Below are positions 1 to 64,000 of a DNA stretch of 64,000 nucleotides, piece by piece (the first letter of the stretch is position 1; the number at the start of each line of letters is the position of its first letter). The notes beneath the pieces were generated by a model. It was not told where the DNA came from. It made no database searches and worked only from the letters and a program-made list of their open reading frames with translations. The DNA is from an uncultured Flavobacteriaceae bacterium. Its GTDB lineage: Bacteria; Bacteroidota; Bacteroidia; Flavobacteriales; Flavobacteriaceae. The position numbers and the translations under genes were made by a program. The stretch is taken from positions 186,001 to 250,000 of the forward strand of contig CANNAC010000001.1 of the NCBI GenBank assembly GCA_947502495.1, read 5' to 3'.

Positions 1-1772
1 TTTTTTTAAGAGGTTTTGATATCGATCATGGAACCGATATTTCTATCGGTGTAGATGGAATGCCTGTAAATATGGTGTCTCATGCACACGGACAAGGATA
101 TAGTGATTTGCACTTTGTGATTCCCGAAACCATAAATAAAATAGATTTTGGTAAAGGTCCATATTACGGAAAACAAGGAGATTTTAACACTGCAGGATAT
201 GTAGATTTTTCTACCAAAGATCATTTAAGAGAAAGCACCATTAAGCTTTCTGCAGGACAATTTAATTCTTTAAAAACCTTGGCTATGTTTAACTTATTAG
301 AAGATAAGCAAAATCAAAATGCATACATAGCTGCAGAGTATATTGCTACAGATGGACCTTTTAAGTCACCTCAAAATTTTAATAGATTGAATCTTTTTGG
401 AAAGTACGTCGTGTACACTCCAGATAATAATAAACTTTCTTTAACGGCTTCACATTTTACAAGTCGTTGGGATGCTTCTGGGCAAATTCCGCAAAGAGAA
501 GTAGATAACGGTAATATCACCCGTTTTGGAGCAATTGATGATACCGAAGGTGGTAACACAGAACGCACAAACTTTAATGTGGTGTATGATAAATATATTT
601 CAGATAATACAAAGCTGAAAGCCAATGCTTTTTATTCACATTACGCTTTTGAATTGTATTCTAATTTTACCTTCTTTTTAGAAGATGCAGTGAATGGAGA
701 TCAAATCAAACAAAAAGAAAATAGACATATTTTTGGTGTAAATACAGAAATCACCAAAGATTTATTTTTAGGAAATGTACCTCTACAATTAAATTACGGC
801 GTTGGTTTAAGACACGATATATCTAATGATGTGGAGTTATCTAAAACATTAAATAGAACTACACTTATTGAAAGTGTACAGTTAGGTGACATTAATCAAA
901 CCAACTTAGATGCATTTGTTGGAGCAGATTTTGAGTTTGGTAAACTTACCGTCAGTCCTGCATTACGTCTAGATTATTTTAAGTTTTTATACAATGATCA
1001 ATTACAACCTGCTTTAAATACGCAATCGGAAACCAAAACAATTGTTAGTCCGAAACTAAATTTTTTCTATGATGCTAAAGACAATTTACAACTGTTTGTA
1101 AAGTCGGGAATCGGATTTCATTCTAACGACACTAGAGTAGTGGTAGCACAAAGTGGCGAAGAGATTTTACCTCGCGCTTATGGCGTAGATGTGGGAAATA
1201 TTTGGAAACCATTTTCAAAACTTGTCGTTAATTCTGCAGTATGGTATTTGTTTTCAGAACAAGAGTTTGTATATGTTGGCGATGCAGGAATAGTAGAACC
1301 AAGTGGAAAAAGTGAACGTTACGGATTAGATTTAGGATTGCGCTATCAGTTTAATGATTGGCTGTATTTTGATACCGATGCAACACTAACGCATGCAAGA
1401 AGTGTAGAAGAACCGGAAGGAGAAAACTATATTCCGTTAGCGCCAGATTTTACAATGGCAGGAGGATTCTCGGTTAAAGATTTAAACGGTTTTTCTGGAG
1501 GAATTAGATACCGATTTATTGATGATAGACCAGCAAACGAAGATAATTCTATAGTTGCGGAAGGTTATTTTGTGACCGATTTTAATGTAAACTATACCTT
1601 TAATAATATCACTTTAGGAATGGTTATAGAAAATCTATTCGATGTAGATTGGAATGAAACACAATTTGCGACAGAATCTAGATTACAAAACGAAGCTCAA
1701 TCTGTAGAAGAAATTCACTTTACACCAGGAACACCATTTTTTATAAAAGGAAGCATTAGCTACACCTTTTAA
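1..1772 (+). CDS. TonB-dependent receptor, 5' end missing
   Basis: The reading frame is open to the first base of the window, so this is the C-terminal part of a longer protein; the first ATG at 60 is internal. The visible start holds the end of a plug domain (LRGFDIDHGTDISIGVDG, then GYSDLHFVIPE), followed by about 500 residues of alternating beta-strands ending in an aromatic residue (SISYTF), as expected of a 22-strand outer-membrane barrel. Such receptors import siderophores, metal chelates, vitamins or glycans with energy from TonB. Substrate cannot be told from this part. A hairpin with a T-run follows the stop codon. Family call is firm, specificity unknown. Confidence 0.9.
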   Translation, partial: FLRGFDIDHGTDISIGVDGMPVNMVSHAHGQGYSDLHFVIPETINKIDFGKGPYYGKQGDFNTAGYVDFSTKDHLRESTIKLSAGQFNSLKTLAMFNLLEDKQNQNAYIAAEYIATDGPFKSPQNFNRLNLFGKYVVYTPDNNKLSLTASHFTSRWDASGQIPQREVDNGNITRFGAIDDTEGGNTERTNFNVVYDKYISDNTKLKANAFYSHYAFELYSNFTFFLEDAVNGDQIKQKENRHIFGVNTEITKDLFLGNVPLQLNYGVGLRHDISNDVELSKTLNRTTLIESVQLGDINQTNLDAFVGADFEFGKLTVSPALRLDYFKFLYNDQLQPALNTQSETKTIVSPKLNFFYDAKDNLQLFVKSGIGFHSNDTRVVVAQSGEEILPRAYGVDVGNIWKPFSKLVVNSAVWYLFSEQEFVYVGDAGIVEPSGKSERYGLDLGLRYQFNDWLYFDTDATLTHARSVEEPEGENYIPLAPDFTMAGGFSVKDLNGFSGGIRYRFIDDRPANEDNSIVAEGYFVTDFNVNYTFNNITLGMVIENLFDVDWNETQFATESRLQNEAQSVEEIHFTPGTPFFIKGSISYTF

Positions 1773-1865
1773 TAATAGAATACACACCAATGAAACACCA
1801 TATATTGCTATATAATCTAGAGAAATTTTAAGGGAGTTTTTTGAAGGAGTTTTTTGTTGGTTAGG

Positions 1866-1903
1866 AAACGCTATGTTTAGAAATAAACTGGCGTTTTCTT
1901 TAT
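1866..1903 (+). terminator. Terminator after TonB receptor
   Basis: AAACGC (1866-1871) pairs with GCGTTT (1891-1896); an inner stem GTTTA/TAAAC with a GAAA loop extends it with one bulge. A T-rich run follows on the plus strand. Confidence 0.7.
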
Positions 1904-1960
1904 TATATTGGTTTGTTGGTTTTGTCTATATTGATTCCTTCAGTATTTTAATTAATGAAG

Positions 1961-1992
1961 TTCGTTCTCTTAAAAACAATCAAGAGAACGAA
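1961..1992. terminator. Hairpin, probable bidirectional terminator
   Basis: Perfect 11-bp stem TTCGTTCTCTT (1961-1971) with AAGAGAACGAA (1982-1992) and a 10-base loop, lying between a plus-strand and a minus-strand gene end. Confidence 0.6.
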
Positions 1993-2079
1993 TTATATTA
2001 CTTCAAACAATTACGTATCCATATATAGTTATGAATCTGTTTTTATTTTAAAAACCTTGAAAATGATATTTAAAATCTA

Positions 2080-3042
2080 TTACCACCAGCTTCTTATGTT
2101 GTAAATAACTTTTGGTTGATTTTTAGCATTGGCAAGTCCAATATCTCTAGCTGCTTTGATTATGCTATTCTCTTTATTTACTTCTTCTTCATATTTTTTC
2201 ATTTTGAAATCCCATTCTCTTTGATCCAACTCTTTAATTCTTTTTCCAATGAGTTTAGATAAATTCACTCCTTCTTCATAACATTTAGAATCCGGATCTA
2301 TTTGAGATAAATGAGTAGAAGCTAAATTTGCAGAATTAGTATTTAGTCCAATATTCCAAGCATTTTTGGCATTGGTTACATGAAGCTGACACTCGTAATC
2401 CATTTTTTCTTTATATACAATAGCAACCTGATTCATTGCTGTTTCATAACATTCCTTAGTTACTTGTGGAATTTCCATAAGTTTATAAATAGCGCCATCG
2501 TAATCCTTTTGACTTTTTGCTACTTCGGCATCTTTTAGGATAAAGTCACATTGAGAGTTGTAAAACTCTATAATCTCGGTTTTACCTTGATTAACAAAAT
2601 CTTTTAAAATTGGATTTCTTGCTTTAATTTGTTTAATAGCTGAAATATAAGCTTTAGTATCACTTGTTCCAACACCTTTTACTTTTAGAGTTTCTGAAGA
2701 AAATACCGTTCCTTTAATTCCGTCTCCAATATAAAAATAAACTTCTAGAGTGATTACCACTTTTCTTGGTGGTCCAGGAAGCACTTCTTTAAATAATAGA
2801 GTGACATTTGGAGTTATTATAAACCTAGAGTTTCGAGTTCCTCCCAAACCATTTATTGAAGTTATTTGGTTTAGTTTGTTTTCTAATAAATTTTTAGCTG
2901 AAGCAGGTAAACCATCTATTTGATCAGACACATAAATAGAGAGCTTTACTCTACCTATATCATCTGTTTTTCCTAAAGAATTCTGACTAAAGGAATAGGA
3001 GAATAATAGAAAAAAGATTAATGTGTTTAAATAATATTTCAT
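2080..3042 (-). CDS. Exported protein of unknown function (operon gene 4)
   Basis: I do not recognise a named family. The 320-residue protein starts with a Sec signal peptide (hydrophobic core to about residue 18, cleavage near SFSQ-N). The first half is rich in beta-strand and includes a stretch GVGTSDTKAYISAIKQI reminiscent of LPP20/CsgG-like envelope proteins. The second half is helical with two Cys-containing repeats (SQCDFILKDAEVAKSQKDY and related) that look TPR-like, then a charged coiled-coil-like tail. It is the last gene of a four-gene operon, 13 bp after the previous one. Probably periplasmic or outer-membrane associated. Confidence 0.75.
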   Translation of the reverse strand: MKYYLNTLIFFLLFSYSFSQNSLGKTDDIGRVKLSIYVSDQIDGLPASAKNLLENKLNQITSINGLGGTRNSRFIITPNVTLLFKEVLPGPPRKVVITLEVYFYIGDGIKGTVFSSETLKVKGVGTSDTKAYISAIKQIKARNPILKDFVNQGKTEIIEFYNSQCDFILKDAEVAKSQKDYDGAIYKLMEIPQVTKECYETAMNQVAIVYKEKMDYECQLHVTNAKNAWNIGLNTNSANLASTHLSQIDPDSKCYEEGVNLSKLIGKRIKELDQREWDFKMKKYEEEVNKENSIIKAARDIGLANAKNQPKVIYNIRSWW

Positions 3043-3055
3043 AATTAATATTTGA

Positions 3056-4018
3056 TTATTTAGAGCCTAAATAAAGCGTCGCTTCACCTAATCCACTAAT
3101 AGTTAATTTATTTATAATCCCCAAATCTTTAAGATAAGCGCTTAAGCCTTTAGCCCAAGTTCTGGCATCCATTCCTCTAATTCTTCCATTTCTCTCATAA
3201 GTCATAGGGATTCTAACTTGTTCAAAATTCATCATTGTTGCCTCGGCATCCATTGTTGTGTATGCTCCATTTACACAGTTGTCATTTAACCAATTTTCGA
3301 TTAAAAAGCCTAGTTCATCATCTCCAAAATCTTCAGATTCTAAATCGTATCCCCAATCATCCCAAACACGAATTCCCAAATTAATTTCTCTACCTTTATG
3401 AAACCATCCATCAAAAGTAGTTTGTAAGCTTGCTAAAAACTTGTCAATTCTAGAACTCACAGCTTCTTCTAATAATAATGGTAATGGACTAGAAAAGTCT
3501 GGAGCTCCTGTACCAGAAGTTTCTGCTATTTGTTTTCCTGTATAAGCATCTAGACCTCTTAAGATAAAAGTAACTTGTTTTTCAAGTCCATTATCATTAA
3601 TTGCCCAACTCATTTCAAGAATGATATCTGCTTTAGCTGTTTTTTTAAGAGCTTCAACAGGTGTTTCAGAAACTTCTGCTCCAGTGTTTTTTGAAGCTCT
3701 TAATTCTTGTTCAGCGGCTTTAGCTTCTACTTTTTTTAGTTCTGCAGATAAGTCTTTTGCGCTAAATCCTCTTTCACTTAATAAACCATTAATTTGAGTA
3801 ATCACTAAGGCCAAATCACTATTACGTTGAAGTGCCATTTGGTACAATGGGATATCTTTAATCACACCTTGATTGTTAATCGTTTGTGTGTATCCGTTTT
3901 CAAAGCACCAAGTATCTGCTGGTACTACCATAAGAGTTGGTTTTTTAGCTTGAGAAAACGATACGTTTGCCGCTAATAGAGTGATGATTATTACTAATGT
4001 TTGTTTTTTTAATTTCAT
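3056..4018 (-). CDS. Exported DUF6175-like / CsgG-like protein (operon gene 3)
   Basis: This 320-residue protein has a Sec signal peptide (cleavage near SFSQ-A). Its start (KKPTLMVVPADTWC) and its middle (KADIILEMSW, then FILRGLDAYTGKQIAETSG) resemble the periplasmic CsgG/LpoB-type fold, in which a strand describing the element '...DAYTGK...' is typical; I believe it belongs to the Bacteroidota family DUF6175, from memory only. A helical segment rich in Ala/Lys (about residues 100-130) separates the halves. It sits 11 bp downstream of the next gene in the operon. Function unknown; a role in an envelope assembly is inference. Confidence 0.7.
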   Translation of the reverse strand: MKLKKQTLVIIITLLAANVSFSQAKKPTLMVVPADTWCFENGYTQTINNQGVIKDIPLYQMALQRNSDLALVITQINGLLSERGFSAKDLSAELKKVEAKAAEQELRASKNTGAEVSETPVEALKKTAKADIILEMSWAINDNGLEKQVTFILRGLDAYTGKQIAETSGTGAPDFSSPLPLLLEEAVSSRIDKFLASLQTTFDGWFHKGREINLGIRVWDDWGYDLESEDFGDDELGFLIENWLNDNCVNGAYTTMDAEATMMNFEQVRIPMTYERNGRIRGMDARTWAKGLSAYLKDLGIINKLTISGLGEATLYLGSK

Positions 4019-4029
4019 TTTTATTAGTT

Positions 4030-4557
4030 TTAAAAACCACTATCCAGTGATTTTATAATGTTTTCATTTTCTAGTGTTTTTCTTAAAAGAGCAACGTTTA
4101 CAGTAACTAATGTGCCAATTCTGTATTCTTTTTTACTTACTTTTATTCTGTCTGTCACACCATCTATTACATTAACATATTTACTAAAATTATTAAGGTC
4201 TTTTTTGCCTTTACTTTCAAAAAAAATATTAAAAAATTCTTCAAATTCCGTTTCTAAGTTTGGAGATCTCGCTAATGCTGGTTTTGAGGTACACTTGGTA
4301 CCTTGTGCATTAATTCCTTGAAATATAACAGCATGAACAGCGTTTTTAGAAGCTTGTACTCTGGCAATACTTTCATCTCTTAATATTGAAAAAACTTTAA
4401 GCGTGTATACTCCTGCTTTCGCTTCTCCAATACATTCAATATCATAATTCCATTTAGCAGTTTCTGTATCTGCTTTTTTCTTATTTCTTCTAGATTGGGC
4501 ATTTGTCGTTCCAACTGTAAAAAATAAGATTGCAATAAAAAGTAATGTCTTTTTCAT
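4030..4557 (-). CDS. Small exported protein of unknown function (operon gene 2)
   Basis: A 175-residue protein with a Sec signal peptide (cleavage near TNAQ-S), then a basic stretch (SRRNKKK). A helix with regularly spaced alanines (ARVQASKNAVHAVIFQGI) followed by a strand resembles the repeating 'A-x3-A-x3-A' helix of LPP20 and FlgT-like envelope proteins. It ends with a predicted beta-strand (GTLVTVNVALLRKTLE). It starts 2 bp after the stop of the upstream gene, so translation is probably coupled. Not recognised further. Confidence 0.7.
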   Translation of the reverse strand: MKKTLLFIAILFFTVGTTNAQSRRNKKKADTETAKWNYDIECIGEAKAGVYTLKVFSILRDESIARVQASKNAVHAVIFQGINAQGTKCTSKPALARSPNLETEFEEFFNIFFESKGKKDLNNFSKYVNVIDGVTDRIKVSKKEYRIGTLVTVNVALLRKTLENENIIKSLDSGF

Positions 4558-4559
4558 GA

Positions 4560-5870
4560 TTATTGAATTTGTCTGATTAACATTCCTGAAGCTAAATTCT
4601 TTACTTTTCCTTTAAAAAGAGTTTTACCTAATTCTTTTTCTTCATTAGCTCCATAGCGGTTATCCCATATTTGCTTTTTGTCCACTTTAATAGTTGCAAT
4701 TTTCTTGTATGTTACATCATTAGTTTCGTTGTTCCATATCTCCTCAAGGACCTCAAAGCTTTCGCCTCCTTCTAATCCTTCTTTCATACCTATTTTAGAA
4801 TAAATTTCACCATCTTCAATTAATATTGGGGACTTGGTTTTAAACACATCATATTTTTTTTGAAGTTTGCTATATACCATATCTATGTTTCGAATGGTAG
4901 ACAATTCAATAATCTGTTCTTCTGTTCTTTTTTCTTTTAATGAAAACGTAACTAGACTTCTAGCATTTTCTTTTCCAATAAATTCAAAGTTTACATCCAA
5001 AGTAGCAAAACTTACATCTTCGCCATTTTTTTTAGTCTTAATTAGGTTTGCTAAATCGGCCCAAGACTTGTCTGTCCAATCTAAACGATATAACCAAGCA
5101 GTAGTCCAAACCGAGTATCCTTCTTTTGTTTTATTATATGCTTTTTCAGAAGCTTTTAGAGCTAAAGTTTTAGCCATAGATGATAATTCATTTGCTACGG
5201 CATCAGCAGTTTTTTTAACTGCTAAAGCTATTGGTTCATTAGAAACAAAATTCATTTTTGTAAAAACGACAAAAGTGTTTTTTATTAAATATTTTCCAGA
5301 GTTTTTAAGTTCATTAGTTCCTCTACTAGTGGTGTTTGCTTCAGATATTTCTTGCGCACTAGCACTGTAAATTCCTCTATCTTGAATAAGCTTCATTGGG
5401 TTATAGTTATCTTCACCAAAATGATCGAGATTAAACCATTTAGAAACCAATTCAAAAGGAAGTTTTTTTGCTTTAACAAATTTGTCAATTTCATACTGTA
5501 CTTCTGAGTTATCAGTTACAGCTCCAGAAGTAGCATTAGTGGCAGCATCAGATAAAGCGCTACCAATCATTTCATTCGCTTTACTTTTGCTAATACCTAG
5601 TTCTTCTCTTTCTTCATCTGTTAGTGTGTATTCAGATCTGTTAAAAGAATTTAATTCAACTCTTTGATCATTATATTTATCAGGGAATGGCCAAGCTTCA
5701 TAATACTTAGCAACTAAATCTGACTTTTCAAAGCTTTCGCCCATCACTAAAACGTTGTGAAGGGAACTTCTCTGGTATTTTTTTTCTTGTATTTTAGTTT
5801 TTTGAGCCGATACTCCTTGGATAGCGCATATTAATAGGGATAGAATAATAATGTTTTTTTTGTTTTTCAT
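4560..5870 (-). CDS. Exported protein of unknown function (operon gene 1)
   Basis: First gene of the operon, 436 residues, Sec signal peptide ending near GVSAQ. No known catalytic motif is visible. It has a Ser/Ala/Thr-rich segment (about 105-120), a long Ala/Lys helix (about 215-250), and alternating strands in the C-terminal third with a 'SKIGMKEGLEGGESFEVLEE' segment that looks like a small beta-barrel of the kind seen in FlgT/LpoB C-terminal domains. All four operon products are exported and none has a lipobox, so they may form one periplasmic complex. That is inference. Confidence 0.7.
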   Translation of the reverse strand: MKNKKNIIILSLLICAIQGVSAQKTKIQEKKYQRSSLHNVLVMGESFEKSDLVAKYYEAWPFPDKYNDQRVELNSFNRSEYTLTDEEREELGISKSKANEMIGSALSDAATNATSGAVTDNSEVQYEIDKFVKAKKLPFELVSKWFNLDHFGEDNYNPMKLIQDRGIYSASAQEISEANTTSRGTNELKNSGKYLIKNTFVVFTKMNFVSNEPIALAVKKTADAVANELSSMAKTLALKASEKAYNKTKEGYSVWTTAWLYRLDWTDKSWADLANLIKTKKNGEDVSFATLDVNFEFIGKENARSLVTFSLKEKRTEEQIIELSTIRNIDMVYSKLQKKYDVFKTKSPILIEDGEIYSKIGMKEGLEGGESFEVLEEIWNNETNDVTYKKIATIKVDKKQIWDNRYGANEEKELGKTLFKGKVKNLASGMLIRQIQ

Positions 5871-6733
5871 CTTTGTTGTTTAATTGTTTATAACGTATTT
5901 GGATAGGATTAGTTAGGGATTGTTATACTTAGATTTTGCGAAGAACCTATGCAAAGTGAGGTAGAGCAAAATAGCATGGAACAAACGAACAGTTATTTTT
6001 GATTTAAGATTAAATTGAAAGTGATTTTATAGGTTGTAAATCGCTTATTTTTATTGTATTTAAAATATATCATTTGGTGTTTTGGTTTTTTTTGTTGCAT
6101 AGCAAATTAAAGAGAGTTCATAGGAAATCCCTTACGGTTTCCCGTATTGGACCCGTTTTTAATCAAATATTTATTTTAGCTTATTGAAAATCAGGGGAAT
6201 GTTTTTATAAAGGAACTCGTTTTTTTATGTCTCTGTTATAAATATAGTAGTAGATGATTTACATTACAGATGGATTAGACTCGTTTTGCACAAAAAAATA
6301 TTGCTATATTTCTAGATAATCCATTATCGAGAAATAATTTTAAAAGGAAAAATTAATGAGAAATAATATAGGTGAAAGAATTAAAATATTCGCTTTTCCG
6401 AAATAAGAAGAGTATCGTTTTCGAGGCTAAAGGCAATATGTCGATAAATGGTTTTTAAGTTTTTTGTATGAAATAGTTGCAAAAAGTATAGCTGTAATTG
6501 CTCCAAAATTTTTCATTTATATAGTTTTATGATTTGTTACTTATAAAAGTAATTTAATTAACAGATATAAATGGAATAGAATTAAAAACATTAAGATTAC
6601 AGGTGTCTTGGGGTATACTACTAATTCTAATTAAGATCCTATATTAGTAGTAGATAATAAAAGAAGCCCATTATAAATTTATTTATAATGGGCTTCTTTT
6701 TAATGTTTTCTTTATTATAATATAAACTATTTA
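5871..6733. other. Long gene-poor stretch
   Basis: About 860 bp without a convincing gene. It must hold the promoter of the exported-protein operon. Seen in it: a palindrome GATAAT-CC-ATTATC (6315-6328) just upstream of a 16-codon reading frame at 6356 preceded by an AAAGGA Shine-Dalgarno-like run; a 9-bp inverted repeat ACTACTAAT/ATTAGTAGT (6617-6651); and the terminator at 6659. The micro-ORF starts MRNNIGERIKI, like the N-terminus of an XRE-type repressor, and may be the stub of a deleted gene. Confidence 0.5.
6659..6700 (-). terminator. Strong terminator after the anti-sigma gene
   Basis: Perfect 19-bp stem (6659-6677 with 6682-6700), 4-base loop, A-run on one side and T-run on the other, so it can act in both directions. 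Confidence 0.9.
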
Positions 6734-7537
6734 TTACGGCGTAGATGCAACAGCACCAAGCGTATACAATTGTTCTAAAGTAGGAGATTCACTTCCTCCT
6801 TCAGGTTCTAAGGTAATACCAAATGCTTCAGACGCATTGGCATTTTCGATAGTAAATAGTTTGTTTTCGTCTGTAGAAAAATCAGCTATAACTCCTAAAC
6901 TTGTAGGTGTTAAAGGGTTTAATTTTAAAGACCATACTTGGTAAACCTTTCCTTTAGGAGGTTCTGGTAAACCTTGCACATCTAATACAATGCTGTTACT
7001 TTTCTTATCCCAAAATACTTTAGCATAAGCTTCTGGAGCAACTGCTTGCCCTGCAAGAGGAACAGCAATAATATCTTTGTCTCTTAATACAGAAATAAGT
7101 TTTTTAGCTTCCGTTAAGCTAGAATTCCCTTTTTCTATTTGTACTTCCAGTAATTCTTTATCTATATCTGCAATGCGTATTTGTTCTTTAAGTTGGCTGT
7201 TGTCGTTAGCAAACCATAAAAAACCTGCTGCAAATACAATAGAAGCAGCCCAACTTACATACGTAAACCATTGTTTATTAGGTTTTGTATCTAGAGGTAT
7301 TACTTTTGTGGTATCTGTTGTTATTTTTTCTTTAATAGAAGGATAGAGTAATTTACTATCACTTGGCGAAGCTGCTGCTGTAAGTTTTATTATTGCAGCT
7401 TCAATTTTTAAAACCTCATCAAGAACTTCAGGATGTTTTAAAGTAAGTCTATAGACCTCCTTACTTTCTTCTTCAGAAAGCGTCCCTGCAACGTAAAGTT
7501 CCAAAATTCCAGATGCTATGTATTCCTTTATATCCAT
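6734..7537 (-). CDS. Anti-sigma factor, RskA-like
   Basis: A 267-residue single-pass membrane protein. The cytoplasmic N-terminal part (residues 1-88) begins with the helix 'KEYIASGILELYVAGTLSEEE' typical of anti-sigma domains that hold an ECF sigma factor. One transmembrane segment lies at about 91-110. The outer part has a coiled-coil stretch (115-145) and then an RskA C-terminal domain with the pattern PPKGKVYQVW and a Glu-Pro-Glu-Gly-Gly-Ser loop near the end. It starts 1 bp after the sigma factor gene, the usual arrangement for a sigma/anti-sigma pair. Stress that releases the sigma factor is unknown. Confidence 0.88.
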   Translation of the reverse strand: MDIKEYIASGILELYVAGTLSEEESKEVYRLTLKHPEVLDEVLKIEAAIIKLTAAASPSDSKLLYPSIKEKITTDTTKVIPLDTKPNKQWFTYVSWAASIVFAAGFLWFANDNSQLKEQIRIADIDKELLEVQIEKGNSSLTEAKKLISVLRDKDIIAVPLAGQAVAPEAYAKVFWDKKSNSIVLDVQGLPEPPKGKVYQVWSLKLNPLTPTSLGVIADFSTDENKLFTIENANASEAFGITLEPEGGSESPTLEQLYTLGAVASTP

Positions 7538-7538
7538 A

Positions 7539-8069
7539 TTAAACCTCTAGCATATTACGTAATTCGCTTATGCATTTTCTATTTCTTGTTTTTATTGTGC
7601 CAATTGGCATTTCTAATGTTTCGGAAGCTTCTTTTTGTGTATATCCTTTAAAATATAACAGTTCAATTACTTCTTTACATTTTGCAGCTAACTTAGATAC
7701 AAACCCTTTAATACCAATGGCATCTGTTTGATTATCTAAGCTTTCGTTGCTTTCAATGATATCTACGAAAAAATCGGAGTTAAGGTTTTGTTTTGCCTTC
7801 TTAAAATTTTTAGAGCGTGTTTGATCTATAGCCGCATTGCGCGCTATGTTTAGAATCCAAGTAAAAAAACGACCTTTTTTTGAAGAGTACGTACTTGCGT
7901 TATTCCATGCTTTGATAAAAACATCTTGCATAACTTCTTGTGCAATGTCATGATCTCTAACAATATTATAGATAACACCATGCATACTATCACTATACAT
8001 ATTGTAAAGTGTTTCAAAGGCTTTTTCGTCCTTGTCTTGAAATTTAGTAACCAGTAGGTCTAATTGCAT
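7539..8069 (-). CDS. ECF RNA polymerase sigma factor
   Basis: A 176-residue sigma-70 family factor of the extracytoplasmic-function type. Region 2 is clear (HDIAQEVMQDVFIKAWN near 40-56, then FFTWILNIARNAAID), and region 4 with its helix-turn-helix is at about 130-170 (LLYFKGYTQKEASETLEMPIGTIKTR). Together with the downstream anti-sigma gene it forms a SigK/RskA-like module. SodC and YceI genes lie just upstream in the same orientation, but a terminator (8112) separates them, so they are neighbours and not necessarily targets. Confidence 0.95.
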   Translation of the reverse strand: MQLDLLVTKFQDKDEKAFETLYNMYSDSMHGVIYNIVRDHDIAQEVMQDVFIKAWNNASTYSSKKGRFFTWILNIARNAAIDQTRSKNFKKAKQNLNSDFFVDIIESNESLDNQTDAIGIKGFVSKLAAKCKEVIELLYFKGYTQKEASETLEMPIGTIKTRNRKCISELRNMLEV

Positions 8070-8111
8070 ATAGTATTATTAGTTGTCTAATGTAGTAAAT
8101 TAATAGGTAAT

Positions 8112-8139
8112 AAAAAAAGCACAAAACGGTGCTTTTTTT
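8112..8139 (-). terminator. Terminator after sodC
   Basis: AAAAAAAGCAC (8112-8122) pairs with GTGCTTTTTTT (8129-8139), loop of 6. Confidence 0.85.
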
Positions 8140-8160
8140 ATTTTTATAAGTGTATGACTG

Positions 8161-8715
8161 TTATTCAATAATACCTCCACAACTTACGCGTCCACCAGCA
8201 TTTCCTGTTGGTTGGCCATAATCGTCTGCTTCGGCATGAACAATAATTGCTTTTCCTAAAATATCTTTCTTTGGATCTCCACAACCTAAACACCATTCGT
8301 CAGTAGAAAATTCTACATATGCTCTACCATTTTCTTCCGCAGTTAAATTACCAATATCTCCTCTGTGGTATCCAGCGGTATCGCCCCATTTTCCGTGAGG
8401 TTGCGCAGTAGGGTTCCAATGTCCTCCAGAAGAGGTTCCATCTGCTGCAGAGCAATCTGCTTTTTCATGAATATGCATGGCGTGTGTTGTTCCTGGATCC
8501 ATTCCTGTAATAATAGCAACCATTCTAATTTCCCCGTCTTCTTCCGTAAAAGCAATATTACCTTTCACCTTACTATCGCTTTTTGGTTCCAGTTTCATCT
8601 TTACTTTTTTAGCGGTCATCGCCTTGGTAGTTCCTGTTTCTTGTTTCACTTCCTTTTTACAACCAAATGCAAAAATGACACTTAAAGCTAAAATAAAAAT
8701 GCTACTTCTTTTCAT
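8161..8715 (-). CDS. sodC: Cu/Zn superoxide dismutase, lipoprotein
   Basis: This 184-residue periplasmic enzyme converts superoxide to oxygen and hydrogen peroxide. The metal ligands are all visible: H81 and H83 (HIH), H99, H107, H117, D120 and H160, with a disulfide pair C88 and C179 in the RVSCGG motif. An extra Cys pair sits at C142/C145 (WCLGCG). The N-terminus has a lipobox (FAFGC, Cys19), so it is probably anchored to the outer or inner membrane. It may protect the copper and iron-sulfur respiratory enzymes encoded nearby. Confidence 0.95.
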   Translation of the reverse strand: MKRSSIFILALSVIFAFGCKKEVKQETGTTKAMTAKKVKMKLEPKSDSKVKGNIAFTEEDGEIRMVAIITGMDPGTTHAMHIHEKADCSAADGTSSGGHWNPTAQPHGKWGDTAGYHRGDIGNLTAEENGRAYVEFSTDEWCLGCGDPKKDILGKAIIVHAEADDYGQPTGNAGGRVSCGGIIE

Positions 8716-8798
8716 TATTAAACGAGTTTTAGATTAAATACTAAAGTTAAAATATATTTAGGGAATAACAAATTATAAAACGGAAGGGTTTTAATAAT

Positions 8799-9428
8799 TT
8801 ATTTATCGCGTAAATACGTACTAATTACTATTTCTACATCTTCCCAAGTCTTACTTACGCCATCTGCTCCTTTATGTAAATCCAAACAAACTTTATTTAA
8901 TGTTTCTAAAGCGCTTAAAGCATTCCAGTTTTTAAGATCCATAGTAGCCTTCATGGTTACACGTCTTTCATCGGTAATACTGTAATCTAAAGGTAAATCT
9001 GCAGTAACACCATTCATGGTTATAGCAGCTACATAATTACCATTCTCATAAGTAATGATACCGTTTATTAAATCGGGATCTAACATAGCACCAAAGAAAG
9101 AGGCTTTTAATTTAGCGTCTCTAGTATCGTCCTTTGTAAATAAACTACTTACAGGAATAGAAAACTTTAAATTGTTTAAAGCTTCTTCCGGTGTAGCACC
9201 AGATTTGCTTTCAAAATTTAAGGTTGCGAATTCTCCTCCAACAGGTACTTTGTCTGTTGTTTTAAATGCAGTCCATTTTACAGAGGTTGCTTCCGGCTTG
9301 ATAATAAAGGAATTTATTGCTTCAGCAGCTTCTATTACTGGAGTTTCTGTTTCTTTTTTTTCTTCTTTACAAGAAGTAAATAGTAATGAAGTTACTGCTA
9401 ATATTGTTAAAAATTTTGTGATTCTCAT
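8799..9428 (-). CDS. YceI-like lipoprotein
   Basis: A 209-residue lipoprotein (lipobox LLFTSC, Cys20) with a YceI-type lipocalin-like domain: SVKWTAFKTTDKVPVGGEF at the start, the conserved pattern of strands with LKASFFGAMLDP in the middle, and a final KVCLDLHKGADGVSKTWEDVEI. YceI proteins bind isoprenoid or other lipid-like molecules in the periplasm, and many are stress-induced; ligand unknown here. It is transcribed divergently from hemN. Confidence 0.85.
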   Translation of the reverse strand: MRITKFLTILAVTSLLFTSCKEEKKETETPVIEAAEAINSFIIKPEATSVKWTAFKTTDKVPVGGEFATLNFESKSGATPEEALNNLKFSIPVSSLFTKDDTRDAKLKASFFGAMLDPDLINGIITYENGNYVAAITMNGVTADLPLDYSITDERRVTMKATMDLKNWNALSALETLNKVCLDLHKGADGVSKTWEDVEIVISTYLRDK

Positions 9429-9520
9429 AATTATTTATTTAATGTTTCCGTAAAGTTAAGTAGATAAAAGCGCCCATGCAAGCACATGCTAACATCTTAA
9501 TTATTTCATTTTTATTAATA

Positions 9521-9563
9521 TGATATATGTCATATTTTTTATGGTTTAACCAATGTAATTTTG
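9521..9563 (+). promoter_or_regulatory. Fnr-type box and promoter of hemN
   Basis: Palindrome TGAT-ATAT-GTCA (9521-9532), flanked by AATA and TATT, followed by a perfect -7 element TAATTTTG (9556-9563). The box centre is 29.5 bp before the T of the -7 element, which puts it near -40, a class II activator position. Confidence 0.8.
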
Positions 9564-9567
9564 ATGT

Positions 9568-10932
9568 ATGGCAAACGAACTAATTAGTAAATATAATGTT
9601 GCAGGACCTCGTTACACGAGTTATCCTACAGTTCCTTATTGGAATAATGACACTTTCTCTTTAAAAATGTGGAAAGCATCTTTAATACAATCTTTTCAAG
9701 AAAGTAATGATGCAGAAGGTGTTAGTTTATACATTCATTTACCATTTTGCGAAAGCTTATGTACCTTTTGTGGCTGTAATAAACGTATTACTAAAAGACA
9801 TGAAGTGGAGTCGCCTTATATCACTGCGGTTTTAAAAGAATGGGATTTGTATTGTAATCTTTTAGAAACGAAACCAAATATCAAGGAATTACATTTAGGT
9901 GGCGGAACACCAACTTTTTTTACACCGCAAAATTTAGAACGTTTAATTAAAGGTATTGTGCGTAAAGCGACACTTGCTGAAAATCATGAGTTTAGTTTTG
10001 AAGGACATCCAAATAATACAACAAGGGAACATTTGCAAACACTTTTTGATTTAGGATTTAAACGTGTAAGTCTTGGTGTGCAAGATTATAATGAAACGGT
10101 GCAGAAAGCAATACATAGAATACAACCTTTTGAAAACGTAAAACGCGTTACAGAAACCGCTAGAGCGATTGGATATACTTCCATAAGTCATGATATTATC
10201 TTCGGATTGCCTTTTCAAACCGAAGCACATGTACAAGAAACGATTACTAAAACCAAATTACTAAAGCCAGACAGAATTGCTTTTTATAGTTATGCGCATG
10301 TACCTTGGATTAAAGGAAACGGGCAACGTGGTTATAAAGATAGTGATTTACCAACTCCGGAAAGTAAAAGAAATCAATACGAACTAGGTAAGAAAATGCT
10401 ATTTGAAGCAGATTACGTAGAAATTGGTATGGATCATTTTGCATTGCAAACAGATGCATTATACCAAGCGACAACCAATAAAACACTGCATAGAAATTTT
10501 ATGGGATATTCCGCTTCTAAAACGCAGGTTATGATTGGGCTTGGAGTTTCTTCCATAAGCGATAGCTGGTATGGTTTTGCACAAAATGTAAAAGGATTAG
10601 AAGAATATTACCATTTAGTAGAAGAAGATATTATTCCGGTGTATCGCGGACATATTTTAAACGAAGAAGACCTAGTGATTAGAAAACACATCTTAAATCT
10701 TATGTGTCAATTGGAAACTTCTTGGTCTACTACAGAAAATTATTTTTCAGAGTTGCCAGATACATTAATAAAATTAAAAGAAATGGAACAAGATGCACTA
10801 GTCGAAATCTTTTCCAATAAAATAATAATAACAGAAAAAGGAAAACCCTTTGTTCGAAATATTTGTATGGCTTTCGATTTGCTTTTGCAACGCAATAAGC
10901 CAGAAGCACAACTATTTTCAATGACCATTTAA
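9568..10932 (+). CDS. hemN: Oxygen-independent coproporphyrinogen III oxidase
   Basis: HemN is a radical-SAM enzyme that decarboxylates coproporphyrinogen III to protoporphyrinogen IX without oxygen, allowing heme synthesis in anoxia. The 454-residue protein has the cluster motif C61-x3-C65-x2-C68-x-C70, the glycine-rich SAM motif (HLGGGTPTF), and the HemN C-terminal domain with LGVSSIS. The standard family start (KYNVAGPRYTSYPTVPYW) supports the ATG at 9568. That ATG is only 5 bp past the -7 element, so the mRNA may be leaderless. It is in an operon with the universal stress gene 12 bp downstream. Confidence 0.97.
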   Translation: MANELISKYNVAGPRYTSYPTVPYWNNDTFSLKMWKASLIQSFQESNDAEGVSLYIHLPFCESLCTFCGCNKRITKRHEVESPYITAVLKEWDLYCNLLETKPNIKELHLGGGTPTFFTPQNLERLIKGIVRKATLAENHEFSFEGHPNNTTREHLQTLFDLGFKRVSLGVQDYNETVQKAIHRIQPFENVKRVTETARAIGYTSISHDIIFGLPFQTEAHVQETITKTKLLKPDRIAFYSYAHVPWIKGNGQRGYKDSDLPTPESKRNQYELGKKMLFEADYVEIGMDHFALQTDALYQATTNKTLHRNFMGYSASKTQVMIGLGVSSISDSWYGFAQNVKGLEEYYHLVEEDIIPVYRGHILNEEDLVIRKHILNLMCQLETSWSTTENYFSELPDTLIKLKEMEQDALVEIFSNKIIITEKGKPFVRNICMAFDLLLQRNKPEAQLFSMTI

Positions 10933-10944
10933 AACCAAAAAATC

Positions 10945-11778
10945 ATGAAAAAAATTATTGTACCAATAGATTTTTCTGAACATTCAGAATATGCATTAGA
11001 AACCGCTGCTGTTTTAGCTAAAAAATATGATGCCGAAATTTTAGCACTACACATGCTAGAACTTTCTAATGCACTTATTTCTAACGCAGAAAATTTGCAA
11101 CAAGAAGAAACTGTTTTCTATTTAAAACTTGCAGAAAAAAGGTTTCAAGATTTTTTAGATAAAGACTATTTAAAAGATATTAAGGTAACACCATTAGTAA
11201 AACATTTTAAAGTTTTTAGTGAAGTTAGTGAGGTAGCTAAAGAACACGGTGTAGATTTAATTGTAATGGGGTCTCATGGTGCAAGCGGATTAAAAGAAGT
11301 ACTTGTTGGGTCTAATACCGAAAAGGTGGTAAGACATTCTAATATTCCAGTTTTGGTTATAAAAGAGAATCCTATTTTAACAGATTTTGAAAATGTAATT
11401 TTTGCTTCCGATTTTTCTGAAGAAGCAATAAAACCATATTTAAATGCAAGTAGAATGTTTGAGGTATTAGATGCTAAAATGCATTTGGTGTATGTCAACC
11501 TTCCAGATAATAGATTTAAAAGTTCTGTAGAAATAGAAAAACGAGTAGCTGGCTTTTTAAAAGCGGCAGAGGGCAATATAGATAGAATGAAAGAGGTTGC
11601 TTATGTAAATGATTATTCTATTGAAAAAGGGGTTTTAAATTACTCTAATGTTATAGGAGCAGATTTAGTAGCAGTTGCAACACATGGTAGAAAAGGTTTA
11701 GCGCATTTCTTTGAAGGTAGTATTTCGGAAGATATTGCAAACCATTCTACATTACCAGTGATGACATTTAAAATTTAA
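10945..11778 (+). CDS. Universal stress protein, tandem UspA domains
   Basis: A 277-residue cytoplasmic protein with two UspA domains (about 1-140 and 145-277). The first carries the ATP-binding pattern MGSHGASGLKEVLVGSNTEK, the second a shorter version (THGRKGLAHFFEGS). It is 12 bp after hemN and so shares its Fnr-type promoter. Universal stress proteins of this kind are commonly induced by low oxygen; the exact role is unknown. Confidence 0.93.
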   Translation: MKKIIVPIDFSEHSEYALETAAVLAKKYDAEILALHMLELSNALISNAENLQQEETVFYLKLAEKRFQDFLDKDYLKDIKVTPLVKHFKVFSEVSEVAKEHGVDLIVMGSHGASGLKEVLVGSNTEKVVRHSNIPVLVIKENPILTDFENVIFASDFSEEAIKPYLNASRMFEVLDAKMHLVYVNLPDNRFKSSVEIEKRVAGFLKAAEGNIDRMKEVAYVNDYSIEKGVLNYSNVIGADLVAVATHGRKGLAHFFEGSISEDIANHSTLPVMTFKI

Positions 11779-11825
11779 TGTAAAATTATTAGTAGCGATA
11801 TTAAAACTATAAAACATATTGATTT

Positions 11826-11901
11826 TTCACTTTAAAAGAGGTCTTAAGTTAGTTAAATGAATTTTAAAGTGAGTAAAAAGCCAAACCTAGTTTGGCTTTT
11901 T
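11826..11901 (+). terminator. Terminator region after hemN-usp
   Basis: Two hairpins. The first pairs TTCACTTTAAAA (11826-11837) with TTTTAAAGTGAG (11862-11873). The second pairs AAAAGCCAAAC (from 11876) with GTTTGGCTTTT (to 11900) and runs into T8, a classic intrinsic terminator. Confidence 0.85.
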
Positions 11902-11940
11902 TTTATCTAAATTTTAATTAAGACATTTTTATCCTAAATA

Positions 11941-11983
11941 TGATAAATGTCATGTTTTAAGAACAGTTTTCGAGGTAATTTTG
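11941..11983 (+). promoter_or_regulatory. Fnr-type box and promoter of the nos cluster
   Basis: TGAT-AAAT-GTCA (11941-11952) followed by a perfect TAATTTTG (11976-11983), with the same 29.5-bp spacing as at hemN. It would drive the cytochrome c gene and probably the nos genes behind it. Confidence 0.8.
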
Positions 11984-12013
11984 AAGTATAAAATAAACAA
12001 TTAACTAAAACAG

Positions 12014-12517
12014 ATGAAAACAACACTAAAATTATTGATGGTATTATTTGTAACACTTCTAGTAAGTTGTGGAGGCAAAGAAGAAAAGAAAAAAGAAAGT
12101 TTCTCTTATCAAAAAAAGACAACAACAGAAAAGGCTGCAACTCCTAAAGCAGAAAAAGTTCCTGCATCCAAAAAAGTAGATTTAGATAATAAAGGTATTG
12201 GTCCAATTACATCTATTACACTTGGTGCAGAAGTAGATCAAGCAATGGCTACACATGGAGAAGATGTTTACAAGAAAATGTGTACTGCTTGTCATAGAGC
12301 AGATAAAAAATTTATTGGTCCAGCACCAACAGGTATTTTAGAAAGAAGAACTCCAGAATGGGTAATGAATATGATTTTGAACCCAGAAGAAATGACTCAA
12401 AAAGATCCTTTAGCTAAAGAGTTATTAATAGAGTTTAATGGAGCGCCAATGGCAAACCAACACCTTACCGAAGAAGATGCTAGAGCTGTCTTAGAATACT
12501 TTAGAACCTTAAAATAA
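12014..12517 (+). CDS. Class I cytochrome c lipoprotein of the nos cluster
   Basis: A 167-residue lipoprotein (lipobox LLVSC near Cys19) with a Lys/Glu-rich linker and one heme c site (C90-T-A-C93-H94). A late Met in GAPMANQ is a good sixth heme ligand. It is the first gene after an Fnr-type promoter and leads into nosZ, so it probably carries electrons to nitrous oxide reductase. Such monoheme cytochromes are regular partners in clade II nos clusters that lack NosR. Confidence 0.9.
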   Translation: MKTTLKLLMVLFVTLLVSCGGKEEKKKESFSYQKKTTTEKAATPKAEKVPASKKVDLDNKGIGPITSITLGAEVDQAMATHGEDVYKKMCTACHRADKKFIGPAPTGILERRTPEWVMNMILNPEEMTQKDPLAKELLIEFNGAPMANQHLTEEDARAVLEYFRTLK

Positions 12518-12524
12518 TTATATT

Positions 12525-13094
12525 ATGAAACGTATCCAAAACTTGTTTCTTGTTTTTGCAACGATGGCCTTAGTAAGCGCCTGTAAAGACAATAATGAAA
12601 GTACTTCCACCACATCTACAGAAGGGAAAACGGAAGCCACATCGCAACAAACGGGACAAGCCTTTATTGAAGGAGATCAAAGTACTACTGTTTTAAGTAT
12701 CGCAATAGGTTCTCCAGATCACACCACTTTAGTAGCAGCTGTGCAGGCCGCACAGTTAGAAAACGTATTAGTAAATGCAGGGCCATTAATGGTGTTTGCG
12801 CCAACAAACGAAGCCTTTGCTGCTTTACCAGAAGGTACTGTTGAGAATTTATTAAAACCAGAAAATAAAAATGCTTTGGCTAATATCTTAAAGTATCATG
12901 TAACTCCTGGTAACTATTCTAAAGACTTTTTAAAGAAATTTAAAAAATTAGGACAAGCCAATAATGACTATGTAAAAGTAGAAGTAATCGATGGAGAAGC
13001 AAGAATTGGAGGAGCAAAAATATTAGGAAGTGTGAAAGCTGGAAACGGTATTGTACACATCATTGATAAAGTATTATTACCTCCAACAGAATAA
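12525..13094 (+). CDS. Fasciclin (FAS1) domain lipoprotein
   Basis: A 189-residue lipoprotein (lipobox ALVSAC) with a Ser/Thr-rich linker and one FAS1 domain (about 60-188), with the H1-like motif GPLMVFAPTNEAFAALP and the H2-like GNGIVHIIDKVLLPP. FAS1 domains mediate adhesion or protein-protein contacts. It lies 7 bp after the cytochrome c gene and 30 bp before nosZ, so it is clearly part of this operon; its role in N2O respiration is unknown, perhaps a scaffold for periplasmic partners. Confidence 0.9.
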   Translation: MKRIQNLFLVFATMALVSACKDNNESTSTTSTEGKTEATSQQTGQAFIEGDQSTTVLSIAIGSPDHTTLVAAVQAAQLENVLVNAGPLMVFAPTNEAFAALPEGTVENLLKPENKNALANILKYHVTPGNYSKDFLKKFKKLGQANNDYVKVEVIDGEARIGGAKILGSVKAGNGIVHIIDKVLLPPTE

Positions 13095-13124
13095 TTATAA
13101 ACACTAATTATAAATCAAAAACAA

Positions 13125-15095
13125 ATGAATAATTTAATGAAATCAACGCTTGCAGTTTTAGGTGTTTTAGTAGCATTTACAAGTTGTAATAATTCGGGTA
13201 ACTCAGATAAAAAATCTGGAGCCTTAGCAAGTAATGTAGCAGAAAAGGTTTACATAGCACCTGGTGAATACGATTCGCATTACGCATTTTTATCTGGTGG
13301 TTATAGTGGTAATCTTACGGTTTACGGTTTGCCTTCTGGTAGAATGTTTAAGGAAATCCCTGTGTTTTCTCAATTTCCAACCTCAGGTTATGGGTATTCT
13401 GAAGAAACAAAACCTATGTTAAATACGTCACACGGATTCATTCCTTGGGGAGATGCGCACCATCCAGATATTTCGCAAACAAAAGGAGAAATTGACGGGC
13501 GTTTTATCTTTATAAATGAAAATAACACACCAAGAATTGCAAAGATCGATCTAAAAACATTTGAAACGACAGAGATTATTGAAGTTCCAAATAGTGCAGG
13601 AAATCACAGTTCTTCTTTTGTTACAGAAAACACAGAATATGTAGTTGCAGGGACTCGTTTTTCGGTGCCAATTCCGCAACGTGATATGCCAATTAAAGAA
13701 TATAAAGGGAACTTTAAAGGTGCCTTATCTTTTATAAGTGTTGCTCCTGAAACGGGAGAGATGGATATCAAATTTCAAGTACTAATGCCAGGTTTTAACT
13801 ATGATTTATCACATCCCGGACGTGGAAAATCACATGGATGGTTCTTCTTTACTACCTATAATACAGAAGAAGCAAGTACCCTTTTAGAAGTGAATGCTTC
13901 TCAAAATGATAAAGATTTTATTGCAGCTATAAACTGGAAAAAAATTGAAGAATATGTAAATAATGGTGGCGGTACAATGATGCCTACTAATTATGCGCAT
14001 AACGTTTATGACGAAGACACACATACTGCTACATCTATAATGAAAAAAGAAGTTCGAGTGGTTAATCCATCAGAAGTTCCTGGAGCAGTTTACTTTATTC
14101 CAACACCAAAATCACCACATGGTTGTGATGTAGATCCAACTGGAGAATATATTGTTGGTAATGGAAAACTATCTGCAAACTTAACGGTGCATTCGTTTAT
14201 AAAAATGCTAGATGCGATTGAAAACGAAAAATTTGCTGGTGAAGCGTACGGAATCCCTATTTTAAACTTCGAAGATGTTTTAGCTGGAGTGGTAGAACAA
14301 CCAGGATTAGGACCGTTGCACACCGAGTTTGATGGTAAAGGAAATGCATATACTACGTTCTTTATTTCTTCTGAAGTTGTAAAATGGAAAATAGGAACAT
14401 GGGAAGTTATCGATAGAAAACCTACATATTACTCTGTTGGTCACTTAACAATTCCTGGAGGAAACTCAGGGAAACCACAAGGGAAATATATGTTTGCAAT
14501 GAATAAAATTACCAAAGATAGATACTTACCAACAGGTCCCGAAATGGAGCATTCTGCACAATTGTATGATATTTCAGGAGATAAAATGGAATTACTTTTA
14601 GATTTTCCAACACATGGAGAACCACATTATGCTGCTGCAATGGAAGCTAGTTTGATAAAAGAACGCTCTCAAAAAATCTATAAACTAGCAGACAACAAAC
14701 ACCCATTTGCTGCTAAATCAGATGATGATACCAAGGTAGTTAGAGAAGGTAAAGAAGTACATATTTACATGACAACTATTAGAAGTCATTTCTCCCCAGA
14801 TAATATTGAAGGTGTAAAAGTAGGAGACAAAGTATACTTCCACGTAACTAATTTAGAGCAAGATTTTGATGTACCTCATGGATTTGCGGTAATAGGTCAA
14901 AACAATTCTGAATTACTAGTTATGCCAGGACAAACAAAAACATCTGTTTGGGAACCAAAACAAGTTGGTGTATGGCCATTCTACTGTACCGATTTCTGTT
15001 CTGCTTTACATCAGGAAATGCAAGGATATATTAGAGTATCTGCTGCAGATTCAGACACACCAATCAAATGGTCTCTTGGAGAAGATATTGAATAG
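13125..15095 (+). CDS. nosZ: Nitrous-oxide reductase, clade II (Sec/lipoprotein type)
   Basis: NosZ reduces N2O to N2 in the periplasm using the CuA and CuZ copper centres. The 656-residue protein has an N-terminal Sec signal with a lipobox (FTSC) and no twin-arginine motif, the mark of clade II. The beta-propeller part carries the CuZ histidine regions (DAHHPD, SHPGRGKSHGW, PKSPHGCDV, GPLHTEF, HGEPHY). The C-terminal cupredoxin has the CuA ligands C621, C625, H629 and M632 (FYCTDFCSALHQEM) and an upstream His in DVPHGF. It is followed by two strong hairpins before the next gene. Confidence 0.97.
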   Translation: MNNLMKSTLAVLGVLVAFTSCNNSGNSDKKSGALASNVAEKVYIAPGEYDSHYAFLSGGYSGNLTVYGLPSGRMFKEIPVFSQFPTSGYGYSEETKPMLNTSHGFIPWGDAHHPDISQTKGEIDGRFIFINENNTPRIAKIDLKTFETTEIIEVPNSAGNHSSSFVTENTEYVVAGTRFSVPIPQRDMPIKEYKGNFKGALSFISVAPETGEMDIKFQVLMPGFNYDLSHPGRGKSHGWFFFTTYNTEEASTLLEVNASQNDKDFIAAINWKKIEEYVNNGGGTMMPTNYAHNVYDEDTHTATSIMKKEVRVVNPSEVPGAVYFIPTPKSPHGCDVDPTGEYIVGNGKLSANLTVHSFIKMLDAIENEKFAGEAYGIPILNFEDVLAGVVEQPGLGPLHTEFDGKGNAYTTFFISSEVVKWKIGTWEVIDRKPTYYSVGHLTIPGGNSGKPQGKYMFAMNKITKDRYLPTGPEMEHSAQLYDISGDKMELLLDFPTHGEPHYAAAMEASLIKERSQKIYKLADNKHPFAAKSDDDTKVVREGKEVHIYMTTIRSHFSPDNIEGVKVGDKVYFHVTNLEQDFDVPHGFAVIGQNNSELLVMPGQTKTSVWEPKQVGVWPFYCTDFCSALHQEMQGYIRVSAADSDTPIKWSLGEDIE

Positions 15096-15106
15096 TTAAT
15101 TTAAAA

Positions 15107-15183
15107 AATTAGAGAAATTTTGTTTTAGTGTTTATTTCTCTAATTAAGGCGAGAGTTGTTTTTTCGCTCTCGCCTTTCTTTTT
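15107..15183 (+). terminator. Two tandem hairpins after nosZ
   Basis: Hairpin 1: perfect 12-bp stem AATTAGAGAAAT (15107-15118) with ATTTCTCTAATT (15134-15145). Hairpin 2, directly abutting: AAGGCGAGAG (15146-15155) with CTCTCGCCTT (15167-15176), then a T-rich run. Probably a terminator or partial terminator separating nosZ from the maturation genes. Confidence 0.8.
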
Positions 15184-15247
15184 TAAAACACTTTATTCTT
15201 TGGATACAGAAACCTCACGGATTATTTTACATTAAATACAATACAAC

Positions 15248-15865
15248 ATGAAAAAGGCTAGCATTATAATGATTATAGGTGCATTACTGTTATTAGGGCT
15301 TTTTAAATTTCCGTTATGGAACATTATGCTTGGGGCACCACAATATCCAGATCCTTTAGGAATGAATATTCATATTGATGGTATTAAAGGCGTATCTGAA
15401 TTTGATTTACAAAACATAGATGGATTAAACCATTATATAGGAATGAAAACCATTCCGACAGCATATGAAATGTGGGAATTCTCGGTGTTTCCGAAGGTGA
15501 TATTTGGCATGGCTATGTTAGGTGTTATTATTGGTTTACTGGGGTATTTCGGTAAAATGAGCTATAAATATTTTCTAGGTTGGTTTCTATTTATGTCTGT
15601 ACTAGGAGTTCTAGGTATGTACGATTTTAATAATTGGTTGGTAGATTATGGAGGGAATTTAGATCCGCACGCAATCATAAAAGTGGCTAATGCCGATGGT
15701 ACACCAATGTCTTATAAACCACCACTTATTGGTTTTAAAAAACTATTAAACTTTGATGTTACTTCTTTGCCACATACTGGAGGATATCTCATGTTTATAG
15801 GAATGTCTTTAACACTTGTTGCTTTTTGGTTAGGCCGAAAGACAAGTTTGAAAACAACAACATAG
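15248..15865 (+). CDS. Membrane protein of the nos cluster, unknown function
   Basis: A 205-residue protein with about four transmembrane segments (near 5-22, 85-103, 110-126 and 180-197) and a periplasmic loop after the first (about 25-80). I do not know a named family. Its place between nosZ and nosL is typical of Bacteroidota nos clusters, which suggests a part in electron transfer or copper-site assembly, perhaps replacing the missing NosR. No heme, Cys pair or iron-sulfur motif is seen. That role is inference. Confidence 0.8.
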   Translation: MKKASIIMIIGALLLLGLFKFPLWNIMLGAPQYPDPLGMNIHIDGIKGVSEFDLQNIDGLNHYIGMKTIPTAYEMWEFSVFPKVIFGMAMLGVIIGLLGYFGKMSYKYFLGWFLFMSVLGVLGMYDFNNWLVDYGGNLDPHAIIKVANADGTPMSYKPPLIGFKKLLNFDVTSLPHTGGYLMFIGMSLTLVAFWLGRKTSLKTTT

Positions 15866-15894
15866 TAATTTTACATTTTCAAAACACTAAAAAA

Positions 15895-16332
15895 ATGAAA
15901 ACACTAAAACACTATTCTATTTTCATATTATTTTTAATTTTTATAAGCTGTAATGTATCCCCTAAAGCCATAGAATATGGAAGTGATGGTTGTCACTTTT
16001 GTAAAATGACTATTGTAGATAAATTACATGCAGCAGAATTTGTGACCAAAAAAGGTAAAGCTTACAAATTTGATGCAACAGAATGTATGGTTAATTATTT
16101 GGATGAGTTCGATACTTCAGAAATAGAATTATACCTAACCAATTATTTTTCAAAACCAGAAACGTTTACAGATGCTACTACAGCGACGTATTTAATAAGC
16201 AAAAGTATTCCTAGTCCAATGGGAGCCTTTTTAACCGCTTTTAAAAATCGTTTGGAAGCAGAAAAAATACAAACGGAAAATGGTGGAGAATTATATTCTT
16301 GGGAAGAGCTACTAGATCATTTAAAAAACTAG
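15895..16332 (+). CDS. nosL: NosL copper chaperone lipoprotein
   Basis: NosL is a periplasmic Cu(I)-binding lipoprotein that delivers copper to NosZ. The 145-residue form starting at ATG 15895 has a clean lipobox (IFISC, Cys19); the upstream in-frame TTG at 15826 overlaps the previous gene and gives no signal peptide, so it is rejected. The conserved C33-H-F-C36-K-M site binds copper, and the pattern KAYKFDATECMVNY and SPMGAFL are family hallmarks. nosD follows after 4 bp. Confidence 0.93.
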   Translation: MKTLKHYSIFILFLIFISCNVSPKAIEYGSDGCHFCKMTIVDKLHAAEFVTKKGKAYKFDATECMVNYLDEFDTSEIELYLTNYFSKPETFTDATTATYLISKSIPSPMGAFLTAFKNRLEAEKIQTENGGELYSWEELLDHLKN

Positions 16333-16336
16333 TCTC

Positions 16337-17572
16337 ATGAAAAACCAAATCCTTTTTTTTATAACCATTTTTATGGCTTGGTCAAGTATTGCTCAAACTA
16401 TAACTGTTTGCAAAACGTGTGCTGTTTCTACAATTCAAAGTGCTATAACGCAAGCTAAAGATTTCGATACCATATTTGTTAAAAAAGGAACGTACAAAGA
16501 ACATAATATTGTAGTCGATAAACCGCTAACTATTATTGGTGAAAAATATCCAGTTATTGATGGCGAATTAAAAGGAGAGATAATTACCATAATTTCAGAT
16601 AATGTCACCGTTGACGGATTATTCATTATTAACGTTGGTACGAGCTATACCGAAGACTATGCTGCTATTCGTGTGAAAAATAGCAAGAATTTTGTGATTC
16701 AGAACTTAGTTTTAGAAAAGCTTTTCTTCGGAATTTATATCGAAAAATCAAGAGATGGTAAAGTCTATCATAATAAGATTATTGGGGATGCTGTGGAGGA
16801 ATACAATTCTGGAAACGGGATACAACTTTGGTACAGTAAAAACGTAGAAATAGAGCATAATTTTGTGCAACATGTTCGGGATGGTATTTATTTAGAATTC
16901 TCTGATGATTGCCTTATTAAAAATAATGTGAGTACTTTAAATGTACGCTACGGATTGCATTTTATGTTTTCTAATGATGATGTATATCAAGATAATCTTT
17001 TCGAAAAGAATGGCGCTGGCGTCGCGGTAATGTTTTCTAAACGTATAAAAATGTACAGCAATATTTTTAAAGAAAATTGGGGAACTGCATCCTACGGCAT
17101 GTTGCTTAAAGAAATTAATGATGCCGAGATTATTGGTAATACTTTTGAAGATAATACCATTGGTATCAACATAGAAGGTTCTAATCGAATCACCTATAAA
17201 CACAATGATTTTAAAAATAATGGCTGGGCGATTAAAGTAAAAGGTGCGTGCTATACCAATACGTTTACAGAGAATAATTTTCTCTATAACTCTTTTGATA
17301 TTGCTTATAACAGTAACGTGAACGATAATATTTTTGATAAAAACTATTGGTCTAATTATACCGGTTATGACCTGGATAAAAATGGGGTAGGAGATGTACC
17401 TTATAGACCTGTGAAACTCTTTTCATATATCGTGAATCGTACGCCAGAAACTATTATTCTATTGCGAAGTATGTTTATTGATATTATTGATTTTTCTGAA
17501 AAAGTATCTCCTGTTTTTACACCAGATAACTTATTAGACAACAACCCACTAATTAAAAGAATAACATGGTAG
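16337..17572 (+). CDS. nosD: NosD, periplasmic copper-processing protein
   Basis: NosD is a right-handed beta-helix protein needed to build the CuZ centre of NosZ, working with the NosFY transporter. The 411-residue protein has a Sec signal (cleavage near SIAQ) and many carbohydrate-binding/CASH repeats of about 22-25 residues with the N-x-F/I pattern (for example NSGNGIQLWYSKNVEIEHN, GIYLEFSDDCLIKNN). The coding region overlaps nosF by 7 bp, so the two are translationally coupled. Confidence 0.95.
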   Translation: MKNQILFFITIFMAWSSIAQTITVCKTCAVSTIQSAITQAKDFDTIFVKKGTYKEHNIVVDKPLTIIGEKYPVIDGELKGEIITIISDNVTVDGLFIINVGTSYTEDYAAIRVKNSKNFVIQNLVLEKLFFGIYIEKSRDGKVYHNKIIGDAVEEYNSGNGIQLWYSKNVEIEHNFVQHVRDGIYLEFSDDCLIKNNVSTLNVRYGLHFMFSNDDVYQDNLFEKNGAGVAVMFSKRIKMYSNIFKENWGTASYGMLLKEINDAEIIGNTFEDNTIGINIEGSNRITYKHNDFKNNGWAIKVKGACYTNTFTENNFLYNSFDIAYNSNVNDNIFDKNYWSNYTGYDLDKNGVGDVPYRPVKLFSYIVNRTPETIILLRSMFIDIIDFSEKVSPVFTPDNLLDNNPLIKRITW

Positions 17573-18273
17573 ATATTCAAAATTTACATAAAAAATTTGG
17601 TAAAAATCAAGTGCTAAGTGGTGTGGATTTAAGCATCCGTGAAGGTGGTATTTTTGCTATACTTGGTCCAAATGGTTCTGGTAAAACAACATTAATTAAA
17701 GCCGTTTTAGGAATGGTAATTCCTAATAAGGGAGAGATAATGGTACTTGGTGAAAACATTAAGAAGAATTCAGAGTACAGACATAAAATTGACTATTTAC
17801 CACAAATAGCCAACTTTCCTAGCAATTTAAGAGTTAGGGAATTAATTAAAATGATTAAAGATTTACGTAAACCTACAGATGAAGATCAACGGCTAATAGA
17901 ATTGTTTCGATTAGAACCTTTTTTAGATAAAAAACTAGGAAACCTTTCTGGAGGAACCAAACAAAAAGTAAACCTCGTTTTAACCTTTATGTTTAATAGT
18001 CCGCTAATTATTTTAGACGAGCCCACAACAGGTTTAGATCCAATTTCATTAATCCGTTTAAAAGATTTAATCAAAGCAGAAAAAGCCAAAGGAAAAACCA
18101 TACTTATCACATCGCACATTATGAGTTTTGTAGAAGAGATATCTGATGAAATTGTATTTATCCTGGAAGGTAAAATTTACTTCAAAGGACCAATATCCGA
18201 ATTAAAAACCAAGACCAATCAACCTGATTTCGAACATGCCATTGCGTCTATATTAACAGATAATCATGCTTAA
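17566..18273 (+). CDS. nosF: NosF, ABC transporter ATP-binding protein
   Basis: A 235-residue cytoplasmic ATPase that powers NosY. The Walker A motif (GPNGSGKTT), the Q-loop, the signature LSGGTKQK, the Walker B (LIILDEPTTGLD) and the switch His (ITSHI) are all present. It overlaps nosD upstream and nosY downstream by 7-8 bp. In NosDFY the transporter is thought to supply a sulfur species or act on copper for the CuZ site. Confidence 0.96.
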   Translation: MVDIQNLHKKFGKNQVLSGVDLSIREGGIFAILGPNGSGKTTLIKAVLGMVIPNKGEIMVLGENIKKNSEYRHKIDYLPQIANFPSNLRVRELIKMIKDLRKPTDEDQRLIELFRLEPFLDKKLGNLSGGTKQKVNLVLTFMFNSPLIILDEPTTGLDPISLIRLKDLIKAEKAKGKTILITSHIMSFVEEISDEIVFILEGKIYFKGPISELKTKTNQPDFEHAIASILTDNHA

Positions 18274-19048
18274 AATATTAAAATATAGTTTTTTCGATTT
18301 AATGCGTAGTCGTTGGAGTTACGTCTACTTTGCATTCTATTTATTGCTTGGTGTTGTTTTACTGTTTTTAAACAACGATTTATCTAAAGCAGTAATAACT
18401 TTAATGAACGTTATTATTGTTCTTGTACCTTTAATTGGAACCATTTTTGGCGTCATGTATTATTATAATTCCCAAGAGTTTACAGAACTTCTTTTGGCGC
18501 AGCCTATAAAACGATCATCCATATTTTTAGGACAATATTTAGGAGTAGCTTTATCGCTTTCTATGAGCTTAATTCTAGGTTTAGGTATTCCGTTTGTCTT
18601 TTATGGTTTGTTTGAAAGTAGTGCGATTTGGGATTTTTCCTTGTTACTAATTACAGGAACTTTTTTAACCTTAATATTTACCGCATTAGCTTTTAATATT
18701 GCGCTTTCCAACGAAAATAAAATTAAAGGTTTTGGATATGCTATTTTACTTTGGCTATTTCTAGCAGTCATTTATGATGGACTATTTTTAATGACACTTG
18801 TTTTATTTGAAGACTACCCACTAGATAAATTATCTTTAATTGGCACAATGCTTAATCCTATAGATTTATCCAGAACGCTAATCTTATTAAAATTAGATAT
18901 TTCGGCATTACTAGGATATACAGGAGCTGTTTTTAAACAATTTTTTGGTACAAGTTTCGGACTTGTTGTATCTTTCTTTATGTTAACCGTATGGGTGGCT
19001 TTACCTGTTTTACGAATCGTATTCAAATCCAAAAGAAAAGATTTTTAA
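18266..19048 (+). CDS. nosY: NosY, ABC transporter permease
   Basis: A 260-residue integral membrane protein with six predicted transmembrane segments, of the ABC-2 type. It forms the membrane part of the NosDFY complex that matures nitrous oxide reductase. The N-terminal helix LKYSFFDLMRSRWSYVYF and the loop YYYNSQEFTELLLAQPIKRS are typical. It overlaps nosF by 8 bp. Confidence 0.94.
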   Translation: MLKILKYSFFDLMRSRWSYVYFAFYLLLGVVLLFLNNDLSKAVITLMNVIIVLVPLIGTIFGVMYYYNSQEFTELLLAQPIKRSSIFLGQYLGVALSLSMSLILGLGIPFVFYGLFESSAIWDFSLLLITGTFLTLIFTALAFNIALSNENKIKGFGYAILLWLFLAVIYDGLFLMTLVLFEDYPLDKLSLIGTMLNPIDLSRTLILLKLDISALLGYTGAVFKQFFGTSFGLVVSFFMLTVWVALPVLRIVFKSKRKDF

Positions 19049-19105
19049 TGCCATAATTGATATTAAAATAGGAGGAAGTATTCCGTAATAAATAATAAAA
19101 AGCAA

Positions 19106-19558
19106 ATGAAAATATATAACACAATCCTTTTACTACTTCTAGTATTTACTATTAGTTGTAAATCGGAAGCTAAAAAAGGAGATAATAACATTTCAGAAAC
19201 AGAAGAAGTTGCCTTGCTAGATACCTTACAACTAAAAATGAATCGTGGTAAAAAATGGCTTGTTAATCCCGAAACAGAAGGTGGAGTTCAAAAAATGAAT
19301 ACCATTATCAAAACATTTAAGTCTGAGAATACTAAAGATTACAATGCTTTAGGAAAAAGGCTAGCCAAACAAACCAGTTATATTATTAAAAACTGCAGTA
19401 TGGTTGGCGAACCTCATGATCAATTACATGTAGTTTTGGTTCCTATGCTAGATGAAATTTCTAATTTAAAAGTGGCAAAAAAAACATCAGAAGGAGAAGC
19501 TGCTTTAACTAAGCTAGAAGGATTAATTAAAGATTATTTTATTTATTTCAAATTGTAA
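19106..19558 (+). CDS. Small lipoprotein at the end of the nos cluster
   Basis: A 150-residue lipoprotein (lipobox FTISC, Cys18) not known to me by name. After a Glu/Lys linker it is almost all helical, like a four-helix bundle, with a conserved-looking patch NCSMVGEPHDQLHVVLVPML that has one Cys, two Met and two His. It has no CXXCH heme site. Its place behind nosY suggests a copper-binding or assembly role; that is a guess from context and composition. Confidence 0.8.
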   Translation: MKIYNTILLLLLVFTISCKSEAKKGDNNISETEEVALLDTLQLKMNRGKKWLVNPETEGGVQKMNTIIKTFKSENTKDYNALGKRLAKQTSYIIKNCSMVGEPHDQLHVVLVPMLDEISNLKVAKKTSEGEAALTKLEGLIKDYFIYFKL

Positions 19559-19568
19559 TTAATCCCTT

Positions 19569-20390
19569 TTAAGGATGTAGTACCAGTATTGGTTTACTTA
19601 TTTTAGAAAGGTTAATCTTCGTATTTGCTTTAGAAAATAAATGTTCAAAAAAACCTTCTTTTTTAACAAATAATGCAAGAAAATCTATAGTGTTTGTTTG
19701 CAAATAACTAGATAAAGCAAAATCCATTGGTACTTCATTTACTATTTGATAATTACAATCAAAAAGGGCTAAATTAGATAGGTCTTCTTGTTCTATTTCG
19801 GTGTTTTCTGTATTCGGGTTCACTCTTAAAACATCCAGATGTAATTTGTAGGTTTCTATAAATTCTAATAATTCTATAAACTGTTTTCCATCAATAGTAT
19901 CCTGGGGGTCTAATGGTAATAGTAGTTTTTTAATAGGAGTATAAGTATATCCTTCAGGAATGATTAGTGTTTTGCAATGTACTTTTCTTACGACATTAAT
20001 AGTATTGCTACCAAAAAGAACTTCTTTAACTCCCGAAGCTCCATTAGTTCCCATAACAACAAAATCTATTTTATGGTTTGTGATAGCTTGATTTACAGCA
20101 TCAATAAATACATCAAAATCTATAATCGTTTCAAAACTATAATTCGCATTATTAAAAGTGCTTTTTAAATTATCAACAAGTGCTTGCAGTTTTTCTTTAG
20201 GCTCTTTAGTGATAGACTCGTAAATACTTTCTTTCGGAGAATTCATTAAATCATCCGAGGTAAAACTTCCTATTTTATGAATATGCATAACATGAAAGGT
20301 GCATTTTTCATTTTTAAAAAAGTGCATCGCATAATGTATTGCATTTTCTGAATTAATAGAAAAATCGGATAGTAATAGTATGTTTTTCAT
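19569..20390 (-). CDS. Universal stress protein, tandem UspA domains
   Basis: A 273-residue protein with an N-terminal UspA domain that keeps the ATP motif (MGTNGASGVKEVLFGSNTINVV) and a second, degenerate domain without it. It converges on the nos cluster with only 10 bp between stop codons. Its promoter carries an Fnr-type box, so it is probably induced with nirK, which is read in the other direction from the same intergenic region. Confidence 0.92.
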   Translation of the reverse strand: MKNILLLSDFSINSENAIHYAMHFFKNEKCTFHVMHIHKIGSFTSDDLMNSPKESIYESITKEPKEKLQALVDNLKSTFNNANYSFETIIDFDVFIDAVNQAITNHKIDFVVMGTNGASGVKEVLFGSNTINVVRKVHCKTLIIPEGYTYTPIKKLLLPLDPQDTIDGKQFIELLEFIETYKLHLDVLRVNPNTENTEIEQEDLSNLALFDCNYQIVNEVPMDFALSSYLQTNTIDFLALFVKKEGFFEHLFSKANTKINLSKISKPILVLHP

Positions 20391-20409
20391 GATGTTTAGG
20401 ATTTATTTT

Positions 20410-20452
20410 TAAAGATATTATAAAAATAGATTAAGTAATATGACATAAATCA
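20410..20452 (-). promoter_or_regulatory. Fnr-type box and promoter of the second usp
   Basis: On the minus strand TGAT-TTAT-GTCA (20452-20441), then TATCTTTA (20417-20410) as a -7 element with one deviation from TAnnTTTG. Spacing 29.5 bp, as in the other boxes. Confidence 0.7.
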
Positions 20453-20544
20453 GCTTTGTGATTTATTGGTAACTAACTGATTTGCAACCTGAATTATCTA
20501 AATTTTATTATACAACTTAAAGAGGATAAAAAAGTCCTTTTTTG

Positions 20545-20587
20545 TGATATTTATCATGTTTTAAGCTTATTCTTTGCATTAATTTCG
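20545..20587 (+). promoter_or_regulatory. Fnr-type box and promoter of nirK
   Basis: TGAT-ATTT-ATCA (20545-20556) followed by TAATTTCG (20580-20587), one base off the -7 consensus, at the same 29.5-bp spacing. Confidence 0.78.
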
Positions 20588-20607
20588 CTAAATAAATACT
20601 ATCTAAC

Positions 20608-22050
20608 ATGAAAACTATACTAAAATTAATGACGCTTATTCTAGCACTAACGATGTTTAGTTGCTTTAATAACAAAGAAACAGAATATGCAAATACAGAA
20701 GATATTCCTGTAAATCGAGAAATGCTAGCCGAATTAACTTCGCCACCAAATGTTCCAACTCCTATAGGAAGACGTAAAGCAAAAAAACTTATCGTTAAAA
20801 TGGAAATTCTTGAAAAAGTTGGAGAAATGACCGATGGAGTAGAGTATATGTATTGGACTTTTGGCGGAACAGTTCCCGGAAGTTTTATAAGAACTAGAGT
20901 AGGCGATGAGGTAGAGTTTCATTTACAAAATCACCCAGATAACAAACTGCCTCATAATATAGATATGCATGCTGTTACAGGTCCTGGTGGAGGAGCAGAA
21001 TCTTCTTTTGTAGCTCCCGGACATGAAAAAGTGTTTTCTTTTAAAACCTTAAATCCAGGATTGTACGTTTACCATTGTGCAACTGCTCCAGTAGGAATGC
21101 ATATTGCGAACGGAATGTATGGATTAATTTTAGTAGAACCGGAAGGTGGTTTACCTCCAGTAGATAAAGAATACTACATCATGCAAGGTGACTTTTATAC
21201 CAAAGGAGCTAATGGGGAACGTGGATTACAGCCTTTTGATATGCAAAAAGCAGTAGATGAAAAAGCCGATTATGTAGTATTTAATGGTAAAGTTGGAGCA
21301 CTTACAGGAGATAATGCGATTACTGCTAAAGTAGGAGAAACGGTAAGACTGTTTGTTGGTAATGGCGGACCTGGTTTAGTGTCTTCTTTTCATGTTATTG
21401 GTGAAATTTTCGACCGAGTACATGTTGAAGGCGGCGATTTAATTAATGAAAATGTACAAACTACTTTGATTCCTGCTGGTGGCGCTGCAATGGTAGAATT
21501 TCGTGTCGATGTACCTGGAACTTTTATTATAGTAGATCACTCTATATTTAGAGCCTTTAATAAAGGTGCTTTAGGAATGCTTAAAGTAGAAGGTGAAGAA
21601 AACAAGAAAATATATTCTGGTGAAATTAGAGATGATATTTATTTACCAGAAGGTCCTGGAATTCAAAGTATGCCAACGACAGACGAAGTGGTTGCATCCG
21701 AAATTCCTGCAAAATCTTTTGAAGAGCAAATGGAATTTGGTAAAAATGCATACATGCAAACCTGTTTTGCTTGTCATCAAGCAGAAGGACAAGGTATTCC
21801 AAATGCGTTTCCTCCTTTAGCAAATTCAGATTATTTAAATGCCGATGTAGATCGTGCTATCGGAATTGTTTTACGCGGAAAAACTGGCGAAATCACAGTG
21901 AATGGTGAAAAATATAATAGTGTTATGACCAGACAAATGTTATCTACAGACGAAATTGCAAATGTGATGACATACGTGTATAACAGCTGGGGAAACTCTA
22001 AAAAAGTAGTTACCAAAGAAATGGTAGAAAAAGTTAAAAAAAGTAAATAA
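20608..22050 (+). CDS. nirK: Copper nitrite reductase fused to cytochrome c
   Basis: NirK reduces nitrite to nitric oxide in the periplasm. The 480-residue protein starts with a lipobox (MFSC, Cys19). The two cupredoxin domains carry the type 1 copper ligands H116, C157, H165 and M170 and the type 2 ligands H121 and H156, plus a His in SSFHVIGE and one near residue 313 in VDHS. The last 100 residues are a class I cytochrome c with C386-F-A-C389-H390 and a likely Met ligand in NSVMTRQM. The fused heme domain would pass electrons directly to the type 1 copper. Confidence 0.97.
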
Positions 22051-22058
22051 TTTTTAAA

Positions 22059-22853
22059 ATGATAAAAAACCAAGCCTCTAGACTCTTGTTTGTTTTGTTA
22101 GTGTTTCAAACGATGCTTTATGCACAGTCTGAAGGCATGGTTTCTATAAAAGGTAGTCGGTATTTACCGCTTTACGGAAGAGATTCTACAGTAGTTGCGG
22201 TTAAAGATTTTGAAATGGATGTGTATCCAATAACCAATTCTCAATATGTAGATTTTATAAAAAAATATCCCAAATGGCAAAAATCGAAAGTCATTAGTTT
22301 ATTTGCAGATAAAGGATATTTAGTGAACTGGAAATCGGATACGGAACTTAAAGATTCTGAAAAACCTAACAGTCCAGTTACTTATGTGTCTTGGTTTGCA
22401 GCCAAAGACTATTGCGAATGTCAAGGGAAACGCTTACCGACAATAGATGAATGGGAATATGTGGCAATGGCAGACAAAACCACAAAAGATGCACGGGTTA
22501 AACCGGAATATAATGCCGAAATTCTTGCTTGGTATGAAGCACCTAGAACCAATGAAAATACCATAGGACTCCATCCTGAAAATTTTTGGGGAGTTCATGA
22601 TTTACATGGTTTGGTTTGGGAATGGACGCTCGATTTTAATTCGGTTTTAATTTCTGGAGAATCGAGAAAAGATGTAGATAAAGACAATAATTTGTTCTGC
22701 GGAAGTGCTGCTGTTAATGCTACAGATTTAATGAACTATGCTGCTTTTATGCGCTATGCTATTCGCGGAAGCTTAAAAGCCAAATACTCTATGAAGAATT
22801 TAGGGTTTAGATGTGTTAAAGATATACCAAATGAATTTAACTCATCATTTTGA
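22059..22853 (+). CDS. nirV: NirV-like formylglycine-generating-enzyme family protein
   Basis: A 264-residue exported protein (signal peptide to about MLYAQ) with the FGE-sulfatase/SUMF1 fold: MDVYPITNSQYVDFIKKYP near the start, PVTYVSWFAAKDYCECQGKRLPTIDEWEY, GVHDLHGLVWEWTLDF and a final GFRCVKD. Genes of this family directly behind nirK are called nirV; their biochemical role is not established. Here it starts 8 bp after nirK. The conserved Cys pair of true formylglycine enzymes is not evident, so it is unlikely to oxidise sulfatases. Confidence 0.85.
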   Translation: MIKNQASRLLFVLLVFQTMLYAQSEGMVSIKGSRYLPLYGRDSTVVAVKDFEMDVYPITNSQYVDFIKKYPKWQKSKVISLFADKGYLVNWKSDTELKDSEKPNSPVTYVSWFAAKDYCECQGKRLPTIDEWEYVAMADKTTKDARVKPEYNAEILAWYEAPRTNENTIGLHPENFWGVHDLHGLVWEWTLDFNSVLISGESRKDVDKDNNLFCGSAAVNATDLMNYAAFMRYAIRGSLKAKYSMKNLGFRCVKDIPNEFNSSF

Positions 22854-22884
22854 AGTTTATTGGGTATTTAAAAATGAATAAAAA

Positions 22885-23601
22885 ATGAAACACTTAAAAA
22901 TAATTTTTTCAGTTTTAATAATGACAATTGCTTTTACGGCTTGCAATTCTAAAACTTCTAAAAATACTTCGGAAGCATTAGCTGTTTACCAATGTCCTAT
23001 GCAATGCGAAGGCGATAAAATGTATAGGGTAGCTGGTAGTTGTCCTGTTTGTAATATGGATTTGAAACCCGTAGAAAAAGCTTCCAAAGTATTGGAAACG
23101 AATGAAATTTCGGAAGCATCTATTTTCAATTTAACTTCTAAATGGCATACCGAGGAAGGTGAGGAAATTCAGCTTAAAGATCTAAAAGGAAAAACCTTAG
23201 TAATGGTCATGATTTACACTTCTTGTAAAGCTGCTTGTCCTCGTTTAGTAGCAGATATGCGAAATATTGAAGCGGAAATTCCTAAAGAAAATCTAAAAGA
23301 TTTAAATTTTGTACTAATAAGTATCGATCCAGAAACCGATACACCAGAACGGTTAAAAGCTTTTGCTATTGAAAATCTTATGGATGATGAACAATGGACT
23401 TTTTTACAAGGAACCGAAAGTGGTGTTCGTGAATTTGCCAATGTGCTTGCTATGAAATACAAACAGATTTCACCAATAGATTTTTCACATTCGAATATTA
23501 TAAGCGTCTTTAATACCAAAGGCGAATTAATACACCAACAAGAAGGTTTAGGTGTAAATAATAAAGATACCGTAGATACCATTCTAGAACTTACACAATA
23601 A
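22885..23601 (+). CDS. SCO1/SenC copper chaperone with heavy-metal-binding domain
   Basis: A 238-residue lipoprotein (lipobox FTAC, Cys20). Residues 33-62 form a small metal-binding domain with C37, C41, C53 and C56 (CPxxC...CPVCNMDL). Residues 78-238 are the thioredoxin-like SCO domain with the copper site C114-K-A-A-C118-P and a His in FSHSNI. SCO proteins deliver copper to CuA sites or act as thiol reductants. In this place the likely clients are NirK, NosZ or cbb3 oxidase. Confidence 0.92.
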   Translation: MKHLKIIFSVLIMTIAFTACNSKTSKNTSEALAVYQCPMQCEGDKMYRVAGSCPVCNMDLKPVEKASKVLETNEISEASIFNLTSKWHTEEGEEIQLKDLKGKTLVMVMIYTSCKAACPRLVADMRNIEAEIPKENLKDLNFVLISIDPETDTPERLKAFAIENLMDDEQWTFLQGTESGVREFANVLAMKYKQISPIDFSHSNIISVFNTKGELIHQQEGLGVNNKDTVDTILELTQ

Positions 23602-23607
23602 AACATT

Positions 23608-23634
23608 CTGCATGGTTTTAAGAACCTTGTAGGT
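23608..23634. repeat. Dispersed palindromic repeat, copy 1
   Basis: A 27-base element that is nearly its own reverse complement (CTGCATGGTTTTAAGAACC, then TTGTAGGT). The reverse complement of a sequence at 31334-31361 matches it with two differences. It sits between the SCO1 and barrel genes. Confidence 0.65.
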
Positions 23635-23651
23635 ATAAAACAAAACTAAAA

Positions 23652-24911
23652 ATGAAAAGTATATTAACAATCCTATGTTTAGGAGTTGTAATGACTTCTT
23701 ACGCGCAAGAATTTGAGATTTCAACAGAATTAAGACCACGTTTTGAATATAGACATGGCTACAAAACCTTAATAACAGATGATGCAGATGCAGCAACATT
23801 TATATCGCAACGTACCCGATTAAATTTTGCATATAAAAGCGAAAAATTACAAATGTATTTGGCAGTACAAAATGTTAGAGTTTGGGGAGATGTTGCAACA
23901 TTATCTGCTTCAGATGCCAACGGAACAGCAATACACGAAGCGTGGGCAAAATTATATTTAGATCCTAAATTGTCTTTAAAATTTGGACGACAAGAAATTG
24001 TTTATGATGACCATAGAATCTTTGGAAACGTTGGTTGGGCACAACAAGCAAGAAGTCATGATGCATTTATTGCGACCTATACACCAAATGAAAATAATCA
24101 ATTAGATATTGGAATCGCTTTTAATGAAGATGCGGAAACGTTGTTTGATACAGACTATACAGTAGATAATTACAAAGCGTTTCAATATGCTTGGTATCAC
24201 ACGAAATGGGATACTGTTGATTTGAGTTTTTTAATACTGAATAACGGTTTGGCTTATGATGCAGATGGCGAACAAAAAGTAGCTTATAACCAAACTTTAG
24301 GGGCGCATATGAACTACAAGAAAAATAAGGTACAAGCTGATGCTTCTTTGTATTATCAAACCGGAAAAATAGCAAATACAAATTTGAATGCATTTAACGT
24401 TGCAGGAAATGTATTTTATACAATTAACGAAAAATTTAAAACCGGATTAGGTGTCGAATACCTTTCTGGAGCAGATAGTAATAGTACCGAAAATAAGATA
24501 AAATCTTTTAATCCTTGGTTTGGTACCAATCATAAATTTAATGGTTTTATGGATTATTTTTATGTCGGAAACCATATAAATTCGGTAGGATTATTAGATG
24601 TTAATGCAACTATCGCATATCAAAAGAATAAATTTTCAGCAAAATTAATTCCTCATGTTTTTTCTTCAGCAGCAACGGTTGTCGATGCTTCCGGAAAAGA
24701 AATGGATAATGTTTTAGGTACAGAACTCGATTTGGTTTTAGGTTATACATGGACTAAAGATGTTCATTTTCAAGCAGGATATTCACAAATGTTTGCTACA
24801 GAGACAATGGAAGTTTTAAAAGGTGGAAATAGCGATAATACAAACAATTGGGCTTGGTTAATGATAACGGTTAAGCCTAGTTTGTTTAAAACAACATTTA
24901 AAAAAGAGTAA
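23652..24911 (+). CDS. Outer-membrane beta-barrel protein, alginate-export-like
   Basis: A 419-residue protein with a signal peptide (ending TSYAQ), then continuous beta-strands with aromatic girdles. The segment FISQRTRLNFAYKSEKLQMYLAVQNVRVWG followed by LKFGRQEI and DDHRIFGNVGWAQQARSHDAF matches the AlgE-type (alginate export) barrel family, which in Bacteroidota often serves as a general porin. Being last in the nirK cluster it may let nitrite or nitrate pass the outer membrane; that is inference. Confidence 0.82.
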   Translation: MKSILTILCLGVVMTSYAQEFEISTELRPRFEYRHGYKTLITDDADAATFISQRTRLNFAYKSEKLQMYLAVQNVRVWGDVATLSASDANGTAIHEAWAKLYLDPKLSLKFGRQEIVYDDHRIFGNVGWAQQARSHDAFIATYTPNENNQLDIGIAFNEDAETLFDTDYTVDNYKAFQYAWYHTKWDTVDLSFLILNNGLAYDADGEQKVAYNQTLGAHMNYKKNKVQADASLYYQTGKIANTNLNAFNVAGNVFYTINEKFKTGLGVEYLSGADSNSTENKIKSFNPWFGTNHKFNGFMDYFYVGNHINSVGLLDVNATIAYQKNKFSAKLIPHVFSSAATVVDASGKEMDNVLGTELDLVLGYTWTKDVHFQAGYSQMFATETMEVLKGGNSDNTNNWAWLMITVKPSLFKTTFKKE

Positions 24912-24926
24912 GATACAGTTTCGTGT

Positions 24927-25388
24927 TTACTTCCAAAATACATCTTCTAGATTATCTTTAAAATCCTCTGTTTGATGTATTTTTTCTATTTGAAGCATTT
25001 GTGCTTCCGTAGCAATTTTCTGTATTTCGGGAAACAAAACGCGTTCTTCAAATCGGATGTGTTGTTCTAAAGCTTCTTCTATTTTACTTAACGTTATGGC
25101 ATGGTCTTCGGTTTCAGCAAACAAACCTTTTATATGTTTGTGATCTGCTAAAGCCTTTTTTATAAGTTCATGCTCCTCTTCTAGAATAGTGAAAATATGC
25201 GTTTCTTCCATTTCAAAATGCGGAATCAAGTGCGTTTTAAAAAACCAATTAGCGTACGTTCTTATGCGTTCTGGTGCAATATCCTTACTAAATCCAGTTT
25301 TAATTTTCCAGGATAATAATAAACCTTGATGATGCTCTCTGCTTAATGGTTGTAGTGCTTTATGACGTTTTTGTGGTTTGTGTTGCAT
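24927..25388 (-). CDS. Hemerythrin-like di-iron protein
   Basis: A 153-residue four-helix protein with the hemerythrin ligand set: REHHQG (helix 1), HLIPHFEMEE (helix 2), DHKHIK (helix 3) and HIRFEERVLFPEI (helix 4). Such proteins bind O2 or NO at a di-iron site. The gene overlaps the oxidase-like gene before it by 29 bp, so the two are co-translated and probably work together. Confidence 0.9.
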   Translation of the reverse strand: MQHKPQKRHKALQPLSREHHQGLLLSWKIKTGFSKDIAPERIRTYANWFFKTHLIPHFEMEETHIFTILEEEHELIKKALADHKHIKGLFAETEDHAITLSKIEEALEQHIRFEERVLFPEIQKIATEAQMLQIEKIHQTEDFKDNLEDVFWK

Positions 25389-26571
25389 CTTGTTTTGTTT
25401 TAATAATATGTAATAAAATAAAAAGAATTCCTAGAGGTAATAAAATACTAAATAGGAATAATAGCATGTAGTAATTATTAAGGATTCCTTCTCCAAAGTA
25501 AAATTTACAACCTTGAATAAGTAATAGCATTTCGGTTAATACGAATCCCAAAAGAAAACTGTAAACCCCAATATATAACGATTTTGTAAATCGGACTAAT
25601 CGAGTGTTTAATATAAACGAAAATAAGAAACCACTAATAATACCAAGCATCATTAAATGGATAAAACCAATTATAAAGTTGCGATGTTCGAATACCACTA
25701 GTGAAAACTCCGGAAAAATAGATAATGCTTGCAAAAGTGTTTTTAATACAAAACATACTACGCTAAAGAAATATAGATATAGTACTATTTTAGGCTTTGC
25801 GCTTGCATGGTTCAACAGATTAGGCTTAATAAGTTTTAGAAAGAAATAAAGGCTAGCAATTTGTAAAAGAATACCCAATGCATTAATATAAAGTAATGCT
25901 TTATGTGGTGCAAACCATTGAATAGGCAAGGCGAAAGTTAAAATAGTAGCGGCTATTAATAAGCTGAAGAATACGCTAAAAAGTTTAGAATCTTCGATCT
26001 GAAGTAAATGAAAAAACATAGCAATAACAGCTATTAGAAACCAACCATTAAACTGAAAATGTAAAAAGAACTGAATGGCTATTTGGTAAAATGCTGATGC
26101 TTGTCCGAGTATAGAAACCGCCGGTCCCAAACACCAAACACCAAGTGTAGAAAGCACCATAAATAGGAGTGAAGCCTTTAGTAGTTTTTTGGTTACTACC
26201 GATTCGGTTTTGTGGTTTTTCCAAATGAGATAGGCAAAATAATAACTACAGAATATATGTAAGGTAGAAAAGGAAATGGAAATTGCAGCATAACCTTGCA
26301 ACGGAAAGCTTATCATCATACCAATAACGGCAAATTCGGTAAGCCAAAATAAACGATTATAAATAGGTTTTTTGTCTGGAATGAAATAATGTACTATTAG
26401 CGTAAATAGCATAAGGTAAACCCAGCCTAACATGGCAACATGCGAATGTGCGTGTGTTAAAAAACGATAATTTAAACCAATAGATTCTAAAACCGAAAAT
26501 CGTAGCGCTAAACCCATTAGGGCTGCAATGAAGAAGTTAATTAAACAAACAAGAATTAATTTTTTTTGCAT
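25360..26571 (-). CDS. Divergent heme-copper-oxidase-like membrane protein
   Basis: A 403-residue protein with about 12 transmembrane segments. Several helices line up with cbb3 subunit I (CcoN, also in this window): THAHSHVAMLGW (H40, H42, H44) with the low-spin heme helix, FFLHFQFNGWF with the CuB-His helix, WFAPHKALLY with the CcoN motif GPHHLLY, and FIIGFIHLMMLG with IIAHVHVGAL. One CuB His and the proximal His of the high-spin heme seem lost. It is not a typical CcoN, NorB or NnrS. It sits between RIC and a hemerythrin protein, so an NO-related heme protein is likely. Function is unproven. Confidence 0.75.
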   Translation of the reverse strand: MQKKLILVCLINFFIAALMGLALRFSVLESIGLNYRFLTHAHSHVAMLGWVYLMLFTLIVHYFIPDKKPIYNRLFWLTEFAVIGMMISFPLQGYAAISISFSTLHIFCSYYFAYLIWKNHKTESVVTKKLLKASLLFMVLSTLGVWCLGPAVSILGQASAFYQIAIQFFLHFQFNGWFLIAVIAMFFHLLQIEDSKLFSVFFSLLIAATILTFALPIQWFAPHKALLYINALGILLQIASLYFFLKLIKPNLLNHASAKPKIVLYLYFFSVVCFVLKTLLQALSIFPEFSLVVFEHRNFIIGFIHLMMLGIISGFLFSFILNTRLVRFTKSLYIGVYSFLLGFVLTEMLLLIQGCKFYFGEGILNNYYMLLFLFSILLPLGILFILLHIIKTKQDATQTTKTS

Positions 26572-26613
26572 TATAAAATAAAATAGCGCTTACGTAAAGG
26601 GATATGTTTTAAT

Positions 26614-26654
26614 AAAAATCCCAGAACATGTTTAGGGAAATGTTCCAGGATTTT
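26614..26654 (-). terminator. Hairpin after the RIC gene
   Basis: AAAATCC (26615-26621) and GAACAT (26624-26629) pair with ATGTTC (26640-26645) and GGATTTT (26648-26654), with a 2-base internal mismatch. On the minus strand it is followed by a T-rich run. Confidence 0.6.
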
Positions 26655-26687
26655 CTAAGTACTAAAGTTACAAATTATAAATTGCTA

Positions 26688-27419
26688 TTAATCAAATTGT
26701 TGCTCTAGTTTTATTGCTTCCGGAAATAAGATATTATTTTCTAAATGGATATGTAAATGCAAGTCTTTTTCAAATTCATCCAGCATTGCAAAAGTTACTT
26801 TATAGGTGTTACAAGCATCTGTTGGTGGCGTATAGTTATCGGTAAGTTCTGCTATTTCTCTAAAACGCTCTCCTTCGGTATCGTGCTCCTGCATCATCAT
26901 GGCAATTGGATTTTCAACGGTTCCAAATTGTGGTGATTGTATTGCTACGTGATCTAGTTTTGCTTTCACCATTCTTTTTATAAAAGGGAAGAGGATGAGT
27001 TCTTCTTTTTTCATGTGCGCTGTTAATTCGCCAGCAGAAGCAGTAAATAATTCGTTTATTTTAAATAATTCTGGGTGACGCTCGCCGTGTACTTTACATA
27101 ATTTATCTAAAAACTTACGTAATACAGGGATTTTCTCTTCCACATATCTATGGTGTTTCTTTTCAATATATTCTGCTAGTAAATCTAAAGGCCAAGATTT
27201 GTAATCTATAGATACATCTGTTTTCGAGTTTAAAACAGCGTCTAACTCTTCGGCTAGCCTATTGCTATCGATTCCTTTTTTCTCACAAGCTTCTTCAATC
27301 GTTCTGTTTCCATTACAGCAGAAATCTATCTTGTATTTTGAAAAAACGGCAGCAGTTCTAAAGTCGTCTGCTACAAATTCACCTATTTGTTTCTGCGTAT
27401 TTTTTTGTAATGTTTCCAT
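26688..27419 (-). CDS. ric: Iron-sulfur cluster repair di-iron protein (RIC/ScdA/YtfE)
   Basis: A 243-residue cytoplasmic protein that repairs iron-sulfur clusters damaged by NO or oxidants. The N-terminal ScdA_N/DUF542 domain has the double Cys (C34-C35 in IDFCCNGNRT), and the rest is a hemerythrin-like domain with HHRYVEEK, HGERHPE, HMKKEELILFPF, EHDTEG and HIHLENNILFPE. It lies next to the NsrR-like gene, and a matching operator precedes each, a classic NO-response arrangement. Confidence 0.96.
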   Translation of the reverse strand: METLQKNTQKQIGEFVADDFRTAAVFSKYKIDFCCNGNRTIEEACEKKGIDSNRLAEELDAVLNSKTDVSIDYKSWPLDLLAEYIEKKHHRYVEEKIPVLRKFLDKLCKVHGERHPELFKINELFTASAGELTAHMKKEELILFPFIKRMVKAKLDHVAIQSPQFGTVENPIAMMMQEHDTEGERFREIAELTDNYTPPTDACNTYKVTFAMLDEFEKDLHLHIHLENNILFPEAIKLEQQFD

Positions 27420-27497
27420 AATGTGTTTCTTTTAATATTGGTAAAAAGTATTTGCCTTTTATCTGTTCTACTAGGTTATAGAAGTAAGGCTATTTTT

Positions 27498-27521
27498 ATT
27501 TCGGATAATTTTATCCTAATT
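27498..27521 (-). promoter_or_regulatory. NsrR-like operator upstream of RIC
   Basis: A 24-bp near-palindrome with core GGATAAT-TTTATCC. Its right half TTTATCCTAATT is identical to that of the operator at 28010. A weak -7 element (TACTTCTA, 27486-27479 on the minus strand) lies at the same distance from the operator centre as the -7 of the regulator gene. Confidence 0.7.
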
Positions 27522-27536
27522 ATATTCAAATTTTTT

Positions 27537-27971
27537 TTAGATCTTTAAAAAAGAAGCTCCTGATTTTATACCTAATGCAAGTTCTTCTAAATTGGTAGTT
27601 TCTAACATATGTTTTAATTCATCGCGTATCACTTTAAATTTATCATGCACGGGACAAGGATGATTTTCATCGCATTTTTCTAGACCTAATCCGCAACCAC
27701 TATAAATTTTATCGCCATCGATAGCTTCTACTATTTGTGTAAGCTTTATGGATGCAATAGTATCTTTATCTATAATAAAACCGCCATGCGCACCTTTTAC
27801 CGATTTAATAAGGTCATTTCTAACTAATGCTTGCAATATTTTTGCAGTAAAAGCTTTGGGAGAGTTTATTTCTTCCGAAATTTCCTTAGGAGAAACTAGT
27901 TTGCCTTCAAACGAATTTTTCGCAATAAAAATAGATGCTCTTATTCCATACTCACAAGCTTTTGAAAACAT
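27537..27971 (-). CDS. Rrf2 family regulator, NsrR-like
   Basis: A 144-residue winged-helix repressor of the Rrf2 family. The N-terminal DNA-binding helix pair is MFSKACEYGIRA plus SPKEISEEINSPKAFTAKILQALVRNDLI and KGAHGGF. The iron-sulfur ligands are C93, C100 and C106 (C-x6-C-x5-C), close to the NsrR pattern. NsrR senses NO through its cluster and lets go of DNA. The gene has its own operator and is followed by RIC, so it very likely controls the NO defence genes; IscR is less likely given the neighbours. Confidence 0.9.
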   Translation of the reverse strand: MFSKACEYGIRASIFIAKNSFEGKLVSPKEISEEINSPKAFTAKILQALVRNDLIKSVKGAHGGFIIDKDTIASIKLTQIVEAIDGDKIYSGCGLGLEKCDENHPCPVHDKFKVIRDELKHMLETTNLEELALGIKSGASFLKI

Positions 27972-27990
27972 ATAATTCTTTTTTCTTCTA

Positions 27991-28033
27991 CAAATATAAA
28001 TAAAAAATCAATTAAGATAAGTTTATCCTAATT
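27991..28033 (-). promoter_or_regulatory. Promoter and operator of the NsrR-like gene
   Basis: Operator 28010-28033: AATTAAGATAAG facing TTTATCCTAATT, 24 bp with two mismatched pairs. A perfect -7 element TATATTTG reads 27998 to 27991 on the minus strand. The operator centre falls near -34, over the upstream promoter element, which fits autorepression. Confidence 0.75.
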
Positions 28034-28049
28034 AATTTTTTGTTAAAAA

Positions 28050-28077
28050 AATCGCTTGGTGTTTCTACCAAGCGATT
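28050..28077 (-). terminator. Terminator after the CBS gene
   Basis: Perfect 11-bp stem AATCGCTTGGT (28050-28060) with ACCAAGCGATT (28067-28077), with an A-run on its left that gives T's on the minus strand. Confidence 0.9.
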
Positions 28078-28097
28078 CTCTTTTTATTCTATAAGTA

Positions 28098-28517
28098 TTA
28101 AAACTGTTCTATCAAGTAGTCTATTAAATCTGTAGTGGTTACAATACCAACTAATTTATCTTGATCTACAACAGGTAAGGCATGAAATTCTTTTTTTGCA
28201 AGTATTTTAGCAACTTCTAAAATGGTTGTGTTAGAAGAAACACTTACCAAGTTTTTAGCCATTACTTGTTCAATAGTAAACATATTATAAACTACGGTGT
28301 CTACATTTTGTTCGTCTTCATCTATGGCATCTGCAAAGCTAATACGCAACAAATCGGTATAACTGAGCATCCCAATTATTTTGGCTCCGCTTACCACAGG
28401 AATATGGCGAATGTTATTTTTTTTGAATAATTTTTCTGCTACATCTAAATCATCGGTATGATTTAGCGTGATAACATCTGTTGTCATTATTTCTGAAACT
28501 GGCGTTCTTTTCTTCAT
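28098..28517 (-). CDS. CBS-domain pair protein
   Basis: A 139-residue protein made of two CBS domains (about 5-60 and 75-139), with the patterns TDVITLNHTDDLDVAEKLFKKNNIRHIPVV and FHALPVVDQDKLVGIVTTTDLIDYL. CBS pairs bind adenine nucleotides such as AMP, ATP or NAD(H) and serve as energy sensors. An Fnr-type box with the standard spacing precedes it, so it is probably a low-oxygen gene. Partner unknown. Confidence 0.92.
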   Translation of the reverse strand: MKKRTPVSEIMTTDVITLNHTDDLDVAEKLFKKNNIRHIPVVSGAKIIGMLSYTDLLRISFADAIDEDEQNVDTVVYNMFTIEQVMAKNLVSVSSNTTILEVAKILAKKEFHALPVVDQDKLVGIVTTTDLIDYLIEQF

Positions 28518-28541
28518 ATTCTTTTGTTTTAAATTCTATAT

Positions 28542-28584
28542 TAAAGATAGTTTAAAACGCAAAAAATAAATATGATAAAAGTCA
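28542..28584 (-). promoter_or_regulatory. Fnr-type box and promoter of the CBS gene
   Basis: On the minus strand TGAC-TTTT-ATCA (28584-28573), then TATCTTTA (28549-28542), the same octamer as at the second usp. Spacing 29.5 bp. Confidence 0.7.
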
Positions 28585-28610
28585 GTTAAACCAATTGTTT
28601 TAGACGGAAA

Positions 28611-30047
28611 CTAAATGATTTCCAAAGCAAAAGCTTCACACGATTTTAAAGTGTCTTTTACATCTTCAAATGTAGTTCTTGGGTTTATTAAACACATGCG
28701 TAAAACCACTTGATTTTGTAAAACAGTAGTTACTAATAAAGCTTCTCTTGAGTCTACAACTCTTTTAGAAATCTCTTGATTGATAGCATCTAACCGTTTT
28801 TCGGAATAATTTTTCCCTATGGGATTGTATCTAAAATTAATCACCGCTAATGTAGCTGGAGATACTACTTCCCAATTCGCACTTTTTCGTAGATCGGCTT
28901 CTACTTCTTCAGCTAAATCTATAGAATAGGAAACCGCTTTTTTAAATGCGGAAAGTCCGAAGGTTTTCATCGACATATAAAACTTTAAAGCTCTAAAACG
29001 ACGTGTCAGTTGAATACCGTGATCGTAAAAATTAATTTCCGATGGATTTCCTTCAATATCTCTTAAATATTCTGGTTTTTCGGTAAAAGTTTCACTTAGC
29101 CATTTGTGATTTCTAACTAATAAACAGCCCATTTCATAAGGTTGGTATAACCATTTATGTGGATCGATAGCCACAGAATCTGCCTTTTCAATTCCTTTTA
29201 AAAGTTTACTTCCTTTTTGGGATAAGATTGCTGCTCCACCATATGCTCCATCAATATGAAACCAAAGTTTTTCGGTCTTACATATTTTAGCTATTTCGTT
29301 TAAGGGATCTACAGTTCCTGTATTTGTGGTTCCTGCGGAAGCGATAATACAAAACGGTTGTAAACCTTCTAGTCGATCTTTTGCAATGGCATTTTTAAGT
29401 TTATTAATGGCCATTTTAAACTCGATATCGGTAGGGATAATTCGTATTTGTTCTTTTTTAAATCCTAAAACACGAATTGCTTTTATATTAGAAGAGTGTG
29501 CTTGATCGGAAAGATAAATAATAGCTTTCGAAAAATCGTCACCACAACGTTGTCTTCTTGCGGTTACTAAAGCGGTTAGGTTTGCCATCGAACCACCACT
29601 TGTAAAAATTCCACCACCTTTTTTAGTCGGAAATTTAAATAGTTTTAATAACCAGTTCATGGTTACAATTTCTAATTCTGCAGCAGCAGGAGAAGCTGCC
29701 CAACCACCAGAAAATATATTGAAACCGGTAGCTAATGTATCTGCCATAACACTAACAAAATTGCTTGGTCCAGGAACAAAAGAATACGATTTCGGATGGG
29801 TAACAATACTGCTATTTGGTAACACTTTTGCAGTAACAAAGTCTAATACTTCTTTATAATTGGTAGGTTCTTCTGGCGCTTCCGTTTTAAAAAGCAAATC
29901 CATTTCTTCTCTAGAAGCTAAAGAAACAGGTTTTTTAGAATTTTCGGTATCAAAATGTTCTACAATGGTATCAATTACTTGATAACCGTATTGTTTCATT
30001 TCTTCTTTACTTAATTGCAGTTTATGCGAATTGTCCATGAAGGGCAT
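28611..30047 (-). CDS. PLP-dependent group II decarboxylase
   Basis: A 478-residue cytoplasmic enzyme of the group II amino-acid decarboxylase family (aromatic amino acid, glutamate, diaminobutyrate). The PLP-binding lysine is K298 in IDPHKWLYQPYEMGC, the His stacking on PLP is in DQAHSS, and GAYGGAA and RRFRALKFYMSM are typical. The overall pattern is nearest to aromatic-L-amino-acid decarboxylases. Substrate cannot be fixed by eye. ATG at 30047 was kept; 30038 is also possible. Its place between the CBS and oxidase genes has no obvious reason. Confidence 0.88.
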   Translation of the reverse strand: MPFMDNSHKLQLSKEEMKQYGYQVIDTIVEHFDTENSKKPVSLASREEMDLLFKTEAPEEPTNYKEVLDFVTAKVLPNSSIVTHPKSYSFVPGPSNFVSVMADTLATGFNIFSGGWAASPAAAELEIVTMNWLLKLFKFPTKKGGGIFTSGGSMANLTALVTARRQRCGDDFSKAIIYLSDQAHSSNIKAIRVLGFKKEQIRIIPTDIEFKMAINKLKNAIAKDRLEGLQPFCIIASAGTTNTGTVDPLNEIAKICKTEKLWFHIDGAYGGAAILSQKGSKLLKGIEKADSVAIDPHKWLYQPYEMGCLLVRNHKWLSETFTEKPEYLRDIEGNPSEINFYDHGIQLTRRFRALKFYMSMKTFGLSAFKKAVSYSIDLAEEVEADLRKSANWEVVSPATLAVINFRYNPIGKNYSEKRLDAINQEISKRVVDSREALLVTTVLQNQVVLRMCLINPRTTFEDVKDTLKSCEAFALEII

Positions 30048-30099
30048 TTTTGTTTTTTTTTATATGAATAGGAAGTACGCTTTATAAAAAGGCACTAAT

Positions 30100-30801
30100 T
30101 TAGTGACAATCTATTGCACTAGATGCAACATCGACTATTGGAGCAGGAGAGAGGTAAGGAATACCTAAACCTAAACCACGAAGAATAAATAATAATCCTA
30201 TAATTACTACAAAAATAGGAATCCCTTTTTGAATACGTTGCTTCATTTTGGTATTTAAAAATTTACCTAAGTAAATAGCAGAAGTCATTAACGGGATAGT
30301 ACCTAAACCAAACAGCGCCATATATAAACTGCCTTGCCATGCGCTTTGCATTGCTAATGAAGCAAAAACTGCCATATATACTAGTCCGCAAGGTAAAAAA
30401 CCGTTCAAGAAACCAATGGTTAAAAAGGTGTCTGCCGTTTTCTTTTTTAAAGCTTTACCTAAAGAAGATTTTACTTTAGATATTATTTTATAGATGGGTT
30501 TGGAGAAGTTGTATTTGTTAAAGACTTTTGAGGGAATCACAACAACAACTATCATCAGAATCCCTAAAAAAATAGATAGTTGTTGCTGGATTCCGAAGAT
30601 GTAAAGACTTTTACCAACCAAGCCGAAAAATAGGCCAATTAGCGAATACGCTAACAATCGACCAAAATGATAGGTGAATATTTGTATTACTTTTTTTGTA
30701 GAATTAGTTCTGTCTACTGGTAGCATAAATGCAATAGGTCCGCACATACCAACGCAATGGAAGCTTCCTAGTAATCCGAAAATGAGTGCAGACCAAAGCA
30801 T
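30100..30801 (-). CDS. TauE/SafE-like membrane protein of the cbb3 cluster
   Basis: A 233-residue protein with six transmembrane segments and the N-terminal motif SFHCVGMCGPIAFMLP that marks this family (annotated sulfite exporter TauE/SafE or UreH/DsbD-like). It follows ccoH by 11 bp. The same gene order is common in Bacteroidota cbb3 clusters, so it more likely helps copper or heme insertion than sulfite export; the Cys and Met of HCVGMCG could bind copper. That role is inference. Confidence 0.85.
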   Translation of the reverse strand: MLWSALIFGLLGSFHCVGMCGPIAFMLPVDRTNSTKKVIQIFTYHFGRLLAYSLIGLFFGLVGKSLYIFGIQQQLSIFLGILMIVVVVIPSKVFNKYNFSKPIYKIISKVKSSLGKALKKKTADTFLTIGFLNGFLPCGLVYMAVFASLAMQSAWQGSLYMALFGLGTIPLMTSAIYLGKFLNTKMKQRIQKGIPIFVVIIGLLFILRGLGLGIPYLSPAPIVDVASSAIDCH

Positions 30802-30812
30802 ATTTTGCTGTT

Positions 30813-31259
30813 TTAGTAAAGAATCTCTTTTTTGTAGAGATAGTTTTTTCCGTTATATTGCCAATCTACTTTAATGTTCCAGCGACCATCTAATAAACGT
30901 TTGTCAGGTATGAGCAAATTGTGGTTTGATAGTGAAATCGGAATTTCAAAATCAAATTGTTTGTTAGATGGTCTGTATAGGAACACTTTTCCTGTAATAT
31001 TTTCTTTTTGAAGGTTTTCTGGGAATATAATAATAACACCTTCTGCTGTTTTTTTCCAAGAGAGATTTTCAGCTAAGTTTTTAGCATTGGTTTCTTTATT
31101 AATCTCGTCTTGAAACTGTAATTCTTGTTTGTAGTAATCTTCGACTACTAAATCATGGTCATATTTACTATCTGTCATCATGGTGATAATAAAATACATG
31201 ATGAAGCTAATGAATGCTACAAATGCGATTACGATTCCTGTTCCCCAATTTATTTTCAT
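30813..31259 (-). CDS. ccoH: CcoH/FixH assembly protein
   Basis: A 148-residue protein with one N-terminal transmembrane segment (about 6-27) and a FixH-type outer domain (DYYKQELQFQDEINKETNA, later VFLYRPSNKQFDF). FixH helps assemble cbb3 oxidase. The start ATG at 31259 gives the normal short cytoplasmic head (MKINWGTG); a TTG at 31316 would run back into the hairpin-rich gap and is not likely. It lies between ccoG and the TauE-like gene. Confidence 0.88.
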   Translation of the reverse strand: MKINWGTGIVIAFVAFISFIMYFIITMMTDSKYDHDLVVEDYYKQELQFQDEINKETNAKNLAENLSWKKTAEGVIIIFPENLQKENITGKVFLYRPSNKQFDFEIPISLSNHNLLIPDKRLLDGRWNIKVDWQYNGKNYLYKKEILY

Positions 31260-31265
31260 ATTTAT

Positions 31266-31361
31266 TTCCCACGAAAGTGGGAATCTATTTTTAGTTAATA
31301 TTCTTCTTGTAAACAAGAATTCATTTTTTATAAACCTACAAGGTTTTTAAAACCTTGCAGG
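31266..31361. repeat. Three palindromes in a row between ccoG and ccoH
   Basis: TTCCCAC-GAAA-GTGGGAA (31266-31283), TTCTTGT-AA-ACAAGAA (31304-31319) and a 28-bp near-palindrome CCTACAAGGT...ACCTTGCAGG (31334-31361). The last has a second copy at 23608. They fill the whole gap between two genes of one operon and would fold strongly in the mRNA. Confidence 0.75.
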
Positions 31362-31366
31362 ATCAT

Positions 31367-32791
31367 TTAATTATAACTTCTTGGTCCTAAAAAGTAAACG
31401 CTAGTAGTTTCAATCATTTCATCTCCACTGTATACCTCAATCATAAGATTGCTTTTGTCACCTTTCAATTCCTTTTTGTCTATTTCAATAAATAAGGTTC
31501 CTTCTGCTAAACCTTGTGCAGGAACTTCAAAATTAGCAGCAGTGGAAACCATTTTTATTTCCCCTTCCTGTTTTCTAAGTTTGAATTTTATGTTTTCAAT
31601 ATCTTTCGTTGTTTTATTTACAAGTTTAAAAGTAAAAACGTTACTTATTATATTTTCTCCTTTGTGCTCAAATAATTGCCCCGGAAGTCTTAAAACAGTA
31701 GCTTCTACATCATTTCTTAAAAGCAGCATTCCGCATAACATACCGGTAAGAATAGTAAGAACAGCAATGTATCCTTTCATTCTAGCAGTAATCTTGAACT
31801 TTTCTCCTTTTTCTATTTCATCTTCACTAGCAAAACGTATTAGTCCTTTTGGAAGGTTAATACTTTCCATAATATGATCACATTCATCAATACAAGCAGT
31901 ACAGTTTACACATTCTAATTGTGTACCATTTCTAATATCGATTCCTGTAGGACAAACATTTACGCATTGTAAACAATCGATACAATCTCCATGACCTAAA
32001 GCTTCTCTATCTTCGTTTTTTCTGAATTTTTTTCGTCCGCTTTCTGCTTCACCACGTTTATGATCATAAGCAACTACAATAGATTTGTTGTCTAGTAAAA
32101 CACTTTGTAATCTTCCATACGGACAAGCAATAATACATACTTGTTCTCTAAACCAAGCGAAAACAAAATAAAAAACAGCAGTAAAAATGATAAGTGGAAA
32201 CAGTGTACCTAAATGGTCTAACGGATTCCCAGTTATATATTTTATAAGTTTATCACTTCCTATTAAATAGGCTAAAAATACATTTGCAATAAGAAAGGAA
32301 ATTACTAAAAAGATAAACCATTTTAATGCACGTTTTTTAATTTTTTCGGCATTCCATTCTTGTTTATCTAGTTTGCGTTGTTTGTTTCTGTCGCCATCAA
32401 TCCAGTATTCAATACGTCTAAAAACCATTTCCATAAAAATGGTTTGCGGACAAATCCAACCACAAAAAACACGTCCGAAACTTACCGTAAATAAAGCGAT
32501 AAACACAATACCAATTAGCATAGACATTACAAATAAGTAAAAGTCTTGTGGCCAAAAGGGTAAGCCAAAAATATTGAAACGACGTTCTAGAATATTAAAC
32601 AGTAAAAACTGGTTGCCATTTATTTTTATAAAAGGAGCAGCGATAAGAAAAATTAGTAAACCATAGCTAACTATTTTTCGTTTGTTGTAATAAGCACCAC
32701 TAGGTTTTTTGGGGTATACCCAAGCACGACCGCCTTCTTCATTGATGGTACCAATGGTGTCTCTAAAAGATTCGTTTTCTTGTGTTTCCAA
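31367..32791 (-). CDS. ccoG: CcoG, cbb3 oxidase assembly ferredoxin
   Basis: CcoG (FixG/RdxA) is a membrane iron-sulfur protein that reduces copper for cbb3 assembly. The 474-residue protein has about five transmembrane segments, the motif VFCGWICPQTIFMEM near 115, a CIIACPYGRLQ segment, and two 4Fe-4S ferredoxin motifs (CIDCLQCVNVCP and CVNCTACIDECD near 275-310). The C-terminal 110 residues form an immunoglobulin-like periplasmic domain. Confidence 0.96.
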   Translation of the reverse strand: METQENESFRDTIGTINEEGGRAWVYPKKPSGAYYNKRKIVSYGLLIFLIAAPFIKINGNQFLLFNILERRFNIFGLPFWPQDFYLFVMSMLIGIVFIALFTVSFGRVFCGWICPQTIFMEMVFRRIEYWIDGDRNKQRKLDKQEWNAEKIKKRALKWFIFLVISFLIANVFLAYLIGSDKLIKYITGNPLDHLGTLFPLIIFTAVFYFVFAWFREQVCIIACPYGRLQSVLLDNKSIVVAYDHKRGEAESGRKKFRKNEDREALGHGDCIDCLQCVNVCPTGIDIRNGTQLECVNCTACIDECDHIMESINLPKGLIRFASEDEIEKGEKFKITARMKGYIAVLTILTGMLCGMLLLRNDVEATVLRLPGQLFEHKGENIISNVFTFKLVNKTTKDIENIKFKLRKQEGEIKMVSTAANFEVPAQGLAEGTLFIEIDKKELKGDKSNLMIEVYSGDEMIETTSVYFLGPRSYN

Positions 32792-32824
32792 AATTATAAC
32801 TAGTTAACTATTATTACTTTTTTG

Positions 32825-33709
32825 TTATTCTTTTACCGCTTCCCAAATATCACCTTCTGCAGGTTTAGGTTCGGCAGGTGTTGTTCCTTGAAATTGTAGT
32901 ACATAACTTGCTACTTGCGCAATTTCAGCTGGTTTTAAACTTTGCTTCCATGCAATCATTCCCTTTCCATCACGTCCACCTTCAGAAACTGTTTTAAATA
33001 CATTTTTAATTCCGCCACCTAAAATCCAATATTTGTCGGTTAGGTTTGGTCCAATTCCACCACCACCATCAGCTTTATGACAAGCAACACAGTTTTCGGA
33101 AAATATTTTTTTACCAATATTTAAATCGGAAGCATCCGTTAACAATTCTACAGTATTAAAATCGACTAAATCTTTTGCTGTTTTTTTGTATTCTTCAATA
33201 TCAATTTTTGCTTGCGCATATTCTGCTTCTAGTTCCATATACTGGTTTTCACCATTAAATATTTCGAATCTTGCAAAATATACAACTGCGAATATTATAG
33301 ACGCATAGAAACTGTATATCCACCATGGCGGAAGATCATTATCTAGTTCTTTAATACCATCGTAATTATGGTCTAGAATGATTTCATGTTCTTCTTGAAT
33401 AGGTTTAGCGCCTAGTAATTTGGTGTAGGTTTTATTTACCCAAGTAACTAGTTTAGATGTTTTTACTTGTGATGCATCATATCTAGCTTTTCCTTCTTCG
33501 TCTAAACTTTGATATAGAATATTAGCCATAGAACCTACAATAGCTTCCGTAGCAATTAATATTAGTAAAACAAGTAGTAAGAATACCATAATGATTGGTT
33601 TCTCTATAAATGCTGGTTTAGAGCCAGAATCGACAAAGTATTCTACAATGCCTAAAATGATAAAAAATAGGACTGGTATCTTTAGCCAAGACGGAAATAA
33701 ATTTCTCAT
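32825..33709 (-). CDS. ccoP: CcoP, cbb3 oxidase subunit III, monoheme
   Basis: A 294-residue membrane-anchored cytochrome c of the cbb3 oxidase that passes electrons to CcoO/CcoN. It has transmembrane helices near 9-25, 38-58 and 130-150 (PPWWIYSFYASIIFAVVY) and one heme c site C207-V-A-C210-H211, with a Met in GKGMIAW. Canonical CcoP is diheme; here only one CXXCH is present. It overlaps ccoQ by 4 bp. Confidence 0.95.
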   Translation of the reverse strand: MRNLFPSWLKIPVLFFIILGIVEYFVDSGSKPAFIEKPIIMVFLLLVLLILIATEAIVGSMANILYQSLDEEGKARYDASQVKTSKLVTWVNKTYTKLLGAKPIQEEHEIILDHNYDGIKELDNDLPPWWIYSFYASIIFAVVYFARFEIFNGENQYMELEAEYAQAKIDIEEYKKTAKDLVDFNTVELLTDASDLNIGKKIFSENCVACHKADGGGGIGPNLTDKYWILGGGIKNVFKTVSEGGRDGKGMIAWKQSLKPAEIAQVASYVLQFQGTTPAEPKPAEGDIWEAVKE

Positions 33710-33897
33710 AATTCGGATTGGTTTTGGTTATCTAATTCTAATGGTATATTACTTACACTTTCTATATATTCTTTTTTTGCTGTAAATACCCATAAAAATA
33801 GGACTACAAAAAAACCGAAGAATATAAGTAAGGATATAATTGGGTATATTTCTATTCCAGAAATACTGTCCATATAATTTTTTACAAACTTTAGCAT
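33706..33897 (-). CDS. ccoQ: CcoQ-like small subunit
   Basis: A 63-residue protein with one transmembrane helix (about 16-38, IYPIISLLIFFGFFVVLFLWVF) and a charged tail, placed between ccoNO and ccoP with a 4-bp overlap to ccoP. Position and length match CcoQ/FixQ, which stabilises the cbb3 complex. Confidence 0.88.
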   Translation of the reverse strand: MLKFVKNYMDSISGIEIYPIISLLIFFGFFVVLFLWVFTAKKEYIESVSNIPLELDNQNQSEL

Positions 33898-33901
33898 AAT
33901 T

Positions 33902-36085
33902 CTAGTTTTGAGTGATTTCTAAATCTTTAACTTTAATATCGGTACCTAAACGTTGTAAATAAGCAATAAGAGCTACAATTTCACGATTACGCATTTCTAT
34001 AAATTCTGCACCTCCAGCTGCTTTATCTACTTCGTAGGTTTCTGCAAAATCAGGATCTGCATATAGATTTTTTTCAATTTGCGTACCTTGATCTAACATG
34101 GCTTGTTGCGCATTTGCAATTTCTTCCTCGGTATATGGTACACCTAAAGTTACCATAGCTTCCATTTTCTTCTCGGTTAGTGATTTGTCAAGTTCATCTC
34201 TAATGATCCATTTATACGATGGCATGATAGAACCAGATGATGTACTTTGTGGATCATACATATGGTTTAGGTGCCAGTTGGCTGAATATTTGCCTCCAAT
34301 ACGATGTAAATCTGGTCCAGTACGTTTAGAACCCCAAAGGAATGGATGATCGTAAACATATTCTCCTGCTTTCGAGTATTCTCCGTAACGTTCTACTTCA
34401 GATCTAAAAGGACGAATCATTTGTGAGTGACATCCAACACAACCTTCACGAATGTAAATATCACGACCTTCTAATTCTAAAGGCGTATATGGTTTTACAC
34501 TGGCAATTGTTGGTATATTCGACTTCACCATGATAGTTGGTACTATCTGCACAATACCACCAATTAAAATAGCAATGGTCGCTCCAATAGTTAATTTAAT
34601 AGGCTTACGCTCTAACCAAGTGTGCCATCCTTCGCCAGCAGTACGTTTTTTAGAAACATGTTGTAATGCAGGAGCTTCGGCTAATTCGTCTTCCACTTTA
34701 CTACCTTGTTTTATTGTGATGTAAACGTTATACACAAGAATTAGCATTCCTATAATATATAGTGTTCCACCAACAGCACGCATGTAGTACATTGGCATAA
34801 TTTCGGTAACGGTTTCTAAAAAGTTACCATACATTAAAGTACCATCTGGATTAAACTGTTTCCACATACTTGCTTGTGTAAATCCAGCAACATAAAGTGG
34901 TAAAGCATAAAATATAATACCTAAAGTCCCAACCCAGAAATGCAGGTTAGCCAGTTTTAAAGAATATAGTTTTGTTTTAAATAGTTTTGGTACTAAGTAA
35001 TAAATCATACCAAAGGCTAAGAAACCATTCCAAGCTAAAGCACCAACGTGCACGTGTGCAATAATCCAATCGGTAAAGTGACCAATCGCATTTACATTTT
35101 TAAGAGAAAGTAAAGGTCCTTCAAAAGTTGCCATACCATAACCGGTAAGTGCAACAACCATAAATTTTAAAACAGGATCTGTACGTACTTTATCCCAAGC
35201 ACCACGAAGTGTTAATAGTCCGTTTATCATTCCTCCCCAAGAAGGCATTAATAACATTACAGAAAATGCTACACCAAGATTTTGTGCCCATTCTGGTAAA
35301 GCGGTATATAGTAAATGGTGAGGTCCAGCCCAAATGTAAATAAAGATTAAAGACCAAAAGTGAATGATAGAAAGTCTATAGGAGTACACCGGTCTATTTG
35401 CAGCTTTAGGAACAAAGTAATACATCAATCCTAAGAAAGGTGTTGTTAAAAAGAATGCTACGGCGTTATGTCCGTACCACCATTGTACCAATGCATCTTG
35501 AACTCCTGCGTATACCGAATAACTTTTCATAGCGCTAACAGGTAGCTCTAAACTATTAAAGATATGTAATACAGCAACGGTTACAAAAGTGGCTATGTAA
35601 AACCAAATAGCAACATATAAATGACGTTGTCTTCTTTTAATCATGGTACCAATTAAATTGATTCCAAAGGCAACCCAAATAACAGCAATGGCAATATCAA
35701 AAGGCCATTCTAATTCTGCATACTCTTTAGAAGTTGTATATCCTAGCGGTAATGTAATGGCAGCACCAACAATAATAGCTTGCCATCCCCAAAAATTGAT
35801 TTTACTCAATAAATCGCTATACATTCTCGCTTTTAGAAGACGTTGTGTAGAATAGTAAACACCGGCAAAAATCGCATTACCAACAAAGGCAAAGATTACT
35901 GCATTGGTATGTAATGGTCTTAATCGACCAAAGCTTAACCAAGAAATACCTTCCATGTAATTTGGGAAAATAAAAAGAAAAGCTAGCATTAAGCCCACTG
36001 TCATACCCACAACTCCCCAGAGAATAGTGGCATAAAGGAAATTTTTAACGATTTTGTTATCGTAATAGAATTGTTCTTTTTCCAT
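33902..36085 (-). CDS. ccoNO: CcoN-CcoO fusion, cbb3 oxidase subunits I and II
   Basis: The catalytic core of the high-affinity cbb3 oxygen reductase as one 727-residue chain. Residues 1 to about 480 are CcoN, with the heme and CuB ligands in RPLHTNAV, WYGHNAV, GPHHLLYTALPEW and AHVHVGALAWN. After a charged linker, CcoO starts with a transmembrane helix (near 500-520) and has the heme c site C549-V-G-C552-H553. Fusion of CcoN and CcoO is usual in Bacteroidota. The operon promoter is upstream of ccoS. Confidence 0.97.
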   Translation of the reverse strand: MEKEQFYYDNKIVKNFLYATILWGVVGMTVGLMLAFLFIFPNYMEGISWLSFGRLRPLHTNAVIFAFVGNAIFAGVYYSTQRLLKARMYSDLLSKINFWGWQAIIVGAAITLPLGYTTSKEYAELEWPFDIAIAVIWVAFGINLIGTMIKRRQRHLYVAIWFYIATFVTVAVLHIFNSLELPVSAMKSYSVYAGVQDALVQWWYGHNAVAFFLTTPFLGLMYYFVPKAANRPVYSYRLSIIHFWSLIFIYIWAGPHHLLYTALPEWAQNLGVAFSVMLLMPSWGGMINGLLTLRGAWDKVRTDPVLKFMVVALTGYGMATFEGPLLSLKNVNAIGHFTDWIIAHVHVGALAWNGFLAFGMIYYLVPKLFKTKLYSLKLANLHFWVGTLGIIFYALPLYVAGFTQASMWKQFNPDGTLMYGNFLETVTEIMPMYYMRAVGGTLYIIGMLILVYNVYITIKQGSKVEDELAEAPALQHVSKKRTAGEGWHTWLERKPIKLTIGATIAILIGGIVQIVPTIMVKSNIPTIASVKPYTPLELEGRDIYIREGCVGCHSQMIRPFRSEVERYGEYSKAGEYVYDHPFLWGSKRTGPDLHRIGGKYSANWHLNHMYDPQSTSSGSIMPSYKWIIRDELDKSLTEKKMEAMVTLGVPYTEEEIANAQQAMLDQGTQIEKNLYADPDFAETYEVDKAAGGAEFIEMRNREIVALIAYLQRLGTDIKVKDLEITQN

Positions 36086-36094
36086 AATAAATAA

Positions 36095-36283
36095 TTAATT
36101 AGTCTTTTTAGTTTTTATAGTTGGTTCTGGTTTCTCTTTAACGAGTTCGTCTTCAAAAAGCATTCTAACGGAAGGGGTGTAACTATCATCAAATTGACCA
36201 CTTTTTACGGCATAAATAAAAGCTGCAAAAAAACCGATTGCAACTATGATGCTGATAGTCAATAATATATATATAACACTCAT
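36095..36283 (-). CDS. ccoS: CcoS, cbb3 oxidase maturation protein
   Basis: A 62-residue protein with one N-terminal transmembrane helix and the family pattern GFFAAFIYAVKSGQFDD. CcoS is needed to insert heme and copper into CcoN. First gene of the operon behind an Fnr-type box; ccoNO starts 9 bp later. Confidence 0.93.
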   Translation of the reverse strand: MSVIYILLTISIIVAIGFFAAFIYAVKSGQFDDSYTPSVRMLFEDELVKEKPEPTIKTKKTN

Positions 36284-36303
36284 ACCTATTAGAAGTTATG
36301 GTT

Positions 36304-36346
36304 CAAAATTACGTTGGATGCGTTTCTTAAAACATGATTTTTATCA
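36304..36346 (-). promoter_or_regulatory. Fnr-type box and promoter of ccoS-ccoNOQP
   Basis: Perfect palindrome ATGAT-TTTT-ATCAT (36334-36347), flanked by AAAC and GTTT, then a perfect TAATTTTG (36311-36304 on the minus strand). Spacing 29.5 bp. Confidence 0.85.
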
Positions 36347-36368
36347 TGTTTAGTTATTTGTAATCATT

Positions 36369-38744
36369 CTAATTTCTTGCCAGTTTTCTACCTAAAGCAT
36401 TTGTGGCAATGGTTGTAAATACCACAATACTAATAGAACTTAATGGCATTAAAATAGCTGCAACAACCGGAGCTAACTGTCCGTTTACTGCAAAATATAA
36501 ACCTATTATGTTATATATAAATGAAAGCACAAAACTCCATTTAATGATTTTTATAGCACTTTTTGAGGCTTTGATATATTTGTATAGTTGATTGAATTTA
36601 GAAGCATCCAAAATAGCATCACAAGCAGGAGAGAAGACGTTCACGTTTTCGGATAGCGCAATACCAACATTACTCTGCGCCAAAGCACCAGCATCATTTA
36701 AGCCATCCCCAATCATAAGTACTTTTGCGCCTTCCGTTTGATGGTATTTGATGTATTCTAATTTATCATCTGGTTTCTGATTGAAAATTAACTTCGTTTT
36801 ACTTGGAAGTAATTTCTTTAAATTTTCAAATTCTCCTTCATTATCACCAGAAAGAATCACCAAATCGTATTGTTTTTTTAGTTTATTGAAGAGCTTAGAC
36901 AAGCCTTTTCTATAGCTATTATAAAAAGTATATTTTCCTTTATAATTATTATTAGTACTAATATGCACCGCTGTATTTAAAACGGAAGCTTCTGAAGAAC
37001 CCACAAAACTAGCAGAGCCAATTTTTATGTTTTCATTATTATGTGACGCTTCAATACCTTTACCTAAATGTTCTTCAAAATGATTTAATGTAATGATATT
37101 GTTTTCTTCTAAAATATCATAAAGTGTTCTACTTAATGGATGGTTAGAACCACGAAGTGTGTTTTTTAGTAAGATACCTTCAGAAGTAGAAAGTACTTCG
37201 CCTTCATAGGTTGCCGTACTTTGTTTGTTGGAAGTAATCGTTCCTGTTTTATCAAAAATAATGGTGTCTATTGCTGCTAACTGTTCGATAACGGAAGCAT
37301 TTTTGACATAGAATTTTTGCTTTCCAAAGATGCGAAGCAAATTACCAAAGGTAAAAGGAGCAGAGAGCGCAATGGCACACGGACAAGCAATTATTAAAAC
37401 AGCTGTAAAAACATTCATGGCTTTGGATGCATCTACAAATAGCCAAAAAGTAGTTGCTAGTATTGAAATACTTAGTACTGCAATAGTAAAACGTTTGCTT
37501 ATGCTATTGGTTAGCGTGGTAAAGCCGTCTTCCTTATTTTTACTGAAGACATCATTACTCCATAATTGGGTGAGGTAACTTTGTTCTACCGATTTTAGCG
37601 CTTCCATTTCTATAACTCCTGAAGTTTGTTTTCCTCCAGCAAAAAGTTTATCACCAGAATTTTTACTTATGTTTTCCGATTCCCCAGTTACAAAACTATA
37701 ATCAATTCGCGCCTTTCCGTTAATGAGAATACCATCTACCGGAATTAATTCTTCATTTCTTATAAGCAGTCTATCTCCTTTTTTTATTTCGTAAACTTGA
37801 ATTGGAGTTTCTCCTTCTTCCGAAGAAACCTTAGTTACAGCAATTGGGAAATAGGATTTGTAATCCCGCTCAAACGAAAGGAATGCATATGTTTTTTGTT
37901 GAAAGAACTTTCCGAGTAATAAAAAGAAAACCAAACCTGTTAAACTATCAAAGAAACCGGATCCTAAATCGAAAATGATTTCCGCAGTACTTCTAATAAA
38001 TAGAACGGCAACACCAAGCGCAATAGGCACATCAATATTTAAAATTCTTGCTCGTAAACCTTTATAAGCAGACACAAAATAATCTTGTGCTGCATAAAAA
38101 ACGACAGGAAGTGAAAAGGTAAACATGAGCCAACGAAACAGAGGTTTGTATTGCTCTAGCCAGAATTCACCTACTTCAAAGTATTCAGGAAACGAAAGAA
38201 ACATTACGTTACCAAAGGCAAATCCTGCAATTCCTAATTTATAAATAAGACTTCGGTTAATATCTTCTTTTCCGGTTTTAAAATCGTCTAAAGAAATATA
38301 CGGTTCATAACCAATACTACTTAAAAGGATCACGATTTCTTTAAGGGATGTTTTGTCTGTATTGTAAGTAACACGAACCGTTTTCTTTCCAAAATTAACT
38401 TGTGAGGTGGAAATTCCTGGGTTTAATTTGTTTCCGTTTTCTAGAATCCAAATACAAGAACTACAATGAATATGCGGAATGTAAAGCGTAGCGATTTGTG
38501 TATTACCATCACTAAACTCGGTTAATTTTTCAATAATATTTTCTTGCGAAAGGAAATCGTATTTACCTTGAATTTCTTTCGGAATTGCCCCAGGTGAAGA
38601 TTGTAAATCATAGTAACAAGTTAAATCATTTTCTGAAAAAATCTCATAAACGGTTTTACAACCATTACAACAAAACGATTTTTCGTTAAATTGAATAATT
38701 GTATCACAATCATCACCACAATGAAAACAAGTAGCCTTGTCCAT
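36369..38744 (-). CDS. ccoI: CcoI/FixI-type copper-exporting P-type ATPase
   Basis: A 791-residue P1B ATPase that moves copper to the periplasm for cbb3 assembly. It has an N-terminal Cys-rich segment (CFHCGDDC...CCNGC, about 6-30), a heavy-metal-associated domain with HCSSC (near 95), about eight transmembrane helices, the copper motif CPCAIALSAP, the phosphorylated DKTGTIT, and GDGLNDAGAL. It starts its own transcription unit behind an Fnr-type box and is divergent from the Crp/Fnr gene. Confidence 0.95.
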   Translation of the reverse strand: MDKATCFHCGDDCDTIIQFNEKSFCCNGCKTVYEIFSENDLTCYYDLQSSPGAIPKEIQGKYDFLSQENIIEKLTEFSDGNTQIATLYIPHIHCSSCIWILENGNKLNPGISTSQVNFGKKTVRVTYNTDKTSLKEIVILLSSIGYEPYISLDDFKTGKEDINRSLIYKLGIAGFAFGNVMFLSFPEYFEVGEFWLEQYKPLFRWLMFTFSLPVVFYAAQDYFVSAYKGLRARILNIDVPIALGVAVLFIRSTAEIIFDLGSGFFDSLTGLVFFLLLGKFFQQKTYAFLSFERDYKSYFPIAVTKVSSEEGETPIQVYEIKKGDRLLIRNEELIPVDGILINGKARIDYSFVTGESENISKNSGDKLFAGGKQTSGVIEMEALKSVEQSYLTQLWSNDVFSKNKEDGFTTLTNSISKRFTIAVLSISILATTFWLFVDASKAMNVFTAVLIIACPCAIALSAPFTFGNLLRIFGKQKFYVKNASVIEQLAAIDTIIFDKTGTITSNKQSTATYEGEVLSTSEGILLKNTLRGSNHPLSRTLYDILEENNIITLNHFEEHLGKGIEASHNNENIKIGSASFVGSSEASVLNTAVHISTNNNYKGKYTFYNSYRKGLSKLFNKLKKQYDLVILSGDNEGEFENLKKLLPSKTKLIFNQKPDDKLEYIKYHQTEGAKVLMIGDGLNDAGALAQSNVGIALSENVNVFSPACDAILDASKFNQLYKYIKASKSAIKIIKWSFVLSFIYNIIGLYFAVNGQLAPVVAAILMPLSSISIVVFTTIATNALGRKLARN

Positions 38745-38769
38745 ATTTTTTGCTCATTTATACCTGTAA

Positions 38770-38812
38770 CAAAGGTTACAAAACATGTGCTTTTAAAATA
38801 TGATATTTGTCA
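38770..38812 (-). promoter_or_regulatory. Fnr-type box between ccoI and the Crp/Fnr gene
   Basis: TGAT-ATTT-GTCA (38801-38812). For leftward ccoI a TTTG-containing element (AACCTTTG, 38777-38770) is at the standard 29.5-bp spacing. For the rightward regulator gene the candidate -7 is TAACTTTA (38822-38829), which puts the box over the core promoter. Confidence 0.72.
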
Positions 38813-38850
38813 TGTTTCAAGTAACTTTACAAAACACTATTAATGAAACT

Positions 38851-39528
38851 ATGAGTAAATGTGAACAATGTATTGTGAGGCAGTTTAATTCCCTTAAAGC
38901 GTTGACTAAAGATGAATTAGTACGTGTTTCGGCATGTAAGACTTCTCGGTTTATAAAAAAGGGAGAAGTTATTTTTGATGAAGGAGAAACTATAAATGGT
39001 GTGTTTTGTGTTAAAGATGGCGTTTGTAAACTCTCTAAGCTAAGTGCAAATGGTAAAGATCAAATTGTAAAACTAGTTATCAAAGGAAATTTATTAGGGC
39101 AACGTTCTTTAATAGGAGATGAAGCTTCTAATTTGAGTGCTACTGCTTTAAACGATATGGAAGTTTGTTTTATACCAAAGTCTGAAATTATATGGGATTT
39201 AAAGAAGAATTCTAATTTTTCTATGGAGGTTATGAAAAACTTAGCACATGATTTAAAAGAAGCAGATAATGTTATTGTAAACATGGCTCAAAAATCGGTG
39301 AAGCAACGTTTAGCGGAAACATTAATCTATATTATGGATACTTTCGGAGCTACAGAAGAAGGCATGCTTAAAGTGATTCTTTCTCGTGAAGACTATGCGA
39401 ATGTAGTTGGTACAGCTACAGAATCTGCTATCCGAATTTTATCACAATTCAAAAAAGAAGGAATTATTTCAACATCTGGAAAACAGATTAAAATTGAAGA
39501 TTTAGAAGCTTTAAAACGTATAGAATAG
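38851..39528 (+). CDS. Crp/Fnr family regulator, Fnr-like
   Basis: A 225-residue regulator with a cyclic-nucleotide-binding-type domain (about 20-135) and a winged helix-turn-helix (165-220, REDYANVVGTATESAIRILSQF). In the recognition helix Glu and, four residues later, Arg are kept, as in proteins that read TGA half-sites. The N-terminus has C4 and C7 and a third Cys at 29, which could hold an oxygen-sensing 4Fe-4S cluster as in FNR. Start ATG 38851 is chosen over 38800, which lies inside the box. Likely controls the seven boxes described here. Confidence 0.92.
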   Translation: MSKCEQCIVRQFNSLKALTKDELVRVSACKTSRFIKKGEVIFDEGETINGVFCVKDGVCKLSKLSANGKDQIVKLVIKGNLLGQRSLIGDEASNLSATALNDMEVCFIPKSEIIWDLKKNSNFSMEVMKNLAHDLKEADNVIVNMAQKSVKQRLAETLIYIMDTFGATEEGMLKVILSREDYANVVGTATESAIRILSQFKKEGIISTSGKQIKIEDLEALKRIE

Positions 39529-39581
39529 TTTTATTGAAAATAAAGGAGATTAGATGGAAATAGTTGTATTTTTATACAGCT

Positions 39582-40709
39582 ATGAAAAAACATAATATAC
39601 ACAAAAAGGGCTTTGTATTTAAAACATACGAAGCATCTTCACAAACGCCTTTCGAGAAGCTTTTTGATATATTTAAAGAGTTAATTACACATACTTCTGG
39701 TGATTTTGACGAAGCTATAAATTGGCTTCGAGAACTAGATAAAGAGTACGAGTTAACTACTGCCGAATATACCATTGATGACTTTATTGAAGATCTTAAA
39801 GATAAAGGATATATACGTGAAGAAATGAAACCGGATGGTAAAAAAGGGAATGCAATTACTGCAAAAACCGAACGTGCTATTAGGCAATCTGCATTAGATC
39901 AAATATTCGGGAACATAAAACGCAGTGGCTCCGGAAACCATAAAAGTAAAGGTGCCGGAATAGGAGATGAGCATACTGGCGATTTTAGAAATTACCAGTT
40001 TGGCGATAGTTTAGATAAGGTGTCTATGACCGAAAGTTTGCGTAATGCACAAATTAATCACGGTATTGGCGATTTTAATCTCACCGAAGACGATTTGGTG
40101 GTGGAAGAGACCACACATAAATCGCAAATGAGTACGGTGTTGATGATTGATATTAGCCACTCTATGATTCTGTATGGCGAAGATAGAATTACTCCTGCTA
40201 AAAAGGTAGCGATGGCTTTGGCCGAATTAATTACTACGCGCTATCCTAAAGATACCTTAGATATTTTAGTTTTTGGAAACGATGCTTGGCCAATTAAAAT
40301 TAAAGATTTGCCATACTTGAACGTTGGTCCGTACCACACCAATACCGTTGCAGGATTAAAATTAGCAATGGATTTATTGCGAAGAAAGCGAAATACCAAC
40401 AAGCAGATTTTTATGATTACCGATGGAAAACCGAGTTGCTTGCGTATGCCTGACGGAACCTATTATAAGGACAGTAACGGATTAAATCCGTACATCACCA
40501 ACAAATGCTATGCGCAAGCACAACAAGCTAGAAAATTGCATATTCCTATTACTACATTTATGATTGCACAAGATCCATATTTAATGCAATTTGTTGAAGA
40601 ATTTACGCATGCCAATCAAGGAAAAGCATTTTATACCGGATTGAAAGGATTAGGGGAAATGATTTTTGAAGATTACGAAACCAATAGGAAGAAACGAATT
40701 AAAGGATAG
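39582..40709 (+). CDS. VWA domain protein (partner of the AAA+ gene)
   Basis: A 375-residue cytoplasmic protein with a von Willebrand factor A domain in its C-terminal half; the MIDAS metal site is D190-I-S192-H-S194 and the later TDGKPS. The N-terminal half is helical and charged with a Gly/Ser-rich linker near 125-140. It pairs with the AAA+ ATPase downstream. VWA-AAA pairs (CoxE/MoxR, NorD/NorQ, ChlD/ChlI) insert metals or remodel enzymes. ATG 39582 is preferred to TTG 39564. Confidence 0.88.
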   Translation: MKKHNIHKKGFVFKTYEASSQTPFEKLFDIFKELITHTSGDFDEAINWLRELDKEYELTTAEYTIDDFIEDLKDKGYIREEMKPDGKKGNAITAKTERAIRQSALDQIFGNIKRSGSGNHKSKGAGIGDEHTGDFRNYQFGDSLDKVSMTESLRNAQINHGIGDFNLTEDDLVVEETTHKSQMSTVLMIDISHSMILYGEDRITPAKKVAMALAELITTRYPKDTLDILVFGNDAWPIKIKDLPYLNVGPYHTNTVAGLKLAMDLLRRKRNTNKQIFMITDGKPSCLRMPDGTYYKDSNGLNPYITNKCYAQAQQARKLHIPITTFMIAQDPYLMQFVEEFTHANQGKAFYTGLKGLGEMIFEDYETNRKKRIKG

Positions 40710-40716
40710 ATAAAAC

Positions 40717-40797
40717 GCTTTTAGCCATTGGCTGTTAGCTGTTAGTAAAAAAAACAAAAGAGTAAGCGCTAAAGGCCAAAAGCTAATAGCCAAAAGC
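40717..40797. repeat. Imperfect inverted repeat between VWA and AAA+ genes
   Basis: Left arm GCTTTTAGCCATTGGCTG and on to GTTAG (40717-40745); right arm (40769-40797) reads on the other strand GCTTTTGGCTATTAGC and on to TTTAG. It is made of short GCTTTTGGC/TTAGC units and fills most of the 97-bp gap. Looks like a miniature palindromic repeat. Confidence 0.65.
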
Positions 40798-40806
40798 AAA
40801 TTTTAT

Positions 40807-42273
40807 ATGAAAATAGAAGCAATAAAAACCCTAGGCGAATTAAAAAACGCCGAATATAAAAGTAGATCGATTAAAGACGAATTAAGAGATAATTTAATTG
40901 AAAAAATAAAGAATAAAACCACCGTTTTTGAAGGTGTTCATGGTTATGAAAATACCGTGATACCAGAATTAGAACGCGCTATTTTATCCAAACATAATAT
41001 TAATTTTTTAGGATTACGCGGACAAGCAAAAACACGTTTAGCACGTTTAATGCTGAATTTGTTGGACGAATATATTCCTGTAGTGGAAGGTTCTGAAATT
41101 AATGACGATCCGTTGCAACCAATTTCTCGTTATGCTATCGAATTGATTAAAGAAAAAGGAGATAACACACCAATTACTTGGATGCATAGAAGCGAGCGTT
41201 TTGCCGAAAAACTAGCAACTCCAGATGTAACTGTTGCCGATATTATTGGGGATGTAGATCCAATAAAAGCAGCGAATTTAAAGTTGAGCTATGCCGATGA
41301 TCGTGTGATTCATTACGGAATGATACCAAGAGCAAACCGTTGTATTTTTGTGATTAATGAGTTACCAGATTTACAAGCAAGAATTCAAGTGGCTTTATTT
41401 AATATTTTGCAAGAAGGCGATATTCAAATTAGAGGATTCAAATTGCGTTTGCCATTAGATATGCAGTTTATTTTTACTGCAAACCCGGAAGATTATACCA
41501 ACAGAGGAAGCATTGTAACCCCTTTAAAAGATAGAATTGGATCGCAAATTTTAACGCATTATCCAACAGATATTGAAACTGCAAAAGCCATTACACAGCA
41601 AGAAGCAAAATCGGATGCAAGACAAAAAGAAAGCATTCACGTACCCGAATTAGCAAAAGACTTGTTAGAACAAATTGTGTTTGAAGCACGTGAAAGTGAT
41701 TTTATTGACGAAAAGAGTGGTGTAAGTGCACGATTAAGTATTACTGCTTTCGAGAATTTATTAAGTACCGCAGAATTGCGTTCCCTAAAATCTGGTGATG
41801 AAAAAACAACAGTTCGTTTATCTGATTTTTTAGGAATTATCCCTGCTATTACTGGAAAAGTGGAATTGGTATATGAAGGAGAACAAGAAGGAGCGGCACA
41901 AGTCGCTTATAATTTAATTGGTGAAGCAGTAAAAAGTTTGTTTCCTGAATTTTTTCCTGAGATTGAAAAACTGAGAAAAGAAGGAGATGAAGGTCCCTAT
42001 GATGCCATTGTTTCCTGGTTTTTTAATACTTCGGAAGGATTTGAACTACTAGATGATTTAAGAGATAAAGAATATAAAGCCTTGTTAAATGCGGTTTCTC
42101 CTTTGGATGACTTATTAGGAGAACACCAACCAAAAATTTCTAAAGAGGAAAGTTATTTTGTGAAAGAATTTGTGCTTTGGGCTTTAGTGGAATATAAGCT
42201 ATTAAGTAAACATCGTTTTACAGAAGGTATTCAGTTTAAAGATCCTTATGGAAGTTTTATAAGTGGTATTTAA
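40807..42273 (+). CDS. AAA+ ATPase, magnesium-chelatase subunit I-like
   Basis: A 488-residue AAA+ protein with a Walker A at 69-76 (GLRGQAKT), a Walker B-like CIFVINEL (Asn-Glu in place of Asp-Glu), and sensor regions with FTANPEDYTNRGSIVTPLKDRIGS. The pattern is nearest to ChlI/BchI and MoxR ATPases, but there are no chlorophyll genes, so it is a general remodelling ATPase working with the VWA protein. Client unknown. Confidence 0.88.
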   Translation: MKIEAIKTLGELKNAEYKSRSIKDELRDNLIEKIKNKTTVFEGVHGYENTVIPELERAILSKHNINFLGLRGQAKTRLARLMLNLLDEYIPVVEGSEINDDPLQPISRYAIELIKEKGDNTPITWMHRSERFAEKLATPDVTVADIIGDVDPIKAANLKLSYADDRVIHYGMIPRANRCIFVINELPDLQARIQVALFNILQEGDIQIRGFKLRLPLDMQFIFTANPEDYTNRGSIVTPLKDRIGSQILTHYPTDIETAKAITQQEAKSDARQKESIHVPELAKDLLEQIVFEARESDFIDEKSGVSARLSITAFENLLSTAELRSLKSGDEKTTVRLSDFLGIIPAITGKVELVYEGEQEGAAQVAYNLIGEAVKSLFPEFFPEIEKLRKEGDEGPYDAIVSWFFNTSEGFELLDDLRDKEYKALLNAVSPLDDLLGEHQPKISKEESYFVKEFVLWALVEYKLLSKHRFTEGIQFKDPYGSFISGI

Positions 42274-42280
42274 TTAAAAA

Positions 42281-42314
42281 AACCTTTAAAAGTTTCGCTT
42301 TTAAAGGCTTTTTT
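42281..42314. terminator. Bidirectional terminator
   Basis: CCTTTAAAAG (42283-42292) pairs with CTTTTAAAGG (42298-42307), A-run to the left and T-run to the right, between convergent genes. Confidence 0.9.
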
Positions 42315-42356
42315 AAATTATTCTTTTCGTGAAAACGGGAACCTAAATAATATTAT

Positions 42357-42929
42357 TTACCGAGTATCCCGAGATTTAATATTAGCATCGCAGCGTGTAA
42401 TAATCTCTGCGATTCTTTTTTGCTTTGTAGCCTCACGTTTGGCGCTATGCAACCAATACAAATAATGCTTTTTATAAGAAGGAGCGAAGTTGTTATAATT
42501 GTCAAAAGCCTTTGGGTTTTTATTAAAAGCAATTTGTAATGCTTCCGGAATGATGCCTTTCTCCACAGCATCTAAAGCGGTCCAGCTTCCGTTTTTCTTT
42601 CCTGTTTTTATAATTTCTAATCCTTTGGGATGCATTAAATCTTCCGCTAGTAAATCTTTAATATGCCTTTTGTTTAAAGCACTCCAAACACTTTTTGGAT
42701 TTCGTTTACAAAAATATTGTCTTCGTTTTCCGTCCCCTAAACTTTTCACAGTACTATCAATCCAACCATAGCATAAAGCAACTCGTACCGCTTCTTCCCA
42801 ACGCATACTTTCGTTTTTATGGTCTACTTTGTAAAAGATGAGGTAGATACCAGCATCACTATCGTGATTAATGTGCAGCCATTCGCGCCATTCGGTATCC
42901 GATTTAAAATATAGTTCTGTCAATTCCAT
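42357..42929 (-). CDS. YdeI/OmpD-associated family protein
   Basis: A 190-residue cytoplasmic protein of the YdeI/OmpD-associated family (bacteriocin-protection, DUF1905-related). Typical parts are the start EWREWLHINHDSDAGIYLIFYKV, MRWEEAVRVALCYGWIDSTVKSLGDG, QYFCKRNPKSVWSALNKRH, and the C-terminal helix FAPSYKKHYLYWLHSAKREATKQKRI. Biochemical role is not known. The M1 peptidase gene ends 6 bp upstream of it... in the minus-strand sense it starts just after that gene, so both may be co-transcribed. Confidence 0.88.
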   Translation of the reverse strand: MELTELYFKSDTEWREWLHINHDSDAGIYLIFYKVDHKNESMRWEEAVRVALCYGWIDSTVKSLGDGKRRQYFCKRNPKSVWSALNKRHIKDLLAEDLMHPKGLEIIKTGKKNGSWTALDAVEKGIIPEALQIAFNKNPKAFDNYNNFAPSYKKHYLYWLHSAKREATKQKRIAEIITRCDANIKSRDTR

Positions 42930-42934
42930 TACAA

Positions 42935-44578
42935 CTAAAGTTTGCTAGATTTCACATAGAAATCCTCGTCTATTTGAATGTCTTTGTTTTTAATGTCTGT
43001 TGTTTTCCATTCGCTATTCGGAAAAATCCACTGTTCTTTACCGTCAATAGTTACTTGAATTGGCATATCGAAATCTGCAACAATATGCGTCCATCTATAT
43101 TTTAGTTGGTTGTTTTTAATTTCATATTCTAGCGTAGGAATGCGTATGTCTCTTAAATACTGATTGAAAAATGCAGTTAAATCTATTCCAGATTGCGCAC
43201 TAATATAATCTTCAATTTGTTGCGTAGTAACCGTTTGGTGGTAGAATGTTTTGTTTAATCCACGAAGAATTTGTCGCCATTTTTCATCGTCTTCAATAAG
43301 CTGACGTAAGGTATGTAGCATATTTCCACCTTTACTATACATATCACCAGAACCTTCATGATTTACATTATAGGTTCCAATAATTGGTTTTTCATTTCTA
43401 ATCCCTTTACGCGTACCAATAACATATTTTGCTGAAGATTCTTTGCCATAATGATAATCTAAAAATAAATTTTCAGAATAGTTAGTAAAGCTTTCATGAA
43501 TCCACATATCTGCAATGTCTTTGTCGGTAATATTGTTGGCAAACCATTCGTGTCCAGCTTCGTGAATGATAATAAAATCAAATTTTAAACCTTCACCAGT
43601 ACCTGAAACATCTCTACCTAAATATCCTTTTTTATATTGGTTTCCGTAGGTTACAGAACTTTGGTGTTCCATTCCTAAATAAGGTACTTCCACTAACTTA
43701 AAGCTATCTTCATAAAACGGATAAGGGCCAAACCAATGTTCAAACGCTTCCATCATTTTTGGTGCATCTTTAAAATGCTCTTTTGCTTTTTCAAGATTAT
43801 CACGTAGTACATAATAATTCATGTCTAAATCGCCATTCTCTCCTTTATATACTTCCGAGAAATTCACATAATCACCAATGTTTACATTAACACCATAATT
43901 ATTTATTGGATTTGCAACATGCCAATTTGTAGTAATGGTTTCATCCTTATTCTCGACAATACTTTTTAGTCTTCCGTTAGAAACATTCATTAAATCTTTA
44001 GGAATTGTGACGCTAATATCCATACTATCTACCTCGTCATACATATGGTCTTTGTTTGGCCACCAAACGCTAGCTCCTAATCCTTGGCAAGAAGTAGCTA
44101 TAAAGTGATTTCCATTATTGTCTTTTTTCCAAGAAAAACCGCCATCCCAAGGTGCACGAACCGCTTCTTTAGGTGTGCCTTCATAGAATACATCAATACT
44201 ATTCGTATCCCCAATATTTTGTTTGCTTTTTAGCGTTACAAAATGTGCATTACCAACGTGTTCTACTTCTAGTTCTTCGTTGTTTTGTGTTACTTTGGTG
44301 ATTTTTAAAGGCGTTTGTAAATCTACTTGTAGGATGTTGTTTTCTTTTAAAACGGTATATTGGATGGTGTTTTTTCCACCAATAGTTTTTTCCTTTGGAT
44401 TTACTTTTATATCTAAATGATAGTATGTTAAATCCCACCATTCTCGTTCTGGAGTGATACTTCCTCTTAAAGTATCTTGTTTTGTGAAATTATTTTTTGC
44501 TTTAAATAAACCATCTTTTTTTTGAGAGAAACAAGAAGTTACTATAAAACAAGTAATTACAACTAATAGATTTTTCAT
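42935..44578 (-). CDS. M1 family metallopeptidase
   Basis: A 547-residue exported zinc aminopeptidase-like enzyme, probably a lipoprotein (VTSC near residue 16). The zinc ligands are H339 and H343 (HEAGHEW) and E362 (WIHESFTNY), the standard HExxH-x18-E set. The substrate-binding motif YLGMEHQSSVTYG replaces the usual GAMEN. It has the N-terminal beta domain and catalytic domain but a short C-terminus, as in Bacteroidota M1 proteins. It would trim peptides in the periplasm. Confidence 0.92.
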   Translation of the reverse strand: MKNLLVVITCFIVTSCFSQKKDGLFKAKNNFTKQDTLRGSITPEREWWDLTYYHLDIKVNPKEKTIGGKNTIQYTVLKENNILQVDLQTPLKITKVTQNNEELEVEHVGNAHFVTLKSKQNIGDTNSIDVFYEGTPKEAVRAPWDGGFSWKKDNNGNHFIATSCQGLGASVWWPNKDHMYDEVDSMDISVTIPKDLMNVSNGRLKSIVENKDETITTNWHVANPINNYGVNVNIGDYVNFSEVYKGENGDLDMNYYVLRDNLEKAKEHFKDAPKMMEAFEHWFGPYPFYEDSFKLVEVPYLGMEHQSSVTYGNQYKKGYLGRDVSGTGEGLKFDFIIIHEAGHEWFANNITDKDIADMWIHESFTNYSENLFLDYHYGKESSAKYVIGTRKGIRNEKPIIGTYNVNHEGSGDMYSKGGNMLHTLRQLIEDDEKWRQILRGLNKTFYHQTVTTQQIEDYISAQSGIDLTAFFNQYLRDIRIPTLEYEIKNNQLKYRWTHIVADFDMPIQVTIDGKEQWIFPNSEWKTTDIKNKDIQIDEDFYVKSSKL

Positions 44579-44611
44579 GCGTTTAATTTTTCTCTAAAAT
44601 AATGAAAATAA

Positions 44612-44642
44612 AAAAAGCCACTTCAATTTGAAGTGGCTTTTA
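44612..44642 (-). terminator. Terminator of the beta-oxidation operon
   Basis: AAAAAGCCACTTC (44612-44624) pairs with GAAGTGGCTTTTT (44630-44642 region), loop of 5; A's and T's on either side. Confidence 0.9.
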
Positions 44643-44661
44643 TCTAATTAGTCTTAAATAA

Positions 44662-46470
44662 TTAGAAGCAGTATTTATTTTCTGCTTTTACTTTTTCAGC
44701 AATCTCGATACGTAAGTCTACGATATCTGGATAGTTTGCGTATTTTGTAAAACGTTTAAGTCCCATTAACATCATACGTTGTTCGTCTCCTTCAGCAAAA
44801 GAAATAATACTTTCTTTTCCTTTTTCTTCCACGATATCTACTGCGTGATATAAATATAATTTTGCCATTGCGATTTGAGCAGATTGCTCTTTTTCGCTAG
44901 TACGTTTTACATTTTTCTCTGTTCTTAAAATTGCAGATTCTGCCATATAGATTTCAATTAAGATATCTGCAGCTGCAATTAATAATTGTTGGTGATCTTC
45001 TAATTGAGGACCATATTTTTGAACTGCTCCACCAGCAACCATTAAGAATGTCTTTTTCAATTTCTTAATCATTTCTTTTTCTTCTGAAAATAACTCTGAG
45101 TAATCTGGAGTTTCAAAAGAAGGTATTCCCATTAATTCTTCTTGTACTTTAGAAGCAGGACCTAATAAGTCTACATGACCTTTCATTGCCTTTTTTACTA
45201 GCATACCAACAGCTAACATTCTGTTAATTTCGTTAGTACCTTCGTAAATACGAGCAATTCTAGCATCTCTCCAAGCCGACTCCATAGGAGTTTCTTCAGA
45301 GAATCCCATTCCACCAAAAATTTGGATACCTTCATCTGCACAATTTTGTACATCTTCGGATACAGCAACTTTTAAGATAGAACATTCAATAGCATATTCT
45401 TCAACACCTTTTAATTCTGCTTCTTGATGTGTATTTCCAGCAGCCTCACGCATTGCGATTCTGTCTTCAATATTTTTAGCAGCTCTATAGGTTGCAGATT
45501 CACCAGCATAAGCACTAGCAGCCATTTCTGCTAATTTGGTTTTAATAGCACCAAAATCGGAGATTCTTGTTTTAAACTGTTTACGCTCATTAGCGTAGTT
45601 TACAGCAATCGATATTACACGACGTTGTGAATCTAAACAAGCTGCAGCTAATTTAATACGTCCAACGTTAAGTGCGTTCATAGCGATTTTGAAACCTTCA
45701 CCACGACCAGCTAACATGTTTTCTACAGGAACTACAGTATCATTAAAAAATACTTGACGTGTAGAAGAAGCACGAATACCTAATTTGTGTTCTTCTTCAC
45801 CTAAAGTTATTCCGTTTGGATTTTTACCATCATATTCTACGATGAAACCAGTAATATTTTTATCTCCTTCAATACGAGCAAAAACGATCATCACACTACA
45901 GAAACCTGCGTTTGAGATCCACATTTTTTGTCCGTTAATTTTATACGATTTTCCATCTGCAGAAAGTTCCGCCGTTGTTTTACCCGAATTCGCATCCGAT
46001 CCAGCACCAGGTTCTGTTAAGCAATATGCTCCAAACCATTCACCAGAAGCTAATTTTGGTACGTATTTTTGTTTTTGTGCTTCGGTACCGTATAAGGTAA
46101 TTGGCATAGTACCAATTCCTGTATGTGCACCAAAAGCAGTACTAAAAGAACCCGTTCCACTTGAAATATAATCACAAGTTAAAACAGTAGAAACAAATCC
46201 CATTCCCATTCCGCCAAAAGCTTCAGGAACAGCTACACTTAAAAAGCCCATTTCTCCAGCTTTACGCATCACTTCTTCTGTTAATGCATAATCTTTAGCT
46301 TCAAAACGTGCTTTATGAGGAATGATTTCACGATCATTAAATTCCATTACAGAATCTTTCATCATTGTTTGTTCTTCTGAAAAATCTTCAGGAGTAAACA
46401 CGTCTTCGCATTTTGTTTCTTTTACTAAGAATTGACCACCTCTTAAGATGTCTTTTTCAGTTGTTTCCAT
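44662..46470 (-). CDS. Acyl-CoA dehydrogenase
   Basis: First oxidation step of fatty-acid beta-oxidation, FAD-dependent. The 602-residue protein has the typical middle beta-domain (CLTEPGAGSDAN, KMWISNAGF) and C-terminal helices with the catalytic Glu in YEGTNEINRM. The extra ~170-residue C-terminal part makes it like the long FadE/VLCAD forms. It is the last gene of the operon marR - hydratase/dehydrogenase - thiolase - this, with a 138-bp gap before it. Confidence 0.95.
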   Translation of the reverse strand: METTEKDILRGGQFLVKETKCEDVFTPEDFSEEQTMMKDSVMEFNDREIIPHKARFEAKDYALTEEVMRKAGEMGFLSVAVPEAFGGMGMGFVSTVLTCDYISSGTGSFSTAFGAHTGIGTMPITLYGTEAQKQKYVPKLASGEWFGAYCLTEPGAGSDANSGKTTAELSADGKSYKINGQKMWISNAGFCSVMIVFARIEGDKNITGFIVEYDGKNPNGITLGEEEHKLGIRASSTRQVFFNDTVVPVENMLAGRGEGFKIAMNALNVGRIKLAAACLDSQRRVISIAVNYANERKQFKTRISDFGAIKTKLAEMAASAYAGESATYRAAKNIEDRIAMREAAGNTHQEAELKGVEEYAIECSILKVAVSEDVQNCADEGIQIFGGMGFSEETPMESAWRDARIARIYEGTNEINRMLAVGMLVKKAMKGHVDLLGPASKVQEELMGIPSFETPDYSELFSEEKEMIKKLKKTFLMVAGGAVQKYGPQLEDHQQLLIAAADILIEIYMAESAILRTEKNVKRTSEKEQSAQIAMAKLYLYHAVDIVEEKGKESIISFAEGDEQRMMLMGLKRFTKYANYPDIVDLRIEIAEKVKAENKYCF

Positions 46471-46608
46471 ATTTTTTAATTAGATTTTAAGATTTCTAGA
46501 ACCAAGAATCAAGACAGCTTAAGTCCGGATTTGAATCTTGAAATCATTTTTTGTATTTGTCTTATTTTTTAAGTCTTTTCTTTTTATTCTATGCTCTCTT
46601 TTCTTTTC

Positions 46609-47799
46609 TTAATTAAGAAATTCAAAAATTCCACAAGCACCTTGACCTGTACCAACACACATGGTTACTGCACCATATTTACCTTTCATGTCACGCTTAC
46701 GCATTTCATCAAAAAGTTGTACCGATAGTTTTGCTCCTGTACATCCTAATGGATGCCCCAATGCAATTGCACCACCATTTACGTTAATAATATCTGGGTT
46801 AAGACCTAATTCTCTAATTACTGCTAAAGATTGCGAAGCAAAAGCTTCATTTAACTCAATTAAAGCTAAATCGTCTTGTTTTAATCCTGCTTGTTTTAAT
46901 GCTTTTGGAATTGCTTTTACTGGTCCGATACCCATAATACGAGGTTCCACACCTGCAGCAGCATAATTTACCATTCTTGCAATTGGTTCTAAACCTAGTT
47001 CTTTCACCATGTCTTCACTCATAACCATTACAAAAGCAGCACCATCACTCATTTGAGACGAATTACCAGCGGTAACACTTCCTCCAGCAGCAAATACGGC
47101 TCTTAGTTTTGCTAAAGCTTCTTTACTCGTTCCTGCACGAGGTCCTTCATCTTTAGTTACGGTGTACGATTTTGTAGCTCTCTTTCCGTTAGCATCAATG
47201 TATGTTTGTTCTACTTCAATTGGTACGATTTGATCTTGAAAACGATTTTCAGCTTGCGCTCTTAATGCTTTCATATGCGAATTAAAAGCAAATTCATCTT
47301 GGTCTTCACGAGATACGTTGAACTGTTTTGCAACCGCTTCAGCAGTATTTCCCATTCCCCAATAGTAATCTTCATGACCAGATTTTACGATATCGTAATT
47401 CAATTCTGGTTTAAAACCTGTCATTGGTACGCTACTCATACTTTCTGCACCACCAGCAATAATACAATCTGCCATTCCGGCTTGTATTTTTGCAGTTGCC
47501 ATACCAATAGTTTCTACTCCCGAAGAGCAAAAACGGTTGACAGTTACTCCAGGAACATCTACGATATCTAATCCCATTAAAGAGATTAAACGTGCCATAT
47601 TTAATCCTTGAGAACCTTCAGGCATTGCGTTACCAACAATAACATCGTCAATACGCTTTGGGTCTAAACCTGGCAATTCCTTCATCATATACTTGATGGT
47701 TTCTGCTGCCAATTCATCTGTTCTTTTAAAACGGAACACGCCTTTTGGTGCTTTACCAACTGCGGTTCTATATGCTTTTACTATATATGCTGTTTTCAT
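46609..47799 (-). CDS. Acetyl-CoA C-acyltransferase (3-ketoacyl-CoA thiolase)
   Basis: Last step of beta-oxidation: cleaves 3-ketoacyl-CoA to acetyl-CoA and a shortened acyl-CoA. The 396-residue enzyme has the nucleophilic Cys in VNRFCSSGVE, the His in GGAIALGHPLGCTGA, and the C-terminal Cys in TMCVGTGQG. It begins 5 bp after the multifunctional enzyme gene, its usual partner (FadA with FadB or FadN). Confidence 0.95.
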   Translation of the reverse strand: MKTAYIVKAYRTAVGKAPKGVFRFKRTDELAAETIKYMMKELPGLDPKRIDDVIVGNAMPEGSQGLNMARLISLMGLDIVDVPGVTVNRFCSSGVETIGMATAKIQAGMADCIIAGGAESMSSVPMTGFKPELNYDIVKSGHEDYYWGMGNTAEAVAKQFNVSREDQDEFAFNSHMKALRAQAENRFQDQIVPIEVEQTYIDANGKRATKSYTVTKDEGPRAGTSKEALAKLRAVFAAGGSVTAGNSSQMSDGAAFVMVMSEDMVKELGLEPIARMVNYAAAGVEPRIMGIGPVKAIPKALKQAGLKQDDLALIELNEAFASQSLAVIRELGLNPDIINVNGGAIALGHPLGCTGAKLSVQLFDEMRKRDMKGKYGAVTMCVGTGQGACGIFEFLN

Positions 47800-47804
47800 T
47801 TTTC

Positions 47805-50213
47805 TTAGTTTCTTAAAGGTTTACCTTTGGTTAACATATGCTGAATACGTTCTAAAGTTTTACGTTCTGTACATAAACTTAAGAAAGCTTCACGCTCTAA
47901 ATCCAATAAATATTGTTCTGTTACGCGAGTTGGTTCTGATAGATCTCCACCAGCCATTACGTAAGCTAATTTATTAGCGATTTTCATATCGTGTTCTGAA
48001 ATGTAGTTAGAGTCTTCCATAGAGTCTGTACCTACTAAAAACATTCCTAATGCTTGTTTACCAAGCACTAAAATGTCATCTCTTTTTACAGGTTGTGTAT
48101 ATCCAGAATTAGCCATTAACATTGCGTGTTGTTTTGCAACTGCTATTTGACGGTCTTTATTTACAACCACAACATCTTTTCCTTTTTGTAAAAGGTTTAA
48201 GTCGAAAGCTTCATAAGCAGAAGTAGATACTTTTGCCATACCGATAGTTAAGAAATGCTCTTGTAAAACGTTTAATTGTACATCCCCTTTTTGGAAAAGG
48301 TCTTGTGCTCTTAAAGCCATTTCTTTAGAACCTCCACCACCAGGAATCACACCAACACCAAACTCTACAAGTCCCATGTAAGTTTCTGCTGCTGCAACTA
48401 CTTTATCTGCGTGTAAGGATAATTCACAACCACCACCTAAAGCCATTCCATGCGGAGCAGAGATAGTTGGGATAGAAGAATAACGCATACGCATCATAGA
48501 GTCTTGGAAGTATTTAATAGCCATATTAAGCTCATCATATTCTTGCTCTGCAGCCATCATGAAAATCATTCCAATATTTGCACCAACAGAGAAGTTTGCC
48601 GCTTGATTACCAACTACTAAACCAGCAAAGTCTTTTTCGGCTAAATCAATAGCTTTATTTAATCCAGCTAAAACGTCTCCACCAATAGTGTTCATTTTAG
48701 ATTGGAATTCTAAGTTCAAGATGCCATCTCCTAAATCTTCTACAACAACACCAGAGTTTTTAAACACTTCGTTTGTTTTACGGATATTATCTAGGATAAT
48801 GAAACTGTCTTGACCAGGTATTTTTGTCTGTTTTTTAGAAGGAATATCATAAAAGAAAGAAGATCCTTCTTTTACAGAATAAAAGGAAGTGTTACCAGAA
48901 GCAACCATATCATTAACCCAAGCAGCAGGTTCTAGACCTTCGGCTTTCATTAATTCGATTCCTTTTTCTACACCAATAGCATCCCAAATTTGGAATGGTC
49001 CGTGTTCCCAACCAAAACCAGCTTTCATAGCATCATCAATCTTGTAAAGCTCGTCTGAAATTTCTGGAATACGATTCGATACGTAAGCAAATAATGCGGT
49101 GAAGCTTTTTCTGTAAAATTCACCAGCTTTATCTTTTCCTTTTACCAATACTTTAAAACGATCTACTACTTTATCAATAGTTTTAGTCATTTCTAAAGTT
49201 GCAAATTTTGCACGTTTTGCAGAACGATATTCTAAAGTGTTTAAGTCTAGAGAAAGAATTTCTTTTTTCCCATCGGCGGAAACATTCTTTTTATAAAAAC
49301 CTTGTCCTGTTTTACTTCCTAACCATTTATTTTCCATCATCGTGTTGATGAAATCTGGTAATTCAAATAAGGCTAAACGTTCGTCATTCGGACAGTTTTC
49401 TCTAATTCCGTTGGCAACGTGAACTAAAGTATCTAAACCTACAACATCCACGGTACGGAAGGTTGCCGATTTTGGACGACCAATTACTGGTCCCGATAAT
49501 TTATCTACTTCTTCAATCGTTAAATCTAAATCCTTAACCGCGTGAAATAAACTTTGTATGCTGAAAATACCAACTCTGTTTCCTATAAAAGCAGGAGTGT
49601 CTTTAGCAACTACCGAAGTTTTTCCTAAGAATTTTTCACCATATTCATTTAAAAACTCTAAAACAGAAGCATCCGTTTTTGGTCCAGGAATGATTTCAAA
49701 TAATTTTAAGTAACGTGCAGGGTTAAAGAAGTGCGTTCCGCAGAAATGCTTCTGGAAATCTTCACTACGACCTTCATTCATGAATTTTATTGGAATTCCT
49801 GAAGTATTCGATGTAATTAAGGTTCCTGGAGTTCTGTGTTTTTCAAGTTTTTCGAAAACTATTTTTTTAATGTCTAGTCTTTCTACTACAACTTCCATAA
49901 TCCAATCTACATCTGCTACTTTAGCAATATCATCTTCTAAGTTTCCTGTAGTGATACGACTTGCAAAAGCTTGATTGTAAATAGGGGATGGTTTCGATTT
50001 TAAAGAAGCCGTTAAAGCATCATTTACTAATCTGTTTCTTACGACTTTGTCTTCTAAGGTTAAACCTTTAGCTTTTTCTTTGTCGTTTAGTTCTCTAGGA
50101 ACAATGTCTAATAATAATACATCTACACCAATATTGGCGAAGTGACAAGCGATACCGCTTCCCATAATTCCGGAACCAATAATCGCAACTTTTTTAATTC
50201 TACGTTTGCTCAT
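47805..50213 (-). CDS. 3-hydroxyacyl-CoA dehydrogenase / enoyl-CoA hydratase
   Basis: A two-function beta-oxidation enzyme of 802 residues. The N-terminal NAD-binding dehydrogenase (GSGIMGSGIACHFANIG) comes first, and the crotonase-type hydratase is C-terminal (about 500-700, with GMALGGGCELSLHAD and EFGVGVIPGGGGSKE). This order is that of Bacillus FadN and not of E. coli FadB. It starts 1 bp after the MarR gene and is co-transcribed with the thiolase. Confidence 0.95.
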   Translation of the reverse strand: MSKRRIKKVAIIGSGIMGSGIACHFANIGVDVLLLDIVPRELNDKEKAKGLTLEDKVVRNRLVNDALTASLKSKPSPIYNQAFASRITTGNLEDDIAKVADVDWIMEVVVERLDIKKIVFEKLEKHRTPGTLITSNTSGIPIKFMNEGRSEDFQKHFCGTHFFNPARYLKLFEIIPGPKTDASVLEFLNEYGEKFLGKTSVVAKDTPAFIGNRVGIFSIQSLFHAVKDLDLTIEEVDKLSGPVIGRPKSATFRTVDVVGLDTLVHVANGIRENCPNDERLALFELPDFINTMMENKWLGSKTGQGFYKKNVSADGKKEILSLDLNTLEYRSAKRAKFATLEMTKTIDKVVDRFKVLVKGKDKAGEFYRKSFTALFAYVSNRIPEISDELYKIDDAMKAGFGWEHGPFQIWDAIGVEKGIELMKAEGLEPAAWVNDMVASGNTSFYSVKEGSSFFYDIPSKKQTKIPGQDSFIILDNIRKTNEVFKNSGVVVEDLGDGILNLEFQSKMNTIGGDVLAGLNKAIDLAEKDFAGLVVGNQAANFSVGANIGMIFMMAAEQEYDELNMAIKYFQDSMMRMRYSSIPTISAPHGMALGGGCELSLHADKVVAAAETYMGLVEFGVGVIPGGGGSKEMALRAQDLFQKGDVQLNVLQEHFLTIGMAKVSTSAYEAFDLNLLQKGKDVVVVNKDRQIAVAKQHAMLMANSGYTQPVKRDDILVLGKQALGMFLVGTDSMEDSNYISEHDMKIANKLAYVMAGGDLSEPTRVTEQYLLDLEREAFLSLCTERKTLERIQHMLTKGKPLRN

Positions 50214-50214
50214 G

Positions 50215-50670
50215 TTATTTTAAGGTATGTTCTTTTTTGTTGTATATTTTTTTGTTCGATATCATGTTATTAATGATTTCTGCTACTTTGTAAAAACTCT
50301 CTAGTTCTTCAGTTGCTACGTTTGCTTTAATGGTTTCATTAAAGGTGAGTACTTTTTCTTTAGAGTAGTTTCTTTTCTCTCTACCAAACTCGGTTAAAAA
50401 AATGAGTACACCACGACCATCTTCTGGATTCGGTTTACGCTCTATTAAGCCTCTTTCCTCCATATTTTTTAAGGTACGAGATAAGCTAGTTGCTTCCATT
50501 CCCATTTTTGGGCCTAAAGAAGTGGATGGTGTGCCATTTTCAGGATCTATGCTTAACAAAGCAAAACCTGTAGCCATTGTGCTATCAAACTTAGAAGCTT
50601 CTTCATTATACATTTTTGTTACAGCTAACCATGTGGTTCTTAGCACATAGTCTATTGTTGCATCTTTCAT
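50215..50670 (-). CDS. MarR family regulator of the beta-oxidation operon
   Basis: A 151-residue dimeric winged-helix regulator (DNA-binding part about 50-110, with GTPSTSLGPKMGMEATSLSRTLKNMEERGLIERKPNPEDGRG). It is the first gene of the operon and abuts the hydratase/dehydrogenase gene by 1 bp, so it most likely senses acyl-CoA or fatty acid and controls its own operon through the palindrome at 50708. Confidence 0.92.
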   Translation of the reverse strand: MKDATIDYVLRTTWLAVTKMYNEEASKFDSTMATGFALLSIDPENGTPSTSLGPKMGMEATSLSRTLKNMEERGLIERKPNPEDGRGVLIFLTEFGREKRNYSKEKVLTFNETIKANVATEELESFYKVAEIINNMISNKKIYNKKEHTLK

Positions 50671-50688
50671 TTAGAAATTTTAGATTCC

Positions 50689-50719
50689 CAAATATACAAA
50701 AATATACTATGCGTGCATA
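50689..50719 (-). promoter_or_regulatory. Promoter and putative MarR operator
   Basis: Two overlapping perfect -7 elements on the minus strand, TATATTTG (50696-50689) and TATTTTTG (50704-50697), with a 12-bp palindrome TATGC-GT-GCATA (50708-50719) directly upstream, in the promoter spacer, where a repressor would block transcription. Confidence 0.65.
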
Positions 50720-50749
50720 ATAAATTCAGAAAATATTGTGTAGAAATTA

Positions 50750-50777
50750 AAAAGCTCCTGTAGGATAGGAGCTTTTA
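50750..50777 (-). terminator. Terminator after the acyl-CoA synthetase gene
   Basis: AAAAGCTCCT (50750-50759) pairs with AGGAGCTTTT (50767-50776), loop of 7. Confidence 0.85.
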
Positions 50778-50782
50778 GGTAT

Positions 50783-52555
50783 TTATCTGTAAATTTTATC
50801 GTAAAGATCTTGATGCATCTTTTTAATAACAATTCGTTTCATTTTCATAGTAGGAGTTAAGTGCCCTGAATCTATAGACCAAACTTGAGGTGTAAGTTCA
50901 AAACGTTTAATTTGTTCCCATTTTCCAAAATGTAGATTGTATTCGTTTATTTCTTCTTGAATGCGATCAATTACTACTTGTGAAGTTGCAATTTCAGCAT
51001 CTGAAGTACCAATATCCAATTTTTTGTGACTTATCCAATCTCTAATATAATCAAAATTGGGCTGAATAATTGCTCCTGGCATTTTTTCTCCTTCACCAAC
51101 AACCATAATTTGTTCTATGAAAAGAGATTGTTTCATTTCGTTTTCCAAAAGTGGTGGAATGACATATTTACCTCCAGAGGTTTTAAACATTTCTTTTTTT
51201 CTACCTGTAATTTTTAAAAAGCCATCGGCATCAATTTCTCCTTTATCTCCTGTATGAAAATAGTCTCCAGTCATTACTTCCTTCGTTTTTTCCGGGTCTT
51301 TATAATAGCCCATCATCACGTTTGGTCCTTTGACTAGTATTTCTCCATCTTCGGCAATTTTAACTTCTACATTTTTAATTGGTTTCCCTACAGTACCAAC
51401 TCTAAAATGATGGTTGGCATACATTTCTACCGAAACAACAGGAGAGGTTTCTGTAAGTCCGTAACCTTGCATTACTTGCATTCCAGCAGCGGTAAATACT
51501 CTAGTTAATCTGGTTTGTAAAGCAGCACTACCAGAAACCATGGTATGTAATTCGCCTCCAAGTGCTTCTCTCCATTTACTAAATATAAGTTTGTTTGCAA
51601 TTTTTAATTGAAACTCGTACCATGCGCCATTTGCTCCATAAGGTTCCCATTGTTCACCTAATCGAACTGCCCAAAAGAAGAGTGCTTTTTTTATACCGGA
51701 TAAATCATCGGCTTTAGCAATAATCTTATCGTATACTTTTTCTAATAATCGAGGAACAACACTCATTAAGTTAGGTTGAACTTCTTTAGCATTTTCGCCA
51801 ATTTTATCTATTCCTTCTGCAAAATATATGGTAGCTCCTGCATATTGATATAAATAAATAAGCACGCGTTCAAAGACATGACAAATAGGTAAAAAGCTTA
51901 AGATTCTATTTTGTGTGTTATCTATAAATGGTAGTCTATCTGAAGCATCTAAGGCATTACTAGTAATATTGTTATGAGAAAGCATAACACCTTTAGGTCT
52001 TCCGGTTGTACCAGAAGTATAAATAATAGTTGCTAAATCGGTAGGCAGTACTGCATCTTTTCTAGCTTGTACTTCGTTTTGATTACTTTCGTCTTTACCT
52101 AGTTCTAATAATTCCGAAAAATGTTTGCATCCTTCTATATCATCAAAGGAGTATACTTCTTTTAATTTGGTATTAGCTTGTACTTGGCGTACTTTTTTTA
52201 AAACATCAGCATCCGATACAAAACAGTAAATAGCTTCGCTATGATTTAATACATATTCATAATCTTCGGCACAAATAGTTGGATAAATAGGAATGTTTTG
52301 GGCTCCTGTTTGTAGAATACCAATATCCATGATATTCCATTCTGTCCTATTTGTGGTAGAAATTAATGCTATTTTATCATTTTTATGAATGCCCATTTTT
52401 AACAAAGCCCTACTAATCGCATTCGCTTTATCTACATATTCTTTGGTAGACGTTGCTATCCACTTGCCATCTTTTTTAGTTACTAATGCAGCATCTAAAT
52501 TGTATTTTTCAAGTTGATAATGCGGAAAATCAAAAAGTCGAGTAATCTTTGTCAT
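50783..52555 (-). CDS. Long-chain acyl-CoA synthetase
   Basis: An AMP-forming ligase of 590 residues that activates fatty acids to acyl-CoA for the nearby beta-oxidation genes. The P-loop IIYTSGTTGRPKGVMLSH, the motif QGYGLTETSPV, and the hinge YFHTGDKGEIDADGFLKITGRKKE are present. It is a separate transcription unit just upstream of the marR operon, with its own terminator. Confidence 0.94.
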   Translation of the reverse strand: MTKITRLFDFPHYQLEKYNLDAALVTKKDGKWIATSTKEYVDKANAISRALLKMGIHKNDKIALISTTNRTEWNIMDIGILQTGAQNIPIYPTICAEDYEYVLNHSEAIYCFVSDADVLKKVRQVQANTKLKEVYSFDDIEGCKHFSELLELGKDESNQNEVQARKDAVLPTDLATIIYTSGTTGRPKGVMLSHNNITSNALDASDRLPFIDNTQNRILSFLPICHVFERVLIYLYQYAGATIYFAEGIDKIGENAKEVQPNLMSVVPRLLEKVYDKIIAKADDLSGIKKALFFWAVRLGEQWEPYGANGAWYEFQLKIANKLIFSKWREALGGELHTMVSGSAALQTRLTRVFTAAGMQVMQGYGLTETSPVVSVEMYANHHFRVGTVGKPIKNVEVKIAEDGEILVKGPNVMMGYYKDPEKTKEVMTGDYFHTGDKGEIDADGFLKITGRKKEMFKTSGGKYVIPPLLENEMKQSLFIEQIMVVGEGEKMPGAIIQPNFDYIRDWISHKKLDIGTSDAEIATSQVVIDRIQEEINEYNLHFGKWEQIKRFELTPQVWSIDSGHLTPTMKMKRIVIKKMHQDLYDKIYR

Positions 52556-52620
52556 TAGGAAAATTTAGTTAGAAGGATTGCAAAGTATGAAATTAATAAT
52601 TGTTTTCAAATAACTAAATC

Positions 52621-52652
52621 AAAAAGGAACCATAAAAAATTATAGTTCCTTA
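52621..52652 (-). terminator. Terminator downstream of the AraC gene
   Basis: AAGGAAC (52624-52630) plus ATA pairs with TAT plus GTTCCTT (52645-52651), one mismatch. It lies about 155 bp beyond the AraC stop codon, between it and the synthetase promoter. Confidence 0.6.
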
Positions 52653-52808
52653 AAAAATGGACTGATAGAATAGCGATTGTTTATCATTCTTAATAAAAAA
52701 TTATAGAATCCCTAAATAACTAACTAAAATAGATAATAAGAATGATTCGCTTATTCCACATAAAAGTAAAATATTGGGAGTCAAATTCGTTGTATTTAAC
52801 CGTAAACC

Positions 52809-53612
52809 TTAATTTTTTAGAATTTTTTTTATTAATTCATTATCTTTTTTAAAAAAAGAAGTTGGCGATTCATTCATAAATAATTTAAAATCTTTATTAA
52901 AATGTGAAGAATCGTAGTAGTTATACATGTAAATCAAGTCTTTTAAATCGATCTCATTATTTTCATATTTTTTCATAAGTTTTATAAATCTAAAGGAGCG
53001 AATATATTTTCCTGGTGTAATACCAACAATTTTTTTGAATTGCGTTTCTAATGTTTTTTGAGATATTTTAGTTTCCAATAAAATTTCATCGATATGAATT
53101 AATCCTTCGCTATCTTTTATTAAATCAATAGCTTTATCCACAAGTATGGTATTTTGATTTATAGTTAAAGGAGACTCGTTTAACAATAATTCTATATCAC
53201 GGACTGCTTTTTTTGGTGTTTCATAATCTAGAAATATGTCATTTAGTTTTTTAGAAAAATCACTATTTATCTCATGAAATGGAATATGTTTATTCTTGAT
53301 CTTAGAAACATCCATATTTAAAAGCTTATAAAGTGTCGTTGGGTGTAATGTAACCCCAAAGGAAGATCCTGCTTCGTTGACAATCAGTTTGTACGATTGA
53401 TAAAACACACCGCTTAAAGTTAGTTTATATAATGGCATTTCTTCGTTTTTTACAATGGCTTTTTGACCAGGAGTAAAAATATGAGTGATGACCGTATTCC
53501 CACTTGGTAAAATTGTGGATTGAAATGGTATGGCATTTTTCCCAAACAGTAGTTCAAAATATTGTTCCACCAAAGGAGACGTATTTTCGTTTTCAAAAAA
53601 AGTTAGTTGCAT
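52809..53612 (-). CDS. AraC family transcriptional regulator
   Basis: A 267-residue regulator with a C-terminal AraC-type double helix-turn-helix (about 165-260; LIHIDEILLETKISQKTLETQFKKIVGITPGKYIRSFRF, then YNYYDSSHFNKDFKLFMNESPTSFFKK). The N-terminal half is a probable effector-sensing domain of the kind common in Bacteroidota (DUF6597-like), with no recognised ligand. The target genes are not obvious; both sides of the gene are non-coding. Confidence 0.9.
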   Translation of the reverse strand: MQLTFFENENTSPLVEQYFELLFGKNAIPFQSTILPSGNTVITHIFTPGQKAIVKNEEMPLYKLTLSGVFYQSYKLIVNEAGSSFGVTLHPTTLYKLLNMDVSKIKNKHIPFHEINSDFSKKLNDIFLDYETPKKAVRDIELLLNESPLTINQNTILVDKAIDLIKDSEGLIHIDEILLETKISQKTLETQFKKIVGITPGKYIRSFRFIKLMKKYENNEIDLKDLIYMYNYYDSSHFNKDFKLFMNESPTSFFKKDNELIKKILKN

Positions 53613-54082
53613 TTAAAAGGTATTCTAAATTGCTTAATTATTTCATATTTTTTAACGAAAACTTAAATTTTTAGGGTTGTACGAAAGTTATGGTAAGTAA
53701 GTGAAACATTTTATGCTTTTTCAAGCACGTTAGGAAATGTTAGTTTTGCAAAACTAGTTATATTTAATTAGGTGTACTTGTATAATATCGAAATTATAGT
53801 TTTTTTTCTATACGAAAGATAGCCTTTTTTTTGGAATCCATTTTTTGTAGCTAGAAGAACTTGTTGTTGAGTAGTGCTTTATCTTTTCTTTCTTAATCTA
53901 CCAACCTTACTTAGAATTATAAGATTTAAAGCATTGCAGTGACAAATCCTCCTTAATGATTCTTTAGATTTCTATCGAAGGAGAAAGAACTTTTGGGTGT
54001 AATAAAATCTTTTTAAATTATACTTATTAAGAAAGTTAAAAGCCCAATATTATGTACTTTTGAAGGGTGTTAAATACAGATT
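53613..54082. other. Non-coding region upstream of the membrane pair
   Basis: 470 bp with no gene seen. AT-rich, with one clear promoter element near its right end (54055). No long repeat or hairpin stands out. Confidence 0.5.
54055..54062 (+). promoter_or_regulatory. -7 element for the membrane protein pair
   Basis: TACTTTTG, a perfect match to TAnnTTTG, 21 bp before the ATG at 54083. Confidence 0.6.
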
Positions 54083-54646
54083 ATGATTAAAAAGCATGTA
54101 AAGAAGCTTTCTTTTAGTTTAATAGTAGTATGCCATTTAGGCTTTTTAGCTGCCATTTTATTTGAAGAACAGAACAATATTTTTATTTCTGGATTTGTTA
54201 TTTTGGCATTAATTCTACTCTTAATTACTTATAAGAAAACACCATTAAGTGCTGGAAACCATAGTCTAGAACATGTTTTAACCATTGCCTTTGTGTTTTT
54301 TGGAGCTATTGTAACTTATGTTTTGTCTGTTTCTTTTGGATTGAGTAATGTTTTGTCGGCAGGTCTTGTTGGATTAGTAGTTAGCTTTATACCAGATTTT
54401 TTTAAAAAGAATACATTTATTAAGGGCATGCCAACAGCTGTTTATTGTGGTGCGTTTGTGGGCATGACCAATGTTAGTGTTGCTCCAGATTATGTATTTA
54501 TTACGCTTGCAAGTACCATTACTAGTTTGCTTTTAATAGGAACTAAAGATGCTTTTCATGGTGTTGGTGGTAAATTAGGCACTTTAGCTTTTGGAGGTGT
54601 CGCACTTGCTTTTTTTATAACCTTCTTTATTTCGCAATGGATATAG
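54083..54646 (+). CDS. Membrane protein of unknown function, partner A
   Basis: A 187-residue protein with about six transmembrane helices. Not recognised. Its second half (GMPTAVYCGAFVGMTNVS, later DAFHGVGGKLGTLAFGG) is similar to the product of the next gene (VCFGASFIGMVSS, STYFHGFGGGLGSAA), so the two are paralogous. The shared pattern is a small-residue helix with CGxFxGM/FGxSFIGM and FHGxGGxLG. They overlap by 10 bp and probably form one complex, like a two-part transporter or channel. Confidence 0.75.
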   Translation: MIKKHVKKLSFSLIVVCHLGFLAAILFEEQNNIFISGFVILALILLLITYKKTPLSAGNHSLEHVLTIAFVFFGAIVTYVLSVSFGLSNVLSAGLVGLVVSFIPDFFKKNTFIKGMPTAVYCGAFVGMTNVSVAPDYVFITLASTITSLLLIGTKDAFHGVGGKLGTLAFGGVALAFFITFFISQWI

Positions 54647-55101
54647 CCCATTTTATATTGTTTCTGGCAGGAGGTATTTCTGCAATAATCACTTTTATTT
54701 TACATGTGAACTTTAAACAAGGTCCCGTTAGAGCATCTGCCTTAGTAGGTGTTTTAGTTGGTGTATTCGTTTTAGTTTTTCCTAAATTACTATCTCCTTA
54801 TTTAACTCAAAACCTACCATTAGTTTGTTTCGGAGCTTCCTTTATAGGAATGGTTTCTTCTAAAGTACTTTCCAACTATGTTTTAATCGGAATTTCAGGA
54901 ATAGTATTCACGCTTATTTTTTTAAATACAAGCACCTACTTTCATGGATTTGGTGGCGGATTAGGTTCTGCAGCATGTATTGCGCTTTTAGTAACTTTAA
55001 GTATTCCTATTCTGAAGAAAAAAGGAACGTTGAGCAATGGTTTTTTACAACTTAGAAACCAGATGCGATCCAAAAAGAAAAGGAAGAATAAGAATAAATA
55101 G
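54637..55101 (+). CDS. Membrane protein of unknown function, partner B
   Basis: A 154-residue protein with about five transmembrane helices and a very basic C-terminal tail (QMRSKKKRKNKNK), which would be cytoplasmic by the positive-inside rule. The FHGFGGGLG motif near 105 matches the FHGVGGKLG of partner A. It starts 10 bp before the end of that gene. Function unknown. Confidence 0.75.
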   Translation: MDIAHFILFLAGGISAIITFILHVNFKQGPVRASALVGVLVGVFVLVFPKLLSPYLTQNLPLVCFGASFIGMVSSKVLSNYVLIGISGIVFTLIFLNTSTYFHGFGGGLGSAACIALLVTLSIPILKKKGTLSNGFLQLRNQMRSKKKRKNKNK

Positions 55102-55131
55102 GAAACCATTTTTGAAAAACGGAAGCAAAAA

Positions 55132-55165
55132 AAAGCGATTTAAGATAAATTTCTTAAACCGCTTA
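55132..55165 (-). terminator. Terminator after purL
   Basis: AAGCG-A-TTTAAG (55133-55144) pairs with CTTAAA-C-CGCTT (55153-55164), one mismatch; A/T runs at both sides. Confidence 0.8.
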
Positions 55166-55187
55166 TTTATATAATAAGAATCTATTT

Positions 55188-58100
55188 TTATTTGTTTTCA
55201 ATCCAATTTTTAGCATTCACAAAAGCTTCTAACCATGGCGAAACTTCATCTTTTCTATTTTCGGGATAATTTGCCCAGTTCCATTGAAAAGTAGAACGCT
55301 CAATATGTGGCATCGTTACTAAATGTCTTCCTGTTTTATCACAAAGCATTGCTGTGTTAAAATCGGATCCATTTGGATTATGCGGATATGCTGCATAGCC
55401 ATATTTTGCAACAATGTTGTATTGGTTTTCGTCAAGCGGAAGATTAAATTTTCCTTCGCCATGAGAAATCCAAACACCAAGTTTACTTCCTTCTAAAGAA
55501 GATAGCATTACCGAATTATTCTTTTGAATGGCAACGGAAGTAAAAGAACTCTCATGTTTGTGAGAATCGTTATACGTTAGTTTTCCATGCGTTTCATGTT
55601 CCGGATTAATTAAATCTAATTCCATCCAAAGTTGTGCGCCATTACAAATACCAACAGATAAAGTATCTTCTCGTTTAAAGAAGTTTTTTAAAGCGGTGTT
55701 TGCTTTTTCGTTGTATTTAAATGCGCCTGCCCAACCTTTTGCCGAACCTAAAACATCAGAGTTAGAGAAACCACCAACTGCACCAATAAACTGAATATCT
55801 TCCAAGGTTTCACGACCAGAAATTAAATCGGTCATATGTACATCTTTTACATCAAAACCAGCTAAATACATCGCATTTGCCATTTCGCGTTCGGAGTTAG
55901 ATCCTTTTTCACGAAGGATTGCCGCCTTAGGCTTCTCGATACGATTCGTTTTAGACGAATCACTCGAAGTGACATCTTTTAACTTTCCTGTAAAGTGTTT
56001 TGGAAAAGTATATTGTAAAGGTTGCTTTTTATAATTATCAAAACGATCTTGTGCCAAACCATTAGCCGTTTGCTTTTGGTCGAGCAGGAAAGAGGTCTTG
56101 TACCAAACATCTCTTAATCTAGAAATGGTTAATGCAAAAACTTCTGCATTATTAATAATACTTAGTGTGTCACTTTCTGTAACTTTTCCTATGTTGAAAA
56201 ATGCAATATTAGCTTCGGTTAATACTTCTTCTATAGAAGCATCTGAAGATTGGAAAACAATCCCTGCATTTTCAGAAAAAAGAAGTTTTATAGAATCTTT
56301 TTCCGCTAAATCAGACAAGTCTAATTCTGCACCAAGATTGGTATCTGCAAAACATAATTCTAATAAAGTAGTGATTAATCCACCAGAAGCAACATCATGT
56401 CCTGCAACAATTTTGTCGTCTTTAATTAATTGCTGAATGGTATTAAATGTCTTTTTAAATTGTGCAGCATCTTTAATGGTAGGTGTTTCTTTTCCTACCT
56501 TATTTAATACTTGCGCAAAAGAACTTCCTCCTAATTTATAGCTGTCTTCAGATATGTTTATGTAATAAATGTTTCCTGCATTTTTCTTTAAAACAGGCTC
56601 TACCACTTTAGTGATATCGTTACAGTTTCCGGCTGCTGAAATAATTACGGTTCCTGGAGAAATAACATCTTCTGTAGGATATTTTTGCTTCATAGAAAGC
56701 GAATCTTTTCCTGTTGGAACATTGATTCCTAAATCGATAGCAAATTCTGAAATAGCCTCTACAGCTTCATAAAGTCTAGCATCTTCTCCTTCATTTTTAC
56801 AAGGCCACATCCAGTTTGCAGATAATGAAATACTCTGTAATCCGTCTTTTAAAGGCGCCCAAACAATGTTGGTAAGTGATTCTGCAATAGCATTTCTACT
56901 TCCTGCTTTCGGCGAAATTAATCCAGAAATAGGAGCGTGACCAACCGAAGTTGCAATTCCTTCTTTTCCTTTATAATCTAAAGCCATTACACCACAATTA
57001 TTAAGTGGTAATTGTAAGGGGCCTGCACATTGTTGTTTGGCAACTTTACCACCAACACATCGATCGACTTTGTTGGTTAACCAATCTTTGCAAGCAACAG
57101 CTTCTAATTGTAATACTTGGTCTAGATAGTTTAATATATTATCGGAGTTATAGGTAACAGCATCATAATTTCTGTTCACCGTTTTATCTGTCATTATGGT
57201 TTTTGGCGAACTACCAAACATATCTTCTAAAGCTAAATCCATTGGTTTTTCACCAGAACTTTTAGATTCAAAAGTAAAACGATCGTTTCCTGTAACGTCA
57301 CCAACAGTGTACATTGGTGAACGCTCACGTTCTGCAATGCGTCGAAGTGTATCTAGGTGTTTTTCGGCAATTACTAACCCCATTCTTTCTTGAGACTCGT
57401 TACCAATAATTTCTTTTGCAGAAAGCGTAGGGTCTCCAACAGGTAGTTTATCTAAATCGATGTTTCCACCAGTATCTTCTACTAGTTCCGAAAGACAATT
57501 TAAATGTCCTCCAGCACCATGATCGTGAATAGAAACAATAAAGTTTTCTTCACTTTCTACCATGCCACGAACGGCGTTTGCAGCACGTTTTTGCATTTCA
57601 GGATTAGAACGTTGTACGGCGTTAAGCTCGATACCCGAAGCAAATTCTCCAGTATCAGCACTTGAAACGGCAGCGCCTCCCATTCCTATTCTGTAGTTTT
57701 CACCACCAAGAATAACTATTTTATCGCCAACTTTTGGTGTGTCTTTTAAAGCTTGTTCTGCTTTTCCATATCCAATTCCTCCAGCTTGCATGATCACTTT
57801 ATCGAAACCAAGTTTACGGGCTTCTTCTTCATGTTCGAAAGTTAGAACAGATCCGCAGATTAATGGTTGTCCAAATTTGTTCCCAAAATCGGAAGCACCA
57901 TTACTCGCTTTTATTAAAATATCCATTGGTGTTTGATATAGCCACGGACGTTCTTGCATTTTTTGTTCCCAAGGTCTTGCTTCTTCCAAACGGGAATATG
58001 AGGTCATGTAAACCGCTGTTCCTGCTAATGGTAAAGAACCTTTTCCTCCAGCAAGTCTATCTCTAATTTCTCCACCAGAACCAGTTGCTGCACCATTAAA

Positions 58101-58871
58101 AGGCTCTACTGTTGTTGGGAAATTATGTGTTTCTGCTTTTATAGAAATTACGGAGTTGAAGTCTGTAGTCTGATAAAAATCAGGTTTATCTGCTGTTTTA
58201 GGAGCAAATTGCTCCACTCTTGGACCTTTTACAAAAGCAACATTATCTTTATATGCAGAAACAATATCATTAGGAAATTGTTTCGATGTTTCTTTAATTA
58301 ATTTGAAAAGGGAGCTTGGTTTTTCTTCGCCATCGATGATAAAAGTTCCGTTGAAGATTTTATGACGACAGTGTTCAGAGTTTACTTGAGAGAATCCGAA
58401 TACTTCAGAGTCTGTAAGCGGTCTTCCAATTTTTTTGGAAACACCTTCTAAGTAAGCAACTTCTTCCTCATTTAAAGCTAAGCCTTCCTGTATATTATAC
58501 GCAGCGATATCTTCAATATTAAGAATCGCTTCTGGTTGAATGTTTATAGTAAACGAATCTTGATGGATTCCTTTATATTTTTCAGAAATCATAGGATCGA
58601 ATGCATCAAATGCTTCGGTAGAAGCTTGAAACTCTTCTATTCTAATAATATCTGTAATTCCCATGTTTTGGGTGATTTCAACAGCATTAGTACTCCAAGG
58701 TGTTATCATGGCAGCTCGTGGACCAACAAAAAAAGCATCTAAAGATGCTTGTTCTATTTTGGGCTGGTTGCCAAATAACCATGTCAATTTTGAAATGGTT
58801 TCGGTTGATAATTCTTTTGTTGCTTGAACAGCAAATAGTTTACTGTTTTGGTTTCCGAAGAAATGAATCAT
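55188..58871 (-). CDS. purL: Phosphoribosylformylglycinamidine synthase
   Basis: Fourth step of purine synthesis: FGAR + Gln + ATP to FGAM. The single long chain of 1227 residues has the N-terminal linker and ATP-grasp-like synthetase domains (EVFGFSQVNSEHCRHKIFN, ETHNFPT, GAATGSGGEIRD) and a C-terminal glutamine amidotransferase with the Cys in GICNGAQLWMEL. Between them residues near 965-980 (SSDSSKTNRIEKPK) are encoded by a palindromic repeat that seems inserted in frame. Promoter element TAAATTTG at 58912-58905. Confidence 0.96.
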   Translation of the reverse strand: MIHFFGNQNSKLFAVQATKELSTETISKLTWLFGNQPKIEQASLDAFFVGPRAAMITPWSTNAVEITQNMGITDIIRIEEFQASTEAFDAFDPMISEKYKGIHQDSFTINIQPEAILNIEDIAAYNIQEGLALNEEEVAYLEGVSKKIGRPLTDSEVFGFSQVNSEHCRHKIFNGTFIIDGEEKPSSLFKLIKETSKQFPNDIVSAYKDNVAFVKGPRVEQFAPKTADKPDFYQTTDFNSVISIKAETHNFPTTVEPFNGAATGSGGEIRDRLAGGKGSLPLAGTAVYMTSYSRLEEARPWEQKMQERPWLYQTPMDILIKASNGASDFGNKFGQPLICGSVLTFEHEEEARKLGFDKVIMQAGGIGYGKAEQALKDTPKVGDKIVILGGENYRIGMGGAAVSSADTGEFASGIELNAVQRSNPEMQKRAANAVRGMVESEENFIVSIHDHGAGGHLNCLSELVEDTGGNIDLDKLPVGDPTLSAKEIIGNESQERMGLVIAEKHLDTLRRIAERERSPMYTVGDVTGNDRFTFESKSSGEKPMDLALEDMFGSSPKTIMTDKTVNRNYDAVTYNSDNILNYLDQVLQLEAVACKDWLTNKVDRCVGGKVAKQQCAGPLQLPLNNCGVMALDYKGKEGIATSVGHAPISGLISPKAGSRNAIAESLTNIVWAPLKDGLQSISLSANWMWPCKNEGEDARLYEAVEAISEFAIDLGINVPTGKDSLSMKQKYPTEDVISPGTVIISAAGNCNDITKVVEPVLKKNAGNIYYINISEDSYKLGGSSFAQVLNKVGKETPTIKDAAQFKKTFNTIQQLIKDDKIVAGHDVASGGLITTLLELCFADTNLGAELDLSDLAEKDSIKLLFSENAGIVFQSSDASIEEVLTEANIAFFNIGKVTESDTLSIINNAEVFALTISRLRDVWYKTSFLLDQKQTANGLAQDRFDNYKKQPLQYTFPKHFTGKLKDVTSSDSSKTNRIEKPKAAILREKGSNSEREMANAMYLAGFDVKDVHMTDLISGRETLEDIQFIGAVGGFSNSDVLGSAKGWAGAFKYNEKANTALKNFFKREDTLSVGICNGAQLWMELDLINPEHETHGKLTYNDSHKHESSFTSVAIQKNNSVMLSSLEGSKLGVWISHGEGKFNLPLDENQYNIVAKYGYAAYPHNPNGSDFNTAMLCDKTGRHLVTMPHIERSTFQWNWANYPENRKDEVSPWLEAFVNAKNWIENK
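55931..55976. repeat. Palindromic repeat inserted in frame within purL
   Basis: GATTCGT (55943-55949) pairs with ACGAATC (55955-55961) around TTTAG; outer CTTCTCGA (55932-55939) faces TCGAAG (55964-55969). This 46-bp unit, CTTCTCGATACGATTC... through ...CTCGAAGTGACA, looks like an intergenic palindromic repeat of flavobacteria, here read through as coding sequence in the linker before the glutaminase domain. Confidence 0.6.
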
Positions 58872-58904
58872 TATATAGTGGTTTGAGTGTTGTTTTTAAA
58901 GAAA

Positions 58905-58912
58905 CAAATTTA
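58905..58912 (-). promoter_or_regulatory. -7 element of purL
   Basis: TAAATTTG on the minus strand, a perfect TAnnTTTG, 34 bp before the purL ATG. Confidence 0.6.
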
Positions 58913-58974
58913 GGTTTTTTAGTTAGAATTTTTCAGTAAAAGATGTACTTAATTTTTGTTATATCGAAAAGAAT

Positions 58975-59454
58975 CTATTCTATCCATTTAAAACTGTTTG
59001 CTATTTTTCTACCAGCTTCCAAATCTATATTGTAGCAATATACCGTTACTTCATATGCTAGTCCTAATTCCTTGTTAATAAAAGCAATAACATAAACCGG
59101 AGTGTTTTCTTCTTCGTATTGATCATAAGCAATTACATAAAAAGCACTTTCTATATGCGGTAAGAAAGCCCCGTTTTTAATATTTGTTAGTCCTAAAAGT
59201 TGCGCGGTTAGATAGGCGCCTTCTTTTTGAGATTTTATAAAGGCGGGAGGCTGTTCTGTTATTGGAAATATTTCAATATCTACGGCTAAGTTACTGTTTT
59301 CGTAACCCAAAACGGTTTTAGATTCGGTTTCGTATTGTTCTATTGCTTCTGGCGAGGTAAAAGCTATTTTGTACTTCTCAGACTGGACATTATACTGGGC
59401 ATTTATAGTAGTATATGCTAAAAGTAAAATAATGGAAGTTATCATTTGTTTCAT
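58975..59454 (-). CDS. Exported protein of unknown function
   Basis: A 159-residue protein with a Sec signal peptide (ending TINAQ) and an alpha/beta pattern: KYKIAFTSPEAIEQYETESK, LAVDIEIFPITEQ, FYVIAYDQYEEENTPVYVIAFIN, and AYEVTVYCYN followed by a helix with GRKIANSFKWIE. It resembles small periplasmic domains that follow the pattern of PsbP or DUF1795-like folds, but I cannot assign it. Separate gene between purL and the nuclease operon. Confidence 0.7.
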   Translation of the reverse strand: MKQMITSIILLLAYTTINAQYNVQSEKYKIAFTSPEAIEQYETESKTVLGYENSNLAVDIEIFPITEQPPAFIKSQKEGAYLTAQLLGLTNIKNGAFLPHIESAFYVIAYDQYEEENTPVYVIAFINKELGLAYEVTVYCYNIDLEAGRKIANSFKWIE

Positions 59455-59503
59455 CTGTAACTTATTTAAGGTTGGTTAAATATATAAAATCTAATGAAAC
59501 AAA

Positions 59504-59533
59504 AAAAAGCGACTCCAATAGGAATCGCTTTAT
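59504..59533 (-). terminator. Terminator after the nuclease gene
   Basis: AAAGCGACTCC (59506-59516) pairs with GGAATCGCTTT (59521-59531), loop AATA, one mismatch. Confidence 0.85.
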
Positions 59534-59555
59534 TTATATATAATTTAAAAATTAT

Positions 59556-60683
59556 TTAAGACTTAATTAATTTTTTAGTGGTACTTCCTTTAGAAGAAGT
59601 AAATCGCACTAAGTATAAACCTTTAGATAATCCAGAAATATTTAATTTGTTTTGACTAGAGGTAATGTTTTGCATTTTAATCTTTTTACCTAAAACATCG
59701 TAAACTTCTACCGAAAGATTTTCTTTAGATACAATAGTTACTGTATTTCCGTTAGATGGATTAGGATACATTTTAATAGTATCAACCGTTTCAAATTCAT
59801 CTACAGAAAGAATTGTTGACCAAATAGATTCTACATATTCTGGATGCGTAATAAATGGGTTTGCATTCCCTTGATACGCATATGCCGCATTATTTCTGTC
59901 TATTTCTCTTTGACTTACACCATCTTGAAGGTGCCAAGAATACAATAAGTTTACATACCAAGTTTCGTAAAATTGATTAGATGTACCATTCAAAGGGTTA
60001 TTCGTTGCAGTGTGTGGTGACCAACCAGAATCATTCCAATTGTCTTCATATCTAACTGCAAAATATAATAACATTCTAGCGATATCTCCTTTAAACTCAT
60101 CAATAGGTTCAAAAACAATCCCAGTATAACCAGGAGTAATAGAATTACCTAATTTAGATCCGTTTTGTGTTGGGTTATCAATATTATTTTGGGTAACTAA
60201 ATTGGTGCCTACTTTACCGAATGGATAATTATTTCTAAAACCATTAACTCTTCCGTCGGTTGGTACTACATGATGAATATCTCCTCGCATTGGGTTTTTA
60301 GAATCAAAAAAGCCTTGCGGAAATATGTGTTCTCTATTATAACAATCACTTTCAATAGAATAGTCCCCACAAGCTTTTCCTGGAGCAGCACTACCATTGG
60401 TGTCATGTGCAAAGTTATATGGATCTGTAGCATCTGGATTTTCAGAATACATATCTAATACCGAATTATCATCTTCGTAATATGAATCGTTATCGGTTGT
60501 TTGGTAAGCAACATACAAACTATTGGAATATCCATGATCTACATGACCATTAGTAATGATAGTTTTTAATTGTGTTTTTAAAGTATAACCAGTTCCAGTT
60601 GCGTTGTCATAATAATCTGAAGGTATCTGTGCAGAAACTGCAAGTGTTACTAAAAGTAGTAATAAGGTGTAAAATTGTTTCAT
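59556..60683 (-). CDS. Secreted endonuclease I with type IX sorting domain
   Basis: A 375-residue nuclease of the EndA/NucM family: signal peptide (to VSAQ), and the catalytic region YNREHIFPQGFF, MRGDIHHVVPTDGRVNGFRNN, and GDIARMLLYFAVRYED. The last 75 residues (from IKMYPNPSNG to the end GSTTKKLIKS) are a type A C-terminal domain of the type IX secretion system, so it is secreted or held at the cell surface. It degrades extracellular DNA, perhaps for phosphate or nucleosides. It follows the methyltransferase gene by 8 bp. Confidence 0.94.
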   Translation of the reverse strand: MKQFYTLLLLLVTLAVSAQIPSDYYDNATGTGYTLKTQLKTIITNGHVDHGYSNSLYVAYQTTDNDSYYEDDNSVLDMYSENPDATDPYNFAHDTNGSAAPGKACGDYSIESDCYNREHIFPQGFFDSKNPMRGDIHHVVPTDGRVNGFRNNYPFGKVGTNLVTQNNIDNPTQNGSKLGNSITPGYTGIVFEPIDEFKGDIARMLLYFAVRYEDNWNDSGWSPHTATNNPLNGTSNQFYETWYVNLLYSWHLQDGVSQREIDRNNAAYAYQGNANPFITHPEYVESIWSTILSVDEFETVDTIKMYPNPSNGNTVTIVSKENLSVEVYDVLGKKIKMQNITSSQNKLNISGLSKGLYLVRFTSSKGSTTKKLIKS

Positions 60684-60691
60684 TCTGTATT

Positions 60692-61906
60692 TTATTTATT
60701 CTTTTCTAATAATGCCATATAGAATCCGTCGAAACCAGATTCGTGCGATAATATTTTTTTCTCTTTAACAAAGGTAAAGTCTTTACCTGCATCTGATTCT
60801 AAAAATGTTTTGACTTGGTCCTGATTTTCAGAAGGTAAGATAGAACATGTTGCATATACTAACTTTCCGCCAGGCTTTACCATTCTAGAATACGAGCTTA
60901 AAATTTCGGCTTGTGTTTTCTTTATTTTATCAATAAACTCAGGACGTAGTTTCCATTTTGCATCTGGATTTCTACGTAAAACACCCAAACCAGAACAAGG
61001 AGCATCAATAAGAACTCTGTCTGCTTTGTCGTATAATTTTTTGATTGGTTTTGTAGAATCTATTACTCGAAACTCAATATTATGTGCTCCTGCACGTTTT
61101 GCTCTACGTTTTAGTTCTTTTAATTTATTTTCATAAATATCCATTGCAATGATTTGCCCTTTGTTTTCCATAAGAGCAGCAAGATGAAGTGTTTTTCCAC
61201 CTGCTCCTGCGCAAGTATCTACAACTTTCATTCCTGGTTGTACATCTACAAATTCGGCAACTTTTTGCGAAGAACCATCTTGTACTTCGAAAAATCCTTT
61301 TTGAAACGCTTCTGTTGTAAAAACATTTGCTCTTTCTCTAAGTTTTAAAGCATCCGGATGATTTTTAACTTCTTCCGTTTCTATATCTAAATCAAAAAGT
61401 TCTGCTTGCAGCTTTTCTTTAGTCGTTTTTAGTGTATTCACACGTAAAACAACGTCTGCTTGCTGGTTTAAAGCGGATATTTCTTTAGTCCAAACGTTTT
61501 CACCTAATTCTTTAGCCGCTATCTCATCCATCCAATCTGGTACAGATGCGCCAATTTTTCTGATGTTAGAAAGTTCATCGTAACGCCCTTTAATTTTTCT
61601 AGTAGGTGTATTTTCAAAATATTTCCAATCCGGAAGTTTTATTCCTTTTAAGGTTGCCCAAACGGCAATTAAGCGCCAAACATCATCACGAGAAAACGGT
61701 TCTTTTACTTCTGCAATTTCTGCATATAAACGTTTCCAACGTACTACGTCGTAAGTAGTTTCGGCAACAAAACCTCTGTCGCGACTTCCCCAACGTTTAT
61801 CACGTTTTAATAATTGTTGTACTACTTTATCTGCATACATGCCTTCGTTAAAGATTTGTAATAAACCATCAACAGTAGCAAAGCATAAATTTCTATGTAA
61901 TCTCAT
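60692..61906 (-). CDS. RsmB/NOP family 16S rRNA cytosine methyltransferase
   Basis: A SAM-dependent m5C RNA methyltransferase of 404 residues. The NusB-like N-terminal domain (MRLHRNLCFATVDGLLQIF) is followed by the Rossmann domain with DTCAGAGGKTLHLA (SAM), DAPCSGLGVLRRNPD (motif IV with the release Cys) and YATCSILPSENQDQV (motif VI with the nucleophile Cys). ATG 61906 is chosen; a TTG at 61927 would only add seven residues. Exact rRNA position is not known. Confidence 0.92.
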   Translation of the reverse strand: MRLHRNLCFATVDGLLQIFNEGMYADKVVQQLLKRDKRWGSRDRGFVAETTYDVVRWKRLYAEIAEVKEPFSRDDVWRLIAVWATLKGIKLPDWKYFENTPTRKIKGRYDELSNIRKIGASVPDWMDEIAAKELGENVWTKEISALNQQADVVLRVNTLKTTKEKLQAELFDLDIETEEVKNHPDALKLRERANVFTTEAFQKGFFEVQDGSSQKVAEFVDVQPGMKVVDTCAGAGGKTLHLAALMENKGQIIAMDIYENKLKELKRRAKRAGAHNIEFRVIDSTKPIKKLYDKADRVLIDAPCSGLGVLRRNPDAKWKLRPEFIDKIKKTQAEILSSYSRMVKPGGKLVYATCSILPSENQDQVKTFLESDAGKDFTFVKEKKILSHESGFDGFYMALLEKNK

Positions 61907-62145
61907 ATATTCGTATTCGTTGTTCAAAAACAGAAATAAGTATTTATTCCGATTGAACTTTTTAAAAGTTTGAAACGTGCAAAGGTATGATTTTAGAAAT
62001 TATTATAATTATTTCTTGATCATTAATAGGTGTTAATTTTTAATGGGATTCGCTGTGATTGAAAATTAACGAAAATATTTTAGGAAGTTGCGCAAGTTTT
62101 TTACCCATCTAGCATCTAAAGGAGAGTAACTAAAATATAACTTTT

Positions 62146-64000
62146 ATGAAACAACTAATTACACTAACCTTATTTTTATTCCTTTTTATAAAATCTTATG
62201 CGCAAGAACTGTATGGTATAAATACGATTCAAACCATAGAAATAGAATTTGCAGAAAGCAATTGGGATGCCTTATTGGATGCTGAAAAAGCAGGAGATAA
62301 TAATTATACAGAGGCAACATCTGTTACTATTAATGGAACTATTTTTAATCAAGTAGGCGTGAAGTATAAGGGGAATAGCTCGTATAATGCAAATCAAGCA
62401 AAGAACCCATTTCATATAGAATTAGATACCTATGTAGATCAAGATTACCAAGGTTATAAAGATATAAAATTAGCGAATGTGATGTTCGATCCTTCTTTTG
62501 TTAGAGAAACGGTTGCTTATAATATTGTCAATCAATACATGGATGCACCACAAGCGAATTATGCAAATGTGTATGTAAACGGAACTTTAATTGGCTTATA
62601 TACCAATACCGAAGCGATTACTAAAACCTTTGTAAACAAGTATTTTAATTCTAATGACAATGCCTTTTTTAGTTGTAGTCCACCGGATGGTGCAGGACCA
62701 CAATCTAATGATTTTCCAAGTTTAGAATATCTAGGAGCTAATAGTACTAGTTATGAAGATGCTTATGAAATTAAATCTGACGATGATACAGATCCAACAG
62801 TTGCCCTAGCACATTGGGACGATTTAATTGAATTAACTAACATCTTAAATAATGACATTACAAATATTGAAAATGTTATCGATGTAGATACGGCTATTTG
62901 GATGTTAGCGCTAGATAATGTTTTAGTAAACTTAGATAGTTATATTGGTCAATTTAAACAAAACTATTATTTGTATAAAGATGATAATGGCCGTTTTAAT
63001 TCTGTAATGTGGGATTTAAATATGTCTTTTGGAACATTTAGTATGACAGGATCTACTGGACCAGGATCAGGTGGGAATTTAAACTCTACGACACAAAAAG
63101 CACAATTAGATCATTTATTACATGATGATGATTCTAGTTTCCCTTTGTTTTCAAAATTAATGGAAGTGCCAAAATATAAAAGAATGTATTTAGCGCATTA
63201 TAAAACTATTTTAACCGAAAACATAAGTAATTCGAACTACTTAACCTTGGCAAACGATTATCAGGCAATTATTGCAACAGCAGTAACTGCCGATACCAAT
63301 AAGTTTTATACCGATGCACAATTTACAGGAAATATAAACACCGATTATAACGTAGACATGAATACCGCATCTGGTTTAACAAACTTAATGGATGCAAGAG
63401 GAACCTATCTGTTATCTCAAACCGATTTTATCACAACGCAACCTTCTATAAGTAATGTAACTCCGTCTGAAACTACACCATTAATTGGAGATATGATATC
63501 TATTACTGCTAATGTTACAGATGCCAATGATGTTTATATTGGGTATAGAACCGATGAAACGTTACCATTTACAAAAGTGTTAATGACCGCTGCAGGAGGT
63601 GATCTTTATAGTGCAGATATTACTGTGGATGCCGATTATATGCAGTATTATATTTATGCGGAAAACAATAATATTGGTGCCTTCTCTCCAGCGCGAGCAG
63701 AATATGAGTTTTATAGTGTGGAAGCAACATGCCTAACATTAACACCTGGAGATCTTGTGATTAACGAAATTATGGCATCTAATGAAACTACGGTTGCAGA
63801 TCAAGATGGAGAATATGATGATTGGTTAGAGTTGTATAATAATAGTGATGCAACTTTAAGTTTAGATAACTTGTATTTATCTGATGATGCGGATGATTTA
63901 CTAGTTTGGCCATTTCCTTCCGGAATAACTATAGCGCCAAATAGTTATTTAATTGTTTGGTGTGATAAAGATGATGATCAAGATGGTTTACATGCTGATG
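62146..64000 (+). CDS. CotH kinase family protein with lamin-tail domain, 3' end missing
   Basis: The frame opens at ATG 62146 and runs past the window end (618 codons seen). It starts with a signal peptide (KSYAQ) and a CotH-type protein-kinase-like domain: GVKYKGNSSYN, PFHIELDTY, YKDIKLANVMFDPSFVRETVAY, and the YLYKDDNGRFNSVMWDLNMSFG segment holding the metal-binding Asp. After about residue 440 come an immunoglobulin-like part and a lamin-tail domain (LVINEIMASNETTVADQDGEYDDWLELYN). Such exported proteins in Bacteroidota usually end with a type IX sorting domain, here not visible. CotH is known from spore coats; role here unclear. Confidence 0.88.
   Translation, partial: MKQLITLTLFLFLFIKSYAQELYGINTIQTIEIEFAESNWDALLDAEKAGDNNYTEATSVTINGTIFNQVGVKYKGNSSYNANQAKNPFHIELDTYVDQDYQGYKDIKLANVMFDPSFVRETVAYNIVNQYMDAPQANYANVYVNGTLIGLYTNTEAITKTFVNKYFNSNDNAFFSCSPPDGAGPQSNDFPSLEYLGANSTSYEDAYEIKSDDDTDPTVALAHWDDLIELTNILNNDITNIENVIDVDTAIWMLALDNVLVNLDSYIGQFKQNYYLYKDDNGRFNSVMWDLNMSFGTFSMTGSTGPGSGGNLNSTTQKAQLDHLLHDDDSSFPLFSKLMEVPKYKRMYLAHYKTILTENISNSNYLTLANDYQAIIATAVTADTNKFYTDAQFTGNINTDYNVDMNTASGLTNLMDARGTYLLSQTDFITTQPSISNVTPSETTPLIGDMISITANVTDANDVYIGYRTDETLPFTKVLMTAAGGDLYSADITVDADYMQYYIYAENNNIGAFSPARAEYEFYSVEATCLTLTPGDLVINEIMASNETTVADQDGEYDDWLELYNNSDATLSLDNLYLSDDADDLLVWPFPSGITIAPNSYLIVWCDKDDDQDGLHAD

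Follow-up and report, generated by a model that had tools for sequence, protein, structure and literature searches.

A predicted heme-copper oxidase-fold protein family of Bacteroidota with an incomplete catalytic site, encoded among nitric oxide-related genes

Results

The HCO-like gene and its locus

The window analysed here, a stretch of 64,000 nucleotides from the genome of an uncultured Flavobacteriaceae bacterium, carries on its minus strand (25360..26571) a gene with an ATG start that encodes a protein of 403 residues. This protein, called here the HCO-like protein, belongs to an unnamed family and is predicted to have 12 transmembrane (TM) helices in the heme-copper oxidase (HCO) fold, with an N-in/C-in topology. 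Upstream and on the same strand lies the gene of the di-iron Fe-S repair protein RIC/ScdA/YtfE (26688..27419, minus strand; TIGR03652, 250.7 bits, over cut-off), followed further upstream by a gene for an Rrf2-family, NsrR/IscR-like regulator (27537..27971, minus strand; TIGR00738, 86.5 bits, over cut-off), for which the NsrR and IscR models both stayed below their own cut-offs. On the other side, a hemerythrin-domain gene (24927..25388, minus strand; PF01814, 37.3 bits, over cut-off) overlaps the 3' end of the HCO-like gene by 29 bp. The first-pass annotation had placed the gene between RIC and a hemerythrin gene, with this same overlap, and both the open reading frame (ORF) coordinates and the TIGR03652 and PF01814 matches confirm it. 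The HCO-like gene is under purifying selection, with a dN/dS of 0.12 over 403 codons when compared with a same-genus copy.

The wider context comprises a NirK-type copper nitrite reductase (20608..22050, plus strand; TIGR02376, 352 bits, over cut-off, within the ORF), NosZ (matched region 13239..15041, plus strand; TIGR04246, 933.6 bits) and a canonical CcoN, recognized as such by its motifs (matched region 34760..36055, minus strand; PF00115, 391.5 bits). In the gap between the RIC and HCO-like genes there is a terminator-like hairpin (26608..26668, minus strand) with a 16-bp stem and a U-rich tail (-17.5 kcal/mol, z -4.4). Thus, the HCO-like gene may be transcribed partly separately from RIC. 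Moreover, a palindrome, AGGATAANNTTATCCK, which is a candidate site for the Rrf2 regulator, lies 5' of RIC (27502..27517, no mismatches) and again 5' of the Rrf2 gene (28014..28029, one mismatch). Allowing up to two mismatches, it gave six matches in the window, compared to 1.2 expected; with both strands counted, these represent three sites. Note that the palindrome core was not enriched genome-wide (7 exact matches, compared to 9 for the reversed control) and is therefore only a candidate autoregulatory site.

The HCO-like protein belongs to a family without a curated name

The window protein had no match in the NCBIfam, PHROG or PDB sequence searches. In Pfam nothing passed the cut-off: the single line obtained, at E 0.49, was unrelated, and there was no match to PF00115 and none to PF05940 (NnrS) at E≤10. 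The family profile (A1) had no match among the PDB sequences either. When 33 diverse members were scanned singly against Pfam at E≤1, ten families were matched; DUF2871 (PF11070) was touched by 7 of the 33 (best 4.9e-5) and COX1 (PF00115) by 4 (best 8.1e-4), and PF05940 was absent from the ten. The likeness of some members to DUF2871 is weak, and this family of unknown function has a model of 134 positions, as against 400 aa. An NCBIfam scan of the same 33 members found no naming family. Thus, the HCO-like protein belongs to a Bacteroidota family without a curated name, in support of the first-pass annotation, which had suggested that it might be of a new type.

Of 558 confirmed places the best 80 were kept, and the named relatives among these are Bacteroidota, mainly genera of the Flavobacteriaceae such as Winogradskyella, Algibacter and Flavobacterium. 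Other phyla were covered through plasmids and through a search of genome contigs (best 80 of the 558 places). The plasmid search with the window protein gave one match, a hypothetical protein of Tunicatimonas, and the one with a more distant family protein (from the second set described below) found no relative. A literature search of listed titles and abstract openings, with most subscription papers and non-PMC preprints outside its reach, found no description of the family.

The predicted structure is that of an HCO subunit I

The HCO-like protein was modelled with AlphaFold using an input of 43 sequences (the window protein and 42 relatives), and the model has a mean pLDDT of 91.5 and a pTM of 0.91. 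A Foldseek search with this model at E≤0.001 returned nine matches, all of them chains of cbb3, aa3 and cNOR complexes. VIA-align, run on Foldseek's own matches, superposed the model on 8smr_E (Z 35.6, rmsd 2.9 over 393 residues, about 11% identity) and on 4xyd_A from a cNOR (Z 35.2, rmsd 3.0 over 385 residues), chains which we take to be the subunits I CcoN and NorB, respectively; the aa3 oxidases gave Z values of about 30. As far as prediction can establish it, the HCO subunit I fold spans the entire chain, and the first-pass annotation, which had proposed the helix pattern of cbb3 subunit I, is supported by the model. In addition, the loops rich in Lys and Arg alternate as they do for 12 helices with both ends inside, following the positive-inside pattern. 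With the N-terminus inside, the model places both predicted heme His residues near the outer face.

A low-spin heme site is predicted and the catalytic site is incomplete

Ligands were mapped with two sets of family sequences. The main set holds 67 (the window protein plus 66 from the same taxonomic family) and the second set 16 from the phylum, with the 881-aa frame of locus L218 and the 4-TM protein of L224 left out; one of the 16, L222, resembles the main set. L068, the locus of genome G070, was left out of the alignments. The sets were aligned as profiles with 22 NO reductase (NOR) sequences, mostly qNOR, and the ligand roles in NorB and CcoN, like the pore layout of HCOs, are textbook knowledge. 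The full-length register used here is the second alternative of a global hhalign run (probability 15%, p 4e-4); the program preferred a repeat-shifted register that puts family helices 1-4 on NOR helices 9-12. Because the alignment probability is low, the mapping leans also on the agreement of motifs in helices 2, 6 and 10.

Only six residues are the same in every one of the 83 aligned sequences: R24, H42, H44, G93, Y94 and H305. At the outer end of helix 2, in the H40-A-H42-S-H44 motif (codons at 26440..26454, minus strand), H42 aligns with the low-spin heme His and is flanked by two extra His, H44 (83/83) and H40 (77/83). In helix 10, H305 (25657..25659, minus strand; 83/83) aligns with the second low-spin heme His. 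The low-spin ligand described in the first-pass annotation therefore has its counterpart in H42, with H305 as the second His of the helix-10 pair. The high-spin heme His, which that annotation had described as lost, is replaced by F303 (25663..25665, minus strand). The residue at this position is Tyr, Phe or Trp in 82 of the 83 sequences and Leu in the other one; the high-spin His is thus absent from all 83, and the catalytic centre is incomplete in all of them.

Regarding the CuB/FeB site, H171 in helix 6 (26059..26061, minus strand) aligns with a CuB/FeB His and is kept in 66/67 sequences of the main set and in 2/16 of the second. N175 (26047..26049, minus strand) takes the position of the FeB Glu of NorB; it is Asn in 61/67 of the main set and Glu in 13/16 of the second, where the Glu goes with the mostly lost H171 and where position 167 is His in 12/16. 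E347 in helix 11 (25531..25533, minus strand) is present in 67/67 of the main set and mostly replaced by other residues in the second. The CuB His pair of helix 7 aligns with L215/P216, so both His are gone in the window protein; within the main set there is a His at 215 in 5/67 members, at 216 in none of the 67, and somewhere within residues 205-220 in 12/67. The earlier suggestion of one or two retained CuB positions thus holds for one, H171, and fails for the second. The 'PH' at 222-223, previously taken as half of the CuB pair, does not correspond to it: in the model, H223 falls beyond the end of helix 7, and only 32/67 homologues have a His there. A mapping by motif spacing, with H44 as ligand and Q218/W219 as the lost pair, was also tried and rejected because the profile alignment gives H42 and L215/P216, with H44 still possible as the ligand. 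In the joint set, the strongly conserved residues lie in helices 2, 4, 6 and 10 and in the 3-4 turn, and helices 7, 11 and 12 have none. Taken as a prediction from the aligned sequences, the family would hold one heme b and no O2- or NO-reducing centre.

Five divergent members (L063-L067) have His at both 171 and 215, that is, at two of the three CuB positions. They carry Trp at 303 and Phe or Tyr at 175, and might be an intermediate or a separate subfamily.

Family loci in other genomes

We counted the neighbours in 63 of the 64 fetched family loci (L032 was missing, and the short L020 and L025 were not in the count). RIC is the immediate upstream gene on the same strand in 29 of the 63, and in 21 of the 23 closest loci. 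The immediate downstream gene encodes a hemerythrin in 13 of the 63, and in 13 of the 23 closest, overlapping the family gene in 12 of these 13 when the longest ORFs are taken. The association with RIC and hemerythrin raised by the first-pass annotation is therefore present in some loci but is not universal. Within 4-5 kb, the neighbours include nirK, nos, qNOR, cNOR, truncated hemoglobin and nadBA-like genes; one representative each was checked for the qNOR, cNOR, cytochrome c, globin and COX3-like labels, and the nos accessory, norD/norQ, SCO, SUMF and nad labels were given by eye. Among 16 more distant loci, from order to phylum level, nosZ is near 14, a cytochrome c near 11 and RIC near 8; note that no family ORF was seen in L216 and L226 in the scan of these distant loci.

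Three fusions in all were found among the fetched loci. In L111, from a metagenome-assembled genome, the family protein is fused to a hemerythrin domain, and in L239 and L240, from two species of one genus, a CxxCH cytochrome c domain is joined to it in frame. The predicted topology fits these fusions, with the hemerythrin at the cytoplasmic C-end and the cytochrome c behind an extra hydrophobic segment.

Two further features of the loci were observed. L229 and L230 show two family copies in one region, one by nos genes and the other by RIC/Rrf2, a possible functional split. Moreover, genes labelled by eye as nadB-like and nadA-like lie near the HCO-like gene in 11 and 9 of 78 loci, respectively, with examples in L042, L044, L046, L047, L070, L093, L094 and L171.

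The family gene co-occurs with NO-related genes

The family gene is present in 67 of 199 genomes sampled from the same taxonomic family, after one of the 68 matches (G070, a partial match with two stops) was dropped. By the NOR alignment, 48 genomes scored at least 228 bits, the next value being 78 bits. NirK was over cut-off in 38 genomes and NosZ in 87, and RIC was counted in 78, of which 75 were over cut-off and 3 scored 150-163 bits. The family gene is found in 44/48 NOR genomes, 35/38 NirK genomes, 59/78 RIC genomes and 52/87 NosZ genomes, and in 0/89 genomes with none of the four. The four pairings with NOR, NirK, RIC and NosZ gave Fisher p values below 1e-11, not corrected for phylogeny, and in a simple regression the largest coefficient was that of NOR. 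NosZ alone is not enough, as the gene is present in only 2 of 26 genomes with NosZ and without RIC, NOR and NirK. Thus, the NO-related setting that the first-pass annotation had proposed from one locus is also seen across the 199 genomes. In a phylum-wide draw, the A1 profile matched at E≤0.001 in 69/296 genomes, the weakest matches being partial or frames of about 155 aa.

The first-pass annotation had also pointed out that the window holds nirK and nosZ without an NO reductase. As far as searched, this holds for the whole genome: the NOR alignment gave no match at E≤1e-5, and PF00115 at E≤1 matched only CcoN and a second gene of oxidase type, located on contig C15. Divergent NorB variants in L042 and L070 still score 101 and 93 bits, respectively, with PF00115, and a NOR of known kind should therefore have been seen. 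The family gene was considered as a replacement for the NO reductase and this was rejected, most carriers (44/67) also having NOR; it goes with NO handling generally and is no substitute for NOR.

The NorB-like proteins just mentioned (L042, 9444-10805, minus strand; L070, 389-1726, plus strand), which come from the same taxonomic family, are another ligand-variant type of NOR. They have AHSMG instead of the helix-10 HxH and no helix-6 HxxxE, and they keep the helix-7 His pair.

Finally, we searched the 199 genomes for NnrS. None was over cut-off and there was one weak partial match; this search was silent in 14/14 control genomes as well, with PF05940 giving 380 bits on the NnrS of pSymA.

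Discussion

The defining feature of the heme-copper superfamily, in its well-studied members, is an O2- or NO-reducing centre. The family described here has the entire predicted fold, is under selection and is associated, in a major phylum, with NO metabolism, and of the cofactor sites it would have only that of an electron-transfer heme. With CcoN it shares the 12-TM fold along the full length and the low-spin heme His pair, but CcoN has the high-spin heme His and the CuB His pair, both missing here, and no CcoO/CcoP-like neighbour genes were noted at the locus. With NorB it shares the fold, the NO gene setting and a helix-6 motif, HxxxN-G in the family versus HxxxE-G in NorB; it differs from NorB in lacking the FeB His pair and the heme b3 His and in having Asn for the Glu. 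Compared to the catalytic HCOs in general, the three CuB/FeB His are not found together in the family, although H171 remains.

The fourth protein to be compared is NnrS. PMC1274295 describes NnrS as a heme/copper membrane protein of about 400 aa that belongs to NO regulons together with dnrN (ytfE, which encodes RIC), dnrN and nnrS being core members of these regulons in Proteobacteria. The HCO-like protein resembles NnrS in having an HxH motif near its start. It differs in that neither it nor the 33 scanned members match PF05940. A search of the PDB sequences with one NnrS had no match. Aligned end to end with the second set, NnrS gave p values of about 3e-4 and 0.005 for the two directions, which is only a hint. 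NnrS protects Vibrio cholerae from NO.

Since NnrS was not found in the family sampled and the HCO-like protein is encoded beside RIC and denitrification genes, we propose for it an NnrS-like accessory role: our best reading, to which we give an even chance, is that it works in the inner membrane as an accessory hemoprotein of the NO-stress response and takes the place of NnrS in Bacteroidota. We infer that it would contain heme, bind NO and be protective. The NO-binding or NO-sensing membrane hemoprotein suggested by the first-pass annotation would be compatible with these findings. A bis-His site, formed by H305 with H42 or H44, would hold a heme b near the outer face. Lacking the high-spin ligand and a complete CuB/FeB site, the protein would not reduce O2 or NO by a known mechanism; instead, the heme b might bind or buffer NO, or pass single electrons to or from a periplasmic cytochrome c. 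Jointly with RIC and the hemerythrin protein, it would protect respiratory and Fe-S enzymes, its role in Bacteroidota being that of NnrS in the proteobacterial NO regulons. Several observations count against this proposal. External ligands normally have no access to a bis-His heme; RIC and the hemerythrin are cytoplasmic, whereas the heme would sit close to the outer face; and the terminator-like hairpin stands between RIC and the HCO-like gene. Moreover, the distant loci have nosZ nearby oftener than RIC, L063-L067 keep His at two of the three CuB positions, the alignment of NnrS with the main family profile is not significant, and the NnrS search was silent in its controls.

The main rival to the NO-stress proposal, raised by the cytochrome c fusions, is a membrane electron relay in which the heme b would connect quinol with a periplasmic cytochrome c, the electron donor of NosZ or of some other enzyme of denitrification. 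The in-frame fusions in two species of one genus, the cytochrome c and nosZ genes near most of the order- to phylum-level loci and the position of both heme His near the outer face all speak for it. However, genomes with NosZ as the only one of the four markers rarely have the gene, the close clade has RIC and hemerythrin as neighbours and lacks that cytochrome c there, and no quinol site was identified. We consider the relay rather unlikely. The close association with NOR could instead reflect a non-catalytic paralogue that helps NOR or another denitrification enzyme in assembly, heme delivery or regulation. This is distinctly unlikely in our judgement: the gene is present in nearly all NOR genomes and NOR has the largest regression coefficient, but 23 of the 67 carriers have no NOR and the invariant His at heme positions argue for a cofactor of its own.

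That the protein is an unconventional NO reductase standing in for the missing NOR would suit a genome in which NirK and NosZ are present and NOR was not found, and the gene indeed occurs in 6 of the 8 genomes with NirK and no NOR; the helix-6 His is kept too, and the five divergent members have the His at 215 besides. Nevertheless, this seems very unlikely, given the aromatic residue at the high-spin position in 82/83, the loss of two of the three CuB His in the window protein, a helix 7 without any strongly conserved residue and Asn for the FeB Glu in 61/67. Furthermore, the gene is also present in 29/30 genomes that have both NirK and NOR, and 17 of the 67 carriers have neither. The first-pass annotation had also considered a degenerate reductase, for which the loss of catalytic ligands would speak. 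That the gene is a functionless oxidase or reductase in decay is, however, scarcely credible with a dN/dS of 0.12, six invariant residues in 83 sequences and a recurring genomic setting.

A further idea, which we regard as unlikely, is that the reactive site has moved on the HCO scaffold, creating a new gas-reactive centre in which H44 would serve as ligand to a heme or metal located in the fold's third pore. To our knowledge, this pore is unused in the known members of the superfamily. The idea would agree with an emptied reactive pore, seen in the aromatic residue at the high-spin His position and the unconserved helix 7, and with the conservation in helix 2 (HxHxH), the 3-4 turn (G93-Y94) and helices 4 and 6. 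The best local profile match, which puts family helix 2 on NOR helix 10, is a hint in the same direction; the HxH of NOR helix 10 serves two hemes. If true, this would add a third use of the HCO fold.

In Bacteroidota, where the taxonomic family sampled yielded no NnrS, the HCO-like protein is a concrete and testable candidate for a missing part of NO handling. It is relevant to the survival under NO of denitrifiers that, like the one studied here, have NirK and NosZ and no detectable NO reductase, and also to the evolution of the 12-helix fold.

Three other proteins seen in the loci are worth noting. The 155-aa protein of L224 (2846-3310, minus strand) matches the first third of COX1 (41.7 bits, over the Pfam cut-off), and its matches to DUF2871 and to the last third of NnrS (E 7e-5) stay under cut-off; going by these matches, it is possibly a 4-helix relative of the heme-copper fold that links this fold to NnrS. 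In L244, near the HCO-like and RIC genes, a membrane protein of 428 aa (3350-4633, plus strand) has a weak COX1 match over residues 15-169 (E 1.1e-5, under cut-off) and possibly represents a further divergent HCO-like family. Finally, L228 encodes, near NnrS on pSymA, a hydrophobic His-motif protein of 452 aa (8235-9590, minus strand) that has no Pfam match and that, by eye, looks like the same kind of protein.
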